From: Arcanobacterium sp. | GTDB taxonomy: Bacteria > Actinomycetota > Actinomycetes > Actinomycetales > Actinomycetaceae | Assembly (NCBI GenBank): GCA_022783665.1 | Contig: JALFZJ010000033.1 | Location: 1-64,000, forward strand | Reading direction: 5' to 3' | DNA length: 64,000 nt | Shown here: positions 1 through 64,000 of the stretch, piece by piece | Layout of the letters: every line of letters starts with the position of its first letter | How positions within the stretch are numbered: position 1 is the stretch's first letter | Position numbers and translations under genes: made by a program | The notes under the pieces: model-generated | Seen by the model: the letters and a program-made list of their open reading frames with translations, nothing else | The model's database searches: none | Told to the model about the DNA's origin: nothing

Positions 1-1224
1 GCCAATTCCGATTTGCTCACCACGGTGACGGGCATCGACCCAGCCCGCATTGGTGAGTTCATCGGCCAACCTGTGCAGGTGAAGAGCACTGCGTTGTACC
101 CTATCAACACCTACGGCTCGGCGATGGCTGCTTTGTTCACCAATCTATCGTTGTGGATTGGAGCTTTTGCGCTCATGGTGATATTCCGAGTTGAGGTTGA
201 TACTGAGGGGCTGGGGAGCGTTTCTGTAGCTCAGGCATACCTTGGCCGATTCTTGCTTCTTGCGGCGCCTGCGTGCGGGCAGGCGATTGTGGTGACGCTC
301 GGTGATATGTTGATCGGCGTACAGTACGTAAATCCACTGGCCTTTATCGGTACTGGTGTGCTCGTAGGGCTCGCCTACCTGAGCATCATATACGCGCTCA
401 CCTCGGCTTTCGGGCATGTGGGGCGAGGGTTAGCTGTGGTGCTTGCGATATTGCAGATCCCGGGAGCTTCAGGGCTTTATCCTATCGAACTGATGCCTGA
501 TTTTTTCCGCGCGCTTTATCCGGTGCTTCCTCTCACGTATGGCATTAATGCGATGCGTGAAGTGATCGGCGGTTTCTATGGCCATCATTACGCGACATAC
601 ATCGCCGTGCTCGTTGCAATGTGTGTGACGTCGTTCGGGCTCGGGCTGCTTGGGAGGAAAGGCCTGGCGCACTTCAACCTTATGTTCAACCGAGAGCTCT
701 CCCATACGGATCTTGTGCGTTACGAGAGCGTGCAGATTCTCGGGCGGGGCTATCGCGTGGCCGATATTATGCGTGCCCTTCAAGGCCGTGAGGTATTTGC
801 AGCGCAACTAGCTCGCCACACTCGCAACTATCTCAGATGGATCCGTGGCATCGGCATTGTAGGAATCGCGGGAATGGTGGTGCTCGGATTCGTGGCATGG
901 CGGTTCCCGCAGCAAAAGACTCTCCTCCTTGGCGTCTGTGCTTTGTGGATCTTCCTCGTGATCGTCGCTGTGGTGGCGCTCGAGTATTTGAGGCAATCGC
1001 TCCACCAGTCGCGCGCTTTGGCTGAGATGAATGACGACGAATTGCGGGCTGCAATCGCCGCACGGGCTACCGGTATCCACACGGACGGTGCCTCTCTCCC
1101 CGGGGGAGCATCCGACGATGATAGGCAACGCTTTCCCAACGCAGGAGCTAGCGCGGACACCGAACCGTCTCCCGGGCAGCGCGACCTAGTGCCTGTGGCG
1201 GCCACTGATGCGGGGGATAAGTAA
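1..1224 (+). CDS. YhgE/Pip family membrane protein, C-terminal part (cut by window start)
   Basis: The reading frame is open from base 1, so the 5' part lies outside the window. The visible ~407 residues hold the hydrophobic C-terminal domain of the YhgE/Pip family (the ABC-2-permease-like half): five or six membrane segments, with conserved text such as YPIELMPDFFRALYPVLPLTYG that matches the equivalent part of the next protein. After this domain comes an extra membrane pair (around residues 278-325) and a hydrophilic, Asp/Ser/Gly-rich tail, absent from the second copy. Its stop overlaps the start of the next gene by one base (TAATG), so the two are co-translated and probably work as a pair. 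Family members were first known as phage infection proteins; a role in export of cell-surface or secreted molecules is likely but the substrate cannot be read from sequence. Confidence 0.85.
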   Translation, partial: ANSDLLTTVTGIDPARIGEFIGQPVQVKSTALYPINTYGSAMAALFTNLSLWIGAFALMVIFRVEVDTEGLGSVSVAQAYLGRFLLLAAPACGQAIVVTLGDMLIGVQYVNPLAFIGTGVLVGLAYLSIIYALTSAFGHVGRGLAVVLAILQIPGASGLYPIELMPDFFRALYPVLPLTYGINAMREVIGGFYGHHYATYIAVLVAMCVTSFGLGLLGRKGLAHFNLMFNRELSHTDLVRYESVQILGRGYRVADIMRALQGREVFAAQLARHTRNYLRWIRGIGIVGIAGMVVLGFVAWRFPQQKTLLLGVCALWIFLVIVAVVALEYLRQSLHQSRALAEMNDDELRAAIAARATGIHTDGASLPGGASDDDRQRFPNAGASADTEPSPGQRDLVPVAATDAGDK

Positions 1225-3272
1225 TGCGCGAGGTTCTGAGAGTCGTCAAGAGTGATCTGCGCTCTGCCTGGCGAAGCGTGATGGCGCTCGTGGTGATAAG
1301 CGGTCTCGTCATTATTCCGTTGCTGTTTACGTGGTTTAACGTGCTGGCAAGCTGGGATCCTCTGGGGAACACCGGCCAGCTGAAGGTTGCCGTTGCTAGC
1401 ACAGACGCAGGTTTCGACGCAGAGTTTTTGCCGATGCCGATGAACGTGGGCGAGCAGGTACTTTCAGCCTTACGCGCAAATGATCAACTCGACTGGATCA
1501 TTACTACTGAAGATGATGCTATTGACGGCGCTGAATCGGGGAAGTATTACGCCGCAATCGTGATACCTGAGAGTTTTAGCCAAGACATTATGACCTTCTA
1601 TACGGAAGGTGCCAAGCCGACGTCTATCACCTTATATACGAACGAAAAGAAGAACGCCCTCGCCCCGAAAATCACCGATCAGGGTGCCCACGGCGTCTGT
1701 GCGCAAATAGCGCAGTCGTTTATGACGACGCTCAGTGACGTGAGTTTGAGAATCATCTCGTCGATTGATTCTTATGTGAATAGCGATGGCGCACAAAACA
1801 TCTTCGATGATATTGCCGATCGGACGGCCGACGTTGAAGGCCAGTTGCGTTCGGGTGCGCAGACGGCGAGGGCTTTTTCGAGTCTACTGTCTTCATCTAC
1901 GCCGCTTATTCGCAGTGCTGAGCACATTATCAATTCGGTGAATATGAGCGTCCCTCAAGTGAAGGTATCGATATCGATTCCAGATGATTCTTTAGATTCA
2001 GCGATTAAAGCAACGGCGGGCAGTTACGACGCTCTGGAGGAGAGTATCTCCGAGCTTTATCGTAATGCTGCACAGACGCAGAATGACCGCCAGGCAGCAG
2101 TGCTTTCGGTAGCAGACAAAGTACAAGAAAGCATCGACGCCTACTCGGATCTTCGAAACGTGGTGGAAAGTGACGTTGTGCCGGTTGCGCCTGAGGCTGG
2201 AAGCGAATTGCTGAGCCGTCTTGATGAAGTCATTGCCACGCAAACGGCTGTGAAATCGGGTCTTACCTCGGTTGCCGATGCTCCAACGTTGCAAGCTCCG
2301 GATTTGTCAGCGCTCGATAATGCACGACGCGCGTTCGACGAGCTTTGCAATTCAGATCTTCCGCACACGCTCAAAGAGCTCCAAGCATCGCTGGATCAAC
2401 TGCGTGGAGATCTGGAGCGCTCTGGATCCACAATTCACTTCGATACTGCAGCGTTGGTGAACAGCGGCAAATCCTTAAACGATTTTGCTGACTCCTTGGA
2501 TGCGTATGCGGCCACATTCGAGCGCCTCCACGAGGAGGTACAAACGGCGAAAGTATCTGGGGACTTTTCGCAGCTTCGCGCTCTCGTTATCTCAGATCCA
2601 GATGTGCTGGCAAATATGATAGCTGCGCCGATCCAAGTAAATCGCGAAAGTGTTTTCTCTGTAACGTCTTTTGGTGCTGGTATGGCACCTTTGTACACGA
2701 CTCTTGCGTTGTGGATGGGAAGCCTACTGACGGCGGTGACGTTACGTACGGACCTGGGTGCTGAGGATTCTGACGGGCACAAAGCGTACTTTGGCAGATT
2801 CGCAATCTTTGCGATTATTGGCGTCTTGCAATCCACGCTTGTAGGGCTCGGGCTGATCGGGTTTGTGCAGATTGAGCCGGTGCATCCGTTCCTACTGATG
2901 CTTGCATTATGGGTGACGTCGCTTGTGTTTATGTTCGTGGTCTATACGTTAGTGGCAGTGTTCTCCAACGTTGGCAAGGCCTTCGGGGTGTTCTTGATGG
3001 TGATTCAGATTTCTGCGTCGGGCGGGGCCTACCCGTTACCCTTGCTTCCGCACTGGTTCCAGAATATGAGCCCATGGCTGCCCGTCACGTATGCCATGCG
3101 TGCTTTCCGTGCAGCCGTTGCCGGTGTGTATGACTACGATTACCTCAAAGCACTACTCGGTCTCATGGTGTTTGTTGTTCCAGCGCTATTAGTGAGTACC
3201 GTTTTTCGCAAACCGCTTGTGCGGTACAACAAGAATTTTACGAATGAGCTCACAGCCACCAAGCTCATGTAG
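1224..3272 (+). CDS. YhgE/Pip family membrane protein, full length
   Basis: A 682-residue protein with the full family architecture: a first membrane helix near residues 20-42 (VVISGLVIIPLLFTWFNVLASW), a long extracytoplasmic region of about 430 residues that is predicted helical/coiled (many Ala, Leu, Ser, Asp heptads), and a C-terminal membrane domain with about six helices from residue ~485. The ATG overlaps the stop of the preceding paralogue, making a two-gene unit. Members of this family are found beside antibiotic-resistance, phage-receptor or type VII secretion genes; nothing here indicates which. It is followed by a gene-free stretch of 440 bases. Confidence 0.88.
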   Translation: MREVLRVVKSDLRSAWRSVMALVVISGLVIIPLLFTWFNVLASWDPLGNTGQLKVAVASTDAGFDAEFLPMPMNVGEQVLSALRANDQLDWIITTEDDAIDGAESGKYYAAIVIPESFSQDIMTFYTEGAKPTSITLYTNEKKNALAPKITDQGAHGVCAQIAQSFMTTLSDVSLRIISSIDSYVNSDGAQNIFDDIADRTADVEGQLRSGAQTARAFSSLLSSSTPLIRSAEHIINSVNMSVPQVKVSISIPDDSLDSAIKATAGSYDALEESISELYRNAAQTQNDRQAAVLSVADKVQESIDAYSDLRNVVESDVVPVAPEAGSELLSRLDEVIATQTAVKSGLTSVADAPTLQAPDLSALDNARRAFDELCNSDLPHTLKELQASLDQLRGDLERSGSTIHFDTAALVNSGKSLNDFADSLDAYAATFERLHEEVQTAKVSGDFSQLRALVISDPDVLANMIAAPIQVNRESVFSVTSFGAGMAPLYTTLALWMGSLLTAVTLRTDLGAEDSDGHKAYFGRFAIFAIIGVLQSTLVGLGLIGFVQIEPVHPFLLMLALWVTSLVFMFVVYTLVAVFSNVGKAFGVFLMVIQISASGGAYPLPLLPHWFQNMSPWLPVTYAMRAFRAAVAGVYDYDYLKALLGLMVFVVPALLVSTVFRKPLVRYNKNFTNELTATKLM

Positions 3273-3713
3273 GTCTGATAGGTATGGGCATCTGGATATT
3301 CAGTCGTGAGCTTGCTGAGGGGTTGGAGGTAAATGTAGTCAATCTTGGGCAAGTGGACACGTAAATACATGAAGTCCTTATCGATATTGAAGGCCTCCAA
3401 TGACAACCAATATTTTTCGTGGCAATCAGTAACCCGCTGAGGGTGTGTTGAGGAATGTGCTCAACGCGCAGAGCAAAAGAGTCAGCCCACCCAAAGGTAC
3501 TTGGGTGGGCTGAGCTATCTATCTCACAATCTCCCGAACGGCGGATTGATTCTATCGACTTCGTTTCTACCATCGGATGCAGCGGACGTGTGTTACATAG
3601 TGTCGGGTCCATGCCCTTCTGGAGATCGTCCTTTTGGGAGGTAGCTTGGCGGTTTACGCGCGTCAAATAGATATGTAGACTACTACGGATAATAGACGTT
3701 AAGTCGCCGTTTC
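3273..3713. other. gene-free stretch with a possible decayed reading frame
   Basis: Between the YhgE gene and the convergent minus-strand gene there are 441 bases without a convincing gene. On the minus strand a frame open from about 3460 to 3140 encodes text of protein-like composition (for example CHEKYWLSLEAFNIDKDF near 3424-3371), with no usable start codon or ribosome binding site, and it then runs antisense into the YhgE gene. It could be the relic of a gene or of a mobile element, but I do not recognise it. The only clear element is the hairpin at 3483-3512. Confidence 0.3.
3483..3512. terminator. perfect 12-bp hairpin, probable terminator
   Basis: CAGCCCACCCAA and its exact reverse complement are separated by a six-base loop (AGGTAC). 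On the minus strand the stem is followed by ACTCTTTTG, which gives a modest U-run, so it most likely ends transcripts of the minus-strand gene that stops at 3714; it may also stop read-through from the YhgE pair. Confidence 0.6.
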
Positions 3714-4526
3714 TTACCCAAGCAACCAAGTTGCCGACGGTGTATCGCCAAATGCCGAACCGTAGTAGGAGATGCTGGTTGCATCGGGCTTTACGGCTAC
3801 AATTCCTGATACGCTACCGCCAGCATTGAGTGAGCCAGATTCGAGTTGACCCTCATCGATGATTGGCCATTCAACATCTTGGATCGAACCGGATGGGCTG
3901 ATTTGGCGCCAATCAAAGCTATTGAAATCAGCAGGCTCTGTTCCAGTGTTTTCGTAAGAGATTGTCACAAACACGTAGTCGTCGCCTATCGAATCAGTCT
4001 TTGGTTCGGCGCTGTCAACGGAGATCCGCAGACCGCTATCGAGCGTTACAGAATCACCGATGGCGAGATCAGTGGCGGCGGTGCCGCCATTTTGTGAGTC
4101 GCCATCGTCAGTTGCGGAGTCGCCCTCAGTTGTTTCAGTGGACTCACTAGCGGTTGAACTAGATGTGGCAGCAACCTCTGGGCCAGACTCAAGTTCCTCG
4201 GAAACTTGGTCAAGCGCCTTCCCGAAGACGAACTGTGTGACGAGAACAACGACGATTGCTAGAGCGCTAATGGCAATCGCTGTGATCACAAGCCCCTTTC
4301 CTGTTTTCTTGCCCTTGTGTATTGACACGATCGCGATGATGCCAAGAATCAATGCAACTATCGCTATGAAGAATGAGATGTTATTGAGCAAGGGGATCCA
4401 GGATCCAAGGATTGCAACTATGGCGAGCACTAAAGATACTATGCCGATCACTGAAGTACCGCGGTTTTGCGGCTCGGCCGGTTGCGGAGTTTGAGTGGGC
4501 GGTAATGGATCTTGCAGTTCAGACAC
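3714..4526 (-). CDS. DUF4190-like membrane protein with exported DUF4352-like domain
   Basis: Starts at GTG 4526 with a good GGAGG six bases upstream. The 270-residue product has a short proline-rich cytoplasmic N-terminus, three or four membrane helices between residues ~25 and ~112 (the pattern of DUF4190 proteins), a Ser/Thr/Glu/Asp-rich linker (about 115-150), and a C-terminal beta-sandwich-like domain (about 152-268) with the DUF4352-type sequence FVTISYENTGTEPADF. Such proteins are usually surface-exposed and of unknown function. It is a single gene with its own promoter region; the nifJ-type gene upstream on the same strand is 270 bases away. Confidence 0.75.
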   Translation of the reverse strand: MSELQDPLPPTQTPQPAEPQNRGTSVIGIVSLVLAIVAILGSWIPLLNNISFFIAIVALILGIIAIVSIHKGKKTGKGLVITAIAISALAIVVVLVTQFVFGKALDQVSEELESGPEVAATSSSTASESTETTEGDSATDDGDSQNGGTAATDLAIGDSVTLDSGLRISVDSAEPKTDSIGDDYVFVTISYENTGTEPADFNSFDWRQISPSGSIQDVEWPIIDEGQLESGSLNAGGSVSGIVAVKPDATSISYYGSAFGDTPSATWLLG

Positions 4527-4795
4527 GGTATTCCTCCAATTTGAGCTTGGCTACGTTGGAGGTTATGCAAAAGTCTTCTATCGATCTCGTTCAATAAGAG
4601 CTGTTATTTGGCGAACCGATGTTAGTGCTGTGTACACTTTCCGATAGCCTCCACCAAGAGAATTTCATATTCGGGGGGGTGTCAAGCGGTATCAGGAGGT
4701 GTACATCAGGCACTTGCTTCCGCAATTAATTCATGCGTCCGATGCGCGATCGCTTATCCTTAGGCAGCTTTAGCGCGACGCGGAAAATGGAACCC
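4527..4795. other. intergenic region between membrane-protein gene and oxidoreductase
   Basis: Holds the 3' flank of the oxidoreductase gene and the promoter region of the downstream minus-strand gene. A TTGACA-like hexamer occurs on the minus strand at 4685-4680 beside a run of seven C, but no matching -10 box stands at the right distance. No open frame or hairpin of note. Confidence 0.4.
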
Positions 4796-7700
4796 CTAGC
4801 CTTGTGCAGCTGCAAGCGCTTCGTCGAGTGCACTTGTTGCCTTGGATAGCTCCTTTTCGAGGCGAGCGTTCTCTTTGCGGAGCGCATCGAGATTCTGGCC
4901 CGCGAGATACTGCAAGAGATGCCAGTTCTCGCGGCACTGTTCAGTGAGCTTCACTATCGGCGCTCCCACGCGGATCTTTAGGAGTGCTCCTGCAGCGTCA
5001 GTTGCGTAGATATACGGCGTAGCGCCAACCCTTTCTTCCACATCGAGATCAATATACCTTGCAATCGGCGTCGGGTTGGGTGCATCATCCGCAAGCACTG
5101 AGAAGTGCTTGCGGAAGCGCTGCTCTGTGTAGGCAAAGTCTGCTGGTGTATAAGGTAGTTCGAGGGTCTTAGCAGCGCCGTCGTCATCAAGATATGGCAG
5201 GCGATTGCGTGCCCACGTATCCTTCACATTAGGATTCCCCGCAAGAATGAAACGATCCGGGAATTCAGCATGCTGTGGCTCATGAACAAACAGTGGGCTG
5301 ACGCGGCTCTTCACTGCCAACTTCGACTGCTCGGTAGAGGCGTCGTCCGCGATGCCGTGCTCAGGCTGGCAGGGAGTATAAACGTCGATCACCGCAGGGT
5401 AGTCATTCTGTGAGAGTGCTGCACTCACGTTCTTCAGGAAATGAGCCTGATATGCCGTACTTGTTGATACAACGAGCACGTTGGGATGCATCGCGGCAAG
5501 AATCCCGAGTTCTTTGCGCTGCTCATCCTTGCCATGCAAATACGTGCCAACCCTCGCCAGATCAGAATCTTGGCCTTCGAGGGAAGCTGTAGATACCTGG
5601 CCACCCGTATTGGAATAGGCTCCCGTATTGAGTACGAGCATTTTCATCGGCGTCCCCGATGCAAGAATCCGCGAAAAGGCGCCAAAACCAATATCATAGG
5701 TTGCGCCATCGCCACCGATGGTGAGCACGGCAGGCATCAAGCCGAGTTCATCGTCGCTGAATGCTTTCCAATCAGGGCGATCACTGGGGAGTTCGTCTGG
5801 GCTTACGCCGTCGAGGAGTGCGCGAGCCTGGCGCATCGCCAGTACATCGCCGGCGAGGTCTGCTGCGAGCCCTTCAAAGATCCCCTTGGCGAGGGGTTGT
5901 GCATCTTGGAACAGGCCATTCACCCACGGCTGCTGATACGAGTTGTATGGAGCCGTTGAGGCATAGACCGATGAGCAGCCAGTGGAGTTTGCGATTACTG
6001 CCCCCGCTGGGCCGGTGCCCGAGCCTGGGCCTTCATAACGGTAAAGACGGCGTTCCAGTGTTGCAAGGAGCTTGCGCGCCACGTCTGCGCCCGCGCCATC
6101 AGTGATGAACGTGCGCAGCTGATCGACAAGATCAGTAAGTTCTTCACGATGCTTGGCAATGCGCGACCGATTGAGTTCTTCAGTGAGCGCCATCGTCTGG
6201 CGGATAGCAGTTACTTCGCCGCACCCTCGGCAAGCACCATGCCCACCGATCGTTGAATAGTAATTGCGATGGTTAAGGAAAACACGTTTCAGATCAAGGC
6301 TCGGCCCTGAATGCGGATCAGAATAATGCTCAGGAGTATTGGGGAGCTTCGATAAGAACGCGAAACGCTCTTGCGCTTGTGCCAATACAGAGTCATCTTG
6401 CTCTGTGGCAATGAGCGCATTTGGCCCGCACACCTGCACGCATTCGAGACAACCCGTACACTTCCACGGATCAATAGTGGCGGCAAACAAAGCTCCATCA
6501 CCAGGAGCCTTTTTCTCCATCGCGTCGAAAAATGGGCGGGTACGTGCCACGGGGAAAGATTCAAGCACCTTGCTTACGGCTGCTATCGATTCGGCAAGCC
6601 CGCTCACCGCTGCGCCGTCTTCTTGGGCAAACTGCGTGGCTCCGGCTTCGAACAAGCGAGATACTTCGGGGCGATCTTTACGCCCGAGATAATCGGAGCG
6701 CATCGCTTGTGCAATTGCTCCTGCGTGTTCGCTGACGGCGTGCCCTTCATCGCCTGCCTCTTTTGCTGCTGTGCGCAGCAAATCGGCTATAGTAAACACC
6801 GTATTGGGGATCGCACTATCTGGACAGGCGAGAGCACATTCCATACATCCAGTACACAACGACGATTCAAATACTGGGATCTGGCGGCGGAATAAACCTT
6901 TATCTTTCGATGCCGCTGAGCCTGCTGGTACGAAATAGCCGGTACCAGGAAGCACCGGAGCCTCCGAGACTGTACCATCTGCAAACGGTTTGCCAAGTAT
7001 CTCATCAAAATACTCCTGATCGAATAAGCCTTGTGTAAGCGCACCCTGCCCGGCGCCGCACATGTTACGTGAAAGGGAGATATCACGCAGACCGAGCGTA
7101 CGCTGCGGTGCACCGGCAGGTGCTGCGGAGCTGCTCAACGAATCGCTTTGTGCATTACCATCGGCACGATCATATTCCTCATAATCGACGCGCTGTGCAC
7201 GGGCAGCCCCAGCGCGGACGACGCCCATATTAGCGCTCACAACCGCCGAGCCTTTGGAACCGAATTTGTGTTCGATCTGCTCCTCGATTTTGGCTAGCAT
7301 GGCAGTTTCGTCGCTGCCAGAGGCGATGCGATCAACTTTCGTTGCCACGGCTCCAATAAAGGCCACGCCCATCATGCGGGTTTCGAGATCAGGATTAGGC
7401 GCATGCTCCTTTGCCACTGAAAAAGCATCAAGAATAAAGAAATTGATATGGCGATCACGGATCGTCTGGCGGGCGGAAACCGGCAGGCGATCCCACGTTT
7501 CGCGCGGGCTGCGGTGCGACTGCAAGATAAAAGTGCCACCCGACGTCAGCCCCTTAAGCGGATCAGTGTGTGCAAACACCATGTGATCAGGGGAGACGAC
7601 GATTTCGACGTCTTCCAGCTCAGCATTAGTTATCTTGATTGGTTCGGGGCTGAGAGTTATATAGTAGTTCGTCGGCGATCCGGATTTCTCTGAACCATAC

Positions 7701-9502
7701 TTGGGTGAGGCTTTCGAATGCATCTGGAGCATTTCCGCGAGGATATCAGTGAGGAGCTTACCCGTGGCTATCGTGCCGTAACCACCAACCGAGTGGAAAC
7801 GGATACGCATGGCTTCAGGAGGTAGCAGGCCCACAGGATTGGGCTCAACATCGAGTGCCATGCTCTCAGTACGCGGATATGCCGCGCGAAGTTGCTCCTG
7901 CAAGGCGGCTTGCTCGCCGCTAGCATCCGGATCGAAGAAAGTGGAGCCAATATAAAACTCTGGCGCGAGTGAGCCTGACGCCATCGCCTTATATGCAGCG
8001 ATCAAGTGACGCGGCTGCACATCATGCCCGCCAATGCCGAAGAATCCGGTGGATACGTCAGGGATTTTGCCCGCATTGAGCGCTGGAACCCCCTCGTACC
8101 GTATTGCCCTGGCGTTTTGGCTCGCATGGATAATCGCAGTGTTCACGAATGAAGTAAGTGCGGCTTGGCCAGAGCGTTCGAGTACTGTGATTGCCTTGGC
8201 GCCCTTGATCGCTTCAACAAACTCAGCCTCTGGGAAGGGCTGAAGCATCACCACTTGCACCAAACCAGCTTTGATTCCGTGGGCGCGCAAATAGGGCAAA
8301 ATTGCCTGCACGTCTTGTGAAATAGAGCCAAGAGCCACCATGATCACGTCAGCATCGTCGGTCATAAACTGCCGTATAGGTTGATAGTCGGATCCGGTGA
8401 GCTCGTTGTACTCGGCCATCGCCCGCCGCGCAAGTGCCGGTACGTCTGCCTCGAAATGTGTGTGATGGTCTGCTACGCCAGCCTGGAAATCTGGCTGGTT
8501 TTGTACAGGGCCGGTCAATCCCGGATTATCCAGATCCACGAGCGCAGGAAGGAGCGGGCGCATGCCCTTGGCGGGAGCGTTCACCCATTGACGCCGCCAT
8601 GCAGCTAGCTGGGAATCATTAAGACCTTCACCGAGCAGCAGCGGCGCAAGACCAGAATCAAAAAGTGAGCCTGCGGCGTCTTGCTCAATCTGCGAGGAAT
8701 GCGAATCGAGGAAAGCGTGTATCTCTTTACCCGCCTGGGCGCTGAGCTCGCGAGCCTTAACACGCGCATCGGTGAAGGCGCCAAGCTGGAACGCGCGCCC
8801 CTTGGCGCCATAGAGCATTTCCTGGGCTACAGTCGGGCTTTCAATATACCCAGTGGGATCACCAAGATATTCGCGCACAAGATCAGCCTCAGGAAGGCGT
8901 GCCTCGCTCATAACGTGTGAGGTAGAAAAACCATCCATACAGTTGGCGACTGGAATCAACGATAATGACGCCGTGCGATACGAAATAAGTGCAAGATCGG
9001 CGGCTTCTTCGGGCGTTGCACCGAACAACACCGTGTAGCCCGAAGGGAGAAGAGCGTAGACGTCGTCATGCCCGCCCATTACGTTTAAGGAATGCCGTGA
9101 GACGACGCGCGCAGCGATGTGCAATACAAAACCACCGATGCGCCGCCCTACAGTGACGAAATGTGACTCCATTCCATACAGGACGCCTTGAGACGAGGAT
9201 GCATTCGAAATGAACTTCCCGCCGGTAAGAGCTGCCCCCAAAGCGCCGGACTGTGCAGAATGCTCACCTTCAGGTTCGAAGAAGAACGGATGGGCACCCC
9301 ACACATTGGGCACCCCTTGGGCTACGGTGTTTTGGAAGGTCTCTGAGATTTCAGTGGAAGGGGTGATCGGATAGCCGATCACACCCCCGCACACCATATT
9401 CATCACTCGCGCTACGGCACCGTTTCCGTTGATCACTTCTACTGTGCCCGAATACTTGGGATGGCGGGCGGCCTGCGAGGTGAACTCGGTGCTTTCACTC
9501 AT
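4796..9502 (-). CDS. nifJ: pyruvate:ferredoxin (flavodoxin) oxidoreductase, extended form
   Basis: Single-chain PFOR that oxidises pyruvate (or a related 2-oxoacid) and CoA to acetyl-CoA and CO2 and reduces ferredoxin or flavodoxin. Domains in order: N-terminal thiamine-pyrophosphate (pyrimidine) domain with YPITPSTEISE near residue 44; CoA-side domain II; gamma domain with VGGYGTIATGKLL near 573; a two-cluster ferredoxin domain with CTGCMECALACP near 883 and CTGCLECVQVCGP near 1015; and the TPP-binding beta domain with HGACRGCGE near 1088, GGDGATYDIGFG near 1263 and SNTGGQ near 1297. At 1568 residues it is roughly 350-400 longer than usual PFORs: about 120 residues separate the two cluster motifs, another segment sits in the beta domain, and the C-terminus ends in a short coiled coil. 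AGGAG stands 11 bases before the ATG. Confidence is high for the family, less for pyruvate as the only substrate. Confidence 0.9.
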   Translation of the reverse strand: MSESTEFTSQAARHPKYSGTVEVINGNGAVARVMNMVCGGVIGYPITPSTEISETFQNTVAQGVPNVWGAHPFFFEPEGEHSAQSGALGAALTGGKFISNASSSQGVLYGMESHFVTVGRRIGGFVLHIAARVVSRHSLNVMGGHDDVYALLPSGYTVLFGATPEEAADLALISYRTASLSLIPVANCMDGFSTSHVMSEARLPEADLVREYLGDPTGYIESPTVAQEMLYGAKGRAFQLGAFTDARVKARELSAQAGKEIHAFLDSHSSQIEQDAAGSLFDSGLAPLLLGEGLNDSQLAAWRRQWVNAPAKGMRPLLPALVDLDNPGLTGPVQNQPDFQAGVADHHTHFEADVPALARRAMAEYNELTGSDYQPIRQFMTDDADVIMVALGSISQDVQAILPYLRAHGIKAGLVQVVMLQPFPEAEFVEAIKGAKAITVLERSGQAALTSFVNTAIIHASQNARAIRYEGVPALNAGKIPDVSTGFFGIGGHDVQPRHLIAAYKAMASGSLAPEFYIGSTFFDPDASGEQAALQEQLRAAYPRTESMALDVEPNPVGLLPPEAMRIRFHSVGGYGTIATGKLLTDILAEMLQMHSKASPKYGSEKSGSPTNYYITLSPEPIKITNAELEDVEIVVSPDHMVFAHTDPLKGLTSGGTFILQSHRSPRETWDRLPVSARQTIRDRHINFFILDAFSVAKEHAPNPDLETRMMGVAFIGAVATKVDRIASGSDETAMLAKIEEQIEHKFGSKGSAVVSANMGVVRAGAARAQRVDYEEYDRADGNAQSDSLSSSAAPAGAPQRTLGLRDISLSRNMCGAGQGALTQGLFDQEYFDEILGKPFADGTVSEAPVLPGTGYFVPAGSAASKDKGLFRRQIPVFESSLCTGCMECALACPDSAIPNTVFTIADLLRTAAKEAGDEGHAVSEHAGAIAQAMRSDYLGRKDRPEVSRLFEAGATQFAQEDGAAVSGLAESIAAVSKVLESFPVARTRPFFDAMEKKAPGDGALFAATIDPWKCTGCLECVQVCGPNALIATEQDDSVLAQAQERFAFLSKLPNTPEHYSDPHSGPSLDLKRVFLNHRNYYSTIGGHGACRGCGEVTAIRQTMALTEELNRSRIAKHREELTDLVDQLRTFITDGAGADVARKLLATLERRLYRYEGPGSGTGPAGAVIANSTGCSSVYASTAPYNSYQQPWVNGLFQDAQPLAKGIFEGLAADLAGDVLAMRQARALLDGVSPDELPSDRPDWKAFSDDELGLMPAVLTIGGDGATYDIGFGAFSRILASGTPMKMLVLNTGAYSNTGGQVSTASLEGQDSDLARVGTYLHGKDEQRKELGILAAMHPNVLVVSTSTAYQAHFLKNVSAALSQNDYPAVIDVYTPCQPEHGIADDASTEQSKLAVKSRVSPLFVHEPQHAEFPDRFILAGNPNVKDTWARNRLPYLDDDGAAKTLELPYTPADFAYTEQRFRKHFSVLADDAPNPTPIARYIDLDVEERVGATPYIYATDAAGALLKIRVGAPIVKLTEQCRENWHLLQYLAGQNLDALRKENARLEKELSKATSALDEALAAAQG

Positions 9503-9575
9503 GTTGAACTATGCTCCTAGACTCGTAATGGCGTGGCGCAATATCACTACCGCCAGTTTAGTGAAGTGGCGTGTG

Positions 9576-9605
9576 GTTTTCGCGCCAGAGCTCAGAAGCG
9601 AAAAC
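9576..9605. promoter_or_regulatory. 8-bp inverted repeat upstream of the oxidoreductase gene
   Basis: GTTTTCGC and GCGAAAAC are separated by 14 bases. The element lies about 75 bases upstream of the nifJ start and about 47 bases after the stop of the lipid-kinase gene, all on the minus strand. It could be an operator for the oxidoreductase or a weak terminator of the kinase gene; there is no U-run after it. Confidence 0.35.
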
Positions 9606-9651
9606 ATGTGCAGCCCGTTTCACACTGCTCAACCGCTGCGAGATTCGTCGG

Positions 9652-10650
9652 TTATTCGCCGGATTCAGCGTGGTTAAGATCGGCCAAAACCAGTGAAGCG
9701 GGTTTAACCTCAATATGTACCGAACGCGAGTGATGGATAATCCCATCGATATTCCACAACAGATCTTTGCCGTCGCTGCGCTCAATATCCACACTCGTTA
9801 CTTTGGCAGTATGAACTCGAGGGTCCTCAAGATGGCGGCCGCTCCGATACTTCGTAATGAGGCGCGCAAAACTAGGCATGCTCAGCGAATCCACGTGCAT
9901 GAGATCTAAGGCACCGTCGTCTATCATGGCGTGAGGTAACGGGCGAAAACCTCCACCGTAGTACTGGCTGTTGCCGATAGTGAGCACTGTAGCACCTTGC
10001 TCGACGCTCGATTCCTCCCCCTCACTGGAGGTGTAACGAAAACGCAGCGGCGTCGTCTTATCCTGCGGCAGTGTTTTAATGACGCCCGCAGCAAAACTCA
10101 GCGAACCATAACGGCGATAGCGGCGTTGCAGTGCAAGAGCCGCATCAAGCACCTGGGTATCGTAACCAAGTGAGAACATGTTGACGCATGGCATGCCATT
10201 GGCGCGCATAGAATCAATGGAACGGTATTGTACATGCGCAATATTGCGCACGCGGCTAATGGCATGCTCAGGGCTGATATGGCCCTCGTAGAGCGCCCGT
10301 GCGAAATCATTACCTGTACCCATCGGGAGTACTCCGAAAGCGCAACCGCTGCCTACGAGCTCACTGATTGTCTCGTTGAGAGAACCGTCCCCGCCCGCGA
10401 TAAATACCACGCCGTCGTCTGCCCAAAAATCGCGCCATTCACGCGTGAAAACTCGTACATCATCAGCTGATCGCGTAAGAGAGATCGTCACATCGCCGCA
10501 GCGCTCGCGGGGTGTTCCGGGCTTAGAGTGTGTAGCCTCAGGAAACCAACGGAAGATTTCGTTGATCAGCGCTTGGGCTTTGCCGCTCCCTGCGCTCCTA
10601 CTCAAAATGAAACGAATTTTGCGCGCAGAAGGCGATTCGGATTGGGTCAT
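9652..10650 (-). CDS. diacylglycerol kinase-like lipid kinase (DAGK catalytic family)
   Basis: Shows the signature of the DAGK/YegS/sphingosine kinase fold: an N-terminal nucleotide-binding region with FIAGGDGSLNETISELV and MGTGNDFARAL, and the C-terminal beta-sandwich (IGNSQYYGGGFRPLPHAMIDDGALDL). It should phosphorylate diacylglycerol or a related lipid at the inner membrane face. The frame extends upstream to 10743, but the conserved region begins shortly after ATG 10650, which I prefer. No Shine-Dalgarno site precedes it; TATCCT ends seven bases before that ATG and would fit a leaderless transcript. It is divergent from the macrodomain gene. Confidence 0.85.
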   Translation of the reverse strand: MTQSESPSARKIRFILSRSAGSGKAQALINEIFRWFPEATHSKPGTPRERCGDVTISLTRSADDVRVFTREWRDFWADDGVVFIAGGDGSLNETISELVGSGCAFGVLPMGTGNDFARALYEGHISPEHAISRVRNIAHVQYRSIDSMRANGMPCVNMFSLGYDTQVLDAALALQRRYRRYGSLSFAAGVIKTLPQDKTTPLRFRYTSSEGEESSVEQGATVLTIGNSQYYGGGFRPLPHAMIDDGALDLMHVDSLSMPSFARLITKYRSGRHLEDPRVHTAKVTSVDIERSDGKDLLWNIDGIIHHSRSVHIEVKPASLVLADLNHAESGE

Positions 10651-10743
10651 AAGCATAGGATACTGAAGAATGATGCTGAAGCGAGAACGCATAACGCGAC
10701 TGGCTGCGCCACGTAAGAACGCACAATAAGCGAAGGATCCCAT

Positions 10744-11250
10744 ATGAGAGTAGAAAACGTCGATATCACAACTCTTAAGGTGGATGCGATAGTCAATGCC
10801 GCGAATTCCTCGCTACTAGGTGGGGGAGGAGTAGATGGCGCCATACATCGTGTAGCAGGCCCCAAGCTGCTCGAAGCCTGCAAGAAGATACGCGGCGAAC
10901 AGTTGCCTGATGGGTTGCCCGTAGGCCATGCTGTGATCACCCCAGGATTCGATTTACCGGCGCGTTTCGTAATTCATACCGTGGGGCCAAATCGGTGGCT
11001 CGGCCAAAACGATGCGCGAGATCTCGAAGCATGCTTTGTGAATTCAGCGCGCCTGGCCCTCGATCACGGGTTGACGACGATCGCGTTTCCTGCGATTTCG
11101 GCCGGAGCATTCGGTTGGGATATGGGCGAGGTGGCACACATTGGCGTGAGTGCTCTGAGGGCTTACCCTGAGCTAGACGTCGTCTTCGCTGTGCGCGGAG
11201 ACGAGGCTATGTGCTTGTGGGCACTATCATGCCAACGAAATGCGCACTAA
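10744..11250 (+). CDS. macrodomain protein (ADP-ribose/O-acetyl-ADP-ribose hydrolase type)
   Basis: A compact 168-residue single macrodomain. Visible ligand-binding elements are VDAIVNAANSSLLGGGGVDGAIH (residues ~11-33; the NAAN and GGGVDGAIH motifs of the MacroD/YmdB class) and IAFPAISAGAFGWD near residue 118. Such enzymes bind ADP-ribose and remove mono-ADP-ribose from proteins or deacetylate O-acetyl-ADP-ribose. It starts at ATG 10744 with GAAGGA eight bases upstream, and the divergent lipid-kinase gene lies on the other side. No sirtuin or ADP-ribosyltransferase partner is visible nearby, so it is more likely a general metabolic enzyme than part of a toxin system. Confidence 0.88.
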   Translation: MRVENVDITTLKVDAIVNAANSSLLGGGGVDGAIHRVAGPKLLEACKKIRGEQLPDGLPVGHAVITPGFDLPARFVIHTVGPNRWLGQNDARDLEACFVNSARLALDHGLTTIAFPAISAGAFGWDMGEVAHIGVSALRAYPELDVVFAVRGDEAMCLWALSCQRNAH

Positions 11251-11331
11251 ATCACGTATCTGTTTTAAGATGGAACGGTATGCGCGCTGAGAATATGCCG
11301 CACTAAAGGCGAAGCGCGTGGAAGTGAAAGA

Positions 11332-11365
11332 GGCGGGGAACCGCCAAAATCGGCGGGAGACCGCC
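11332..11365 (+). promoter_or_regulatory. self-complementary leader of tig: two tandem GNRA hairpins with an alternative fold
   Basis: In the presumed 5' untranslated region, about 28-60 bases before the tig start, four five-base blocks follow each other: GGCGG (11332), CCGCC (11341), GGCGG (11352), CCGCC (11361). Blocks 1-2 close a GGAA loop and blocks 3-4 close a GAGA loop, both of the GNRA type. Blocks 2-3 with 1-4 form a mutually exclusive single long hairpin. A regulatory role is an inference. Confidence 0.5.
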
Positions 11366-11392
11366 CCGAATACTTATGAGTGGAGCTCCACA

Positions 11393-13018
11393 GTGAAGAA
11401 TTCCGTTGAGTTTTACAGCCAGACCGAAGCGAACGTGCTCGTTGAAGTACCAGCTGACGAGTTTGAGCCGGCGTACGAAAAGGCAGCTAAGGCTCTTGCC
11501 AAGCAGGTAAACATTCCTGGTTTCCGCCCAGGCAAAGCACCGCGCCGAGTGCTCGAAGCGAATATCGGCAAGGGCTATATTATTGAGCAAGCTATCAACG
11601 ACAATCTCGATCGTTACTACCAGCAAGCTGTGGCCGAGCATGGCCTCAAGCCTTTGAGCCGCCCAGAGGTGCAGGTCAATGAAGTGCCTGAAATGAAGGG
11701 TAAGGGTGATACCACACAGCTCAAGTTCGCCGTCCAGGTAGATGTAGCTCCGGAGATCTCGCTTCTGGATCCTGCAGAAATCTCTATCGAGGTTGATCCA
11801 GCCGAAGTAACCGATGAAGATCTCACCAAGGAGCTCGACAACCTGCGTGAGCGTTTCGCTACTCTGCTCGACGTTAAGCGTGAGGCGCGCGAAGGCGATC
11901 ACGTCAATATCGATCTCGTGGCCACCGTTGACGGTGAAGACGTTGACGATATGGCAGGGGTTTCGTACAAGATTGGTGAAGGCAATATGCTTGAGGGCCA
12001 AGATGATGCCCTCAAAGGCAAGAATGCCGGAGACACCGTCACCTTCGATACCAAACTTGCCGGTGGCGAACATGCAGGTGAAGACGCGAGCGTTACCATT
12101 ACAATCAACTCGGTAAAGGAATCCATCCTGCCAGATGCCGACGATGATTTTGCGCAGATGGCATCAGAGTTCGATACCCTCGATGAACTCAAAGAAGATC
12201 TGAAGAAGAAAGCAGCTGCTGACAAACAGCGCGAACAGGCGATGGACGCTGAGAATAAGGTAATTGAAGCGCTCGTCGAAAAAGTTGAGGTGCCACTGCC
12301 AGCAGGCGTTATTGAGGACGAGATTGCCAATCACCTCGAAAACGAGGGCAAGCCTGCCGGTGATCCACATGGCGAAGAAGTACGTGAAGACATCGAGAAG
12401 CAGCTCAAGATGCAGCTCCTGCTCGATGAATATGCACAGGCCTTCGCGGTGAAAGTTGAGCAGCAAGACCTCATCAACTTCATGTTCCAGCAGGCGCAGA
12501 TGTATGGAATGGATCCCAACCAGTTCATCCAAGCAGCCGCGCAGGCAAACCAGATTAACGCATTCGCTGGAGAAGTGGCTCGCAACAAGGCCGTTGTGGC
12601 TATCTTGCGCAATGCCGCTATCAAAGACTCCAACGGCGACGCCGTGGATTTGAGCGAAGTATTCGGTGAGGCTCCAGAAGAAGAGCAGACTCCTGAATAC
12701 GGCAAGAAGCCCACCCGCACTTTCGTGGAGCGTCCTGCCAATGACGCCGCAGCAGCTGATATCGACGAGTCGATTGCCAAGGTGAAGGCTGGTGAGGCTG
12801 AGCAGCCACAAGCTAAGGAAACTGCCAAAGGCGAATCCAATGCGAAAGAAACCGATGTAGAAGAAAAGGACGCCGAGGGCGATGCCGATAGCATCCAGGC
12901 GCCGGCAAAGTCTGCGCTTAAGGCTGAATGGATCAAGTACCGCGTAGCCACGACGGATTTGACCGAAGCTGAGGCAAAGAAACTGACGAAGGACGAGCTT
13001 ATCGAATACAAGGGCTAG
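11393..13018 (+). CDS. tig: trigger factor, ribosome-associated chaperone with long C-terminal tail
   Basis: Binds the ribosome at the exit tunnel and helps fold nascent chains. The N-terminal ribosome-binding domain carries GFRPGKAPRR (residues ~43-52), followed by the FKBP-type prolyl isomerase domain (about 155-240, AREGDHVNIDLVATVDGE) and the helical C-domain. I chose GTG 11393 because GGAG stands seven bases upstream and the product begins KNSVEFYSQTEANV, as usual for the family; the frame upstream is not conserved text. With 541 residues it is about 90 longer than most. The extra tail is acidic and Lys/Glu-rich and ends in a separate small motif (KAEWIKYRVATTDLT...LTKDELIEYKG). The gene heads the tig-clpP1-clpP2-clpX block. 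Confidence 0.95.
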   Translation: MKNSVEFYSQTEANVLVEVPADEFEPAYEKAAKALAKQVNIPGFRPGKAPRRVLEANIGKGYIIEQAINDNLDRYYQQAVAEHGLKPLSRPEVQVNEVPEMKGKGDTTQLKFAVQVDVAPEISLLDPAEISIEVDPAEVTDEDLTKELDNLRERFATLLDVKREAREGDHVNIDLVATVDGEDVDDMAGVSYKIGEGNMLEGQDDALKGKNAGDTVTFDTKLAGGEHAGEDASVTITINSVKESILPDADDDFAQMASEFDTLDELKEDLKKKAAADKQREQAMDAENKVIEALVEKVEVPLPAGVIEDEIANHLENEGKPAGDPHGEEVREDIEKQLKMQLLLDEYAQAFAVKVEQQDLINFMFQQAQMYGMDPNQFIQAAAQANQINAFAGEVARNKAVVAILRNAAIKDSNGDAVDLSEVFGEAPEEEQTPEYGKKPTRTFVERPANDAAAADIDESIAKVKAGEAEQPQAKETAKGESNAKETDVEEKDAEGDADSIQAPAKSALKAEWIKYRVATTDLTEAEAKKLTKDELIEYKG

Positions 13019-13167
13019 CCGGTAGAGGGCTTCAGTGCTCGCAATCCGGTATGGCGAGGGAATATTAATCCCGCAACGGTGGCTGTAAGCACTGATAGCC
13101 GGCAGTGGCATTTCCACGGGCATTGCGTAGCGCTGGAAGCTGCCTATCCAATCGAATAGCTATTGAA

Positions 13168-13201
13168 CGGGGAGTGGGCGAGAGGCATCGCCTGCTCCCC
13201 G
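13168..13201 (+). terminator. terminator hairpin after tig
   Basis: Two 14-base arms, CGGGGAGTGGGCGA and TCGCCTGCTCCCCG, pair with a two-base mismatch in the middle around the loop GAGGCA. It lies 150 bases after the tig stop and separates it from clpP1. No U-run follows, as often in actinobacteria. Confidence 0.6.
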
Positions 13202-13226
13202 CCGTCATGCCGTGTGGTGCTAGATG

Positions 13227-13237
13227 CGCCATCAGCG
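13227..13237. promoter_or_regulatory. possible ClgR-type operator upstream of clpP1
   Basis: CGC, five bases (CATCA), GCG, followed by AAA, about 80 bases before the clpP1 start. ClgR, the actinobacterial activator of clp genes, recognises a core of two CGC/GCG half-sites five bases apart. Only the core matches well; flanking bases fit poorly, so this is tentative. Confidence 0.3.
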
Positions 13238-13319
13238 AAAGGTAGCCAAGGTGCACGAAATCTGTGCCTGTGAAGTGCTATTTTTGAATACGACTATTGG
13301 ACTGAATTGAGGAGGACGC

Positions 13320-13964
13320 GTGACTCACGTGCCACAATCAGCGAATGACGTACAGGCCGGTTTTGGGCTTGGCGATTCAATCTACAATCGCCTGCTCAAA
13401 GAACGCATTATATGGCTTGGCGATCAAGTGACTGATGAAAATGCGAATAAGATTTGTGGGCAGCTGCTGCTTCTCGCAGCAGAAGATCCAGATTCGGATA
13501 TTTACCTCTACATCAACTCCCCAGGCGGCTCGGTGACGGCTGGCATGGCCATCTTCGACACAATGGAATATGTAAAACCAGATGTGGCGACTGTGGGCAT
13601 GGGTTTGGCTGCTTCGATGGGGCAGTTCCTCCTATCTGCAGGCGCGAAAGGCAAGCGCTATGTGACGCCGCATACGCGCGTGTTGATGCATCAGCCTCTT
13701 GGCGGTGCTGGTGGCACGGCAACAGAAATACGTATTAACGCCGATCTGATCTTACAGATGAAGCAAGAGCTTTCGGAACTCAATGCTGCGCATACAGGCC
13801 ATACCGTGGAAGAAATCATCAAGGATTCTGACCGCGACCATTGGTTCACTGCGAAGGAAGCGGTGGAATACGGCTTCGCCGATCACATCATCACGAATTC
13901 TGAGTCGGTGATTGGCGGCGGTGGTGTTGCCGGCGACGGCGACAGCGCAAAGGAGGAAAACTGA
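13320..13964 (+). CDS. clpP1: ATP-dependent Clp protease proteolytic subunit 1
   Basis: A 214-residue serine peptidase of family S14, which forms heptameric rings that stack into a tetradecamer with ClpP2. The catalytic triad is visible: Ser in [11 protein letters not shown] (~residue 99), His in LMHQPLGG (~124) and Asp in DSDRDHWF (~173). The [18 protein letters not shown] strand is intact. GTG 13320 has GAGGAGG eight bases upstream. Its stop overlaps the clpP2 ATG by one base (TGATG), and GGAGG for clpP2 lies within the clpP1 end, so both subunits are made together. Works with ClpX, encoded two genes on. Confidence 0.95.
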
Positions 13965-14692
13965 TGAGCGTAAACCGTATGCCTGACGTTCACAATGTGC
14001 TTGATGCTGGCTCGCTCGTAGCCGCATCGGCAGTTCATCGCGCCATGCCTGCTGGGGTTGCTCCGGCAATGCCCACCAACCGATACGTATTGCCCAATTT
14101 CGAAGAGCGCACTCCATACGGATATAAACGCCAAGATCCCTATGCGAAGCTGTTCGAAGATCGGATCATTTTCCTCGGCGTGCAGGTAGACGACGCCTCC
14201 GCGGACGATATCATGGCTCAGTTGCTTGTGCTTGAATCGATCGATCCCGAATCACCAATCACCATGTACATTAACTCGCCAGGTGGCTCGTTTACTGCAC
14301 TTACAGCTATCTACGACACTATGCAATACATTAAGCCCCAGATCCAGACCGTGTGCTTGGGGCAGGCGGCGTCTGCCGCCGCAGTGCTCCTCGCTGCGGG
14401 CTCGCCAGGGCGGCGTCTTGCTCTGCCAAACGCGCGCGTGCTGATTCATCAGCCAGCGATGGAAGGTGTGCAAGGCCAGGCTTCGGATATCGCCATTATC
14501 GCTGATGAAATCGATCGGATGAACCAGTGGCTTATCAATACATTAGCTCATCACTCTGGCAAAGATCCCAAGCAGGTAGAGGCAGATATCGCCCGAGACA
14601 AGATCCTCACCGCTCAGCAAGCCAAAGAGTATGGACTTGTGGATCAGGTTCTCGTATCGCGCAAAGATACGCCGACCCCGATTCAAGGATAG
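13964..14692 (+). CDS. clpP2: ATP-dependent Clp protease proteolytic subunit 2
   Basis: Second ClpP of the pair, 242 residues, with an N-terminal extension of about 45 residues before the conserved core that begins YKRQDPYAKLFEDRIIFLG. Ser in GQAASAAAVLLAAG, His in LIHQPAMEGVQGQ and Asp in EADIARDKILTA make the catalytic triad. As in other actinobacteria, both ClpP proteins are probably needed for the active mixed tetradecamer. It is translationally coupled to clpP1 and followed by a strong hairpin, so clpX is transcribed at least in part from its own promoter. Confidence 0.95.
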   Translation: MSVNRMPDVHNVLDAGSLVAASAVHRAMPAGVAPAMPTNRYVLPNFEERTPYGYKRQDPYAKLFEDRIIFLGVQVDDASADDIMAQLLVLESIDPESPITMYINSPGGSFTALTAIYDTMQYIKPQIQTVCLGQAASAAAVLLAAGSPGRRLALPNARVLIHQPAMEGVQGQASDIAIIADEIDRMNQWLINTLAHHSGKDPKQVEADIARDKILTAQQAKEYGLVDQVLVSRKDTPTPIQG

Positions 14693-14723
14693 AGTCTTGG
14701 TGTAGAAGGCGACGATAAAGTGT

Positions 14724-14761
14724 TTTGGGCATGAGGGCGCGAAAGCGGTCTCATGCCCAAA
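14724..14761 (+). terminator. terminator after clpP2
   Basis: A perfect 12-bp stem (TTTGGGCATGAG with CTCATGCCCAAA) extended by an inner CGC-GAAA-GCG, a GNRA-capped helix. It begins 32 bases after the clpP2 stop. Confidence 0.75.
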
Positions 14762-14792
14762 GCTATTTGCCTATCTCACATGCGCAAATAGC
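14762..14792 (+). other. second hairpin in the clpP2-clpX spacer
   Basis: GCTATTTGC and GCAAATAGC form a perfect 9-bp inverted repeat with a 13-base loop, directly abutting the preceding terminator. It may be a backup terminator or an operator for clpX, whose start is 80 bases away. Confidence 0.4.
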
Positions 14793-14871
14793 ATGGTTGT
14801 GGCGCGGTAGAGTAGAACTTTCGAGTTCAATGGTGTGAAATAGGGTGAGTACCTAAAGAAAGGTGATCGAG

Positions 14872-16167
14872 ATGGCGCCAACTGCTGATGCCGCTGATAT
14901 CCTCAAATGCTCCTTTTGCCAAAAGAGCCAAAGGCAGGTAAGGAAACTCATCACCGGCTCAGGCGTATACATCTGCGATGAATGCGTTGAACTGTGCAAT
15001 GAGATCATTGCAGAAGAACTTGGCAACGAAAAGGCTGAGTCAGGCAAAGAGTTCACCTTGCCGACGCCTCGAGAGATCTCTGCCTTCCTTGATGAATACG
15101 TGATCGGCCAAGATGGTGCAAAACGCACACTTGCAGTCGCCGTCTACAATCATTACAAGCGCATCCGCGCACAGGACGACGCTCGTAAACCCGGGAAACG
15201 CTCGAAGTCGTTAGCATCTGCCAGTAAAGACGACGATGTAGAAATCGGGAAGTCAAACATCTTATTGATGGGGCCTACAGGTACCGGCAAAACATATCTC
15301 GCTCAATCATTGGCGCGTATGCTCAATGTTCCTTTCGCGATTGCAGATGCTACAGCGCTCACCGAAGCGGGATACGTGGGCGAAGATGTAGAGAACATAC
15401 TGCTTAAACTGATCCAAGCTGCAGATAACGACGTCTCCCGTGCGGAACGAGGCATCATCTATATTGACGAAATCGATAAGATTTCACGTAAGTCTGAGAA
15501 CCCGTCTATCACGCGTGACGTCTCCGGTGAAGGTGTGCAGCAAGCCCTATTGAAAATCATCGAAGGGACGGTTGCCGCAGTGCCACCTCAAGGTGGGCGC
15601 AAACATCCCCAGCAAGAGTTCATGCAGCTCGACACTTCGAATATCTTGTTCATCGTGGCAGGTGCGTTTGCTGGGATGGAAGATATCGTGCACAATCGCG
15701 CAGGGAGGCGCGGTATCGGATTTGGTTCCCCTCTTCGAGAGGCAGACAAAGGCTCAGAGGTTTTCGCAGAGGTTACTCCCGACGATCTGCACAAGTTCGG
15801 CCTCATCCCCGAACTTGTTGGCCGCTTGCCCATTATTGCTACGGTGAATGATCTTACTGAGGATGATCTTGTAGAAATCCTCACCAAACCAAAGAACGCC
15901 TTGGTGAAGCAGTATCAGAAGATGTTTGCCCTCGACGGAGCGCAACTGACTTTCACTGACGACGCCCTGCGTGAGATCGCGAAAGAGGCAATTTCGCGGG
16001 GCACGGGTGCGCGTGGGCTGCGCTCAATCCTCGAAAAAACCTTAGGTTCGCTCATGTTTGATCTTCCGTCTCGAACGGACGTCACCGAGGTAATTATTGA
16101 CGCCGCTGCGGTTAGTGGCGCCGAAGAGCCTAAACTAGTATTGGCGGCGGCAAGCAAACGCGCCTAG
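14872..16167 (+). CDS. clpX: ATP-dependent Clp protease ATP-binding subunit ClpX
   Basis: AAA+ unfoldase that recognises substrates and feeds them to ClpP1P2. The N-terminal zinc-binding domain is seen in CSFCQKSQ and [10 protein letters not shown] (residues ~14-43), followed by Walker A GPTGTGKT (~137), Walker [11 protein letters not shown], sensor regions and the C-terminal small domain. A GTG at 14863 is in frame, but it sits inside the ribosome binding site AAGAAAGG; ATG 14872, eight bases after it, is the better start and gives 431 residues. It lies downstream of clpP1P2 behind a terminator. Confidence 0.95.
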
Positions 16168-16239
16168 CAGAATCTGCAGACCAGACGACCTCGGCATAAG
16201 GCGCCCGATTGCCTACACTATCCGCACAGGAGGGCGGCG

Positions 16240-16539
16240 ATGATGGCAGAGATTCCCGAAGAATTGGCGGCGTACCGCCACACGATTGATAATCTTGATT
16301 CGGCACTCGTGCACCTCCTTGCTGAACGCTTCCGATGCACTCAGCAGGTGGGGGTGCTCAAAGCTGAACTCGGCCTTCCTGCCTCCGATCCTGGACGCGA
16401 AGAAACGCAAGTAAAACGCCTCCGCGCTTTGGCAGAAGAATCTGGTCTCGATCCTGTATTCGCCGAGAAGTTCTTGAAGTTCATCGTTGCCGAGGTGATT
16501 CAGCACCACGAGGAGATTGCCTCAAGTCGCGCGCGATGA
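16240..16539 (+). CDS. chorismate mutase, AroQ type
   Basis: A 99-residue helical protein that fits the AroQ fold: YRHTIDNLDSALVHLLAERFRCTQQVGVLKAE, then REETQVKRLRALAEESGLDP and a C-terminal helix FAEKFLKFIVAEVIQHHEEI. The arginines and lysine that hold chorismate (R in helix 1, R of AERF, K of GVLKAE) are present. It converts chorismate to prephenate for phenylalanine/tyrosine synthesis. GGAGGGCGG stands just upstream of ATG 16240 (ATG 16243 is also possible). It stands alone, 72 bases after clpX. Confidence 0.85.
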   Translation: MMAEIPEELAAYRHTIDNLDSALVHLLAERFRCTQQVGVLKAELGLPASDPGREETQVKRLRALAEESGLDPVFAEKFLKFIVAEVIQHHEEIASSRAR

Positions 16540-16786
16540 AGGCCAGCTGAATTGTAAACGTATTTGCGCGGCGCGGGGCACGCCAGTTCGTCTCTTCGTG
16601 GCTTGGTGGGTGCACCCCAAAGAGACGACTGTGTGCCCCGCATTGACTACGTGCCATGTGTTTCGATGTGACGACTTGTGCGTTGCCTACCGCGGCGTTC
16701 CGCGTTCAACGCCGGTCCATTATCTTGAAACGGGCGACTGCGACCTCACCGTAGAGCGCGCCGGTTCAGCCTCTCAGCGGGCCAAG
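16540..16786. other. convergent spacer, no gene seen
   Basis: The space between the chorismate mutase gene and the convergent acyl-CoA ligase gene has no convincing reading frame; its main content is the long inverted repeat at 16573-16641. Confidence 0.5.
16573..16641. terminator. long imperfect inverted repeat, likely bidirectional terminator
   Basis: Outer arms GCGGGGCAC (16573-16581) and GTGCCCCGC (16633-16641) pair exactly; further in, CAGT-CGTCTCTT pairs with AAGAGACG-ACTG, leaving a loop of about 22 bases. Between convergent genes this is best read as a shared terminator. Confidence 0.55.
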
Positions 16787-18677
16787 TTAGTTTTGCGGTG
16801 CGTAGAGCCGTTCGATTTCCTCAGCGAATGCGGCGAGGACTTCCTTACGTTTCACCTTGAGTGAGGGGGTGAGTAGGCCGTTCTCGATTGTGAAATCACC
16901 GGGAAGAATCGTGAACTTGCGGATCGATTCCGCACGTGACACATGCTCGTTGGTGCGCTTCACGGCTCGATCAATCGCAGCGATCACCTGTGGATCTTGT
17001 ACCGCTTGGTTGACCGACATTGGTGGAAGCTTGTGGTTGACGAGCCATTGCGGTAACGCCTCGGCATCGAGAGTGATGAGGGCGCCTACAAATGGCTTTT
17101 GATCGCCGACGACCACTACCTGGGAAATGATCGGGTGCGCACGCAGGCGATCTTCAAGCTCGGCTGGAGCAACGTTCTTACCTCCTGCAGTGACGATCAA
17201 CTCCTTCTTGCGTCCAGTGATCCAAACGAAACCTTCGTCGTCGATCGTGCCAATATCTCCTGTGCGGAACCAGCCATCGCTCGTAAAAGCTTCCTTGGTA
17301 GCTTCAGGATTGTTGTGGTACTGGCGAAATACGTGATCGCCCTTGGCAAGAATTTCACCGTCTGGTGCCGTCTTAACAGCGCAACCAGGATAGGCGAGCC
17401 CCACCGTACCAATTTTCATGTGATTCGGGCGATTCACTGCCGTGGGTGCCGAGGTTTCGGTCAGGCCGTACCCTTCAAGGACCGTCAAGCCGATGCCGTG
17501 AAAGAAGGCGCCAAGCCGATCGCCTAGCGGCGCTCCACCCGAAATAGCGTAACGCAACTGGCCGCCTGTGATCTCACGCAGCTTGCTGAAAATCAACGCA
17601 TCGCCCAGCTCTTTTGAGACTCGAAGCAAAGCCCCTGGCTTTTTACCGTGATCCACCGCGCGGCCGTAGGTAATTGCTACTTTCGCAAAGCGGCGGAAAG
17701 TGCGTAGTGCGTAGTTTTTGCCCGCGCCCTGCAGCAGCATCGGCAGCATTGTAGATCTTTTCAAATACGCGTGGCACTGCAAGCACATAAGTCGGCTTAA
17801 ACGTCTGCATATCGGCCACAAGGTTCTTGGTATCAGGCGAATAACCGATTGGCGTACCGAGATACATTGCCACCAGATTGATGAACCGCGCAAACACATG
17901 CGCCATCGGCAAAAAGAGCAGGGTCTTCGCCCCCTTTTGGCCATAGACTGGGCTCATATCCGTGCTGTGTGCACCGTTGACGACGACGTGGAGCACATTG
18001 CGGTGGGAAAGCTCAACTCCTTTCGGCTTGCCCGTTGTGCCGGAGGTGTAGATGATCGTCCACAGATCATCGGCATTATTGGCCTCGATGAGATCGTCAA
18101 GCAAAGAATCAGGGATTTCTTCTGCCTGCTCGGAAAGCTCTGCGATAGCGCCGTCTGAAATCGTCCAAATGTGTTCGAAGCGATCGTATTGATTAAGAAG
18201 CGGTTCGATAACGCGCGTCAGACTAGCATTTTCCGTAAACACAGCGCGTAGATGAGCATCCTGCACGATCCACTCAATCTGGGGGAGCGTATCGGTTTCG
18301 TAGATTGGAATTGCATGGGCTCCGGCATACTGGATGGCGAAGTCTACGAGGGTCCATTCATAGGAGGTGTGAGCCATAATGCCAATGAAATCGCCTGGTT
18401 TCACGCCCCATGCGATAAGCCCACGTGCGAGCGTACGTATTTCGTCGTAGAACTCACGCCAGGATACCTTCACCCACTGGTTCGCGAAACTCGTCTTACG
18501 CTCAATTACGGTTCTGCGTGGATTTGCCTCAGCAATCTGGCGAAGAAGTAGAGGAACCGTCATGTCTTGAGGGATAACGTGTGACGGCGGAGTATAGGAG
18601 ATTCCTGCGGCAAGCTCGCCAGGATCAACTCCGAGCGTTTCCAGTTCAGATACGGTTTTCGTTTTCTTCTGTTTCAT
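16787..18677 (-). pseudogene. long-chain fatty-acid-CoA ligase (FadD15-like), split by a frameshift
   Basis: The N-terminal part (18677 to about 17729) holds the adenylation P-loop IIYTSGTTGKPKGVELSHRN and runs to VPRVFEKIYNAADAAAG; the rest (about 17729 to 16787) is in another frame and holds GYGLTETSAPTAV, GWFRTGDIGTIDDEGFVWITGRKKELI and GGKNVAPAELE. Removing one G from the GGG at 17727-17729 (minus strand) restores continuous family sequence (AADAAAGAGKNYALRTF). Both halves are otherwise well preserved, so this is a recent mutation, a phase-variable site or a sequencing error. An intact enzyme would make acyl-CoA from fatty acids at the membrane. Start ATG 18677 has AAAGGA six bases upstream. 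Confidence 0.85.
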
Positions 18678-18822
18678 TTCTGTTCCTTTGCCGTTCAGTC
18701 TGCCGCTAGTTGGCTGCGCCATGTGCGCCTGCCAAGTTCCTCAGCTGCTCGTACTTCCTTCTTCTCCGTGCATTCGTGAACGCGAGAGGTGCCGTCTTGA
18801 GAGGTTCCGCCTTGAAAGGGAA

Positions 18823-18865
18823 GAGGAGCACCAGATGATGTGTCACTACCATCATGGTGCTCCTC
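18823..18865 (-). terminator. terminator of valS
   Basis: GAGGAGCACC pairs exactly with GGTGCTCCTC, extended by ATGATG/CATCAT after a two-base bulge, around a nine-base loop. On the minus strand it starts six bases after the valS stop and is followed by TTCCCTTT. Confidence 0.75.
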
Positions 18866-18870
18866 GGCGC

Positions 18871-21543
18871 CTATTTCTTCCGTGGTTCTACAGGCTTCAG
18901 CGCGAATTCAGTGACGACCACTTCCTCAACATCGCCGCCTGTAATAGTGAAGTCGCCATCGATGTGGGCCGTAGCTCGTAGATCTTCACTGAGTTCCTCC
19001 ACCCATGCGATGCTCTCGCGTGGAACGAGAATTGATACGTGCTCGTAAGCTGCACGCTGCGCCACTTTTGCTTCTGTCTTCACGCGCCGCAAAGCTGCAA
19101 GAGCGCTACTTGCAGCATTTAGCACACTCGAATCGGAATCATTCACCGCTTGCTCGAGTTCGCTCACCTGCGGCCAGGGCGCCTGGTGTACTGAGCCGGT
19201 GCGATACCAACTCCATACTTCCTCAGTGGCATAGGGGAGTACCGGAGCTAGAAGGCGCACAAACACATCGATCGCAATATTCAACGCCACCCGTGCGGAG
19301 CGAACCAGATCGCCTCGCCCAGAGTCGGCATATACGCCGTCTCGATCGTATGCTCGATCTTTCACGATCTCGAGGTAGTCATCGCAGAACGTCCAAAAGC
19401 ACGTCTCGGTAAGTTCAAGAGCGCGAGTGTGATCGTACTTTTCGAAGGCGAGCGTCGCCTGCTGTACCACGTCACGAAGCTCTGCAAGCATCGCTTGGTC
19501 GATCGGCGTGATGACTGCCGATGCGTCCAGATCCACAGGTGCATCTGTGCCGCCCATTTGGAGAGCGAATCTAGAGGCATTGAGCACTTTCATTGCCAGA
19601 CGGCGCCCGATCTTCATCTGCTGCTCGTCGAAAGCGGCGTCCGTACCGAGACGTGCCGAAGCTGCCCAGTAGCGAACCGCATCAGAGCCATGCTTTTCTA
19701 GCAAAGCCATTGGTGTGACGACGTTCCCTTTCGACTTGCTCATCTTCTTGTGGTCTGGATCGAGGATCCAACCCGAAATTGCTGCATGTTTCCACGGGAT
19801 TGCATCGAACTCAAGGTGTGCCCGCACAGCCGTCGAGAAAAGCCAGGTGCGGATAATATCTTGGCCTTGCGGGCGTACATCCATCGGGTAGACCTTGGAG
19901 AAAAGATCGTCGTCCGTGAGCCAACCGCCTGCAATTTGAGGTGTGAGGCTAGATGTTGCCCAAGTGTCGAGAATATCGGTTTCGCCGATAAACCCACCCG
20001 GTGCTCCACGCTGCGATTCATCGTAGCCTGGAGGGCAATCTGTGGTTGGATCAATGGGAAGCTGCTCTTTGTGTGGAAGCAGGACGTCGTCATAGAGCAC
20101 ATCGCCCGAATCGCTCACCTTGTACCATACGGGAAGCGGAACGCCGAAGAATCGCTGGCGTGAAACGAGCCAGTCATTATTCAAGCCCTGTACCCAGTTT
20201 TCGTAGCGGACACGCATGAAGTCGGGATGGAAATCAATCTCACGCCCGCGCTGGATGAGGTTGCTCTGAAGCTCTTTGCCGTTCGCTTGCACAAAAGAGG
20301 TACCGCCGTTGCGGATATACCATTGACGGCTCATCACGATTTCGAGTGGTTTGTCGCCCTTTTCGAAAAAGTTCGTCATGCGCTGGGTGGGACGCTCGTC
20401 GCCAATCATTTCACCGGTGGCCTTGAGTTTTTCTACAAGTACCTTGCGTGCCGAGAAAGTAGTCTTCCCCGCCATCTCGTTGTACGTCTCGATGCCTGCA
20501 GGATCGGTAATCCATTCAGGCAATTCGGCAACGAGGCGGCCATCCTTACGTAACACATTGCGAAGAGGCAGTTGCAGATCGCGCCACCACTGAACGTCAG
20601 TCACATCGCCGAAAGTACAGCACATGGCGATGCCGGCGCCCTTGTCGATCTCGGCCATCGGGTGGGCGAGTACTGGCACTTTCACATTGAACAGGGGTGA
20701 CGTCACATAGGTGCCAAAAAGATCCTGATAACGTTCGTCATCTGGGTGCGCAATAAGCGCTACACACGCGGGGAGTAGCTCTGGGCGCGTCGTCTCGATG
20801 ATGACGTCGTTTCCATTTTCGCCGTGGAAGGCAACGGCATGGTAGAAACCAGGATATTCACGGGCTTCGAGCTCAGCTTGAGCCACCGCCGTCTGGAATG
20901 TAACATCCCACAGACCCGGCGCCTCGGCTTGATACACTTCGCCACGCTCGATGTTCTTCAAAAAGGCATACTGCGCGACTTTTTGAGCTTTCGCTCCGAT
21001 AGTCTGGTAATTCTGATCCCAATCCACAGACAGGCCAAGGTAGCGCCACAGATGCTCGAACTGTTTTTCATCCTCAGCAGTGAGTTTCCAGCACAGTTCG
21101 ATAAAATTGCGCCGAGAAATTGGCTGCTGATCGGCATATTTAATCGATTTGCCGTCTCCGCCGTCATGAGGGGGCACAAAATCAGGATCGTAGGGAAGCG
21201 AGGGATCGCATCGCACGCCGTAGTAATTCTGCACTCTGCGTTCGGTCGGCAGGCCGTTGTCGTCCCATCCCATCGGGTAAAACACATTCATGCCGCGCAT
21301 ACGCTTATAACGCGCCATCACGTCAGTGTGCGTATAACTAAACACATGGCCAATGTGCAGGGAACCTGAAACAGTTGGCGGCGGAGTATCAATAGAATAG
21401 ACGCCTTCGCGATTCGTATCGCGATCAAATGTGTATGTGCCTGCTTTCGCCCAGGCCTCGCCCCAGCGATTCTCCAAACCTTCAAGCGCGGCCCGTTCCG
21501 GAACCTCGGTGTGATCGAGCAATGCGGAATTCTGTATAGTCAT
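18871..21543 (-). CDS. valS: valyl-tRNA synthetase
   Basis: Class I synthetase of 890 residues that charges tRNA-Val. The HIGH motif appears in VSGSLHIGHVFSYTHTD and the KMSKS loop in KKMSKSKGNVVTPM. The editing domain lies between them and the anticodon-binding domain follows the KMSKS loop. The coding frame opens at 21573, but ATG 21543, nine bases after GGGAG, gives the natural N-terminus (TIQNSALLDHTEVPERAALE). There is no long C-terminal coiled coil as in many ValS, which fits the shorter variant seen in actinobacteria and relatives. proC lies 70 bases upstream on the same strand and may be co-transcribed. Confidence 0.95.
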   Translation of the reverse strand: MTIQNSALLDHTEVPERAALEGLENRWGEAWAKAGTYTFDRDTNREGVYSIDTPPPTVSGSLHIGHVFSYTHTDVMARYKRMRGMNVFYPMGWDDNGLPTERRVQNYYGVRCDPSLPYDPDFVPPHDGGDGKSIKYADQQPISRRNFIELCWKLTAEDEKQFEHLWRYLGLSVDWDQNYQTIGAKAQKVAQYAFLKNIERGEVYQAEAPGLWDVTFQTAVAQAELEAREYPGFYHAVAFHGENGNDVIIETTRPELLPACVALIAHPDDERYQDLFGTYVTSPLFNVKVPVLAHPMAEIDKGAGIAMCCTFGDVTDVQWWRDLQLPLRNVLRKDGRLVAELPEWITDPAGIETYNEMAGKTTFSARKVLVEKLKATGEMIGDERPTQRMTNFFEKGDKPLEIVMSRQWYIRNGGTSFVQANGKELQSNLIQRGREIDFHPDFMRVRYENWVQGLNNDWLVSRQRFFGVPLPVWYKVSDSGDVLYDDVLLPHKEQLPIDPTTDCPPGYDESQRGAPGGFIGETDILDTWATSSLTPQIAGGWLTDDDLFSKVYPMDVRPQGQDIIRTWLFSTAVRAHLEFDAIPWKHAAISGWILDPDHKKMSKSKGNVVTPMALLEKHGSDAVRYWAASARLGTDAAFDEQQMKIGRRLAMKVLNASRFALQMGGTDAPVDLDASAVITPIDQAMLAELRDVVQQATLAFEKYDHTRALELTETCFWTFCDDYLEIVKDRAYDRDGVYADSGRGDLVRSARVALNIAIDVFVRLLAPVLPYATEEVWSWYRTGSVHQAPWPQVSELEQAVNDSDSSVLNAASSALAALRRVKTEAKVAQRAAYEHVSILVPRESIAWVEELSEDLRATAHIDGDFTITGGDVEEVVVTEFALKPVEPRKK

Positions 21544-21614
21544 GGATTCATTCTCCCATGAACGATGCTTCAAGCTCGCATTTAGCGCTGTGAGATATTA
21601 CCGAGAGTGCCACA

Positions 21615-22430
21615 TCAACCTAATTGCTGGTCACGCGCGATAGCCGCATTAACGGCGTCAATGACGGCGGCCGTAAAACCGCCATGATCGAGCGCTACAA
21701 TCCCGGCAATCGTAGTGCCACCAGGAGAGGTGACGGTATCAATCAGGGCTTGCGGGCGCGTACCGCCCTCGAGCTGGTTAAGGGCAAGCTGGGCTGAGCC
21801 GAGCACGGCCTGCGATGCAATACGCACCGAGTCGTCCTTCGTCAAACCAGCAGCCAAAGCCGCCTTCGAAAGAGCATCAATGTAGGAAAAAGTCCACGCG
21901 GGAGAGCTGCCAGCAATCGCCGTGAATGCTGAAAAGTCTTTTTCGGCAAGCTGAACGGTTTGCCCTACGGCCGTGAACACTGCACGCACCTGCTCCAGCG
22001 CTTCAGGGCTGACGGCGCCATTAGGGCACAGCGCCGTCATTCCCATCCCGATCGACGACGCCACATTTGGCATAGCACGAACCAGCGGCTGGGCATCGTC
22101 TGTATGCCGGCTCAGTGCCTCCAATGTGACGCCGGCGGCAATAGATACAATCACGCTTTTTTGGCGCGCCGCTTCTTCTCGAATCTCCTCCAAAGCGTCG
22201 GCGATCATATGAGGCTTTACGCCGAGTATGATTACGCCCGCGTGCCCAAGCCTAGCCACCAATTCGCTATTGGAGCTGCACGCATGAACGCCAAGCTCTT
22301 GTGAGAGTTGCTCAGCTTTGTGAGGGTTCTTGCGCGTGAAAAGGATTCGATCCGGTGCCACGATTTTAGATTTCAAGACGCCACGTAGTATTGCCCCACC
22401 CATGGAACCCGTGCCAATAAAACCAATCAT
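21615..22430 (-). CDS. proC: pyrroline-5-carboxylate reductase
   Basis: NAD(P)H-dependent last step of proline synthesis. The Rossmann motif is at the very start (MIGFIGTGSMGGAILRGVL), the family signature follows near the C-terminus (ALIDTVTSPGGTTIAGIVALD), and VRAMPNVASSIGMGMTAL is intact. The 271-residue length is normal. Immediately upstream on the minus strand is a gene-free stretch of 400 bases. Confidence 0.93.
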   Translation of the reverse strand: MIGFIGTGSMGGAILRGVLKSKIVAPDRILFTRKNPHKAEQLSQELGVHACSSNSELVARLGHAGVIILGVKPHMIADALEEIREEAARQKSVIVSIAAGVTLEALSRHTDDAQPLVRAMPNVASSIGMGMTALCPNGAVSPEALEQVRAVFTAVGQTVQLAEKDFSAFTAIAGSSPAWTFSYIDALSKAALAAGLTKDDSVRIASQAVLGSAQLALNQLEGGTRPQALIDTVTSPGGTTIAGIVALDHGGFTAAVIDAVNAAIARDQQLG

Positions 22431-22440
22431 TTCTACTCCT

Positions 22441-22843
22441 CAGCGTCGAATTGTGGTGTAGCGCTCGCTTGAAAATGCCTGTGCATGCGGTGCAACTTTG
22501 CGCCCACACTCACTCGCCTTTCTATGGCATCGTAACCAAAGCGGCGTCTGATATATAGATCACTGTACTATGCGTGAGTCGGTGCCACACAAGAGCGTGT
22601 TGGGTCAGAGCTAGTTGCCACCATCACGAATCTGCTGAATCACAGCGAAGCGCGCGAGTAACGGGCGAGTAATGGAGAATTGCGCGAGCCTAAGAGGCCA
22701 GAAGAAACCGATTCCTGAGAAGAAGAATAATACCCAAACGCGTGCCAACGACTTTTGATACACGAAGTGAGAGCGTTAGTCTCGAAGAGACGAGAGTCTA
22801 ACGAATCAAAGTGTAAGCGAGTAGGGCTCGTGCAGAATGCGGG
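22441..22843. other. divergent promoter region of proC and the TauE/SafE gene
   Basis: About 400 bases with no supported reading frame. A hairpin lies at 22774-22803 (CGTTAG/CTAACG with inner CTCG/CGAG), shortly before the exporter gene. Promoters for both flanking genes must lie here, but no clear -35/-10 pair stands out. Confidence 0.4.
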
Positions 22844-23671
22844 GTGGGTGTGCTAATAGAGACAATACTCATAGGGGTGGGTATCGGTTTGCTTGCCGGT
22901 GCATTGGGAATCGGCGGCGGTATTCTGGCCATTCCTGTGCTTGTGTATTTGCTCGGGCAAGATCCCCACGCTGCAACCGCTGAGTCGCTCGTGATTATTA
23001 TTGTGACCTCGCTTGCCGCGCTGCCATCACGCTTCAAGCACAAGCAGGTGCGCCTTGGCATCGGATTAGTGTTTGGCCTGTGCTCGTCACTTGGAGCGGT
23101 GCTCGGCACAAAGCTCAACCTTATTGTTGGCGGTCCGATCGTAATGTATGCGTTCGCCTGTCTCATCCTCGTGGTGGCAGGAGTGATGCTCAAGAACGCT
23201 CTCCATGCTCGAGCTGAAGAGAACGCCGCCCTTGAAAGGGGTACAGATCTGAGCGTACATGAGGAGCAAACCACTGCAGACGACGTTCAACTTTCGTGGC
23301 GTAAGCTGCCGCTGTTCTTGATGCTTGGCACAGCTCTTGGCGTACTCGTGGGGTTCTTTGGCATCGGTGGTGGATTCGCCATGATACCTGTGCTGGTGCT
23401 GATGATGAAATACTCCATCCGTGTGGCATCAGGTACGTCGTTTATCGTGATTTTGGTAGTCTCGGGAGTCTCCCTTGTGTCACGGCTCGGATCCCATGTG
23501 GATATCGATTGGATTATAGCGCTTCTATTCGCGGTAGGTTCCGGAGTCGGTTCAGCAATCGGCTCGCCCCTATCAAACAAAGCGCGAGCATCGACGCTGA
23601 CCTTCATCTTTGTAGCCTTGCTACTGGCTGTCTCGGTCTATACCTTTATTGCAACGTCGCTTGGGTGGTAG
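22844..23671 (+). CDS. TauE/SafE (DUF81) family membrane exporter
   Basis: An integral membrane protein of about 275 residues with eight helices in two homologous halves. The paired glycine-rich motifs GALGIGGGILAIPVLVYLLG (N half) and GFFGIGGGFAMIPVLVLMM (C half) are the hallmark of the family. Relatives move sulfite, sulfoacetate or other organic anions; the substrate here is unknown. A hydrophilic loop at about 125-145 separates the halves. GTG 22844 and GTG 22850 are both possible starts and neither has a strong ribosome site. The last 26 bases overlap the end of the convergent gene. Confidence 0.82.
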   Translation: MGVLIETILIGVGIGLLAGALGIGGGILAIPVLVYLLGQDPHAATAESLVIIIVTSLAALPSRFKHKQVRLGIGLVFGLCSSLGAVLGTKLNLIVGGPIVMYAFACLILVVAGVMLKNALHARAEENAALERGTDLSVHEEQTTADDVQLSWRKLPLFLMLGTALGVLVGFFGIGGGFAMIPVLVLMMKYSIRVASGTSFIVILVVSGVSLVSRLGSHVDIDWIIALLFAVGSGVGSAIGSPLSNKARASTLTFIFVALLLAVSVYTFIATSLGW

Positions 23672-24950
23672 CACCCAGATCGGCGTCTTGCGGAATCTCG
23701 CCCTCGACCTTTGTGGGCACTGATTCTGTGCCGTTGGCTTCGATTGAGCCTATCGAAAGCGCGTTAATCTTCGCCCCTTCGAGGACTTCAAAACTGACGA
23801 GGTTATCAGCTTCGGTAGCTACGACGCCGCCAACCGTTAGGCTCTCAACTTCGCCGCCAGGTTTGATTGAGACGCCGATTGCTTTGAGCTTCATCTGCAC
23901 GCCCTTCACTAGGCTCATCCCCTCCGAACCTGTGGTGCGCACATCCCCTGTAACCTCGATCGGCCCTGTAGGCTTCGATACTTGGATGCCGATAGCACCG
24001 TCACCATGAGTGGTGATTGAATGGAACTTAGCCGATTTAACCGTGCCGTCATATACGTTGAAGCCGCGTGCGCCGAGCCCGGATGTGACGATCGGCGCAT
24101 TCACCGTCAATTCGCCCATATCGCCAAAGTTCACGAATCCAATACCTGACGCTCCGGTAGAGGTGATTGCCGCGTTCGCTACCCACTGTGGAGTATTGCC
24201 CCACAGATCAAGAACCATATCGTTTTGGCCGTGCGTCGTCACTGGCCCGTTGTTCTCCACGCGATCCACAATTGCGCCACCGAGCACAAAAACGCCTCCG
24301 GTGATCTTATCTGGGGTGCCATGCGCGATACCGCCATCTGTTACGATTTCTCCAGTTTCGATAAGATCAGCAACGAACTTTCCGCCTGCAAGTTTACCTT
24401 CGCGGTCTGTGTAGCCGTCTACGAATACGCCTGAGCCGCGTACAGGCGTCTCTTCCGTACCAACTCTAATGCCACGCAGAGTCGCACTGAAAACGGAATC
24501 TGGCTCGGGATTGCGGTTCCACAACGTAAAACCGCCTTGAAGTACATCCACGCCGTAGCCATGGGGCTGCTCTACGCGTCCGCGCACGTCTGCTGCCTTT
24601 ACGAAGACGCCGTTCGCCTCGACTCGCACGGTTTTCAGTGCGCCTTCAGCAACGATGTATATCTGCCCAACGGTGGTGACGTCGTCAAGAACGAATGTAC
24701 CGGCGTCTGGAATAGACGTGTCGTTATAAATAGCGCTCTCGTAATCAAGCGTCGTGATGGTGACGTTTCGGAGCGTATTGTTCTTCGTGAGGCGCACGCC
24801 TTTCGCCTTGAATTCGAGGGTACCGCCAGAGAGTGTTGCACCTTCGGGGAGTGTAATAGACGGCGATCCAGTGATCGTGCCCTCGATCTCCAGGTTTCGT
24901 TCGCCTGCCTCTAGCGCTTGTGCTAGCTCTTGTGCGGATGTGATCTTCAT
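23646..24950 (-). CDS. right-handed beta-helix (pectate-lyase-like) protein of unknown function
   Basis: A 434-residue soluble protein without a signal peptide. Its sequence is built of short, loosely repeated turns rich in Gly, Val, Thr and Asn (for example GGTLEFKAKGVRLTKNNTLRNVTI, GGVFVLGGAIVDRVEN and GDGAIGIQVSKPTGPIEV), the pattern of a parallel beta-helix. I recall similar cytoplasmic proteins in other actinobacteria but no assigned function; no catalytic residues can be named. Its 3' end overlaps the exporter gene by 26 bases on the opposite strand, and upstream it is divergent from a short-chain dehydrogenase gene. Confidence 0.7.
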   Translation of the reverse strand: MKITSAQELAQALEAGERNLEIEGTITGSPSITLPEGATLSGGTLEFKAKGVRLTKNNTLRNVTITTLDYESAIYNDTSIPDAGTFVLDDVTTVGQIYIVAEGALKTVRVEANGVFVKAADVRGRVEQPHGYGVDVLQGGFTLWNRNPEPDSVFSATLRGIRVGTEETPVRGSGVFVDGYTDREGKLAGGKFVADLIETGEIVTDGGIAHGTPDKITGGVFVLGGAIVDRVENNGPVTTHGQNDMVLDLWGNTPQWVANAAITSTGASGIGFVNFGDMGELTVNAPIVTSGLGARGFNVYDGTVKSAKFHSITTHGDGAIGIQVSKPTGPIEVTGDVRTTGSEGMSLVKGVQMKLKAIGVSIKPGGEVESLTVGGVVATEADNLVSFEVLEGAKINALSIGSIEANGTESVPTKVEGEIPQDADLGATTQATLQ

Positions 24951-25211
24951 AGTGTGCCTTTCATCGAAACTGCCTTTGCTTGCGGCTCGGGCTAATGGCT
25001 TGTGCGTTACGCCTCAGGAGCTAGGCTTAGCAACGAGAGGTGTATATCTCGCGTCTGGTTGTGGTAGCGGTTGAGAACCCACAATTATTCCCTGAGATGC
25101 TGCAATGCAAAGGGAGCTAGGCGGCATACACTGATCACATACAGCCCGCGTGGGCCAAGGAATACGTATGCCTCAGTTTACGCATGCGCGATTATGGATG
25201 ATGGAGGATAC

Positions 25212-25952
25212 ATGGCACGCAGAGCATTGGTTACGGGAGCGTCGAGCGGGATCGGAGCTGCTACGGTACGCGCACTCATCGGCGAAGGGTTCGACGTACT
25301 CGCTACAGCTCGCCGCGAAGACCGGCTCAGGGCGCTATCTGAGCAAACGGGCTGTGCTTTCGTGGCCGCAGACCTCACCAATGATGATGGCGTGGATGCG
25401 GTTGCTCGCGCGGTCGACGCCGTTGGCGGCGTAGACGTTTTGGTCAACGACGCCGGCGGTGCGTTGGGTACCGATTCGGTGGCGGAAGGCAAGCTCAATG
25501 AGTGGAGGAGGATGTACGAAATCAATGTGATTTCCACTCTTGCGCTGACTCAAAAGCTCCTCCCCTTCATGCGTGAAAACGGTGGGGACGTCGTCTTCGT
25601 TCTCTCAACAGCATCACTCGGCACCTACCCTGGGGGTGCCGGTTATGTTGCGGCAAAGCATGCTGAACGCCAGATTGCCGATACTCTGCGTCTTGAGCTG
25701 ATGGGCGAGCCTGTGCGCATTATCTCCATCAACCCAGGAATGGTGAAAACCGACGAGTTTTCACTTGTGCGTTTCCATGGAGATGCCGAAAAAGCCGCGG
25801 CTGTGTATGCGGGAGTCGAGGCGCCGCTCCTCGCTGAGGATATCGCTGAATGCGTGCGTTGGGCTGTAACGCTACCTGCACACGTCAATATCGATTCACT
25901 CACCGTACGCCCAGTTGCTCAAGCGAGCAACACCTTGGTGGCGCGCCGCTGA
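25212..25952 (+). CDS. short-chain dehydrogenase/reductase
   Basis: A 246-residue SDR enzyme of the classical type. The cofactor motif TGASSGIG is at residues ~8-15, the NAG-type motif appears as NDAGGA, and the catalytic Ser (STASLGTYPGG), Tyr and Lys (AGYVAAKHAE) are in place. ARR after the second strand suggests NADP(H). The frame is open from 25071, but ATG 25212 follows GGAGG by four bases and begins the conserved core (ARRALVTGASS). It is followed after 48 bases by the methyltransferase-like gene, probably in one transcript. The substrate is unknown. Confidence 0.85.
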   Translation: MARRALVTGASSGIGAATVRALIGEGFDVLATARREDRLRALSEQTGCAFVAADLTNDDGVDAVARAVDAVGGVDVLVNDAGGALGTDSVAEGKLNEWRRMYEINVISTLALTQKLLPFMRENGGDVVFVLSTASLGTYPGGAGYVAAKHAERQIADTLRLELMGEPVRIISINPGMVKTDEFSLVRFHGDAEKAAAVYAGVEAPLLAEDIAECVRWAVTLPAHVNIDSLTVRPVAQASNTLVARR

Positions 25953-26000
25953 GGCTATCACTGTGAGTCTATAGCTTATGAAGCACGAGGTGCCGGATTG

Positions 26001-26624
26001 ATGCGTGACGAGGATCGCTCAGTATTGGGTAAGCCCCCAAACTATGAGCTCCATATACCCTTGCATACGGGCAATCCCACGATTGATGCCCATGTGCTCG
26101 TCGTGCGTATGAGTGACGGCGGCGTGGTGCGTACAGATTTCGATGAGTACTGCGGTTCCGGTGAACAGCATGGATCCACACCCGAACCGTGGTTGCGAAT
26201 TAGTAATAGCGGTGACGCCTTTCGCAGCGCATCCATGGACGCCTTGCCCGCTGTTGCTCACGATGTGCTTAGCGCGATGCGCCGCTGGGAAAGTGGCAAA
26301 CAAGTAGATTTCCGCGATCTTAACCTCGTGACTCGTGGCAGTGAGATACAACGTGCGTGCTATGACTATCTGCTTGCCACGGAGGCGGGTTGCTTCGTCA
26401 GCTATTGTGAGATTGCACGAGCGATCGCGCGCCCGAAAGCCTCGCGTGCCGTGGCTCATGCGTGTGCCATTAATCCGCTGCCGCTGTTTGTGCCGTGCCA
26501 TCGGGTGATTCCAGCGCAGGCAGCGCGCCGGATCGCTAGCGGCAAAAGCGCTCATTACGGTAATTATGCCTATGGCGCAGCTTTGAAACGCGCATTGATC
26601 GAATTTGAGGCAGGCAGCCGCTGA
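26001..26624 (+). CDS. methylated-DNA-[protein]-cysteine S-methyltransferase-like protein
   Basis: The C-terminal domain has the active site PCHRV (Cys near residue 166), preceded by ASRAVAHACAINPLPLFV, which supplies the arginine that flips the base and the Asn hinge region. Such proteins transfer the methyl group from O6-methylguanine to their own cysteine. The N-terminal domain (about 110 residues) is poorly conserved, as is normal. GAGG lies 10 bases before ATG 26001; TTG 25998 is an alternative. It is downstream of the dehydrogenase gene and just upstream of the ileS leader. Confidence 0.85.
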   Translation: MRDEDRSVLGKPPNYELHIPLHTGNPTIDAHVLVVRMSDGGVVRTDFDEYCGSGEQHGSTPEPWLRISNSGDAFRSASMDALPAVAHDVLSAMRRWESGKQVDFRDLNLVTRGSEIQRACYDYLLATEAGCFVSYCEIARAIARPKASRAVAHACAINPLPLFVPCHRVIPAQAARRIASGKSAHYGNYAYGAALKRALIEFEAGSR

Positions 26625-26675
26625 GTCACATACGTGAAGATGCAAGGAATCTCACGCGTGCGCCCGTAAGATCAG

Positions 26676-26706
26676 TTGCTTAGCTCCGCGCCCTGTGCGT
26701 TAGACT
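26676..26706 (+). promoter_or_regulatory. candidate promoter of the ileS T-box transcript
   Basis: TTGCTT at 26676-26681 and TAGACT at 26701-26706 are 19 bases apart. Transcription would start near 26712, right at the beginning of the T-box leader. Confidence 0.4.
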
Positions 26707-26915
26707 GGGCGCAGTGGCGATGATCCGGCAATCACCGGGGAGCTTCTGGAAGAACGGCGCTTGCCGAAAACATGCCGCATCAGCTGCTCATGTGTGGTTG
26801 GTGTGACTCGCAAGTGCTCACTAGAACCAGACGAGTGAACTCCGTAAGAGTTTCCAACGAAGCGGCCAGAAATGGCAAGCGAGGTGGTACCGCGGCAAAC
26901 TGGCCGGCGTGGCAC
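26707..26915 (+). promoter_or_regulatory. T-box leader (isoleucine type) of ileS
   Basis: The T-box sequence GAGGTGGTACCGCGG is at 26881-26895, preceded by GGCAAGC as in actinobacterial ileS leaders. Near the 5' end, GGCGATGATCCGGCAATCACCGG-like sequence (26716-26738) forms the short stem I; ATC triplets at 26723 and 26731 are candidates for the isoleucine specifier. The overall size and the GGGGAGCTTCTGGAAGAACGG segment match the ultrashort stem I class known to control ileS in actinobacteria. It senses uncharged tRNA-Ile and so raises IleS expression under isoleucine shortage. The distance from the T-box to the ileS ribosome site is about 160 bases. Confidence 0.85.
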
Positions 26916-26981
26916 GATACGCATTGCGCTACAAGCGTTTGCATGTGAACACGTTGAGTGAAGAGTCGTCCTCGCCAGGTT

Positions 26982-27020
26982 CGATCAGCGCGATGTGCAT
27001 GCGATGTGCATGCATGATCG
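26982..27020 (+). repeat. 11-bp tandem duplication inside a hairpin in the ileS leader
   Basis: GCGATGTGCAT occurs twice head to tail (26990-27000 and 27001-27011). The region can fold with CGATCA/TGATCG as outer and TGCATGC/GCATGCA as inner stem. It lies between the T-box and the ileS start. Confidence 0.5.
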
Positions 27021-27068
27021 GCTCGATCCACACACGAAAACAGCAGAGTTTTCCGGCAGAGGAGCAAA

Positions 27069-30000
27069 ATGAGCGAGAGCCCGCGTTACCCGCTTCACCG
27101 CGCAGACGATGGCGTAGTGTCATCCCCCGATTTTCCTGCCCTTGAAGAGCAGATACTCGATTACTGGGATCACGATAAAACCTTTGAAGCATCAGTGGAT
27201 CAACGCGACCCAGGTGATGAGGGGTCGAACGAGTTTGTGTTTTATGACGGCCCTCCTTTCGCCAACGGTTTACCGCATTACGGCCACCTCCTTACCGGAT
27301 ATGTGAAGGATCTTGTGGCTCGTTTCCAAACCCAACGTGGGCGCAGGGTTGAGCGCGTATTTGGGTGGGATACCCATGGCTTGCCTGCTGAGCTGGAGGC
27401 AGAGCGCATCCTTGGCATCACCGATAAATCTGAAATCGAAGAAAAGTACGGCATCGAAGCATTTAATGATGCATGCCGCACGTCGGTAATGAAGTACGCC
27501 GACGAATGGAAAGACTATGTGCGCCGCCAGGCGCGCTGGGTGGATTTCGATGGCGGATACCGCACATATCAGCCCACCTTTATGGAATCGGTGATTTGGA
27601 GTTTCAAGACGCTCTACGACAAAGGCCTCGTCTACGAGGGCTATCGTGTTTTGCCGTATTGCTGGCACGATCAAACGCCGCTATCAAACCATGAACTCAA
27701 AATGGATGACGACGTCTACCAAGATCGACAAGATCGTACCGTTACGGTGGCTATGCGTTTGGAAGAGTCGCTGCTTGGCAGCGATTCGCCCACCGGAAAG
27801 CCTGAGCTCGTGATGATCTGGACGACCACTCCGTGGACTCTTCCGTCGAATTTCGCGATTGCGGTGGGGCCAGATATTGATTACGTTGCCGTGCAGGTAG
27901 CATCTGATCTTGATTCGCCACTGGCTGGAGAAGTTGTTGTTGTGGGTGAGGCTCGTCTGGCTGCCTACGCCAAGGAGCTAGGGGAGGAGCCCTCGATACT
28001 GCGCCATTTCAAGGGCACGGATCTGCAGGGTAAAGAGTACCATCCCATCTATGAATACTATTCGCGTGAGCAGAGTGCTCCAGGGCCTAACGCGTGGCAG
28101 ATTCGCGTAGCAGATTACGTCACCACTGAAGACGGCACAGGCCTTGTTCATATCGCACCCTATGGTGAAGACGATATGTTCGTGCTCGCCGATGCAGATA
28201 TCAAGGTCGTAGAGACCGTAGACGCCGGAGCGAAGTTCTTCCCTGCTGTATCAGATTACGAAGGCATGCAAGTCTTCGAAGCGAATCGCCCAATTATCAC
28301 CGATCTGCGTGATTCCACCGGCCCTTTGGCTCGAATCAAGGAAGAGAACCGCGCAATCTTAGTGCAAGAGAAGAGTTACGTGCACTCCTATCCGCACTGC
28401 TGGCGCTGCCGCAACCCGCTGATCTACAAGCCGGTGACGTCTTGGTTCGTGAAGGTGACGCAGTACCGCGATCGTATGGTGGAACTCAACCAGCAGATCA
28501 CATGGCAACCCGAGTACATCAAGGACGGTATCTTCGGCAACTGGCTGGCAGGCGCCCGTGATTGGTCGATTTCACGTAACCGATATTGGGGTACTCCGAT
28601 CCCAGTGTGGAAATCAGATAATCCGGAATATCCCCGTGTGGACGTGTACGGCAGTTTCGAAGAAATTGAGCGTGATTTCGGCCGACTGCCTCGAGGGCGT
28701 GACGGGGAGCCCAATCTCCATCGCCCATTTATCGACGAGCTCACCCGGCCAAACCCGGACGATCCCACAGGAAAGTCCACCATGCGCCGCATCCCAGACA
28801 TTCTCGACGTCTGGTTCGACTCAGGCTCAATGCCGTATGCCCAAAAGCATTACCCATTTGAGAATCGTGAATGGTTTGATTCCCACTTTCCAGGCGATTT
28901 TATCGTTGAGTATATCGGCCAAACCCGTGGTTGGTTCTATGTGATGCACGCTCTTGCTACGGGTTTGTTCGATAAGCCGTCATTCATCTCGTGTATTTGC
29001 CACGGCATTGTGCTCGGCAATGATGGACGCAAGGCATCAAAGAGCCTGCGCAACTATCCCGATCCGATGGAGATGTTCGATACGTACGGCTCTGATGCAG
29101 TGCGTTGGATGCTGATGAGCTCTCCGGTGCTGCGCGGTGGCAACCTCGTGGTAGCTGAGGAAGGTATCCGAGAAGCCGTACGCCATGTGCTGCTTCCATT
29201 GTGGAATACGTATTATTTCTTTACGCTGTATGCGGGTGCGGCTCACAAGGGTGCAGGCTACCTTGCCCGCCCGATTGATCTTGAAGACGCCGATGCTCTT
29301 GCTGGTTTGGACGTGATGGATCGGTACCTCCTCGGGCGTACGAAGAAGCTCGCTGATACCGTGCGTGACGATTTCGATAGCCTCGATATTCCAAGCGGCG
29401 CACTTGCTATCCGCGAATTCATGGATTTGCTCACGAACTGGTATGTGCGCACATCACGCGATCGCTTCTGGAATGAAGACTCGCGGGCATTTGATACGCT
29501 CTACACGGTGCTCGAGATTCTTGCGCGCGTCATTGCGCCTTTGGCTCCGATGGTTGCTGAAGAGATCTGGCGTGGCCTCACGGGTGGGCGATCTGTACAC
29601 CTGACCGACTGGCCGGAGCTGCCTAGCGAACTTGCCTACGACGAACTCGTCTCTGTGATGGACGAAGTGCGCGACGTCGTCTCCAATGCACATGCTCTGC
29701 GCAAAGCCAATAAGCTACGTGTTCGCCTACCTCTCGCATCGCTGACGGTGGTGACGGATCAAAACCTTGCGCCATTCGCTGATCTTATTGCTTCTGAGGT
29801 GAATGTGAAGCAGGTAAGTGTGATATCGGCAGAAGAATCTGGCCTAACGGTGTCACACGAACTCACGGTACTGCCTCGCGAGTTGGCTCCAGAGCAGCGC
29901 AAACTTACATCGAAACTGTTCAAAGCCGCGAAGGCTGGAGAGTGGGAACCCACAGACGGCGGTGTGCTTATGCATATTGATCCTGAGGTGACACTCACGG

Positions 30001-30335
30001 AGAACCAATACCAGCTTGCAACGGTAGTGAGCGCTGAGGAAGGATCCGTGGCGAGCGTGCTCAATTCGGGAGCATTCGTGGTGCTAGATACTGTGCTAAC
30101 CCCCGAACTTGAGGCTGAGGGCTATGCACGCGACGTTGTGCGTGCAATCCAGGATCAGCGAAAAGCTGAGGATTTAAATATTACTGACCGTATTCACCTG
30201 ACCTTGCGAGTGCCACCAGAGCATCTAGCAGATGTGGAAGCACATCGGGAGATGATTAAGGCAGAAACGCTTTCGCTGGAGGCGGATTTTGCGTCAGGAT
30301 CTGATGGCATTGAGGTTGAAGTGCGAGTACTGTAG
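27069..30335 (+). CDS. ileS: isoleucyl-tRNA synthetase, eukaryote-like (class 2) type
   Basis: Class I synthetase of 1088 residues that charges tRNA-Ile. The HIGH motif appears as [13 protein letters not shown] and the KMSKS loop as [10 protein letters not shown]. The order is catalytic core, large editing insertion, DALR-type anticodon domain and a C-terminal segment without the zinc-finger cysteines of ordinary bacterial IleS. This, the length and the sequence style place it in the eukaryote-like class, which is typically little affected by mupirocin. GCAGAGGAGC lies directly before ATG 27069. Controlled by the T-box leader; folC follows after 25 bases. Confidence 0.95.
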
Positions 30336-30360
30336 TTGAGGTTATCGAGGAGGGTGCGCA

Positions 30361-31959
30361 GTGAGCAATAGTCGAAAAGAACACGAGCCAACACATCAGC
30401 CTAAATATCATAAGGGCGATAGTTTTGGGCTCAGCGGCACTTCAGATCCTGCGGAGGCGAACTTTGATTCCGTGGATCCACGTGAAGCTGACGACGAAGC
30501 TCTCAAGGCGCTCCTCTCCTCGGGCTTGATCGTAGGCCCCGACCCCACAATCCTCGACGATATTCGTGAGGAGGAAGACCCTGCACAAGTACTTGCCAAC
30601 CAAGTAGCTCTTGATGCTGAGGTGGAAAAGATCTACACAAAGATCGTTGCACGCGCTCCAGAGCACAAGGTGCAGCCCTCGTTGGATCGAGTACGCCAAT
30701 GCCTCGATCTGCTTGGCAATCCCCAAAACGCATTTCGTGCCGTGCACATCACTGGCACGAACGGCAAAACCTCCACTGCCCGCATAGTGGAGGCGCTCCT
30801 TCGTGAGCGTGGTTTGCGCACGGGGCGGTTCACCTCCCCGCACCTTAACTCTGTGCGCGAGCGCATCACCATAGACGGGGTTGCTATCTCCCAGGCGGAC
30901 TTCGTGGAGACTTATGAAGAGCTCGAGCCCGTTATTGAGTTCGTAGATGAGCGCTCGCTGGCTGAGGGTGGGCCTCGCATGAGTTTCTTTGAAGTATTTA
31001 CCGTGATGGCATATTCTGCCTTCGCTATGGCGCCCATTGACGTGGCTGTGATTGAAGTGGGCATGGGCGGGGAGTGGGATGCCACGAACGTGATTGATGC
31101 GGATGTGGCGATGTTGATGCCGGTTGCGGTAGACCATGAGCGATGGCTAGGTTCCACTCCGGCGGAAATTGCGCGCGAAAAGCTCGGCATTGTGAAGCGA
31201 GATAGCGTGCTCGTCTGCGCCCCGCAGCTTCCCGAGGTGATGGAGCTCGTCAATGAGCGAGTCGAGAAGCAGCGTGCTAGCCTCTTGCTGGAGGGGCGAG
31301 ATTACGGGGTACTCAGCCACGAACCAGCAGTAGGCGGGCAGATGATTAGTGCGCGAACGCCGTCTGCTGTATACGAAGATGTGCCACTTGCGATGATGGG
31401 GGAGTATCAGGCTCATAACGCAGCGGCGGCGCTTACTGCGGCTGAGGCGATATTTTCAGGAGGGGCGATTCCCGCTGAAGTAGTTGAACATGCATTGATG
31501 GGCACTACCTCCCCTGGCCGTATGGAGATCATCAAAGGATCGCCAGTTGTGATTGTAGATGCTGCACATAATCCCGCTGGAGCAATTGCCACTGTAGATG
31601 CACTGGAAGAATACTTCTCTGGCCCGCGTGTGGCGGTGTATTCGGCGATGGCAGATAAGGATATTGACGGTGTGCTCGGTGTGCTCGAACCTGCTTTCGC
31701 GGCGATTGTGGTGACCCAGATGCCTACGGATCGGGCCGCTGATATCGATGATCTGTATGAGATGGCACGCGAAGTGTTTGGTGAGGATCGCGCCTACGAG
31801 GAAAGCGACCTGGCCGAGGCCATTACTCACGCTGCTGATCTTGCCGAAACTGTAGATCCTGAGGCGGTTGCTCCGGCGCAAGTTGTGGTATTAGGTTCCA
31901 TACAGCTTGCTGCCGAAGCGCGGGCACTGCTTGGGGCAAAACGGCCAGACGGCGTATAG
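30361..31959 (+). CDS. folC: bifunctional folylpolyglutamate synthase/dihydrofolate synthase
   Basis: Mur-ligase-type enzyme that adds glutamate to dihydropteroate and to folates. The ATP loop ITGTNGKTSTARIVEALL is near residue 136, followed by GRFTSPHLNSVRERI and, further on, VIEVGMGGEWDATN and VDAAHNPAGA. The 532 residues include an N-terminal extension of about 90 acidic, hydrophilic residues before the core. GTG 30361 has GGAGGG nine bases upstream. It is in an operon with ileS; ndk follows behind its own promoters. Confidence 0.93.
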   Translation: MSNSRKEHEPTHQPKYHKGDSFGLSGTSDPAEANFDSVDPREADDEALKALLSSGLIVGPDPTILDDIREEEDPAQVLANQVALDAEVEKIYTKIVARAPEHKVQPSLDRVRQCLDLLGNPQNAFRAVHITGTNGKTSTARIVEALLRERGLRTGRFTSPHLNSVRERITIDGVAISQADFVETYEELEPVIEFVDERSLAEGGPRMSFFEVFTVMAYSAFAMAPIDVAVIEVGMGGEWDATNVIDADVAMLMPVAVDHERWLGSTPAEIAREKLGIVKRDSVLVCAPQLPEVMELVNERVEKQRASLLLEGRDYGVLSHEPAVGGQMISARTPSAVYEDVPLAMMGEYQAHNAAAALTAAEAIFSGGAIPAEVVEHALMGTTSPGRMEIIKGSPVVIVDAAHNPAGAIATVDALEEYFSGPRVAVYSAMADKDIDGVLGVLEPAFAAIVVTQMPTDRAADIDDLYEMAREVFGEDRAYEESDLAEAITHAADLAETVDPEAVAPAQVVVLGSIQLAAEARALLGAKRPDGV

Positions 31960-32010
31960 AGCAAACACGATACGTGAAGTCGTTCCTAGAGTGAAGAGCG
32001 TATGGCTCGA

Positions 32011-32073
32011 TTGACGTGCGATGGCGCTGTGTTGCGTACAATTGGCGCGTGACGGGGCAGTGTTGTGTACAAT
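32011..32073 (+). promoter_or_regulatory. tandemly duplicated promoter-like unit upstream of ndk
   Basis: Two units of 32 and 31 bases follow each other, each running from TTGRCG to TACAAT: TTGACG (32011) ... TACAAT (32037-32042), then TTGGCG (32043) ... TACAAT (32068-32073). The sequence before each TACAAT (TGTTGCG / TGTTGTG) is also shared. Spacers of 20 and 19 bases are long, so the -35 match is uncertain, but the two -10 boxes are good. Confidence 0.5.
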
Positions 32074-32208
32074 AGAGCCCACTTATTGCGAGTGTATTGG
32101 CTCTCTGTGAACTCATAGTGCGCGACTCTCTGATTTAGAGACTCATCGTACGGGGCATAGCGGCGATACAAGCTCGCTTCCGGATCCGATCAGCGGAGGT
32201 AATAATAC

Positions 32209-32622
32209 ATGGCGGAGCAGACGCTCATTTTGATCAAACCAGACGGTGTTGAGCGTGGGCTCATCGGTGAAATCCTCAGCCGTATCGAGCGCAAGGGATA
32301 CTCAATTGCCGCGCTGAAGGTAGTGCAGGCTACAGAAGATCAACTTGCGCGCCACTACAGAGAGCATGTGGATAAGCCCTTTTATCCAGGCGTGCGCGAA
32401 TACATGATGCGCGGGCCGATCGTGGCAGCGCTAGTGGAGGGGGAGCGCGTCATTGAAGGGATTCGCTCATTGTGTGGCACCACTGATCCCACTACTGCGG
32501 CTCCGGGCACGATTCGTGGCGATTTGGCTCGCAGCTGGGACACCTCGACGATTATCAACCTCATTCACGCCTCTGATTCGCCTGAATCCGCTGAGTGGGA
32601 AAAGACAGTGTGGTTCGGGTAA
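32209..32622 (+). CDS. ndk: nucleoside diphosphate kinase
   Basis: A 137-residue enzyme that balances nucleoside triphosphates through a phosphohistidine; the active-site His is in NLIHASDSPESAEWE (~residue 116). The N-terminus EQTLILIKPDGVERGLIGEI and the nucleotide loop GTTDPTTAAPGTIRGD are standard. GGAGG stands nine bases before ATG 32209. The long region after folC and the two promoter-like boxes suggest separate transcription. Confidence 0.96.
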   Translation: MAEQTLILIKPDGVERGLIGEILSRIERKGYSIAALKVVQATEDQLARHYREHVDKPFYPGVREYMMRGPIVAALVEGERVIEGIRSLCGTTDPTTAAPGTIRGDLARSWDTSTIINLIHASDSPESAEWEKTVWFG

Positions 32623-32640
32623 TCTCCTCATGCTGCGGGG

Positions 32641-32790
32641 ATTACTGGTTGGTGGTCATTATTCGGTATGGAGATCGCGAGTTACTGGTGGTCACTAGGT
32701 AGTGGTGATCAGTAGGTAGTGGCGATCGCACGTCTGGGTGCTGGTGGATTACTGGGTGCGGGTTACACGACTGAGGCGGAGTACTGGACG
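32641..32790. repeat. short degenerate repeats downstream of ndk
   Basis: TTACTGG occurs at 32642, 32682 and 32749, with GTACTGG at 32781. In the middle, TAGGTAGTGGTGATC (32696-32710) is repeated as TAGGTAGTGGCGATC (32713-32727), a 17-base period with one difference. The composition is G/T-rich and no gene is present in 32623-32975. Confidence 0.55.
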
Positions 32791-32975
32791 CGGAGCTCGG
32801 GAATCGGAAGTCTCGTGCAGGCGTATCCAGTGCCTTCACACTGATGTGGAAGAACAGCGCATGAAGTGGCGTGTTTTAGATATACTGGTGGTACTTTTGT
32901 CCTACACTACCGCGCTCCGGTTTCAGCGCGTCAACGATGACGCCGCCGAGCACGGGCATATCTAAAGGAGAAACG

Positions 32976-33785
32976 ATGACACGTACTATCGTCGTCACCG
33001 GCGCTGGCTCTGGTATTGGTAAGGCATCGGCTGAGATGCTACGCGCACAAGGCGAGAATGTGATTGGGGTTGATCTCAAAGGCGCAGACATTGAGGTTAA
33101 TCTCACCGACGCGGATTCTATTGCTGCGATGGTCAGCGCTATTTCGCAATCTCACGAGCATATTGACGGCATCGTCGCGAATGCAGGAACGCAGAGCAAT
33201 TCGCCACTCGATCTGAAGGTGAACTTCTTCGGTGCGGTTGATACCATCGAGGCTCTACGCCCGCTGCTCGAAAAATCTGATGCGCCACGCGTTGCCATCA
33301 CTGCCTCTGCAGCTTCCTTACAACCGACCGACTATCATCTGGTGGAGCTGCTTCTTGACGGTAAGAAAGATGAAGCCTTGGTGTATGGTGAAACCCTCGT
33401 CAACGCTGGTCAGCGCTCTGGGTATGTGAATTACTCTGCGTCGAAGCGCGCAATTGCAACATGGGTGCGTCGCGTTGCCCCAACGCAGGACTTCGCAGGA
33501 AAAGGCATCGCAATCAATGCTATTGGTCCGGGAGTTGTGCGTACAGCTATGACGAAACAGTTGTTGTCGAGTGAGCAGGGTACACAGATGGCACTTCAGG
33601 CGATGCCCGCACCATTAAATGGTGCTGCTGACCCTGAAGCCATTGCGGCGGTCCTTGCCTTCCTCGTCTCAGAGCACAATGCCTCGATGACGGGGCAAGT
33701 GATCTATGTGGACGGCGGATTCGACGCAACAGCCCAAGGGCGCGGTGCCGATATCTGGCATAGTCCGCGTCATATTGACGGCTAA
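32976..33785 (+). CDS. short-chain dehydrogenase, hydroxysteroid dehydrogenase-like
   Basis: A 269-residue SDR enzyme. TGAGSGIGKAS is at residues ~8-18, IVANAGTQ gives the NAG motif, and the catalytic triad is in ITASAASLQ and YVNYSASKRA. Short second strand GVDLKGADIEVNLTD and the long segment between Ser and Tyr resemble 3-alpha-hydroxysteroid dehydrogenase/HsdA-like proteins; the true substrate is unknown. AAAGGAG lies five bases before ATG 32976, the start I chose over 32937. A strong hairpin follows the stop. Confidence 0.85.
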   Translation: MTRTIVVTGAGSGIGKASAEMLRAQGENVIGVDLKGADIEVNLTDADSIAAMVSAISQSHEHIDGIVANAGTQSNSPLDLKVNFFGAVDTIEALRPLLEKSDAPRVAITASAASLQPTDYHLVELLLDGKKDEALVYGETLVNAGQRSGYVNYSASKRAIATWVRRVAPTQDFAGKGIAINAIGPGVVRTAMTKQLLSSEQGTQMALQAMPAPLNGAADPEAIAAVLAFLVSEHNASMTGQVIYVDGGFDATAQGRGADIWHSPRHIDG

Positions 33786-33801
33786 ACATATCGGCGGCTA
33801 A

Positions 33802-33832
33802 TGGTGCATCTGCAACGGAAACAGATGCACCA
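33802..33832 (+). terminator. terminator after the dehydrogenase gene
   Basis: A perfect 11-bp stem, TGGTGCATCTG with CAGATGCACCA, around a nine-base loop, 17 bases after the stop. It also forms the border to the alcohol dehydrogenase remnant. Confidence 0.65.
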
Positions 33833-33837
33833 CTAAC

Positions 33838-34251
33838 CGATGGGCGGACTACGCTTTGCGTTCTGATGATGAGGACTTGTTCGACAAAATCACAGACATC
33901 ACACACGGGCGCATGATTAATGCCGCATTCGATGCTGTTGGACTGCCGGTGACGACGCGCGCCGCCCTCGATTCTCTCGACGTCTACGGTAGAGCTGTGC
34001 TCGTAGGGTTGTCGCCGAAAGAAGTAAGTATTGGGCCAGGACGCCCATTTGCGAAGGGGCGTTAAGAACTGCGCGGTCACCTTGGATACAAGACCGAAGA
34101 CATTGGCACGTTGGTTGAGCTGCTGTCTTATGGGCGTCTCGACCTCAGCGAGTCTATTTCGCGCGTGGTGTCCCTCGAAGATATCGAGGAGGGTATCGCC
34201 GCTCTCGAAAATCATGAGGGAGATCCGATTCGTATTCTCGTCAAACCGTAG
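33838..34251 (+). pseudogene. zinc-type alcohol dehydrogenase, C-terminal remnant
   Basis: About 138 codons encode the end of a medium-chain alcohol dehydrogenase: GRMINAAFDAVGLPVTTRAAL and YGRAVLVGLSPKEVSIG, then HLGYKTEDIGTLVELLSYG and a terminal DPIRILVKP. A TAA stop at 34063-34065 interrupts the frame between AKGR and ELRGHLGY. The catalytic domain and most of the Rossmann fold are absent; the homology begins directly after the terminator of the preceding gene. There is no start codon or ribosome site, so this is a dead gene fragment after a deletion. Confidence 0.8.
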
Positions 34252-34354
34252 AGTTTGTCATGAGCCGTTAGAGGTTTGCACCGTGCCTGAGAGGATTCGC
34301 TATAGCGGCGAGTTCTACAGTAGGGGAGAGACCAGTAGGGAGGATTGTGTGCGG

Positions 34355-35203
34355 CTAAACCTGGCGTTCGAGTTCAGGTAAGGCAGTGGGCGAGCCGCTG
34401 ATGAACCGAGGACCGGCTGTAAAGTGGATCTGTTGATAAAGCTGGCGAGCGACGTCGTTCCACGTCCACATTCCAAACGTCACATACGGCACTTGCGTCA
34501 ATAGTGAATTCGTTGCTTGGACGATGAGCGTGCGCCCGAAGCCGTGTCTACGAAATGCTGGAAGCGTGCCAAATCCGCCCAAATGGGCTGAACCTGGGCG
34601 CTTCTCGATGCCGAGTACGCTGGCTATAGTCCCCGAGGAGCTGCGCAGGTAGGCCCAATCAAAATCATCAAAGTCATCAATTGCAGAAGTGATCGGATTG
34701 GATTGGGCAAGCACGGTTCGAAGCTCGGCATATAGTGGTGCCACAGCCCCACGTTCGCTGAAGGGGAGCGAACGCGGGGAGCGCAGGTATTCCACCTTGT
34801 AAGCATTGCCGCCACGCGGCGTCCGTGCAGGTGCTTGAGGGTGATCCACAGCATCATATTCCAGTGGCTGTGATGTGTAGTAATAATCCCACTCAAGGCC
34901 CCAGTGTTCGCCAAAATGGTGGCGTTCACTATCAGTAAGCGATTCGTAGACTTCTCGATTCATCATGACGCGTGCAGGAGTGCGCCACTGGTGAGGGAGG
35001 GCGGCTAGCGCAGAAGCAGCGGGTGCAGGTTCACCAAAGATCACGAGCCGGTAGCCAACCTCATGAGCGGTGTTTGTGGCAGGATGCCGAGGCGCTACGA
35101 CGGCGACACACGCCTCGTCGTCTTCATGAAGATAGAGCGCCTCGTTGAGCAAACCGGCGTCATACCGCCAAAATGGATGGTTTTTTCCGAGCGTTTCCCC
35201 CAT
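34355..35203 (-). CDS. GNAT family N-acetyltransferase
   Basis: A 282-residue protein whose C-terminal part has the acetyl-CoA loop HLGGFGTLPAFRRHGFGRTLI (from about residue 215) and the following strand YVTFGMWTWNDVARQLYQQIHF. The N-terminal 140 residues have no recognisable motif. ATG 35203 is preferred: the frame upstream is antisense to smc. There is no Shine-Dalgarno site, but TACAAT (35216-35211) ends seven bases before the ATG, so the mRNA may be leaderless. Divergent from smc with only 37 bases between the starts. Substrate unknown. Confidence 0.8.
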   Translation of the reverse strand: MGETLGKNHPFWRYDAGLLNEALYLHEDDEACVAVVAPRHPATNTAHEVGYRLVIFGEPAPAASALAALPHQWRTPARVMMNREVYESLTDSERHHFGEHWGLEWDYYYTSQPLEYDAVDHPQAPARTPRGGNAYKVEYLRSPRSLPFSERGAVAPLYAELRTVLAQSNPITSAIDDFDDFDWAYLRSSSGTIASVLGIEKRPGSAHLGGFGTLPAFRRHGFGRTLIVQATNSLLTQVPYVTFGMWTWNDVARQLYQQIHFTAGPRFISGSPTALPELERQV

Positions 35204-35240
35204 GCCTGCAATTGTATTCCAATGCCTTAAACTAATACAT
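35204..35240. promoter_or_regulatory. 37-bp divergent promoter region of smc and the GNAT gene
   Basis: On the minus strand TACAAT ends seven bases before the GNAT ATG; on the plus strand TAAACT (35228-35233) ends seven bases before the smc GTG. Neither gene has a ribosome binding site. Both are thus likely leaderless, with each promoter's upstream part lying over or within the other gene. Confidence 0.45.
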
Positions 35241-38200
35241 GTGTATTTGAAAAACCTCACGCTTCGCGGATTTAAGAGTTTCGCCACCTCCACCGCGATG
35301 AATTTTGAGCCGGGGATCAACTGTGTGGTGGGTCCTAACGGTTCGGGAAAATCGAATGTGGTAGATGCGCTCGCGTGGGTGATGGGGGAGCAGGGAGCGA
35401 AAACTCTGCGAGGCGGAGCGATGCAGGACGTCATTTTCGCCGGCACTGACGCGCGCCCACCGCTTGGGCGAGCCGAAGTGCGGCTTACTATCGACAATAC
35501 CGACGGCAAGCTCCCAATCGAATACTCTGAAGTGACGATCTCTCGCACACTGTTCAGATCAGGTGGCTCCGAGTACGCCATCAACGGTACTGCCGCGCGT
35601 TTACTCGATATTCAAGAACTGCTTTCGGATTCAGGTCTTGGGCGCGAGATGCACGTGATTATCGGCCAGGGAAGGCTCGATCAAGTACTCACTGCAACCC
35701 CTGAGGAACGCCGGGGTTTTGTCGAGGAGGCCGCCGGTGTACTGAAGCACCGCCGGCGTAAAGAAAAAGCGCTACGCAAACTCGAATCAATGCGCGGGAA
35801 TCTTACTCGAATTGAAGATCTAGCAGCAGAACTACGCCGTCAGCTCGGCCCACTCGCAAGGCAGGCAGCTACGGCTCGTCGAGCGCAGACGATCCAAGCA
35901 GACCTCTTCGATGCCAAGGCACGTCTGCTCGCAGACGATATTGCTCAGGCCCAGGCACGCCTTGAATCACAGCGCGTGGACGGCGTGGCGCTCGCCAAGC
36001 AGCGTGAGGCGCTTGCAGAGTCAATAGCAGCAGGGCGCGCTGATGTGGAGCGATATCAACGCCAAATTGACGCGGCGAACCCGGAGCTTGCGCGCCTTAC
36101 CGAGCGATGGCAGCGTCTGAACTCACTCGCGGAGCGTTTCCGAAGTCTGGAACAGCTTGCGGGTGAACGCGTCAAGTCGCTCGAACAGCAAGGCCCAGAT
36201 ATCTTCCGCGGCGAATCACCGGAGCATATTCGCGAGCGTGCGGCTCAAGCGCGCGATACCGAAAATGATCTTCGCAAGCAGGCCGCCGCAGCAAGCGATG
36301 CACTCAATACGGCTGTTGCAGCTCGCGAAAGTGCTGAAAGCGAAGAGCGAGCTACAGAAAACGAGCTCACTCACGTCACGCGAGCGCTGTCAGATCATCG
36401 TGAAAACCATGCGCGCCTCGAAGGAGCTATTTCTGCGGCGCGGTCGCGAGCCCAAGCGCTCGACGAAGAACGTGAGCACGTCGAAGCAGCCTTGAAGAAC
36501 GCGCAGCGCCGGCTATCAGATGCCGCCTCGCAAATCACAGCATCTGAGCAAGAAGCTGTAGCACATTCCGACGCCGACGATCAGATCTCCGCGAGCCACG
36601 ACAAGGCGGCGCAACATCTCTATGAAGCCAAAAACATGCTCGACCAAGCACGCGAGGCAAAGAGCGCGGCTCGCGCAGCAGAAGCCGAATGGCGAACTAA
36701 AGCCGATACTCTCGAAATGTCGTTACTCCCTGAAGATGCTACTGCCTGGGCGGTAAACAATCTCAGTGCAGCACATACTCTCGTTCGAGCAGCGGTGCGT
36801 ATTGTGCCAGGTTGGGAATCTGCTATAGAGACGGCGCTTGGGCAGGTGACTCAGGGCGTGGTCGTGGCAAGCGTGGCTGAGGCCGTAGATGCTTTACGTG
36901 GTGCTCGCGAAGCCGAGGCAGGCCATTTGGAAATACTGATCGCGCCGGCTCACAGCATAGATGGCGATAATGCTTCAGATGCTGATACGGCTTCGGGTGG
37001 GCATGCGGCTTCGAAGGATGAAACGCTCGTGGGAAGTCGGGCAGTAGATGATGATGCCGCGCACGGCAATGTCCGTGCCGCTGATGTCCGCGCCGCCGAT
37101 GTGCTCAAGCGACTTCATCTTGACGAGAGTCGCGCCAGACGAGCGAACGACGTCGCTACAGGGGAAGGTGCCGTAGCACGCTCGTTGCGATCTATGCTAG
37201 CTGGCGTGATTGTGTGTGCAGATCTTGTGACGGCGCGAGAAGTTGTGCATGCTGGTGGGGCAGTAGCGGTAACCGTGAATGGTGAAATGATTTGTGCCAC
37301 CCATGCCAGCGGTGGGGAGCATAATAGTGGCGCATTGCTGGCGCGGGCATCTGTGTATGACGACGCCACACGAGAAGCGCAACACGCGCGTGAGGCCTAC
37401 GAACGTGCGGCTCGAGCTGAGCAAGACGCCGAAGTGCAGGTGGGGCAGGCTCAAGAGGCATACGATGCCATTGCATCGGAACTTGCCGCACGTGATTCTA
37501 AACTTGCCGCAGTGCGTGCTCAACTGGGGATACTTCGCCAGACGTTGCGATCTGCAGAGCAAGAAGTGGAGCGGTCACAATCGCGCCTCACAAAGATCGA
37601 TGCGGAACGCGCCCAGCGCGAGACGGAAATCGAACGGCTGGAATCTGAGCGACGCACTATCAACGATGCGCCTGAAGAGCTCCAGGCTCGTGGGAACGAG
37701 CTTAAAGCAGTGCGCGAAGTGCAACACAAGGCCACGGTGCAGGCGCGGCTTGAAGAAACAGAAGCACGCCTCGCACTGCGCACGCGTGAAGAACGGCTGC
37801 GAGCGGTGGTTGGTAAAGCAGAATCGTTGGAGAAGCAAGCAGGGGCAGTTGAGCAGCGTATTGCCCAAGAACGGCGGCTCGCTGAACGGCGCGCCCAGGC
37901 CGCGGGCGAAGCACGGCAGGTGGGTGAGTTCGCTGGAGCCGCTATGCGGAGCGCGCAACTGCTGGTGGATCGCACTTTTAGCGAACGTCAAGCCATGGAA
38001 GAAGCACGCGCCGGGCGCGATGCTGAGCTCGCGGCGGCGCGGAAGTATCTCGATGAGCGCCTCGCCGAACAACGAGAACTTGATGATCTGCATCATCGCC
38101 GCGAGCTTGCCCTTGCTGAAATCAGGCTGGGGTATGAGCAGCTAGCGAGTAAGGCGATTGACGACGTTGGGATGGAGCCAGCCACACTTGTGAACGAATA

Positions 38201-38909
38201 CGGGCCACACCGCATGATTGATGTGCCCGATTCTGCCCCGATCGCGTACGTGCGAGAGCAGCAAGAGAAACGCCTCGCGCGTGCTCAAAAGGATTTAGCT
38301 CGCCTGGGAAAGATTAACCCGCTGGCTCTTGAGGAACACGCGGCTTTAGAGGAACGCCAAAAATACTTGACGGAGCAGCTCCAAGATCTGCGCCAGTCAC
38401 GCGAGGATCTTTTGACGATCGTCTCTGATATTGACAAGCGGGTGGCTGAGGTGATGCGATCCGCATTCGACGATGTTTCGCGCGAGTTTACTGATGTGTT
38501 TGGCAGGTTGTTTCCTGGTGGGGAAGGCAAACTCGTGCTCACTGAGCCTGATGATCTTTTAACCACTGGAATCGATATTGAGGCACGCCCGCCGGGCAAA
38601 CGGGTAAAGAGGCTTTCGTTGTTGTCTGGTGGTGAACGATCCTTGACGGCGATTGCCTTCCTTGTGGCAATTTTCAAGGCTCGGCCGTCACCGTTCTATG
38701 TGATGGACGAAGTCGAAGCTGCTCTCGACGACGTCAATCTTTCTCGACTACTCGATATATTCCGGGAGTTGCAGACCAGCTCGCAGCTCATTGTGATCAC
38801 GCATCAAAAGCGCACGATGGAGATCGCCGACGTGCTCTACGGGGTTGCCATGAAAGAAAAGGGAGTGACGACCGTCATCTCCCAACGCTTAAAAGATGTG
38901 ATGCCGTAG
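35241..38909 (+). CDS. smc: chromosome segregation protein SMC
   Basis: A 1222-residue condensin ATPase. The N-terminal Walker A is GPNGSGKSN (~residues 31-39) with VGEQGAKTLRGG-type sequence after it, then a coiled coil, a hinge at roughly 505-690, a second coiled coil, the ABC signature LSGGERSLTA (~1128) and Walker B FYVMDEVEAALDD (~1152-1164). GTG 35241 begins the typical MYLKNLTLRGFKSF; the frame upstream is not conserved. The hinge has an unusual acidic, Ala/Asp-rich insertion of about 60 residues with the repeat VRAADVRAADV. It heads the smc-ftsY-ffh segment. Confidence 0.95.
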   Translation: MYLKNLTLRGFKSFATSTAMNFEPGINCVVGPNGSGKSNVVDALAWVMGEQGAKTLRGGAMQDVIFAGTDARPPLGRAEVRLTIDNTDGKLPIEYSEVTISRTLFRSGGSEYAINGTAARLLDIQELLSDSGLGREMHVIIGQGRLDQVLTATPEERRGFVEEAAGVLKHRRRKEKALRKLESMRGNLTRIEDLAAELRRQLGPLARQAATARRAQTIQADLFDAKARLLADDIAQAQARLESQRVDGVALAKQREALAESIAAGRADVERYQRQIDAANPELARLTERWQRLNSLAERFRSLEQLAGERVKSLEQQGPDIFRGESPEHIRERAAQARDTENDLRKQAAAASDALNTAVAARESAESEERATENELTHVTRALSDHRENHARLEGAISAARSRAQALDEEREHVEAALKNAQRRLSDAASQITASEQEAVAHSDADDQISASHDKAAQHLYEAKNMLDQAREAKSAARAAEAEWRTKADTLEMSLLPEDATAWAVNNLSAAHTLVRAAVRIVPGWESAIETALGQVTQGVVVASVAEAVDALRGAREAEAGHLEILIAPAHSIDGDNASDADTASGGHAASKDETLVGSRAVDDDAAHGNVRAADVRAADVLKRLHLDESRARRANDVATGEGAVARSLRSMLAGVIVCADLVTAREVVHAGGAVAVTVNGEMICATHASGGEHNSGALLARASVYDDATREAQHAREAYERAARAEQDAEVQVGQAQEAYDAIASELAARDSKLAAVRAQLGILRQTLRSAEQEVERSQSRLTKIDAERAQRETEIERLESERRTINDAPEELQARGNELKAVREVQHKATVQARLEETEARLALRTREERLRAVVGKAESLEKQAGAVEQRIAQERRLAERRAQAAGEARQVGEFAGAAMRSAQLLVDRTFSERQAMEEARAGRDAELAAARKYLDERLAEQRELDDLHHRRELALAEIRLGYEQLASKAIDDVGMEPATLVNEYGPHRMIDVPDSAPIAYVREQQEKRLARAQKDLARLGKINPLALEEHAALEERQKYLTEQLQDLRQSREDLLTIVSDIDKRVAEVMRSAFDDVSREFTDVFGRLFPGGEGKLVLTEPDDLLTTGIDIEARPPGKRVKRLSLLSGGERSLTAIAFLVAIFKARPSPFYVMDEVEAALDDVNLSRLLDIFRELQTSSQLIVITHQKRTMEIADVLYGVAMKEKGVTTVISQRLKDVMP

Positions 38910-38974
38910 TTGTGACCATATTGTAATCATTTTGGGCGTTTCTTCGCTTTCATTCGTGGAGCCAAAACACGATA

Positions 38975-39346
38975 ATGAGAAATGTGTTGGCTGCAATCCT
39001 TTTCGTAATCGTTATTCTCGCTGCTGCGGCGGTACTCGTATTTCGTTTCCTTGGCGTGGATGATCCCAAGGAATCTGTGCGCTATGTTGAAGATTCGGTA
39101 CGTGCATGGCGCAATGATGAGCTTGATCGCGGCCAGTTTGAGGTCAAAGTGGAGCCAACGCGCGCAAGCGATGTGTTTACCACGTTCGAGAAGGTTCAAG
39201 GGGACGGCTACATATCGCTCGAAGAAGTGGGCGATACGATTATGCTTCCCGAAATCAAAGCTTTCGCGAAAAAGGAGCGTGCGGCACGCGAAGCAAAACA
39301 GCGTGACGCACAGCGCAAGTCAGCGAAGAAAACGTCATCTGTGTAA
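38975..39346 (+). CDS. small membrane-anchored protein of unknown function
   Basis: A 123-residue protein with one N-terminal membrane helix (VLAAILFVIVILAAAAVLVF, residues ~4-23), a soluble domain of about 75 residues, and a Lys/Arg/Ala-rich helical C-terminus (KKERAAREAKQRDAQRKSAKK). The helix could be an uncleaved signal anchor, with the tail in or out of the cell. It is not recognised. Its place between smc and ftsY suggests co-expression with chromosome segregation and membrane-targeting genes. No strong ribosome site is seen before ATG 38975. Confidence 0.6.
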   Translation: MRNVLAAILFVIVILAAAAVLVFRFLGVDDPKESVRYVEDSVRAWRNDELDRGQFEVKVEPTRASDVFTTFEKVQGDGYISLEEVGDTIMLPEIKAFAKKERAAREAKQRDAQRKSAKKTSSV

Positions 39347-39409
39347 AACACTAGTGTGAAAGGAGCTCGGCTTTTGACCCGAGCTATCACTACCCGGCAC
39401 ACTTGACGT

Positions 39410-40693
39410 ATGGATCCTCAAATTATCGCCATTATAGTTGCTGCCGTCCTTGCCCTTGCGGGTGTGATTACAGCCTTCGCTCTGAAGGCACGCAATCGAG
39501 GTAGGAACAAACCACTACCGCCCACCTCGGCTAAGCGAAGAACCCCTGAGATTTCTAGCGATACCGCTAGCCCTGTTGATGCGCCGGCAGTGGAGTATGC
39601 CGATGTTCCACGAGGTGACGACGCTACGCAGACCGCGCCGGTTCGCCAGGGTGAAGAGGAACCTGCGAGGCAGCGCGGGGATGATGCCCAGGCGCCAGAT
39701 ACTTCTGGTGAAGAAGAGCTAGCACCCGCACCTAGCGCGCCGTCTTTCGAAACCCCTGAATCACTACCTTCCCGCATGAAACGCCTGCGTGCACGGCTGG
39801 CACGCTCGGGAGCCTTTGGCAATGCAGTGTTGTCTATTTTCTCGCGAGGTGATCTCAGCCCTGCTGACTGGGAAGAGATTGAAGATACGCTGCTGATGGC
39901 CGATGTTGGGCTCGATGCTACAACTGAGCTGATGGATAGGCTGAGGCAGGCAGCCAAAGTTGAAGCGAGCTCGGATCCCGCCGTTATCAAGACCATACTG
40001 CGCCGCGAGCTTCTTGAGTTGGTGGGCACGAATATGGACCGCAGCCTCAACCTGAGCGAAACGCACACTGCCGACGGTACGCGTGCACCGGCGTCCATCC
40101 TGATGGTGGGAGTTAATGGTACTGGAAAGACGACGACTGTGGGCAAGCTCGCGCGACTGCTCGTCGCTGACGGCAAAAAGGTGCTGCTGGGCGCAGCAGA
40201 CACATTCCGTGCGGCTGCCGCTGAGCAACTCCAAACCTGGGGTGAGCGCGTGGGTGTAGGTGTAGTGCGTTCGGAGCGTGAGGGAGCCGATCCCGCCTCT
40301 GTGGCGTACGATGCGGTGGCACGTGGCATCAACGATGCCGTAGACGTTGTGCTCGTCGATACTGCCGGGCGATTGCAGAATAAAACCGGCTTGATGGACG
40401 AGCTTGGCAAAATCAAACGGGTGATGCAAAAGCAGGCGCCAGTGAACGAAGTTCTTTTGGTGCTTGACGCTACTACTGGCCAAAACGGTATGCAGCAGGC
40501 GCGTGTGTTTGCCGAAGCGACGGGCGTGACGGGGATTGTATTGTCGAAACTTGATGGTACGGCTAAGGGCGGCATCGTGATCTCGGTACAACGCGAACTT
40601 GGAGTACCTGTTAAGTACGTGGGGCTTGGTGAAGGAGCAGATGATCTTGCTCCATTCGATCCTGAAAGCTTTGTGGATTCGCTTCTTGCTTAG
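39410..40693 (+). CDS. ftsY: signal recognition particle receptor FtsY
   Basis: SRP receptor GTPase, 427 residues. A membrane helix at the N-terminus (IIAIIVAAVLALAGVITAFAL) is followed by an acidic, Pro/Ala/Glu-rich linker to about residue 120, then the N domain and the G domain with GVNGTGKTTTVGKLARL, DTFRAAAAEQL, DTAGRLQ and LSKLDGTAKGG. It meets Ffh on the membrane to deliver ribosomes to the translocon. ATG 39410 has no clear Shine-Dalgarno site. ffh follows 63 bases downstream. Confidence 0.95.
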   Translation: MDPQIIAIIVAAVLALAGVITAFALKARNRGRNKPLPPTSAKRRTPEISSDTASPVDAPAVEYADVPRGDDATQTAPVRQGEEEPARQRGDDAQAPDTSGEEELAPAPSAPSFETPESLPSRMKRLRARLARSGAFGNAVLSIFSRGDLSPADWEEIEDTLLMADVGLDATTELMDRLRQAAKVEASSDPAVIKTILRRELLELVGTNMDRSLNLSETHTADGTRAPASILMVGVNGTGKTTTVGKLARLLVADGKKVLLGAADTFRAAAAEQLQTWGERVGVGVVRSEREGADPASVAYDAVARGINDAVDVVLVDTAGRLQNKTGLMDELGKIKRVMQKQAPVNEVLLVLDATTGQNGMQQARVFAEATGVTGIVLSKLDGTAKGGIVISVQRELGVPVKYVGLGEGADDLAPFDPESFVDSLLA

Positions 40694-40756
40694 CGGGTTC
40701 GCCTACCAGGTACGGTATGATGCCACTAGTAATTCCTCACTTGCCGAAGGGTAGAT

Positions 40757-42340
40757 ATGTTTAACTCACTGTCGGATCGCATTACCGGCTCATTGCGCAA
40801 TTTACGCAAGCATGGGAAGCTCACCCAAGCGGACGTCGAAAGTGTGATTAGTGATATACGCCGAGCTCTTCTCGATGCAGATGTGGCGCTGCCCGTGGTG
40901 CGCTCGTTTACGGCAGATGTGCGAGAAAAGGCTACAGGCGCCGTCATATCACAAGCGCTTAACCCCGCCCAGCAAGTGGTGAAGATCGTCAATGAGGAGC
41001 TTATCGAGATTCTTGGTGGCGAATCGCGCGATCTTAACTGGGCGGAGGGGCGCCCTACGGTGATCATGCTTGCTGGTCTCCAAGGTGCCGGCAAAACCAC
41101 GCTCGCGGGAAAGCTGGGCAAATGGCTTCGGGAAAACGGGCATAAGCCACTTTTGGTTGCCTCAGATCTCCAACGCCCTAACGCAGTCAACCAGCTGCAG
41201 GTTGTGGGGCGCCAGGCAGGAGTGATGGTGTGGGCTCCTGAGCCGGGCAACGGCGTGGGTGATCCAGTACAGGTAGCATCAGACGGCGTGGCCTATGCGC
41301 GAGACAACAACTTCGATGTTGTGGTGGTGGATACTGCCGGGCGCCTAGGTATCGATGAAGAGATGATGCAGCAGGCGCGCGATATCCGCGATGCCATCAG
41401 CCCAGACGAGATTCTCTTCGTACTTGATGCGATGATCGGCCAAGATGCGGTGAACACGTCTACTGCGTTTAGAGACGGCGTGGGCTTTACGGGCGTTGTA
41501 CTCTCGAAGCTCGATGGCGATGCTCGTGGCGGTGCGGCGCTTTCGGTGCGTGGTGTTACCGGCCAACCCGTACTCTTTGCTTCCACAGGCGAAAAACTCG
41601 ACGCATTCGAGCGTTTCCATGCAGATCGTATGGCTTCACGCATCCTCGATATGGGCGATATTTTGACGCTTATTGAGCAGGCAGAAAAAACGTGGAGCGA
41701 GGAAGAGACCCAGGATTTAGCCGGAAAGCTGATGGAGGGTTCCTTCACTCTTGAAGACTTCCTCGAGCAACTGGCGCAAATGCGGAAGATGGGCTCGATG
41801 AAGAAAATCATGGGCATGCTGCCTGGGATGAACCAATATCGAGAAGCCTTGGATAACTTCGACGAACGCGATATTGACCGCCAAGAAGCTATCATTCTTT
41901 CGATGACGCCAGCAGAACGCCGAGATCCTAAAATTCTTAACGGTTCTCGTCGCATGAGGATTGCGAAGGGTTCAGGCACCACAGTGCAGGAAGTCAATTC
42001 GCTGATGGATCGATTCGCGCAAGCGAAGAAGATGATGCAAGCCATGAGCAAAGGCGGTGCTGGCTCTATCCCGGGAATGCCCAATATCCCTGGTATGCGC
42101 AGCATCGGTAGCGGCGGATACACGAAGAAACAAAAGAAGAAGTCTTCGAAGAAGTCGGGCAGCAAGAAGGGGCGTTCGGGTAATCCTGCGAAGCGCAAGC
42201 AGCAAGAGCTCGAAGCTCGCCGCCGAGCTGAGCAAGGAGCTCAAGGGTCTCAAGCAGCTAAAGGATCAGCTTTCGGTGCCGCCAATTCTCCTGAGCCAAG
42301 TGAGGTAGATATGGAGGCTCTGGCAAAGTTCTTGCGCTAG
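40757..42340 (+). CDS. ffh: signal recognition particle protein Ffh
   Basis: GTPase of the SRP that binds signal sequences and the 4.5S RNA; 527 residues. G-domain motifs are GLQGAGKTTLAGKLG, DLQRPNAVNQL, DTAGRL and LSKLDGDARGG. The methionine-rich M domain (from about 330) contains MKKIMGMLPGMNQ and the RNA-binding SRRMRIAKGSG. A basic Lys/Ser/Arg tail and a short acidic end follow. AAGGGTAG precedes ATG 40757; TATGAT at about 40714 may be a -10 box. The amidohydrolase gene begins 39 bases later. Confidence 0.95.
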   Translation: MFNSLSDRITGSLRNLRKHGKLTQADVESVISDIRRALLDADVALPVVRSFTADVREKATGAVISQALNPAQQVVKIVNEELIEILGGESRDLNWAEGRPTVIMLAGLQGAGKTTLAGKLGKWLRENGHKPLLVASDLQRPNAVNQLQVVGRQAGVMVWAPEPGNGVGDPVQVASDGVAYARDNNFDVVVVDTAGRLGIDEEMMQQARDIRDAISPDEILFVLDAMIGQDAVNTSTAFRDGVGFTGVVLSKLDGDARGGAALSVRGVTGQPVLFASTGEKLDAFERFHADRMASRILDMGDILTLIEQAEKTWSEEETQDLAGKLMEGSFTLEDFLEQLAQMRKMGSMKKIMGMLPGMNQYREALDNFDERDIDRQEAIILSMTPAERRDPKILNGSRRMRIAKGSGTTVQEVNSLMDRFAQAKKMMQAMSKGGAGSIPGMPNIPGMRSIGSGGYTKKQKKKSSKKSGSKKGRSGNPAKRKQQELEARRRAEQGAQGSQAAKGSAFGAANSPEPSEVDMEALAKFLR

Positions 42341-42379
42341 GTTGTGGCTGATGCCACGGACGGATGATAGGAGTGCGAT

Positions 42380-43486
42380 ATGCCGGTATATCATTTGAGC
42401 GGCGCTCTGCGTGGCAGCAAGCTGCACGAAGTGTGGATCGCCGATGGGATCATTTGCTACACCCAGCCTGAAAGCCTCCCCGCCAGTGGCATCGAAGAGA
42501 TTCGAGGCTATATCTATCCGGGATTACTCGATGCTCACACCCATCCCGGCGTCAGCAGAACTGCGGAGCCTGTGAGCGATGCTGACGTGCTTGAGCGTCT
42601 CGCGGCGTGCCGTAGCCTTGGCGTGACGGCGATCCGCGATTGCGGCGGCCAACGTAACCCGAATGATGTGTTCACCAAGGACGTCAGCCCGCAAGGCTAT
42701 CCGAAGGTGCTGCACTGCGGCCAACACATCGCACGCTATAAACGATACATCCGCTATATGCCTATAGACGTCGAACCCTCGCAGTTGCCTGAGGAGGCTG
42801 CGCGGCAGGCTCAGGCAAGTGATGGTTGGATCAAGATAGTAGGCGACTGGATCGATCGCTCACTGGGCACGCAGGCGGATCTTCGCCCGCTCTGGCCCCG
42901 AGAAGTGCTGATTGATGCTGTTGCAGCAGCTCACGATAACGGTGCGCGGGTAGCAGTTCACTCTTTTGCCCGCAGTACTATCGATGATCTTCTCGATGCC
43001 TCGGTGGATTCCATCGAGCATGGCACAGGCATGACGCCCGATCATCTTCTTGAGGCTCGGATGCGCGGAATCCTGATCGACCCTACAGTATGCCAAATAT
43101 CGCGTTTCCCTGAGTTCGCTGCTGATGCCGGGAGCAAGTATCCCGTGTACCGCGATACGATGCTCTCTATGGATGCCCATCGCGTCGAACATATTGCCAT
43201 GATGGTAGACGTTGGCGTGGATTTCCTTATGGGCTCAGACACTGCTCCTGCCCACGAGTTGCGCGAACGCGGCCTGCCGGTAGAACTCGTAACTGCGGTG
43301 CGCAACGGGATTCCTCCGGCCACAGTGATGGCGGCTGCCAGCTTTGCTGGGCGCTCACGGCTCGGCTTTTCCAACTGGGAGCAGGGCGCTCCTGCCGATT
43401 TCGTCGTCTACGATAATGATCCTGAACGCGATATTTCCGCTGTGCTCAAGCCTACCCACGTGTTGATCGACGGCATTTTGGTATAG
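42380..43486 (+). CDS. amidohydrolase family protein
   Basis: A 368-residue metal-dependent hydrolase of the imidazolonepropionase/prolidase-like branch. Metal ligands are visible: HTHPG (~residues 53-57), a probable carboxylated Lys in WIKIVGDW, His in AVHSFA and SIEHGTG, and the catalytic Asp in MGSDTAPAHE. The flanking beta-sandwich pieces (residues 1-45 and 340-368) are intact. GATAGGAG stands before ATG 42380. Such a gene often sits between ffh and rpsP in actinobacteria; the substrate is unknown. A hairpin ends the transcript. Confidence 0.85.
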   Translation: MPVYHLSGALRGSKLHEVWIADGIICYTQPESLPASGIEEIRGYIYPGLLDAHTHPGVSRTAEPVSDADVLERLAACRSLGVTAIRDCGGQRNPNDVFTKDVSPQGYPKVLHCGQHIARYKRYIRYMPIDVEPSQLPEEAARQAQASDGWIKIVGDWIDRSLGTQADLRPLWPREVLIDAVAAAHDNGARVAVHSFARSTIDDLLDASVDSIEHGTGMTPDHLLEARMRGILIDPTVCQISRFPEFAADAGSKYPVYRDTMLSMDAHRVEHIAMMVDVGVDFLMGSDTAPAHELRERGLPVELVTAVRNGIPPATVMAAASFAGRSRLGFSNWEQGAPADFVVYDNDPERDISAVLKPTHVLIDGILV

Positions 43487-43497
43487 ATAGCTATGCA

Positions 43498-43517
43498 GAA
43501 GCTCTAAGCGGAGCTTC
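43498..43517. terminator. hairpin between convergent genes
   Basis: GAAGCTC and GAGCTTC form a 7-bp stem around TAAGCG, 12 bases after the amidohydrolase stop and 45 bases after the end of the convergent transporter gene. Confidence 0.55.
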
Positions 43518-43561
43518 CAATTGGCGCACTGCGGCACTCTTTCCTGGCACAAGTGCTGGAG

Positions 43562-44617
43562 TTAACGGGCGAGATTGCGAGGCTGAAGCGCGTCAAGCGT
43601 CGTTGTGAGCGGAATATATCCCTCGGGTATATCTTCATATGATTGTGGATCTTCGATCGGTTCTACATGCACGGTAACGAAAGATCCAGGCAGACGTTCG
43701 CGAACGGCGTCTTCGATTTCCTCTCCGAAGGCATGCCCTTGGGCGACGGTCCATGCGCCTGGCACCTGTACATCCACACGCACGAATCGTAACTGACCCG
43801 ATTGGCGGGTTTGTAGGCCATGGAAGGTTACGTTCTCAGAAGTGAAACGGGCGAGAATATCAATGATCGCTTGATTTTCGTGATCAGGGAGGGTGACGTC
43901 CATCAGACCGGAGAGAGCCGATCGGATAAGGCCAATTCCAATCCAGATGATGTTAATCGCCACGAGGATTGCCACAATCGGATCGAGGCGATCCCAGCCG
44001 GTGAGAGCTACGAGCACAACGCCGAATATTACGCCTGCGGTGGTGATAACGTCGGTAAGAAGGTGTTTGCCGTCGGCCTCTAACGTTGGAGAAGAGTTGC
44101 GTTTGCCCGCGCGGATTAAGATGATGCCCACAGCTCCGTTTACCGCAGCGGCTATTACCGATACGGCGAGGCCGATGCCGACGTTTGTGATCGGGATGGG
44201 GTTGAGAAGGCGCAGAACTGACGAGTGGATAATGAGCGCTGCAGCGCCGAAAATCATGGCACCTTCGATTGCCGCCGAGAAATACTCGGCCTTTGAACGC
44301 CCGAACGTATAACGCGAATCTGCGGGGCGGGCGGCGAGTTTCAATGCGATGAGTGCCACAATAGCAGCCACGAGGTTCACTACTGATTCCATTGCGTCTG
44401 AAAGCAAAGATACCGAATCAGTAAGCCAGTACGCCGCTACTTTGAGGACGATTGTGAGTACTGCAGCAGATAGCGAGAGCCATGCAAAGCGGGACAGATC
44501 GGGCTGGGGTGTGCTCTGGCTAGAATCACCGGCCACAACGTTCCGACGGCGCGCGGCAGGGATCACCTTATCGGGCTCATCACTAACGCTGTGTGGGTCT
44601 GAAGTATTGTTGTGCAT
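43562..44617 (-). CDS. cation diffusion facilitator (CDF) transporter
   Basis: A 351-residue membrane protein with six helices and a C-terminal cytoplasmic domain. Metal-site residues are seen in SLLSDAMESVVN (helix 2) and KHLLTDVITTAG (helix 5), the Asp-x3-Asp/Glu and His/Asp pattern of zinc, iron or manganese carriers; the exact metal cannot be told. The first ~45 residues are hydrophilic. The cytoplasmic part begins after LMDVTLPDHENQ. It uses ATG 44617 and is transcribed on its own, convergent to the amidohydrolase gene. Confidence 0.9.
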   Translation of the reverse strand: MHNNTSDPHSVSDEPDKVIPAARRRNVVAGDSSQSTPQPDLSRFAWLSLSAAVLTIVLKVAAYWLTDSVSLLSDAMESVVNLVAAIVALIALKLAARPADSRYTFGRSKAEYFSAAIEGAMIFGAAALIIHSSVLRLLNPIPITNVGIGLAVSVIAAAVNGAVGIILIRAGKRNSSPTLEADGKHLLTDVITTAGVIFGVVLVALTGWDRLDPIVAILVAINIIWIGIGLIRSALSGLMDVTLPDHENQAIIDILARFTSENVTFHGLQTRQSGQLRFVRVDVQVPGAWTVAQGHAFGEEIEDAVRERLPGSFVTVHVEPIEDPQSYEDIPEGYIPLTTTLDALQPRNLAR

Positions 44618-45060
44618 TGCTGTACGTTCCCATAACCATAAGCTAACCTATCGATGCACGCGCAATCGCTAGCACATTTGGTGCCGTATCCCGGGCTTCT
44701 ACCGGATACGCTCGCAGACCGCACGTCATTCTTCACTATTACAATTGTGCACATTCGATGGGTTAGATCTAGAGGAGAGGGCTAAAGCGTGGGCTACTTC
44801 TCGATGTGTGATGGTGCTTTACTCGGGCTCCGATGCGTATTCCAGCGTCGCTTTGCGGCGTTGAAGGTGAGGCGTACCACCGGCTAATCTGCCAAGCAAA
44901 GTGTAAATGCTCGGTGTTTTCTGGCATGATTGAACGTTGTACTCAGAAAAACTTCGTGGCCCTCTCATCGCGGAGATTTTCTTAGTTACGGGCACCTAGT
45001 ACGTGTGGCCCCACCGCAGGGAAAAGCGCCCACAATGAAGAAATAGGAGTGACCGCACAA
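44618..45060. other. divergent promoter region of the CDF gene and rpsP
   Basis: About 440 bases without a supported gene. The 5' untranslated leader of the rpsP operon must lie in its right part; CATGAT near 44927 is a possible -10. No clear riboswitch was recognised. Confidence 0.4.
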
Positions 45061-45552
45061 GTGGCAGTCAGAATTCGTTTGAAGCGCATGGGCAAGATTC
45101 ACCATGCACAGTATCGTGTTGTTGTTGTTGATGGGCGCAAGAAACGTGACGGGCGCGTGATCGAAGAGATCGGTATCTACGATCCGAATACGCAGCCTTC
45201 CACCATCGACATCAACTCCGAGCGTGCCCGCTACTGGCTTTCAGTAGGTGCGCAGCCTTCTGATCGCGTGCTCGAACAGCTTAAGATCACGGGTGACTAT
45301 CAGGCGGCCAAGGGTCTGGATGGAGATTCGACGCTGAAGACGGTCGAGAAGATCGATAAAGCAGCTGCTCGTGAAGAAGCGGTAAAGTCGGTTCAGGACG
45401 ACGCCGAAAAGCTCCGTGCTGAGCGTGCTGAGGCAATCGCGAAGGCAGAAGCTGAAGCTCAGGCGGCGGCAGACGCCGAGGCCGCTGAGAAAGCGGAATC
45501 GGAAGCCGGAGAAGCCGAAGAGGCGCCATCTGAGGAAACCGAGGAAGCCTGA
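45061..45552 (+). CDS. rpsP: 30S ribosomal protein bS16
   Basis: The first 80 residues are the bS16 core ([56 protein letters not shown]). A C-terminal extension of about 75 residues, rich in Ala, Glu and Lys and predicted helical, brings it to 163; extensions of this kind are usual in actinobacteria. GTG 45061 has AGGAG 11 bases upstream; GTG 45049 overlaps that site and is less likely. The stop overlaps khpA by one base. Confidence 0.95.
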
Positions 45553-45788
45553 TGCTTGAAGCAGCCTTAGAACATTTGGTTCGCGGGATCGTAGATAGCC
45601 CAGACGACGTTGAAGTATCTTCGCGTCGCAATCGCCGCGGCGAACTACTAGAGGTGCGCGTGAATCCAGATGACCTTGGGCGCGTCATCGGCCGTAATGG
45701 ACGCACTGCCAAAGCTTTGCGCACGGTTATCAATGCATTATCCACCAAAGGTTCTGTACGCGTGGATGTGATTGAAACTGATCGCTAG
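45552..45788 (+). CDS. khpA: KH-domain RNA-binding protein KhpA
   Basis: A 78-residue protein with one type II KH domain. The RNA-binding GxxG loop is in LGRVIGRNGRTAKALRTVI. It begins with LEAALEHLVRGIVDSPDDVEV, the usual start of the family, and is translationally coupled to rpsP (TGATG). KhpA works with KhpB/EloR in other Gram-positive bacteria to bind RNA and affect cell division and translation. It is followed by a strong terminator. Confidence 0.93.
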   Translation: MLEAALEHLVRGIVDSPDDVEVSSRRNRRGELLEVRVNPDDLGRVIGRNGRTAKALRTVINALSTKGSVRVDVIETDR

Positions 45789-45807
45789 GGTCTGTACGTA
45801 ATGGCTC

Positions 45808-45851
45808 AAACGGTGGGTTTGTGGCGCATAGGTGCCCCAAACCCACCGTTT
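45808..45851 (+). terminator. strong intrinsic terminator after khpA
   Basis: A perfect 14-bp stem, AAACGGTGGGTTTG with CAAACCCACCGTTT, around a 16-base loop, ending in TTTTAT. It lies within the rpsP to trmD block, so rimM is probably lowered relative to rpsP by partial termination or has its own promoter. Confidence 0.85.
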
Positions 45852-45897
45852 TATATGCGATTCAACCATATTGAGGCCTCACGGAGGGGAGTGTCTG

Positions 45898-46437
45898 ATG
45901 AAGCTTGACGTTGCAATCATAGGTGCGGCACACGGCCTTAAAGGTGAAGTGAAGCTTGATGTGCGTACGGATGATCCAGCAGCACGCTTGGCTCCTGGCA
46001 ATACGCTTTTGACGGATCGCCCTAAGCCTGACACGCTCACAGTCGTGAAAACCCGGCAATACAAAGACGCAACGTATGCCTATTTTGAAGGCGTTACGAC
46101 GCGCGATACAGCCGAAGCGCTTAGAGGCGTACGCCTCCAGATAGATACCAGTTCTCTACCCTCGGAAGAAGACGCGTGGTATTCCCACGAGCTTTGCGGG
46201 TTAGAAGCTCTCGATCCTGAAGGTTACGAGCTTGGCACAGTGGTGGGCCTCGAACCTATGCCCGCACAAGATTTGTTACTGGTGCGTATTGATAGTGGGG
46301 AAATCGTTCGCGTTCCATTTGTGCACGAGATCGTTACGGATGTAGACGTGGACGATCACTGTGTGGTGATAGATGCACCAGCAGGGCTGTTCCCTCGGGA
46401 TGACGCTGACGACGAGTCGGAAAGTGAGTCTCAATGA
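45898..46437 (+). CDS. rimM: ribosome maturation factor RimM
   Basis: A 179-residue 16S rRNA maturation protein. The N-terminal beta-barrel starts with MKLDVAIIGAAHGLKGEVKLD; the PRC-barrel-like C-domain contains WYSHELCGLEALDPEG and IVRVPFVHEIVTDVD, ending in an acidic tail. GGAGGGGAG lies nine bases before ATG 45898. The stop overlaps the trmD start by four bases (ATGA), so both are made together. Confidence 0.94.
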   Translation: MKLDVAIIGAAHGLKGEVKLDVRTDDPAARLAPGNTLLTDRPKPDTLTVVKTRQYKDATYAYFEGVTTRDTAEALRGVRLQIDTSSLPSEEDAWYSHELCGLEALDPEGYELGTVVGLEPMPAQDLLLVRIDSGEIVRVPFVHEIVTDVDVDDHCVVIDAPAGLFPRDDADDESESESQ

Positions 46438-47918
46438 GGTTCAGCGTCATCAGCGTCTTTCCGCAATTCTTTGATGTTGCGAGACTATCGCTTCTTGGCA
46501 AGGCTCAAGACCGAGGCCTTATCAGCGTTGAAGTCGTAAACTTGCGAGATTTCACGCATGATGTACATCGCACCGTAGACGACTCGCCGTTCGGGGGCGG
46601 AGCCGGAATGGTGATGAAACCAGACGTGTGGGCGGAAGCGATCGACGCTCAGCTAAGCGCGCCCGATTCGAGTGGCGAAACTGGTGAGCCGGCGCACCTC
46701 GAACACGGATCCTCTGATTCTCCCCACCCCAGCCATGCAATCGGTCAGTCTGATACTCCTGGTACCGCACAAAACGCAACGCATACTGTGCTCGCTATTC
46801 CAACGCCGTCAGGAATACCGCTCACGCAAGAAATGTGCGCGCGCCTTGCGCAAGCGAAACACATTGTGATTGCTTGCGGCAGATACGAAGGCATCGATGC
46901 GCGCGTAGCCCAATACTATGAAAGTCGCAGTGGAGTGGAGGTGCTCGAATACTCGCTGGGAGACTATGTGCTCAACGGCGGCGAGGTAGCTGCCATGGCG
47001 TTGATGGAGGCTGTAGGCCGCCTCGTGCCGGGAATGGTAGGTAATCCCGACAGCCTAGTAGAAGAGTCGTATAGTGGGGCGGGACTCCTAGAATATCCCA
47101 TATACACGCGGCCTTCGGTTTTCCGAGGGATTGAGGTGCCTCGGGTGCTCACCTCCGGTGATCACGGAAAAGTTGCCCGATGGCGTAAAGCCCGTGCACT
47201 CGCGAAGACGGCCGAACGCAGGCCTGATCTCATTAGTGCGTTGCGGCCCACTCAGCTTGATAAAGCAGATCGAGCCCAGCTTGCTCAGCTCGGATGGTTA
47301 GTGAATGATGACGCCGAGCACATCCAGCAGATTCGTATCCGCCTAGCGGGGCCTGAAGATGTGCCTGCCCTCGCAGAGCTCGCTGCACGCACATTTCCTG
47401 ATGCTTGCCCGCCCGAATTACAACCTCAGGCGATCGCCGAATTCATTGACCAGGAGCTTTCGCCAACCCAGTTTTCGCATTACATCGCCTCTGATGAGTA
47501 TCTCGTGCTCCTTGCTGAGGTTGGCGGCATGCTGGCAGGCTACGTGCTATGCGTTATTCCGCAAGGGAATGGAGCAGCAGATGAAGCTCATGGCGCTCCG
47601 ACCGATGCGGTGATTAACGGAACCAAGCGCAATGGGCCGCTGTACTATCTGTCAAAGTTCTACATTGACCGCACATGGCGTGGGAGTGGTTTGTTTGACT
47701 ATATGATGAATCAGACACTCCAATATCTCGGTGAGCTGAGCCGGAGTTTGGGTTACCCACAGCCATACGTTTGGTTGGGTACGAATGAAGCAAACCGGCG
47801 CGCTCGCCGAGCATATCAACGCCACGGATTTGTAGTGGTGGGTCAGCGAACTTTCTATGTGGGTGATGAGATCAACACAGATCCCGTTATGGCAAGGCCT
47901 GTGTTTATGGCACAATAG
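46434..47918 (+). CDS. trmD: tRNA (guanine-N1)-methyltransferase TrmD fused to a GNAT acetyltransferase domain
   Basis: Residues 1 to about 285 are TrmD, which methylates G37 of tRNAs: MRFSVISVFPQFFDVARLSLLGKA, DDSPFGGGAGMVMKPD, and the SAM-binding knot with GRYEGIDARV and EYSLGDYVLNGGEVAAMALMEAV. An insertion of about 40 hydrophilic residues sits between ~82 and ~122. From about residue 302 (IQQIRIRLAGPEDVPALAELAARTFPDA) a complete GNAT domain follows with the acetyl-CoA loop FYIDRTWRGSGLFDYMMNQ and WLGTNEANRRARRAYQRHGF. The reading frame is continuous with no sign of a stop or restart. The acceptor of the acetyl group is unknown. Confidence 0.92.
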   Translation: MRFSVISVFPQFFDVARLSLLGKAQDRGLISVEVVNLRDFTHDVHRTVDDSPFGGGAGMVMKPDVWAEAIDAQLSAPDSSGETGEPAHLEHGSSDSPHPSHAIGQSDTPGTAQNATHTVLAIPTPSGIPLTQEMCARLAQAKHIVIACGRYEGIDARVAQYYESRSGVEVLEYSLGDYVLNGGEVAAMALMEAVGRLVPGMVGNPDSLVEESYSGAGLLEYPIYTRPSVFRGIEVPRVLTSGDHGKVARWRKARALAKTAERRPDLISALRPTQLDKADRAQLAQLGWLVNDDAEHIQQIRIRLAGPEDVPALAELAARTFPDACPPELQPQAIAEFIDQELSPTQFSHYIASDEYLVLLAEVGGMLAGYVLCVIPQGNGAADEAHGAPTDAVINGTKRNGPLYYLSKFYIDRTWRGSGLFDYMMNQTLQYLGELSRSLGYPQPYVWLGTNEANRRARRAYQRHGFVVVGQRTFYVGDEINTDPVMARPVFMAQ

Positions 47919-47950
47919 TTGAGTTGTCTCGCTTATATAGTGCGCATGAC

Positions 47951-47966
47951 CTGCCGCAGGGGGCAG
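47951..47966 (+). other. hairpin in the rplS leader
   Basis: CTGCC and GGCAG pair around GCAGGG, about 90 bases before rplS. Leaders of rplS genes in several bacteria carry structured RNA elements; I cannot assign this one to a known family. Confidence 0.3.
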
Positions 47967-48057
47967 TGCACCAGCGAGTTTCTATTGGCGTGGCCGCGCA
48001 CAGTGCGACGGCTCTTAACCCCACCTGGCCTGCGTGCAGGAGGAGAAGAGAAACAAA

Positions 48058-48411
48058 ATGGAGATTGTAAAGAAGGTAGCCGAGGCCCAGCTCAAGGAGC
48101 GTCCAGAGTTCCGTGCAGGCGATACCGTCAAGGTTAATGTAAAGGTTGTCGAAGGTAACCGTGAACGTATCCAGGTATTCCAGGGCGTCGTCATTGCGCG
48201 CAAAGGTGGCAAGGGTATTAATGCTACCTTCACCGTACGCAAGGTTTCTTTCGGTGTGGGCATTGAGCGTACATTCCCACTGCATTCGCCCAATGTGGAT
48301 TCGATCGAGGTTGTGACGCTCGGCTCGGTGCGTCGCGCTAAGCTCTATTACCTGCGTAACCTGCATGGTAAGGCTGCGAAGATTAAGGAAAAGCGCACAG
48401 ACGCTAAATAA
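48058..48411 (+). CDS. rplS: 50S ribosomal protein bL19
   Basis: A 117-residue protein with the conserved [36 protein letters not shown] and [17 protein letters not shown]-type text (here [18 protein letters not shown]), and [17 protein letters not shown] at the end. ATG 48058 starts [18 protein letters not shown] stands about 12 bases upstream. Last gene of the rpsP-rplS block, followed by two hairpins. Confidence 0.96.
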
Positions 48412-48429
48412 TATAGCTGCTACCGGGAG

Positions 48430-48449
48430 CCAGTTCATCAAAGAACTGG
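48430..48449 (+). terminator. hairpin after rplS
   Basis: CCAGTTC and GAACTGG pair around ATCAAA, 19 bases after the rplS stop. Confidence 0.5.
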
Positions 48450-48485
48450 GCAGTACTTACGCAAGGATATGATCGCCTTGCACTA

Positions 48486-48524
48486 TAAGGGGCTAGAGGT
48501 GCTTGACGCGCCTTTAGCCCCTTA
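48486..48524 (+). terminator. strong terminator of the rplS operon
   Basis: TAAGGGGCTA and TAGCCCCTTA form a perfect 10-bp stem with inner AGG/CCT pairing, followed by TGATTA. Confidence 0.75.
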
Positions 48525-48634
48525 TGATTACGGTGACGCACCATATGCGTGTGAATAATGCGGGTTATCAGGCGTTGTATGCACTCAGCCAGATAATCTC
48601 ATAAACCATACCGGAACGGTAAGGAGAATACTAT

Positions 48635-48904
48635 ATGCCGATATGGGAGATCATTGGATGGGCCGGGTCGATACTGGTGGTTGTCTCGCTGATGGTGCCA
48701 AGCGTGCGCAGGTTCCGAATTCTCAACCTGACGGGCTCTGCACTCGCCACCGCGTACAATCTTTACTTCGGGATTTGGCCTTATGCTGCCATGAATGGAG
48801 CAATCGTACTCATCAACGTCTATTGGCTATGGAGGCTCGGCCGAGAAGCGAAACAAAGCACAGCAATGGGGGAGAAAACCCCTCGCAAAATCCTTGGCGA
48901 CTAA
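48635..48904 (+). CDS. YgjV-like small inner membrane protein
   Basis: An 89-residue protein with three predicted helices (IIGWAGSILVVVSLMVPS, LNLTGSALATAYNLYFGIW, MNGAIVLINVYWLWRLG). The order and the MVPSVRRFRILNLTGS and NGAIVLINVYWL motifs resemble half of a YgjV/PQ-loop-like transporter, so it may act as a dimer. AAGGAG lies seven bases before ATG 48635. Its stop overlaps the end of the convergent udk gene by four bases. Function unknown. Confidence 0.7.
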   Translation: MPIWEIIGWAGSILVVVSLMVPSVRRFRILNLTGSALATAYNLYFGIWPYAAMNGAIVLINVYWLWRLGREAKQSTAMGEKTPRKILGD

Positions 48905-49512
48905 GAAATCTCACGCTGGATGCGATGCACCAGCATATCGAGAGCTACAAGATTATGCCCACCCTCAGGCACAATGATATCTGCGCGTCGTTTCGAGGGT
49001 TCCACATATAGCTCGTGCATCGGTTTGACGGTGCTCAGATACTGGGCTTCCACCGATTCGAGTGTACGGCCGCGCTCAATCACATCGCGTTTGATACGGC
49101 GAAGAATCCGTACATCGGCGTCAGTATCAACGAAGATCTTAATATCGCACAAATCGCAGATACGCGGCTCTGCAAAAATCAAAATACCCTCGACGATGAT
49201 CACGGGGGCCGGATCCACATGCACTGTTTGAGATGATCGATTGTGGATCGAATAATCGTAGACGGGCGTTTCGATGCCATGCCCGGAAATCAGTTCCGTG
49301 AGCTGGTGTACCATCAGATCGGTATCGAAGGCTTCAGGCGCATCATAGTTGAGCTGAGATCTTTGCTCATAATCGAGCTCATCGTGGCGTTTGTAGTAAT
49401 TGTCGTGAAAAATCACGGATGTGTGCCCGGAAAACTTCTCCACCAAGGCACGGGTAAGAGTCGTCTTCCCACTGCCGGTGCCCCCAGCAATACCAACCAC
49501 AAGTGCGCTCAC
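48901..49512 (-). CDS. udk: uridine kinase
   Basis: Phosphorylates uridine and cytidine for pyrimidine salvage. The P-loop GIAGGTGSGKTTLTRAL is at residues ~7-23, with VIFHDNYYKRHDEL, NYDAPEAFDTDLM and PVYDYSIHNRS typical of the family, and RILRRIKRDVIERGRTLES near the end. I chose GTG 49512, preceded by AAGGAGGAG, over the frame start at 49539. It lies beside two nucleoside-related operons but on the opposite strand. Confidence 0.93.
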   Translation of the reverse strand: MSALVVGIAGGTGSGKTTLTRALVEKFSGHTSVIFHDNYYKRHDELDYEQRSQLNYDAPEAFDTDLMVHQLTELISGHGIETPVYDYSIHNRSSQTVHVDPAPVIIVEGILIFAEPRICDLCDIKIFVDTDADVRILRRIKRDVIERGRTLESVEAQYLSTVKPMHELYVEPSKRRADIIVPEGGHNLVALDMLVHRIQREIS

Positions 49513-49644
49513 ATGCTCCTCCTTGCCCAAGCCCATCATACCTGCTCGAAAGCAGCGAGCAAGGCACGTATAGGGCGCGCACCACCTTCAATGTGTTATC
49601 CAATCATGTGAGCAATGTGGGCGCGGGTACAAGCTCCCAATGTA

Positions 49645-49657
49645 CACATGTAATGTG
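49645..49657. promoter_or_regulatory. inverted repeat 1 upstream of the sugar-kinase operon
   Basis: CACAT-GTA-ATGTG, a perfect 5-bp inverted repeat with a three-base centre, 70 bases before the first gene and next to the larger repeat. Confidence 0.4.
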
Positions 49658-49658
49658 C

Positions 49659-49677
49659 AGTATCATAAAGTGATACT
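49659..49677. promoter_or_regulatory. perfect 19-bp operator-like palindrome upstream of the sugar-kinase operon
   Basis: AGTATCA-TAAAG-TGATACT: two exact 7-base half-sites with a five-base centre, 50 bases before the first start codon. The form fits a dimeric repressor of the GntR or LacI kind; no regulator gene is adjacent. Confidence 0.6.
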
Positions 49678-49726
49678 AGTAAGCTGTGACTGGATACACC
49701 ACGGCAAAGACGCAACGGAGCACACA

Positions 49727-50659
49727 ATGAAAAAACCCATTTTGGTTGTTTTGGCGGCAGGCATGGGTAGCCGTTATGGAGGCCTGAAACAAATAGATCC
49801 CGTGGATCCTCAAGGGCACTCCATCATGGATTTCTCGATATATGACGCCCATCGAGCAGGATTTGACAAGGTCGTTTTCATCATTAAGAAAGAAAACGAG
49901 GCCGTCTTCCGGGAGGCCGTCGGTAATCGCGTGGCGCAGGTGATGGATGTGCATTATGCATTCCAAGATATTGAGGAGCTGCCTGCAGGTTACTCGGTGC
50001 CCGAGGGGCGCACAAAACCGTGGGGGACTGCCCACGCGATTCTCTGCGCGCGCGCCGAGATCGATGGTGCACCCTTCGCGGTGATTAACGCCGATGATTA
50101 CTACGGCAGCCGAGCCTTTGAACTGATCTATACATTCTTGAATAGCAGCGAAGAGAGCACCGATGTGCAACGCTACGCGATGGTTGGCTATCATGTGGGC
50201 AATACTGTGACTGATAATGGCTACGTTTCGCGAGGAGTTTGTAAGACGGACGCGAATCAGATGCTCGTATCGGTTACCGAACGTACGCATATTGAAAAAC
50301 GTGGCAATGCCATTGCCTACACGGAAGACGGCGGCACTACGTGGATCGAACTTCCCGAAAAGACGCTCGTTTCGATGAATCTTTGGGGATTTACAAGTGC
50401 TTTTGTGGACGCAATTGATGCCGGTTTCCCCGCATTCCTCGATCAGGCACTGGAGACTAACCCACTCAAGGGTGAGTATTTCTTGCCAAGCGTCGTCTCC
50501 CACATGATCGAAAACGGGCGTGCAAGCGTGAAAGTACTTTCGACGCCAGACAAGTGGTTCGGCGTCACGTATAAAGAAGATAAACCTGTGGTGGTAGATG
50601 CGATCAAAGCGATGAAACGGCAGGGAGTCTATCCTGAGGAATTGTGGGGGAAGCAGTGA
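49727..50659 (+). CDS. sugar-1-phosphate nucleotidyltransferase family protein
   Basis: A 310-residue nucleotidyltransferase. The signature LVVLAAGMGSRYGGLKQID is at residues ~5-24, followed by GTAHAILCARAEIDGAPFAVINADDYYG. It would make an NDP-sugar from a sugar 1-phosphate and a nucleoside triphosphate. ACGGAG stands six bases before ATG 49727. Its stop overlaps the next start (GTGA), so it is coupled to the sugar kinase, which makes the likely substrate. This two-gene pair is seen in other Gram-positive genomes. The exact sugar is not certain. Confidence 0.85.
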   Translation: MKKPILVVLAAGMGSRYGGLKQIDPVDPQGHSIMDFSIYDAHRAGFDKVVFIIKKENEAVFREAVGNRVAQVMDVHYAFQDIEELPAGYSVPEGRTKPWGTAHAILCARAEIDGAPFAVINADDYYGSRAFELIYTFLNSSEESTDVQRYAMVGYHVGNTVTDNGYVSRGVCKTDANQMLVSVTERTHIEKRGNAIAYTEDGGTTWIELPEKTLVSMNLWGFTSAFVDAIDAGFPAFLDQALETNPLKGEYFLPSVVSHMIENGRASVKVLSTPDKWFGVTYKEDKPVVVDAIKAMKRQGVYPEELWGKQ

Positions 50660-51747
50660 AACCATTAGCCCAACAGCAGTTTATAGAGGCGCTCTACGCC
50701 TTTGTCGGAGCCGGTGCGGATGAGCAAGTCGACTCGCGCGGTTCAGGCCATATCAACGATACCTTTATGATGAGCAACCATGGCATCGTGCTCCAAAGAA
50801 TCAATACCGACATCTTCTCCCACCCACAACAAGTGCTGGAAAATATCGTGAAAGTAACTGATCATATTCGCAAAGCACTCGTGCGTGAAGGTAAGGATCC
50901 TGAAACCGGAACTTTGCGTCTACTCGAAACGAAGGACGGCGACGTCGGGTTCATCGATAGTGAAGGGGACTGGTGGCGTGCATATCGGCTCATCGCGCCT
51001 TCACTCAGTTTCGATAAGGTACAATCGCCACACGATTTTTATAATTCTGGCCGCGCCTTTGGCCATTTCCAAAAACAGCTCGCAGATTTTCCTGCCGCCT
51101 CTTTGCACGAGACGATTCCGCATTTTCACGATACGCGCAAGCGGTTTGGTGATTTCCAGGCTGCAGTGGAAGAAGACGCCGCCGGCAGAGCAGGGGACGT
51201 GCAAGACGAAATCCGTTTCGTGCTCGATCGTGAGGATGTGGCGCGTTACTTCTCTGAGCGTCTCGATGCGGGCGATCTACCGCTTCGCGTGACGCATAAT
51301 GATACGAAACTCAACAATGTGCTCTTTGACGCCGAGACGGGTGAGCCTTCGGCAGTGATCGATTTAGATACTGTAATGCCGGGGCTTGCGATCTTTGATT
51401 ACGGAGACTCGATACGATTCGGTGCATCCACGGGATTGGAAGACGAACCAGATCTGAGCAAAGTCTGGCTGGATCTTGAGCTGTTCGACGTCTACACCAA
51501 AGGCTTTCTTGAGGGTTGTGAAGGCACGCTGAGCGAAGCTGAGCTTGATGATATGGCGATGGCTGCGAAGGTGATGACCTACGAATGCGGCATGCGCTTC
51601 TTAGCAGATCATCTCCAAGGCGATGTCTACTTCAAAGTAAGCCGCCCGAATCACAATCTTGATCGTGCACGCACACAGTTCAAACTCGTAGCCGATATGG
51701 AAACCAAATGGGATAAGATGCGCGAAATCGTCGCCAAATATCGGTGA
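50656..51747 (+). CDS. N-acetylhexosamine 1-kinase-like phosphotransferase
   Basis: A 363-residue kinase of the aminoglycoside-phosphotransferase fold. It resembles bifidobacterial NahK over its whole length: GSGHINDTFMM, RYLIAPSLSFDK-type text, AFGHFQKQLADFPAASLHETIPHFHDT, the catalytic loop LRVTHNDTKLNNVLFD, the DFG-like IDLDTVMPGLAIFDYGDSIRFG and ECGMRFLADHLQGDVYF. NahK phosphorylates N-acetylgalactosamine or N-acetylglucosamine at C1. GTG 50656 overlaps the preceding stop. No lacto-N-biose phosphorylase is in view, so the sugar source is open. Confidence 0.85.
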   Translation: MKPLAQQQFIEALYAFVGAGADEQVDSRGSGHINDTFMMSNHGIVLQRINTDIFSHPQQVLENIVKVTDHIRKALVREGKDPETGTLRLLETKDGDVGFIDSEGDWWRAYRLIAPSLSFDKVQSPHDFYNSGRAFGHFQKQLADFPAASLHETIPHFHDTRKRFGDFQAAVEEDAAGRAGDVQDEIRFVLDREDVARYFSERLDAGDLPLRVTHNDTKLNNVLFDAETGEPSAVIDLDTVMPGLAIFDYGDSIRFGASTGLEDEPDLSKVWLDLELFDVYTKGFLEGCEGTLSEAELDDMAMAAKVMTYECGMRFLADHLQGDVYFKVSRPNHNLDRARTQFKLVADMETKWDKMREIVAKYR

Positions 51748-51762
51748 GGCGAAGGAGGAATT

Positions 51763-53220
51763 ATGGCTAGCGTCGAAATGAACGGTATCGATATCGTTCA
51801 AGATTCACAGCGAACGGCAAAACCCCACAACATCTTTCTGCCATGGTTCGCATCGAATATCTCTGTGTTCGGGATGAGTTATGGCGCTTGGGTGCTGGGA
51901 TTTGGGGTATCGTTTTGGCAGGCGACGATAATTTCGATTGTTGCTGTGATCGTATCGTTCATGATTTGTGGCGTGATTGCGCTCGGCGGTAAACGCGGAT
52001 CAGTACCCACGATGGTGATGAGCCGCTCAGCATTTGGAGTCAACGGCGCAAAAGTGCCAGGAATTATTTCGTGGTTGACGTCGATCGGCTGGGAAACGTC
52101 GCTTGCCATCACTGCCGTCCTCGCTACTAATACCGTGCTTCACCGGCTTGGATGGGCGGGTTCCGATTCTGTGGGCGTGAAAATCGTAGCAGCCGCAATC
52201 GTGGCAGCACTGATCGTGTTGGGGGCTGTGGCAGGCTACCACATCATTATGAAGATGCAGTCAGTTTTAACCGTGATCACGGGTGTGATTACCGCAATTT
52301 ATGTGGTTATGGTAATCCCCAATATTCACTGGGCTGCGTTGATGGAGGTTCCGAACGGCTCTTTTGCGGCAATGATCGGCGCCGGCACGATGGTGCTTAC
52401 CGGCATGGGGCTTGGTTGGGTGAATATCGCAGCGGATTGGACGCGCTACCAGCGCCGTGACGCTTCGGGCACATCGATCATCTTTTGGAATACGCTCGGA
52501 GGTTCCCTGGGGCCTGTTGTGCTGATCACTTTCGGTTTGATGCTTGCCGGCTCTTCGCAAGAACTCTCTGATAATATCGGCCTCGATCCTGTGGGTGCGC
52601 TAGCCACATTGCTGCCCACATGGTTCCTCATTCCATTCTTGCTCACCGCGATTCTCTCACTGCTTTCGGGCGCAATTAACGGCATCTATTCTTCCGGGTT
52701 GACGCTCCTTACTCTGGGGATCAACATTCCACGCCCGCTCGCTTCGCTTATTGACGGCGCGATCTTAACGGCAGGCACAATATACGTCACCTTCTTCTCG
52801 CCTACATTTATTGGCCCATTCCAATCATTCCTCGTCACGCTCGGTGTGCCTCTGGCGGCATGGGCAGGGATCATGATGGCCGATATATCGCTGCGCAAAC
52901 GTGACTATGACGAGCACGCCCTGTTTAACCCGTCTGGGATTTATCGGTCATTCAATGTGAAGTCGCTTGCGATTCTCGCCGTGTGCTGCGTTGTAGGCTG
53001 GGGGCTCGTCGTGAACGGGTACTCCGACGCTTCGTTTAACGATTGGCAGGGCTATTTGTGGCGTCTGTTTGGGGCTAGCGATACAGGCGAGTGGTATTAC
53101 TCGAATATCGGTGTGGTGCTAGCTCTTATCATCGGTGCCCTCGGATACTATGCATCGTGCAGCGGCGATGTGAAGCAGCAAGAGCGCAGAGGTTCGGGCG
53201 CGGAAGCTGGCCTTCGGTGA
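51763..53220 (+). CDS. NCS1 family permease (purine/cytosine permease-like)
   Basis: A 485-residue membrane transporter with about twelve helices. The N-terminus FLPWFASNISVFGMSYGAWVLGFG and GLGWVNIAADWTRYQRRDASG are typical of the nucleobase:cation symporter-1 family, which imports cytosine, purines, allantoin, thiamine or related compounds. GGAGG lies six bases before ATG 51763, 15 bases after the kinase gene, and the stop overlaps the phosphorylase start. The partner suggests a nucleobase or nucleoside substrate. Confidence 0.85.
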   Translation: MASVEMNGIDIVQDSQRTAKPHNIFLPWFASNISVFGMSYGAWVLGFGVSFWQATIISIVAVIVSFMICGVIALGGKRGSVPTMVMSRSAFGVNGAKVPGIISWLTSIGWETSLAITAVLATNTVLHRLGWAGSDSVGVKIVAAAIVAALIVLGAVAGYHIIMKMQSVLTVITGVITAIYVVMVIPNIHWAALMEVPNGSFAAMIGAGTMVLTGMGLGWVNIAADWTRYQRRDASGTSIIFWNTLGGSLGPVVLITFGLMLAGSSQELSDNIGLDPVGALATLLPTWFLIPFLLTAILSLLSGAINGIYSSGLTLLTLGINIPRPLASLIDGAILTAGTIYVTFFSPTFIGPFQSFLVTLGVPLAAWAGIMMADISLRKRDYDEHALFNPSGIYRSFNVKSLAILAVCCVVGWGLVVNGYSDASFNDWQGYLWRLFGASDTGEWYYSNIGVVLALIIGALGYYASCSGDVKQQERRGSGAEAGLR

Positions 53221-54092
53221 GCAGTGGTAGCGTGGCAGGAGACTCGTTGAGATCGATGACGCCGGAGCGTTACGATGCGTTGAAGTATTGTTTTGCATCT
53301 GATCCGGAGGCTCTTCACGAGGTTGAAGACGGTGCGCTGCTCATCGCAGAACGCACCGGCGTTTCCCGCCACCACATGTTGGTGACGCTCGGATCAGGCC
53401 TTGCAGATGTGGCTCAGGATCTCGGCAGGGTGCGTTGCAGTATTGCGCTTGCTGATCTTCCTGGCGTCCCAGTCCCCACGGCAGAAGGGCAGGGCGGGGA
53501 GCTGCTTTCGATCGACGTCAATTCCTCGCATCTGCTCGTTGCCACCGGCAGATCCCATTTGTATGAGGGATTGGTACCGGCCACAATCGTGAGGCTGTCG
53601 CAGATTGCTGCAGCTACGGGTATTGAGGGTGCGGTATTGACGAATGCTGGTGGGTGTCTCGAACAGTGGCAGCTTGGGGATGTGGTGGTGATTTCGGATC
53701 ATGTGAATTTCTCTGGGAATTCACCGTTTTCTGGTGCGTCCTTTGTGGATATATGGCAGATGTGGGATGCGCAGTATCGCCAAGCGATGGCTCCTTATGC
53801 CGATCACGAGGGAGTATATGCGTTACTGCGCGGGCCGGAATATCAGACGCGGGCGGAGTCTGTGCTTCTTCGCGGGGCTGGGGTATCGATGGTGGGCATG
53901 AGCACTGTGCTTGAGGCTATCGCCCTGCATCAGCTTGGAGTGCGTGTGTGCGGTTTATCCGTCGTCTCAGATTTGTCGTTCGCGCAAGGTACAACATCTC
54001 ATAGCGACGTGCTTGCGGCTATGCGCAGTGCCCAAGACCCTGTTCGCCAAGCCGTGCTCGCCGTAGAGCATCTGATTGGAGCCGATGCGTGA
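53217..54092 (+). CDS. purine nucleoside phosphorylase
   Basis: Trimeric-type PNP that splits purine nucleosides with phosphate into base and ribose 1-phosphate. Motifs: phosphate-binding TLGSGLADVAQDL, VATGRSHLYEG, LTNAGGCLEQWQLGDVVVISDHVNFSG, the base-pocket PEYQTRAE and MVGMSTVLEAIALHQLGVRVCGLSVVSD. GTG 53217 overlaps the permease stop (GTGA) and is my choice; GTG 53232 and ATG 53256 are alternatives. About 290 residues, normal for the family. Confidence 0.9.
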   Translation: MSSGSVAGDSLRSMTPERYDALKYCFASDPEALHEVEDGALLIAERTGVSRHHMLVTLGSGLADVAQDLGRVRCSIALADLPGVPVPTAEGQGGELLSIDVNSSHLLVATGRSHLYEGLVPATIVRLSQIAAATGIEGAVLTNAGGCLEQWQLGDVVVISDHVNFSGNSPFSGASFVDIWQMWDAQYRQAMAPYADHEGVYALLRGPEYQTRAESVLLRGAGVSMVGMSTVLEAIALHQLGVRVCGLSVVSDLSFAQGTTSHSDVLAAMRSAQDPVRQAVLAVEHLIGADA

Positions 54093-54193
54093 GGTTTTGG
54101 CTAGATAGAGATGGAACTCGATTACCTCCGGGCAATTTTGATGCTGGGAAAATGCTGAGAAAAGCATCGGTGTACGATAAGTTTGTAACTAAC

Positions 54194-54213
54194 CATTGCG
54201 CGGATGCGCAATG
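54194..54213. promoter_or_regulatory. 8-bp hairpin upstream of the Bmp lipoprotein gene
   Basis: CATTGCGC and GCGCAATG pair around GGAT, 22 bases before the start codon and just ahead of the ribosome site CAGGAG. It may be an operator or an mRNA structure. Confidence 0.45.
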
Positions 54214-54235
54214 TAAATAATCTCAGGAGTAATAC

Positions 54236-55318
54236 GTGAAGACATTGAAGAGTTTTGCTGCGATTGCAGCTGCAAGTGCTCTAGCTTTGGGTGCTTGTTC
54301 GAATTCCTCTGATTCAGAAGCAGGCAGTGCGTCATCGGAAGGCGCTGCGGCAGGGTCTGATTTCAAGGCATGCTTGGTATCTGATGCTGGCGGCTGGGAT
54401 GATAAGTCGTTCAACGAGTCGGCTTACAATGGCCTTCAGGAAGCCAAGGATGAATTTGGTATCGAGATCAACACCGCTGAGTCGGGCGGCGATTCCGATT
54501 TCGGCCCGAACACTCAGGCCATGGTAGACGACGGCTGCAATATGGTGATTGGTATCGGCTTCCTCCTTGAGCCGGCAATCCATGACGCCGCTACGAACAA
54601 TACGGATCTCGAGTTCGGTTTGGTGGACTCACCATTCGCTGATCCGGCGCCTGAGAACGGGCGCGCTTTGTTGTTCAATACGCAGGAAGCCTCCTACCTC
54701 GCTGGTTACGTTGCTGCAGGCACCACGAAGACGGGTACAGTGGCAACATTCGGTGGGATGAATATTCCTTCCGTATCGATCTTCATGGACGGTTTTGTTG
54801 ACGGCGTTGCCGCATACAACGAGGCCAAGGGTGCAGATGTGAAGGTGCTCGGCTGGGATAAGGACGCTCAGGAAGGTTCCTTCGCTGAAACATTCGATGA
54901 TCAGGCAAAAGGCAAAGCTATCGCTGAAGGCTTCATCTCTCAAGGTGCTGACATCATCATGCCAGTGGCGGGGCCGGTGGGTCTCGGTGCTGCAGCAGCT
55001 GCACAGGCGGCAGGCGAAACGTACATCATCGGCGTTGACGCTGACTGGTACGAGACTGCACCAGACTACTCAAGCATTGTGCTCACGTCGGTGATCAAAG
55101 AGATCGGTGCCGCTGTGAAAGACACCGTGAAGGTGGGTATTGATGGCAACTTCACCTCAGAACCATACGTTGGCACTATTGCCAATGGTGGTCTTGCTAT
55201 CGCCCCGTTCCACGATCTTGATTCGATGGTATCGGACGATGTGAAGAGTGAAGTGCAGGCGCTACAAGATCAAATCGCCTCTGGCGAGCTCGTTGTAGAA
55301 TCGCCGTCTGCGAACTAA
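54236..55318 (+). CDS. BMP family nucleoside-binding lipoprotein
   Basis: The substrate-binding protein of a nucleoside ABC importer, 360 residues. The signal peptide MKTLKSFAAIAAASALALGAC ends in the lipobox LGAC (Cys ~21), followed by a Ser/Ala/Glu linker. The BMP/PnrA domain has KACLVSDAGGWDDKSFNESAYNG, DDGCNMVIGIGFLLEPA, ETFDDQAKGKAIAEGFISQGAD and YIIGVDADWYETAP. GTG 54236 has CAGGAG seven bases upstream. A terminator follows, which would leave the lipoprotein in excess over the membrane parts. Confidence 0.93.
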   Translation: MKTLKSFAAIAAASALALGACSNSSDSEAGSASSEGAAAGSDFKACLVSDAGGWDDKSFNESAYNGLQEAKDEFGIEINTAESGGDSDFGPNTQAMVDDGCNMVIGIGFLLEPAIHDAATNNTDLEFGLVDSPFADPAPENGRALLFNTQEASYLAGYVAAGTTKTGTVATFGGMNIPSVSIFMDGFVDGVAAYNEAKGADVKVLGWDKDAQEGSFAETFDDQAKGKAIAEGFISQGADIIMPVAGPVGLGAAAAAQAAGETYIIGVDADWYETAPDYSSIVLTSVIKEIGAAVKDTVKVGIDGNFTSEPYVGTIANGGLAIAPFHDLDSMVSDDVKSEVQALQDQIASGELVVESPSAN

Positions 55319-55358
55319 TTCAGGCAGCTCCCTTGCGGGCTGGTTGATCAAGCAATAC

Positions 55359-55397
55359 ATAGTGGAGGTTGGTTTTTTCTAAGCCGGCCTCCACTAT
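55359..55397 (+). terminator. terminator between the lipoprotein and transporter genes
   Basis: ATAGTGGAGG and CCTCCACTAT pair exactly; G-U pairs extend the stem inward to a loop containing TTTTTTCT. TTTG follows. Probably partial, since the downstream genes belong to the same importer. Confidence 0.65.
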
Positions 55398-55408
55398 TTG
55401 TAAATCCA

Positions 55409-55444
55409 TACTGTAATGGCTTGTGTGAACTCACAGTATTACGG
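55409..55444. promoter_or_regulatory. nested inverted repeats in the inner promoter region
   Basis: TGTGAACTCACA (55424-55435) is a perfect palindrome; around it TACTGT/ACAGTA (55409, 55433) and CTGTAAT/ATTACGG (55411, 55438) form further inverted pairs. The set lies 35-70 bases ahead of a TATAAT box. Confidence 0.4.
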
Positions 55445-55477
55445 CCGGTTCGATGTAATACGCCCTCAGTGAACTTG

Positions 55478-55483
55478 TATAAT
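55478..55483 (+). promoter_or_regulatory. -10 box ahead of the transporter genes
   Basis: A consensus TATAAT, 53 bases before the ATPase start and after the terminator; no good -35 hexamer is at the normal distance, so activation by a regulator is possible. Confidence 0.5.
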
Positions 55484-55535
55484 AGGGCGACTGCTGAAAT
55501 TAGCACTACTCGATGAAGAGGTGAAAGGGGCGCCC

Positions 55536-57071
55536 GTGAAGCTCGAGTTAAAAGGAATCACGAAGCGTTTTGGGCCACTTGTGGCGAATGACCATATTGA
55601 TCTCGTGGTTGAGGAAGGGCATATCCACGCGCTCTTGGGAGAAAACGGAGCCGGCAAATCCACGCTGATGAACGTGCTTTACGGACTATATGATCCAGAC
55701 GAAGGAGAAGTTCTCCTCGATGGCAAACCCGTTACATTTAGAGGTCCAGGGGATGCAGTAGCGGCTGGAATTGGAATGGTGCACCAGCACTTCATGCTTA
55801 TTCCGGTGTTTACGGTAGCGGAGTCTATTGCACTCGGCTATGAACCCACCAAAGCGGCCGGTTTGATCGATATGAAGAAGGCGCGCCAGACGGTACGCGA
55901 GGTGTCAGCTCGCTTTGGATTCGATCTCGATCCAGATGCCTATATTGAAGATCTATCGGTGGGTGCCCAACAGCGCGTCGAAATCGTCAAAGCTCTTTCG
56001 CGTGATGCGAAGGTCCTCATTCTTGATGAGCCTACCGCTGTGCTTACCCCACAGGAAACCGATGAGCTCATGGAAATCATGAAGCAACTTGCAGCACAAG
56101 GCACCTCGATCGTCTTTATCACTCACAAACTGCGTGAAGTGCGTGCAGTTGCCGACGACATCACCGTGATCCGCCGAGGCAAAGTGGTAGGGAAAGCTGA
56201 TCCTAAATCTTCAGAAGCTGATCTGGCAACGATGATGGTTGGTCGGCCGGTGATGATGCGTGTGGACAAAGCCGCCCCTCAGCTCGGTGAGGTTGCTCTT
56301 AGTTTTGACGACGTCACTCTTCTTGCCGAAAACGGAACACACGTGCTCGACCACGTGAGTTTCGACCTGCGCCGCGGGGAAGTCCTTGCGATTGCGGGCG
56401 TCCAAGGTAACGGGCAGACAGAGCTTGCAGAAGTTATTCTCGGCTTAGAGAAGCCAACGGCAGGAAGCATCAGCCTCGACGGGGAAGCACTCGATGGAAA
56501 ATCTGTACGCAAGATTATTGATCAAGGCGTCGGGTTCATACCGGAGGATCGTTCAAAAGACGGTGCCATTTCGTCTTTTTCTATCACCGAAAATCTTATT
56601 GTGGATCAATACAAGAATGCTCCTTTTTCTTCTGGTCCGGCATTGAAGCCTAAGGCTATCAACGCCCATGCGCAAAGACTAGCCGAGGAGTTCGACATTC
56701 GCCTCACCCGCACAAGCGATCCTATTTCCACGCTCTCTGGGGGAAATGCTCAAAAGGTGGTTGTTGCGCGTGAACTTTCCCGTGAGCTTCGCCTCCTCGT
56801 GGCAAACCAGCCGACGCGTGGCGTCGATGTGGGCTCGATCGAATTCATTCACAAGAGGATCATCGAAGAACGAGACGCCGGCACTCCTGTACTTCTCGTC
56901 AGCTCAGAACTCGATGAGGTAGTGAGCCTCGCAGACAGAATCGCCGTCATGTACCGCGGCAAGATTATCGGCATCGTACCCGCTGATACATCACGCGACG
57001 CGCTTGGCCTGATGATGGCAGGCGTACCGCAAGATGAGGCACTCGCCTCAGTGGAGCAGGAGGCGAAGTGA
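55536..57071 (+). CDS. nucleoside ABC transporter ATP-binding protein (two ABC domains)
   Basis: A 511-residue tandem ATPase of the sugar/nucleoside importer type (YufO/NupA-like). The first domain has GENGAGKSTLMNVL, the signature LSVGAQQRVEIVKAL and LILDEPTAVLTPQE; the second has the degenerate loop GVQGNGQTELAEVI, STLSGGNAQKVVVAREL and ANQPTRGVDVGS. GTG 55536 is five bases after AAAGGGG. It ends in a one-base overlap with the next gene. Confidence 0.93.
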   Translation: MKLELKGITKRFGPLVANDHIDLVVEEGHIHALLGENGAGKSTLMNVLYGLYDPDEGEVLLDGKPVTFRGPGDAVAAGIGMVHQHFMLIPVFTVAESIALGYEPTKAAGLIDMKKARQTVREVSARFGFDLDPDAYIEDLSVGAQQRVEIVKALSRDAKVLILDEPTAVLTPQETDELMEIMKQLAAQGTSIVFITHKLREVRAVADDITVIRRGKVVGKADPKSSEADLATMMVGRPVMMRVDKAAPQLGEVALSFDDVTLLAENGTHVLDHVSFDLRRGEVLAIAGVQGNGQTELAEVILGLEKPTAGSISLDGEALDGKSVRKIIDQGVGFIPEDRSKDGAISSFSITENLIVDQYKNAPFSSGPALKPKAINAHAQRLAEEFDIRLTRTSDPISTLSGGNAQKVVVARELSRELRLLVANQPTRGVDVGSIEFIHKRIIEERDAGTPVLLVSSELDEVVSLADRIAVMYRGKIIGIVPADTSRDALGLMMAGVPQDEALASVEQEAK

Positions 57072-58450
57072 TGAATCAAAGGAACACACAGATGAAACAA
57101 CACGCTGGGGCGGGTGCCTGGCTAAGGGCTATGGCTCATCACGGGCTGCGCTCAGACTGGCTCGTAGGTATCCTCGCCGTCATCATCGCTTTCGCACTTG
57201 GTGCGATTCTCATCGTTATCTCGGGTGCCTCTGTGGGCGACGCATATATCGCCATGTTCAAAGGCGCCATTTTCAACCCAGACGTGCTTGACTCGCGCGG
57301 TTTCGATCAAGCGATCCGTCCACTCACTGACTCTTTGCGTTTTGCAGCCCCTTTGATTCTCGCTGGCCTCGGTCTTGGCTTCGGTTTCCGAGCCGGTTTG
57401 TTTAACATCGGCGGTCAAGGCCAGGTGATTTTCGGGGCACTCGGTGCAATTGCGGTGTCGATTTTTCTTGATCTTCCGCCTGTAGCGCATCTCGTCGTAG
57501 CGCTTCTGGCAGCTATGATAGCCGGTGGTATCTACGCTGGCATTGCTGGCTTCCTTAAGGCCAAAACGGGCGCCAACGAAGTGATCATTACGATCATGTT
57601 GAACAATATCGCAGGGTTGGCAATTGCCTATGCGCTATCGAAGAAAGCTTGGCAGAAGCCGGGGCAATCCAATCTCATCACGCCGCGGGCAGAAGATTCA
57701 GCAGCGCTACCAACGATTCTCCCCGCACCGTTCAAACTCCATCTAGGTTTTGTGATCGCTGTGATCGCAGTGATCGTGTACTGGTGGCTTTTGGAGCGAT
57801 CCACATTCGGTTTCGAGGTACGAGCGGTTGGCGCGAATCCTAACGCTGCTAAGACGGCGGGTATGAGTATCGGCACGGTGACGACGCTAACGATGGTGGT
57901 TTCTGGCATTTTTGCAGGATTGGCAGGGGCGAATGAAGCCCTTGGGACGATGTATCACGATAATATCGGCGTCACGCCAACCGTGGCGGGTTCAATTGGT
58001 TTTGATGCTATCACCGTGGCTCTTCTCGGGAGGAACAAGCCGATCGGTATTTTCCTCTCGGGTTTGCTATTCGGTGCTTTCAAAGCCGGGGGGTTCAAGA
58101 TGCAAACCCAGGGAGTACCTATCGATATGATCCTGATTCTCGAATCTGTGATCGTGCTACTGATTGCGGCTCCTGCGCTCGTGCGTTGGCTATTCCATCT
58201 ACCAAAGCCTGACGGCAAGAGCCTTCGTTCAATCGTAGCCGGTATATCCGGTGCGCCAGGGACTAGCTCAGCTACATCAGGTTCCCTCCAGGAAGGCGCT
58301 CAACACACAGGCACATGGGAAAATGGTGCCCGAAATCGAGCGCATGAACCGGCGTCTGTGGCAGGCAATGAGGATGCCGAGAATCGATTGAATCGAGAGT
58401 CTTCACCCTTAAGAGCACAAACAACGAGTGGAAAGGAGGAGCAGGCATGA
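57071..58450 (+). CDS. nucleoside ABC transporter permease 1
   Basis: A 459-residue permease of the BPD_transp_2 family with about ten helices. Family text includes GFGFRAGLFNIGGQGQVIFGALGA and AKTGANEVIITIMLNNIAGLAIAY. After the last helix (about residue 380) there is a hydrophilic tail of some 75 residues, rich in Ser, Gly, Asn and Glu, unusual for these permeases. ATG 57071 follows AGGAGG by eight bases; the end overlaps the next gene by four bases. Confidence 0.92.
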   Translation: MNQRNTQMKQHAGAGAWLRAMAHHGLRSDWLVGILAVIIAFALGAILIVISGASVGDAYIAMFKGAIFNPDVLDSRGFDQAIRPLTDSLRFAAPLILAGLGLGFGFRAGLFNIGGQGQVIFGALGAIAVSIFLDLPPVAHLVVALLAAMIAGGIYAGIAGFLKAKTGANEVIITIMLNNIAGLAIAYALSKKAWQKPGQSNLITPRAEDSAALPTILPAPFKLHLGFVIAVIAVIVYWWLLERSTFGFEVRAVGANPNAAKTAGMSIGTVTTLTMVVSGIFAGLAGANEALGTMYHDNIGVTPTVAGSIGFDAITVALLGRNKPIGIFLSGLLFGAFKAGGFKMQTQGVPIDMILILESVIVLLIAAPALVRWLFHLPKPDGKSLRSIVAGISGAPGTSSATSGSLQEGAQHTGTWENGARNRAHEPASVAGNEDAENRLNRESSPLRAQTTSGKEEQA

Positions 58451-59745
58451 CGACGTCTACACTTTCGACTCCGGCGGCAGACCTCGCCGTGAAAGAGAAG
58501 CTGAGTTGGAAGCTTCCCATCACGTTTGCGCTTGCCGCGCTTTTGGTGATGATTTTCGCGGTGAAAGCATCAGGTGATACCCTCGTGCGTCTCAACGATC
58601 GCCGCTCAGCGTTTACTATTCCTGACTTCTCCGTACCCGTGACTCCCACGCTATGGGCGTTCTTCATTATCATCTTGGCAGCTACCGCATGGAGCGTCGT
58701 TTCGGTGCTCAGCCGTGGTAAATACGGCAAGCTCGGCCACACAATCGATCTCATTGTGGCGATTGCTGTAGGTTTACTCACTGTGGTAGGGCTGCTACTT
58801 TTTGCGGGTGCAGGCTCTACAGGCGCCCTTGCTTTGACGACGACCCTGGGCGTCACCGTAGCAATTTCGACCCCGCTCATCTTCGGATCTCTTTCGGGCG
58901 TGCTCTCTGAGCATGTAGGCGTTGTGAATATCGCTATTGAAGGCGATCTTCTTGTGGGTGCTTTTATGGGCGTCATGGCGGCGAGCTTCTTCAAGACGCC
59001 GTATGCCGGATTGATTGCAGCGCCTCTCGCGGGTGCAGTCGTAGGCGCTCTGCTAGCTCTCTTCTCCGTAAAATATGGCGTGGATCAGATCATTGTAGGC
59101 GTGGTGTTGAACGTACTGTGCCTTGGTTTGACGACGTTCTTCTACGGCACTTTGATGACGGATAATGCCCAGCTCCTTAACACCAACCGTCATTCCTTCC
59201 ACGCGATACGAATCCCGCTCCTTGCAGATATTCCAGTAATCGGCCCGATTCTATTCGACCAAACGATCCTCGTGTACATCATGTATGTAGTCGTGGCGGT
59301 ACTTACCGTATTCTTGTATCGCAGCCGCTGGGGCCTGCGCATGCGTGCGGTAGGTGAGCATCCGCGCGCCGCCGATACTGTGGGTATCAACGTCAATCGC
59401 ACGCGTACACGCAACGCAATCCTCGGCTCGGCGCTTGCTGGCCTTGGCGGCGCCTTCTTCACCATCGGGCAAGGGTTGGCGTTCACGGATAATATGTCTG
59501 CTGGCAACGGCTACATCGCCCTCGCTGCAATGATCCTTGGAAAATGGCATCCTATCGGTGCCTTGGGTGCATCGCTTATGTTCGGCTTTGCAACGGCTGT
59601 GGCTCAGCTCATGCCGAATCTTACTAATGCGATACCTTCCCAACTGGTCAATATGCTTCCGTACGTCATTACGATCATTGCTGTGGCTGGCTTCGTCGGA
59701 AAGAGCCGGCCACCGGCTGCAGAAAACATCCCATACGTAAAGTAG
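58447..59745 (+). CDS. nucleoside ABC transporter permease 2
   Basis: The 432-residue partner permease, also BPD_transp_2. Text such as LSGVLSEHVGVVNIAIEGDLLVGAFMG, YGVDQIIVGVVLNVLCLG, RAVGEHPRAADTVGINVNR and GLGGAFFTIGQGLAF is diagnostic. The first ~25 residues are hydrophilic. AAAGGAGGAG precedes ATG 58447. With the Bmp lipoprotein and ATPase it makes one importer. Confidence 0.93.
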   Translation: MTTSTLSTPAADLAVKEKLSWKLPITFALAALLVMIFAVKASGDTLVRLNDRRSAFTIPDFSVPVTPTLWAFFIIILAATAWSVVSVLSRGKYGKLGHTIDLIVAIAVGLLTVVGLLLFAGAGSTGALALTTTLGVTVAISTPLIFGSLSGVLSEHVGVVNIAIEGDLLVGAFMGVMAASFFKTPYAGLIAAPLAGAVVGALLALFSVKYGVDQIIVGVVLNVLCLGLTTFFYGTLMTDNAQLLNTNRHSFHAIRIPLLADIPVIGPILFDQTILVYIMYVVVAVLTVFLYRSRWGLRMRAVGEHPRAADTVGINVNRTRTRNAILGSALAGLGGAFFTIGQGLAFTDNMSAGNGYIALAAMILGKWHPIGALGASLMFGFATAVAQLMPNLTNAIPSQLVNMLPYVITIIAVAGFVGKSRPPAAENIPYVK

Positions 59746-59775
59746 CGCGATATAAGCGAGATTAGGGAGGCAAAA

Positions 59776-60201
59776 GTGAGAGTGTCAGACGCTGTGATCG
59801 ACTGGGATTCACTGTTTGAGCTCGCCCGTGAGGCCGCTTCGCACGCATACGCGCCCTACAGTGGCTATCCGGTTGGGGTTGCCGGATTAGTGGACGACGG
59901 CAGAACCGTATCAGGATGCAATGTAGAAAACGCAGCTTATGGCGTGGGATTGTGCGCCGAATGCGGGATGGTAAGTGACCTTATTCGCACTGGCGGAGGA
60001 AAGCTGGTGGCGGTAGCATGCGTTAACGGCAACGGTGATCCGCTCATGCCGTGCGGGCGGTGCCGGCAGCTGTTGTGGGAGCACGGCACACCGCGTACCT
60101 TGCTGCGAATCGAACGCGGAACGGTAACGCTCAGTGAACTGTTGCCCGATGCCTTCGGTGCGAATAACCTCGATGACGTTGAAGGATCACGAGCGGGCTA
60201 A
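59776..60201 (+). CDS. cdd: cytidine deaminase
   Basis: A 141-residue zinc enzyme that turns cytidine and deoxycytidine into uridine forms. Substrate and zinc residues: YSGYPVGVAG, NVENAAYGVGLCAECG (catalytic Glu and first Cys) and PCGRCRQLLWE (two further Cys). GTG 59776 has GGGAGG six bases upstream. Downstream of the importer, it is the first catabolic step for imported cytidine. Confidence 0.95.
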   Translation: MRVSDAVIDWDSLFELAREAASHAYAPYSGYPVGVAGLVDDGRTVSGCNVENAAYGVGLCAECGMVSDLIRTGGGKLVAVACVNGNGDPLMPCGRCRQLLWEHGTPRTLLRIERGTVTLSELLPDAFGANNLDDVEGSRAG

Positions 60202-60306
60202 TCGAAACTGCATTTTCCGTGAGGTGGGCGCACGGTACTCTACCCACACCCAGGGCGGCAAGCCATTAACACGAGCCTGATATGCAGGGCGGATGGGAGT
60301 AGAACT

Positions 60307-61599
60307 ATGGCAGAACAATTTGACGCGGTGGACGTCATCCGCCATAAACGAGATGGCAACAAACTTGGGGCAGAAGAAATTGCCTGGGTGATTGACGCTT
60401 ATACTCGCGGCGTCGTCAAAGACGAGCAAATGAGCGCCCTTGCTATGGCGATTTTCCTCAACGGGATGGATCGGGAGGAAATCGCACAGTGGACGGCCGC
60501 GATGATCGCCTCAGGGGAACGGATGGATTTTTCTGGTCTCGGGCGCAAAACAGCGGACAAGCATTCTACCGGGGGAGTGGGCGACAAGATCACTCTGCCG
60601 CTCGCACCGCTTGTGGCCGTATATGGCGTGGCTGTGCCTCAGCTTTCTGGTAGGGGGCTCGGGCACACCGGTGGTACGCTCGACAAACTCGAATCCATCC
60701 CTGGCTGGCGGGCAAATCTTAGCAACGATGAGATTATGCGCCAGCTCGGGCTCGATGGCCCAGGTGCCGTCATCTGCGCTGCTGGTTCGGGGCTTGCCCC
60801 TGCCGACAAGAAGCTCTACGCCCTCCGGGACACAACGAGCACCGTGGATTGTGTGCCCCTTATTGCGAGCTCGATTATGAGCAAGAAGATCGCTGAGGGT
60901 ACAGATTCTCTTGTGCTCGACGTCAAGGTGGGTTCTGGCGCATTCATGAAGGATCTTGATGCCGCCAGGGAGTTGGCTAATACGATGGTGGATCTTGGCT
61001 CAGACGCTGGCGTTCACACCGTGGCACTGCTTACGGATATGAGCACGCCGCTAGGTTTGAAGGTGGGCAATGCACTCGAAGTTGAAGAGAGCATCGAGGT
61101 GTTGGCTGGTGGCGGGCCGAGAGACGTCATAGATCTCACTCTCGCATTGGCGCGCGAAATGCTTTCAGCTGCAGGCCAGCCAGACGCCGATGTGGACGAA
61201 GCGTTGCGTGATGGCCGAGCAATGGACAAATGGCGAGAGATGATCGAGATGCAAGGGGGAGATCCTGATGCCGATCTCCCTCGAGCCGCCGATACGCTCG
61301 ATGTGTATGCTCAGGATTCAGGCACCCTTGAGGTGCTCGATGCGCTCGCGGTTGGGGTAGCTAGTTGGCGCCTCGGAGCAGGCAGGGCGTTCCAAGGCGA
61401 GGCCGTGCAAGCAGGTGCAGGTATTGAAATCTTTGCGAAGCCGGGTGATCGTGTGCGTGAAGGGCAGAAAATCATGACGCTCCACACCGATGAACCAGAA
61501 CGCTTCGGTCGCGCGCTCGAAGCTCTAGAGGGTGGAATCGTGATAGGCGAATCTAAGCCGCAACGGCCGAACGTCATACTTGAAAGGATCGCACGCTGA
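60307..61599 (+). CDS. deoA: thymidine/pyrimidine-nucleoside phosphorylase
   Basis: A 430-residue enzyme that splits pyrimidine nucleosides with phosphate. The phosphate site KHSTGGVGDKITLPLAPLVA and the SGRGLGHTGGTLDKLESIPG block are present, with the C-terminal PYNP domain after residue ~340. The set of residues that separates thymidine-only from broad enzymes was not assigned, so pdp is also possible. TGGGAG precedes ATG 60307. Works between cdd and deoC. Confidence 0.93.
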   Translation: MAEQFDAVDVIRHKRDGNKLGAEEIAWVIDAYTRGVVKDEQMSALAMAIFLNGMDREEIAQWTAAMIASGERMDFSGLGRKTADKHSTGGVGDKITLPLAPLVAVYGVAVPQLSGRGLGHTGGTLDKLESIPGWRANLSNDEIMRQLGLDGPGAVICAAGSGLAPADKKLYALRDTTSTVDCVPLIASSIMSKKIAEGTDSLVLDVKVGSGAFMKDLDAARELANTMVDLGSDAGVHTVALLTDMSTPLGLKVGNALEVEESIEVLAGGGPRDVIDLTLALAREMLSAAGQPDADVDEALRDGRAMDKWREMIEMQGGDPDADLPRAADTLDVYAQDSGTLEVLDALAVGVASWRLGAGRAFQGEAVQAGAGIEIFAKPGDRVREGQKIMTLHTDEPERFGRALEALEGGIVIGESKPQRPNVILERIAR

Positions 61600-61657
61600 A
61601 GTGCGCCGCACCATTTACTGAGTTTAGTGAGTATTAGCAAGATAAGGAGAAACACTC

Positions 61658-62314
61658 ATGCCAACTCGCGAAGAAGTAGCCCGTATTATCGATCACACAC
61701 TCCTCAAACCAGAGGCCACCATAGACGACGTTCGCCAACTCATCGAGGATGCGAAGAGTCTCGGCACTTATTCCGTGTGCGTCTCGCCGTCGATGCTTCC
61801 GCTGCCGGCTGATATCGATCTTGGAGATCTGCACCTTGCGGTTGTGTGCGGTTTTCCTTCCGGTGCAGTGGCCACAAACGTGAAAGCTATGGAAGCAGCT
61901 GTGGCTGTGGCTTCGGGTGCTGATGAAGTGGATATGGTTGTGAATATCGGAGCCGTCAAATCCCAGAAGTGGGACGATGTTGCATTCGATATTGCCTCGG
62001 TGCGTGAGGCGATTCCTTACGCGGTACTGAAGGTGATTATTGAATCAGCAGTACTCACAGATGATGAGATCGTGAGAGTCTGCGAGATCGCCCGCGAGGT
62101 TGGAGTCGATTTTGTGAAAACCTCTACTGGGTTCCACCCGGCAGGGGGCGCTTCGGTTCATGCAGTGACGCTGATGAAACAGACGGTTGGCGACGATCTT
62201 GAGGTGAAAGCCTCGGGTGGAATCCATGATGGGAAGTTCGCGGCCGAACTTATCGAGGCAGGGGCTACCCGCCTCGGCCTCTCCGGCTCTCAGAAGGTAC
62301 TCGACACTCTTTGA
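61658..62314 (+). CDS. deoC: deoxyribose-phosphate aldolase
   Basis: A 218-residue class I aldolase that splits deoxyribose 5-phosphate to glyceraldehyde 3-phosphate and acetaldehyde. The Schiff-base Lys is in [15 protein letters not shown], the second catalytic Lys in [12 protein letters not shown], and [10 protein letters not shown] near the start and [11 protein letters not shown] are conserved. AAGGAG lies eight bases before ATG 61658. It closes the nucleoside operon; no phosphopentomutase is visible in this window, though one is needed between deoA and deoC. Confidence 0.95.
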
Positions 62315-62397
62315 TAGTTAATTTATGTTTCATTGTAAAATCGGATTGATTATTGGTGTGGTGTTAGTGTGTTCTGTTAACGAAACCTCATATATGT

Positions 62398-62417
62398 CTT
62401 GATCGATGAGTATCAAG
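62398..62417 (+). promoter_or_regulatory. hairpin overlapping the ribosome site of the bacteriocin gene
   Basis: CTTGAT and ATCAAG pair around eight bases; the right arm runs into the Shine-Dalgarno AAGGGGG (62415-62421). It could limit translation of the bacteriocin. Confidence 0.35.
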
Positions 62418-62427
62418 GGGGATAATC

Positions 62428-62742
62428 ATGAAACGTTTGAGGAATACAGTGCTTGCTGGAGTGACCGCTTTAGGCCTAATTGTAGGAGGAAGTTCCGCGG
62501 CTTTTGCAGTCTCGACTCTTGGCGGTGACTGGTATTATGGCACTAACTACACCACGGGAAATGCAACGTCGTCGTTTTATCACGGATCCGCCTCTCACTG
62601 GACATCAATAGGGACGTCCAGTGGGAAGTACGCACGTGCCTCAGCTGGTGCGGGAAAGACCGCCTCTACGTGGCTATGGAGAACGCCCGGATCATCGGTA
62701 ACGTTTAAAGCGGGCGCCAACGGAAAGACCGTCACTCGCTGA
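62428..62742 (+). CDS. lactococcin 972 family bacteriocin precursor
   Basis: A 104-residue secreted peptide. A clear Sec signal (RLRNTVLAGVTALGLIVGG, then SSAAFA) probably ends after AFA (~residue 27), leaving a mature peptide of about 77 residues. This is rich in Gly, Ser, Thr, Tyr and Trp, without Cys: GGDWYYGTNYTTG, SSFYHGSASHWTSIGTSSG, KYARASAGAGKTAS, TWLWRTPGSSVTF. The YHGS...H pattern, the size and the following membrane protein fit the family, whose founder blocks septum formation by binding lipid II in sensitive lactococci. AAGGGGG lies six bases before ATG 62428. Activity here is unproven. Confidence 0.85.
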   Translation: MKRLRNTVLAGVTALGLIVGGSSAAFAVSTLGGDWYYGTNYTTGNATSSFYHGSASHWTSIGTSSGKYARASAGAGKTASTWLWRTPGSSVTFKAGANGKTVTR

Positions 62743-62770
62743 TTGAGCGATACATCAAGGCTGGTTATGT

Positions 62771-64000
62771 GTGATGGATCGTACTGTTCGCATCGTTGGT
62801 GTCTTGCTCGGCATGGTGATCATGGGCGTCGTACTCTTGCGTGCGGTGCAATTGGAGAACATGCTCCCCTTGGGCAGCAATGATGTAGGGTATATCAACT
62901 TCCAGCACAGTCAACTGACGGATGAAGAAATCGACGATGGACTGGCAGCAATTGGCGACGCACACGACATCGAGCTGTATCAGCTCTCGGGAACTGTTGG
63001 CACCAAAGAGGTTACCATCATCTCTCGTGGTGTCGATCAACCAAATGATCGTACGCAGGTCCCGTGGTTCCGCCCTGGCAAGACGGGCGTACTGATTCCT
63101 GCAGCTGCCAGTCCATACGATTCGCGCAGTGGAATATATGCGGTAAAAGCCTCAACGCAATCGAGACTTGAATTGGAGCGCTGGCTCGACTCTGTAGGGG
63201 CAGTACATACGTGGGAGAGATTTACGTTGCTCCAAACGTACTTCCTTCCTCTCGCATATCAAGGGGTAATTCTAATCTTAGTTGTGACTGTGTTCCTCGT
63301 CACCGCAGTCATTTTTGGATGGTTTATAGAGCGTGCTGAATCCCGGGTAATAAGAATGACTGCGGGGCAAACGAAGACGCGTATCGTGTTCGATGACACC
63401 TTCTCGTTATTGACGCTGTTTGTACCGCCGTCGTTTGCAACCTTGTTGGTATGCATCCTCGTCCTGTTTGTTGCCAAAGGAGTTGCAGCGGCTCAGCTTG
63501 TAATACCTAGTCTTGTCATTGCCTTACTTGCCGCCACGCTTATGATGGTGGCTGTCACCATCGTGTCGATGTTAACCTTTCCTCGCGTGGCCGACTGGGT
63601 TGGGCGGCGTCCGCTGGTCGCGGCGTTTTCGGGTGTTAGCACCTTGATTTGCACGATGGCTTTGGTTCTTTCGATTGTGGTGCTGCCAGTCGTATATCAC
63701 TCCTACATGACTTTCTTAGACAATAGAGAGGCTGCCGATCAGGCGCTACAGCTTCCTCCCTATTATTCGGTTAGTTTTGGTGGCATTGTTGACGAAGCTC
63801 GCGATTATGATCCGTTCGTTCGCCCGTTTGCAGATCTTGTGTCGAGCCTCGACTCATCGAACCGTGTGGGGTTGTTTTTCTCCACCGATACGGAATCATC
63901 TGATGTTCTCCAACATGAAGGGTTTCAGAATCTCGTTATAGTGAATCCATTGGCTATGGAGGGTCTTAGCGAAATTAACGGCGGGTGCAAGTTTCGAGAA
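62771..64000 (+). CDS. bacteriocin-associated integral membrane protein (DUF1430), cut by window end
   Basis: The frame is open from 62771 to the last base, about 410 residues. It starts with a membrane helix (IVGVLLGMVIMGVVLLRAV), an outside region of about 130 residues, then a group of helices (YFLPLAYQGVILILVVTVFLVTAVIFG; LLTLFVPPSFATLLVCILVLFVA; LVIPSLVIALLAATLMMVAVTIV; GVSTLICTMALVLSIVVLPVV) and a further outside region, as in the membrane protein that accompanies lactococcin 972-type peptides. GTG 62771 (after AAGG) or ATG 62774 starts it, 28 bases after the bacteriocin gene. It likely gives immunity or export with an ATPase encoded beyond the window. Confidence 0.82.
   Translation, partial: MMDRTVRIVGVLLGMVIMGVVLLRAVQLENMLPLGSNDVGYINFQHSQLTDEEIDDGLAAIGDAHDIELYQLSGTVGTKEVTIISRGVDQPNDRTQVPWFRPGKTGVLIPAAASPYDSRSGIYAVKASTQSRLELERWLDSVGAVHTWERFTLLQTYFLPLAYQGVILILVVTVFLVTAVIFGWFIERAESRVIRMTAGQTKTRIVFDDTFSLLTLFVPPSFATLLVCILVLFVAKGVAAAQLVIPSLVIALLAATLMMVAVTIVSMLTFPRVADWVGRRPLVAAFSGVSTLICTMALVLSIVVLPVVYHSYMTFLDNREAADQALQLPPYYSVSFGGIVDEARDYDPFVRPFADLVSSLDSSNRVGLFFSTDTESSDVLQHEGFQNLVIVNPLAMEGLSEINGGCKFRE

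Follow-up and report, generated by a model that had tools for sequence, protein, structure and literature searches.

The window analysed here is a stretch of 64,000 nucleotides from a contig of Arcanobacterium sp., and the locus of interest within it consists of rimM, trmD, and rplS (Table 1). The trmD gene reads as a single open frame of 494 residues, and its start overlaps the end of rimM by ATGA. The first-pass annotation had proposed an unbroken frame joining TrmD to a GNAT acetyltransferase domain, with rimM and rplS adjoining. Both parts of that proposal are borne out: the open frame agrees with the Pfam and NCBIfam domain matches, and the two neighbours lie on either side of it.

Table 1. 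Features of the trmD locus in the window and of the second TrmD-GNAT fusion
Feature	Position	Strand	Remarks
rimM, upstream of trmD	45832-46437	+	named from sequence; true start probably internal, ~45898
Complete trmD frame	46434-47918	+	494 residues
TrmD module, residues 1-285	46434-47288	+	SPOUT knot and C-terminal tRNA-binding helices; NF000648, Foldseek, motifs
Insert in TrmD module, residues 76-113	46659-46772	+	low-complexity, disordered, ~38 residues
Short TrmD-GNAT linker	47289-47324	+	join at native C-terminus of TrmD
C-terminal PaiA-like GNAT domain, residues 298-494	47325-47915	+	~197 residues; Pfam, structure, motifs
rplS (bL19), downstream of trmD	48034-48411	+	named from sequence; true start probably 48058
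Second TrmD-GNAT fusion	L214:1039-2310	-	further loci L215, L235-L261, L267

The N-terminal half scores 285.1 bits against NF000648 (the TrmD equivalog; cut-off 220) over residues 1-267, 233.9 bits against TIGR00088 (cut-off 195), and 183 bits against PF01746. Its best Foldseek matches are actinobacterial TrmD structures (TMt 0.83-0.89, E 4e-24), and the TrmD motifs GGGAGM, GRYEG, SLGDYVLNGGE, and EES do not vary over 43 relatives. The Arcanobacterium protein has the same motifs, fold, and operon position as bacterial TrmD, the tRNA m1G37 methyltransferase (PDB 3quv, 7kff, and 4yvi), but adds the C-terminal GNAT domain and a disordered loop insert. Since many relatives lack the insert, the TrmD match splits at about residues 75/116. 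An AlphaFold model of the full protein, built with 43 relatives as input, has a mean pLDDT of 87.6. Values are about 95 in the GNAT half (95.8 when it is modelled alone), and the sole segment below 50 comprises residues 92-113, within the insert. Unfused actinobacterial TrmD proteins mostly end about 10-55 residues from the same RRPD helix, and the alignment places the GNAT junction after the native C-terminal helix of TrmD.

The C-terminal half matches two GNAT families within residues 327-473, PF00583 at 34.7 bits (cut-off 20.7) and PF13673 at 30.8 bits (cut-off 23.6). In a profile search against solved structures it matched a GNAT of L. curiae (8osp, E 2e-26) and PaiA of B. subtilis (1tiq, E 1e-24). 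Many GNAT structures align to the domain model at Z 16-22; the top two are again 1tiq (BsPaiA, Z 21.8) and 8osp (LcGNAT, Z 21.7), and TA0374 of T. acidophilum (Z 21.0) and RimI (Z 17.9) lie further off. The domain shares with the PaiA-type enzymes (1tiq, 8osp, and TA0374) the fold, two catalytic tyrosines, an N-x-x-A-x-x-x-Y motif, and a conserved end strand that contains G and D. It differs from them in its fusion to TrmD, in an identity of only 18-24% over the structural alignments, in a signature of its own (TFPxACP, LSKxY, and WLG[TV]N..N.RA), and in a Tyr where the general-base Glu is expected. From sequence and model comparison it is assigned to the PaiA/LcGNAT subclass, the known substrates of which are small amines (spermidine and canavanine). 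The score against the PaiA equivalog NF053587 (50.5 bits) is below the cut-off of 250. Replacement of RimI by the fused domain is ruled out, since TIGR01575 (RimI) matches it at 15.3 bits against a cut-off of 86.4 and a RimI-like gene is present separately (C48; 78.2 bits, just under the same cut-off). Elsewhere in the window, a GNAT-like match to PF00583 (25 bits) lies at 34421-34651 on the reverse strand, in a long frame with no NCBIfam match.

The 8osp enzyme acts selectively on canavanine, and three of its residues, Glu92, Tyr97, and Tyr142, are important in catalysis (PMC10416765). In the alignment the equivalents of the two tyrosines, Tyr410 and Tyr461, are present in all 93 fused and all 36 stand-alone sequences. 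The general-base position, residue 405, is Glu in 67/93 fusions and Tyr in 22/93, the latter also being the residue in the window protein. The claim of an intact acetyl-CoA loop stands in part: the loop, RGSGLF, is partly canonical, but it lacks the last G/A of R/Q-x-x-G-x-G/A. Among the fusions this final site is Ala in 59/93 and Phe in 17/93, while the P-loop glycine at 419 is retained in 84/93; the PaiA subclass often has degenerate P-loops (PMC10416765). The dN/dS of the GNAT half is 0.09-0.32 for close pairs, indicating purifying selection. Judged from sequence and model, the GNAT fold is probably working, and the nearest structures, the invariant tyrosines, and the purifying selection make a small-amine acetyltransferase the best prediction.

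The first-pass annotation had proposed a survey of TrmD architectures in Actinomycetaceae and relatives, and had named two findings that would count against its reading, a frameshift joining separate genes and loss of acetyl-CoA-binding residues across homologues. In the survey, 188/200 family genomes gave a GNAT profile match, and 93 distinct sequences, each with both catalytic tyrosines, were confirmed as same-frame fusions. The full protein is matched in all ten genomes of the genus and across the family, in many cases end to end. TrmD and GNAT lie in the same frame at 51 of the 57 named loci and, in the family designated f13, at 23 of 24, the remaining locus ending at a contig edge. Carriers by name include Trueperella, Arcanobacterium, Actinobaculum, Actinotignum, Flaviflexus, Actinomyces, and Georgenia; in family f3, TrmD ends without a GNAT domain in the alignment. 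No frameshift was found, nor did the second adverse finding arise, the two tyrosines being invariant. That a sequencing or frameshift artefact has united two genes has next to no chance of being true, and such an error, like one of assembly, is ruled out by conservation: the same fusion occurs in well over a hundred species, single-contig genomes among them. The fusion is natural and conserved in nearly the whole family.

A second type of TrmD-GNAT fusion was found in family f17, where 27 of the 33 sampled genomes match over nearly its entire length; in one f10 genome it is matched over the stretch present on the contig. The GNAT of this type (L214 and L235-L261) is joined, as that of the first type is, behind the RRPD helix of TrmD, but it belongs to a different subfamily, with 1y9k rather than PaiA as the closest PDB entry by sequence and 16% identity to the first-type GNAT in a profile alignment. 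Some f17 genomes keep the first-type GNAT as a separate gene; genome G300, for example, has both the separate gene (L171) and the fusion (L214). Because f17 carries a different GNAT at the same point and has the first type separately, TrmD-GNAT fusion has arisen at least twice. GNATs are very frequent in these genomes, with dozens of candidates each in an initial search, and chance therefore contributes; recurrence by itself is no proof of a functional link. The recurrence with an unrelated GNAT keeps some functional link possible.

The first-type GNAT occurs as a gene of its own, in most cases encoding about 180-220 residues, in families f5, f8, f9, f17, and f19 and in others of the Actinomycetales. 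Fused and stand-alone copies share the signature TFPxACP ... LSKxY ... WLG[TV]N..N.RA...Y ... VG....D, part of which PaiA lacks, and they fall in one tree. The stand-alone orthologues (such as those of Isoptericola, L116, and Luteimicrobium, L128) differ from the fused copies in being separate genes with no TrmD within the neighbourhood examined; in every genome with both positions listed, the gene is distant from trmD or on a different contig. No second copy was found in fused genomes at E <= 1e-15 save for a distant paralogue in one genus. In relatives without the fusion, a search with two GNAT profiles found no pre-fusion GNAT in the interval from trmD to rplS. In two f19 genomes (L216 and L283), these two genes are separated by a frame of about 165-186 residues that resembles a membrane protein. 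We infer that the stand-alone state came before the fusion. Fused and stand-alone rows are intermixed in the GNAT tree, and fission is thus possible in some lineages. The TrmD tree needs four changes, yet a single fused clade, and with it a single origin of the first fusion, is not rejected by these sequences (p-AU 0.35).

The first-pass annotation had suggested that the acetylation is tied to tRNA or ribosome assembly. The corresponding explanation, in which the GNAT acetylates a translation component near TrmD such as a tRNA nucleoside or a ribosomal protein (bL19 or bS18), draws on the position of the fusion in the rimM-trmD-rplS operon, the appearance of such fusions at least twice with different GNATs, and the retention of the linkage in most of the family. 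We regard it as quite unlikely. The nearest structures are small-amine acetyltransferases of the PaiA type, with RimI farther away, and the genome encodes RimL-like proteins elsewhere in addition to the RimI-like one. The orthologue, when alone, is away from trmD wherever both were located, and its neighbours are varied, with no single conserved neighbour and no conserved link to translation genes. The suggestion is accordingly not upheld. The idea of assigning a function through the genes beside the stand-alone copy was dropped, no single one being conserved.

A GNAT profile match is missing in 12 of the 200 family genomes. In several of these, at six loci (L009 and L010, from one genus, L219, and L221-L223), TrmD carries an in-frame tail of 150-245 residues in which the GNAT motifs are worn. 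Three loci of genus g20 (L218, L224, and L225) have tails of about 180-200 residues without a recognisable domain, and at L220, in another family genome, TrmD has only a short tail and no GNAT domain. Since decayed tails remain in frame, catalysis can go while the tail persists. The GNAT fold may serve TrmD as a structural or acetyl-CoA-sensing module for which catalysis is optional. The tails that outlast their motifs are consistent with this, as are the Glu to Tyr change at the general-base position and the recruitment of two unrelated GNATs with little in common beyond the fold and acetyl-CoA binding. We consider such a role unlikely, though far from negligible: the tyrosine pair is kept throughout the 93 fusions, as a working enzyme requires, TrmD does without the domain at L220 and in f3, and orthologues exist as separate genes.

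The reading that we prefer, with slightly better than even confidence, is that of a natural two-enzyme fusion in which TrmD is joined to a small-amine GNAT that was once independent. The TrmD module would methylate G37 of tRNA, as its family membership suggests, and the GNAT module would use acetyl-CoA and the tyrosine pair to acetylate a small amine, of polyamine or basic-amino-acid type. In an ancestor of Actinomycetaceae and relatives, TrmD would have gained at its native C-terminus an actinobacterial GNAT that had been an independent gene, leaving the fused domain as presumably the sole copy in those genomes. The link between the two halves would probably be shared expression, stoichiometry, or location and not a joint reaction on tRNA. 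Counting against a small-amine substrate are the Tyr in place of the general-base Glu, in the window protein as in 22 of the 93 fusions, and the failure to reach the NF053587 cut-off. A polyamine transporter was also considered as support; the best match to potA in the genome has 302.7 bits, the cut-off being 355.6. With at least two unrelated GNATs on TrmD, the link could exceed shared expression. It is conceivable, if improbable, that acetyl-CoA binding or acetylation is tied to m1G37 formation, which would be why TrmD gained a GNAT at least twice and how a decayed domain can stay on in a regulatory role. If true, reading-frame maintenance would be tied to acetyl-CoA status, or a modification would be made next to G37.

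A described fusion of TrmD is TrmD-Tm1570 of C. nitroreducens. There too a second enzyme is naturally joined to the C-terminus of TrmD, and each part is also found as a single gene (PMC11187310). Its second part is a SPOUT methyltransferase (PMC11187310), whereas that of the Arcanobacterium fusion is an acetyltransferase. The literature searched, which comprised neither subscription papers nor database domain-architecture pages, yielded no description of a TrmD-GNAT fusion, and the architecture may be recorded elsewhere.

TrmD is an essential enzyme and an antibacterial target, and the Actinomycetaceae include animal and human opportunists. Across this family TrmD is a fusion, which is not the form modelled in standard TrmD studies. 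The interest of the finding lies mainly in the recurrence of the fusion and in its presence on an essential enzyme. The recurrence with unrelated GNATs raises the question of whether acetyl-CoA chemistry is linked to tRNA methylation or whether trmD is a convenient expression partner.
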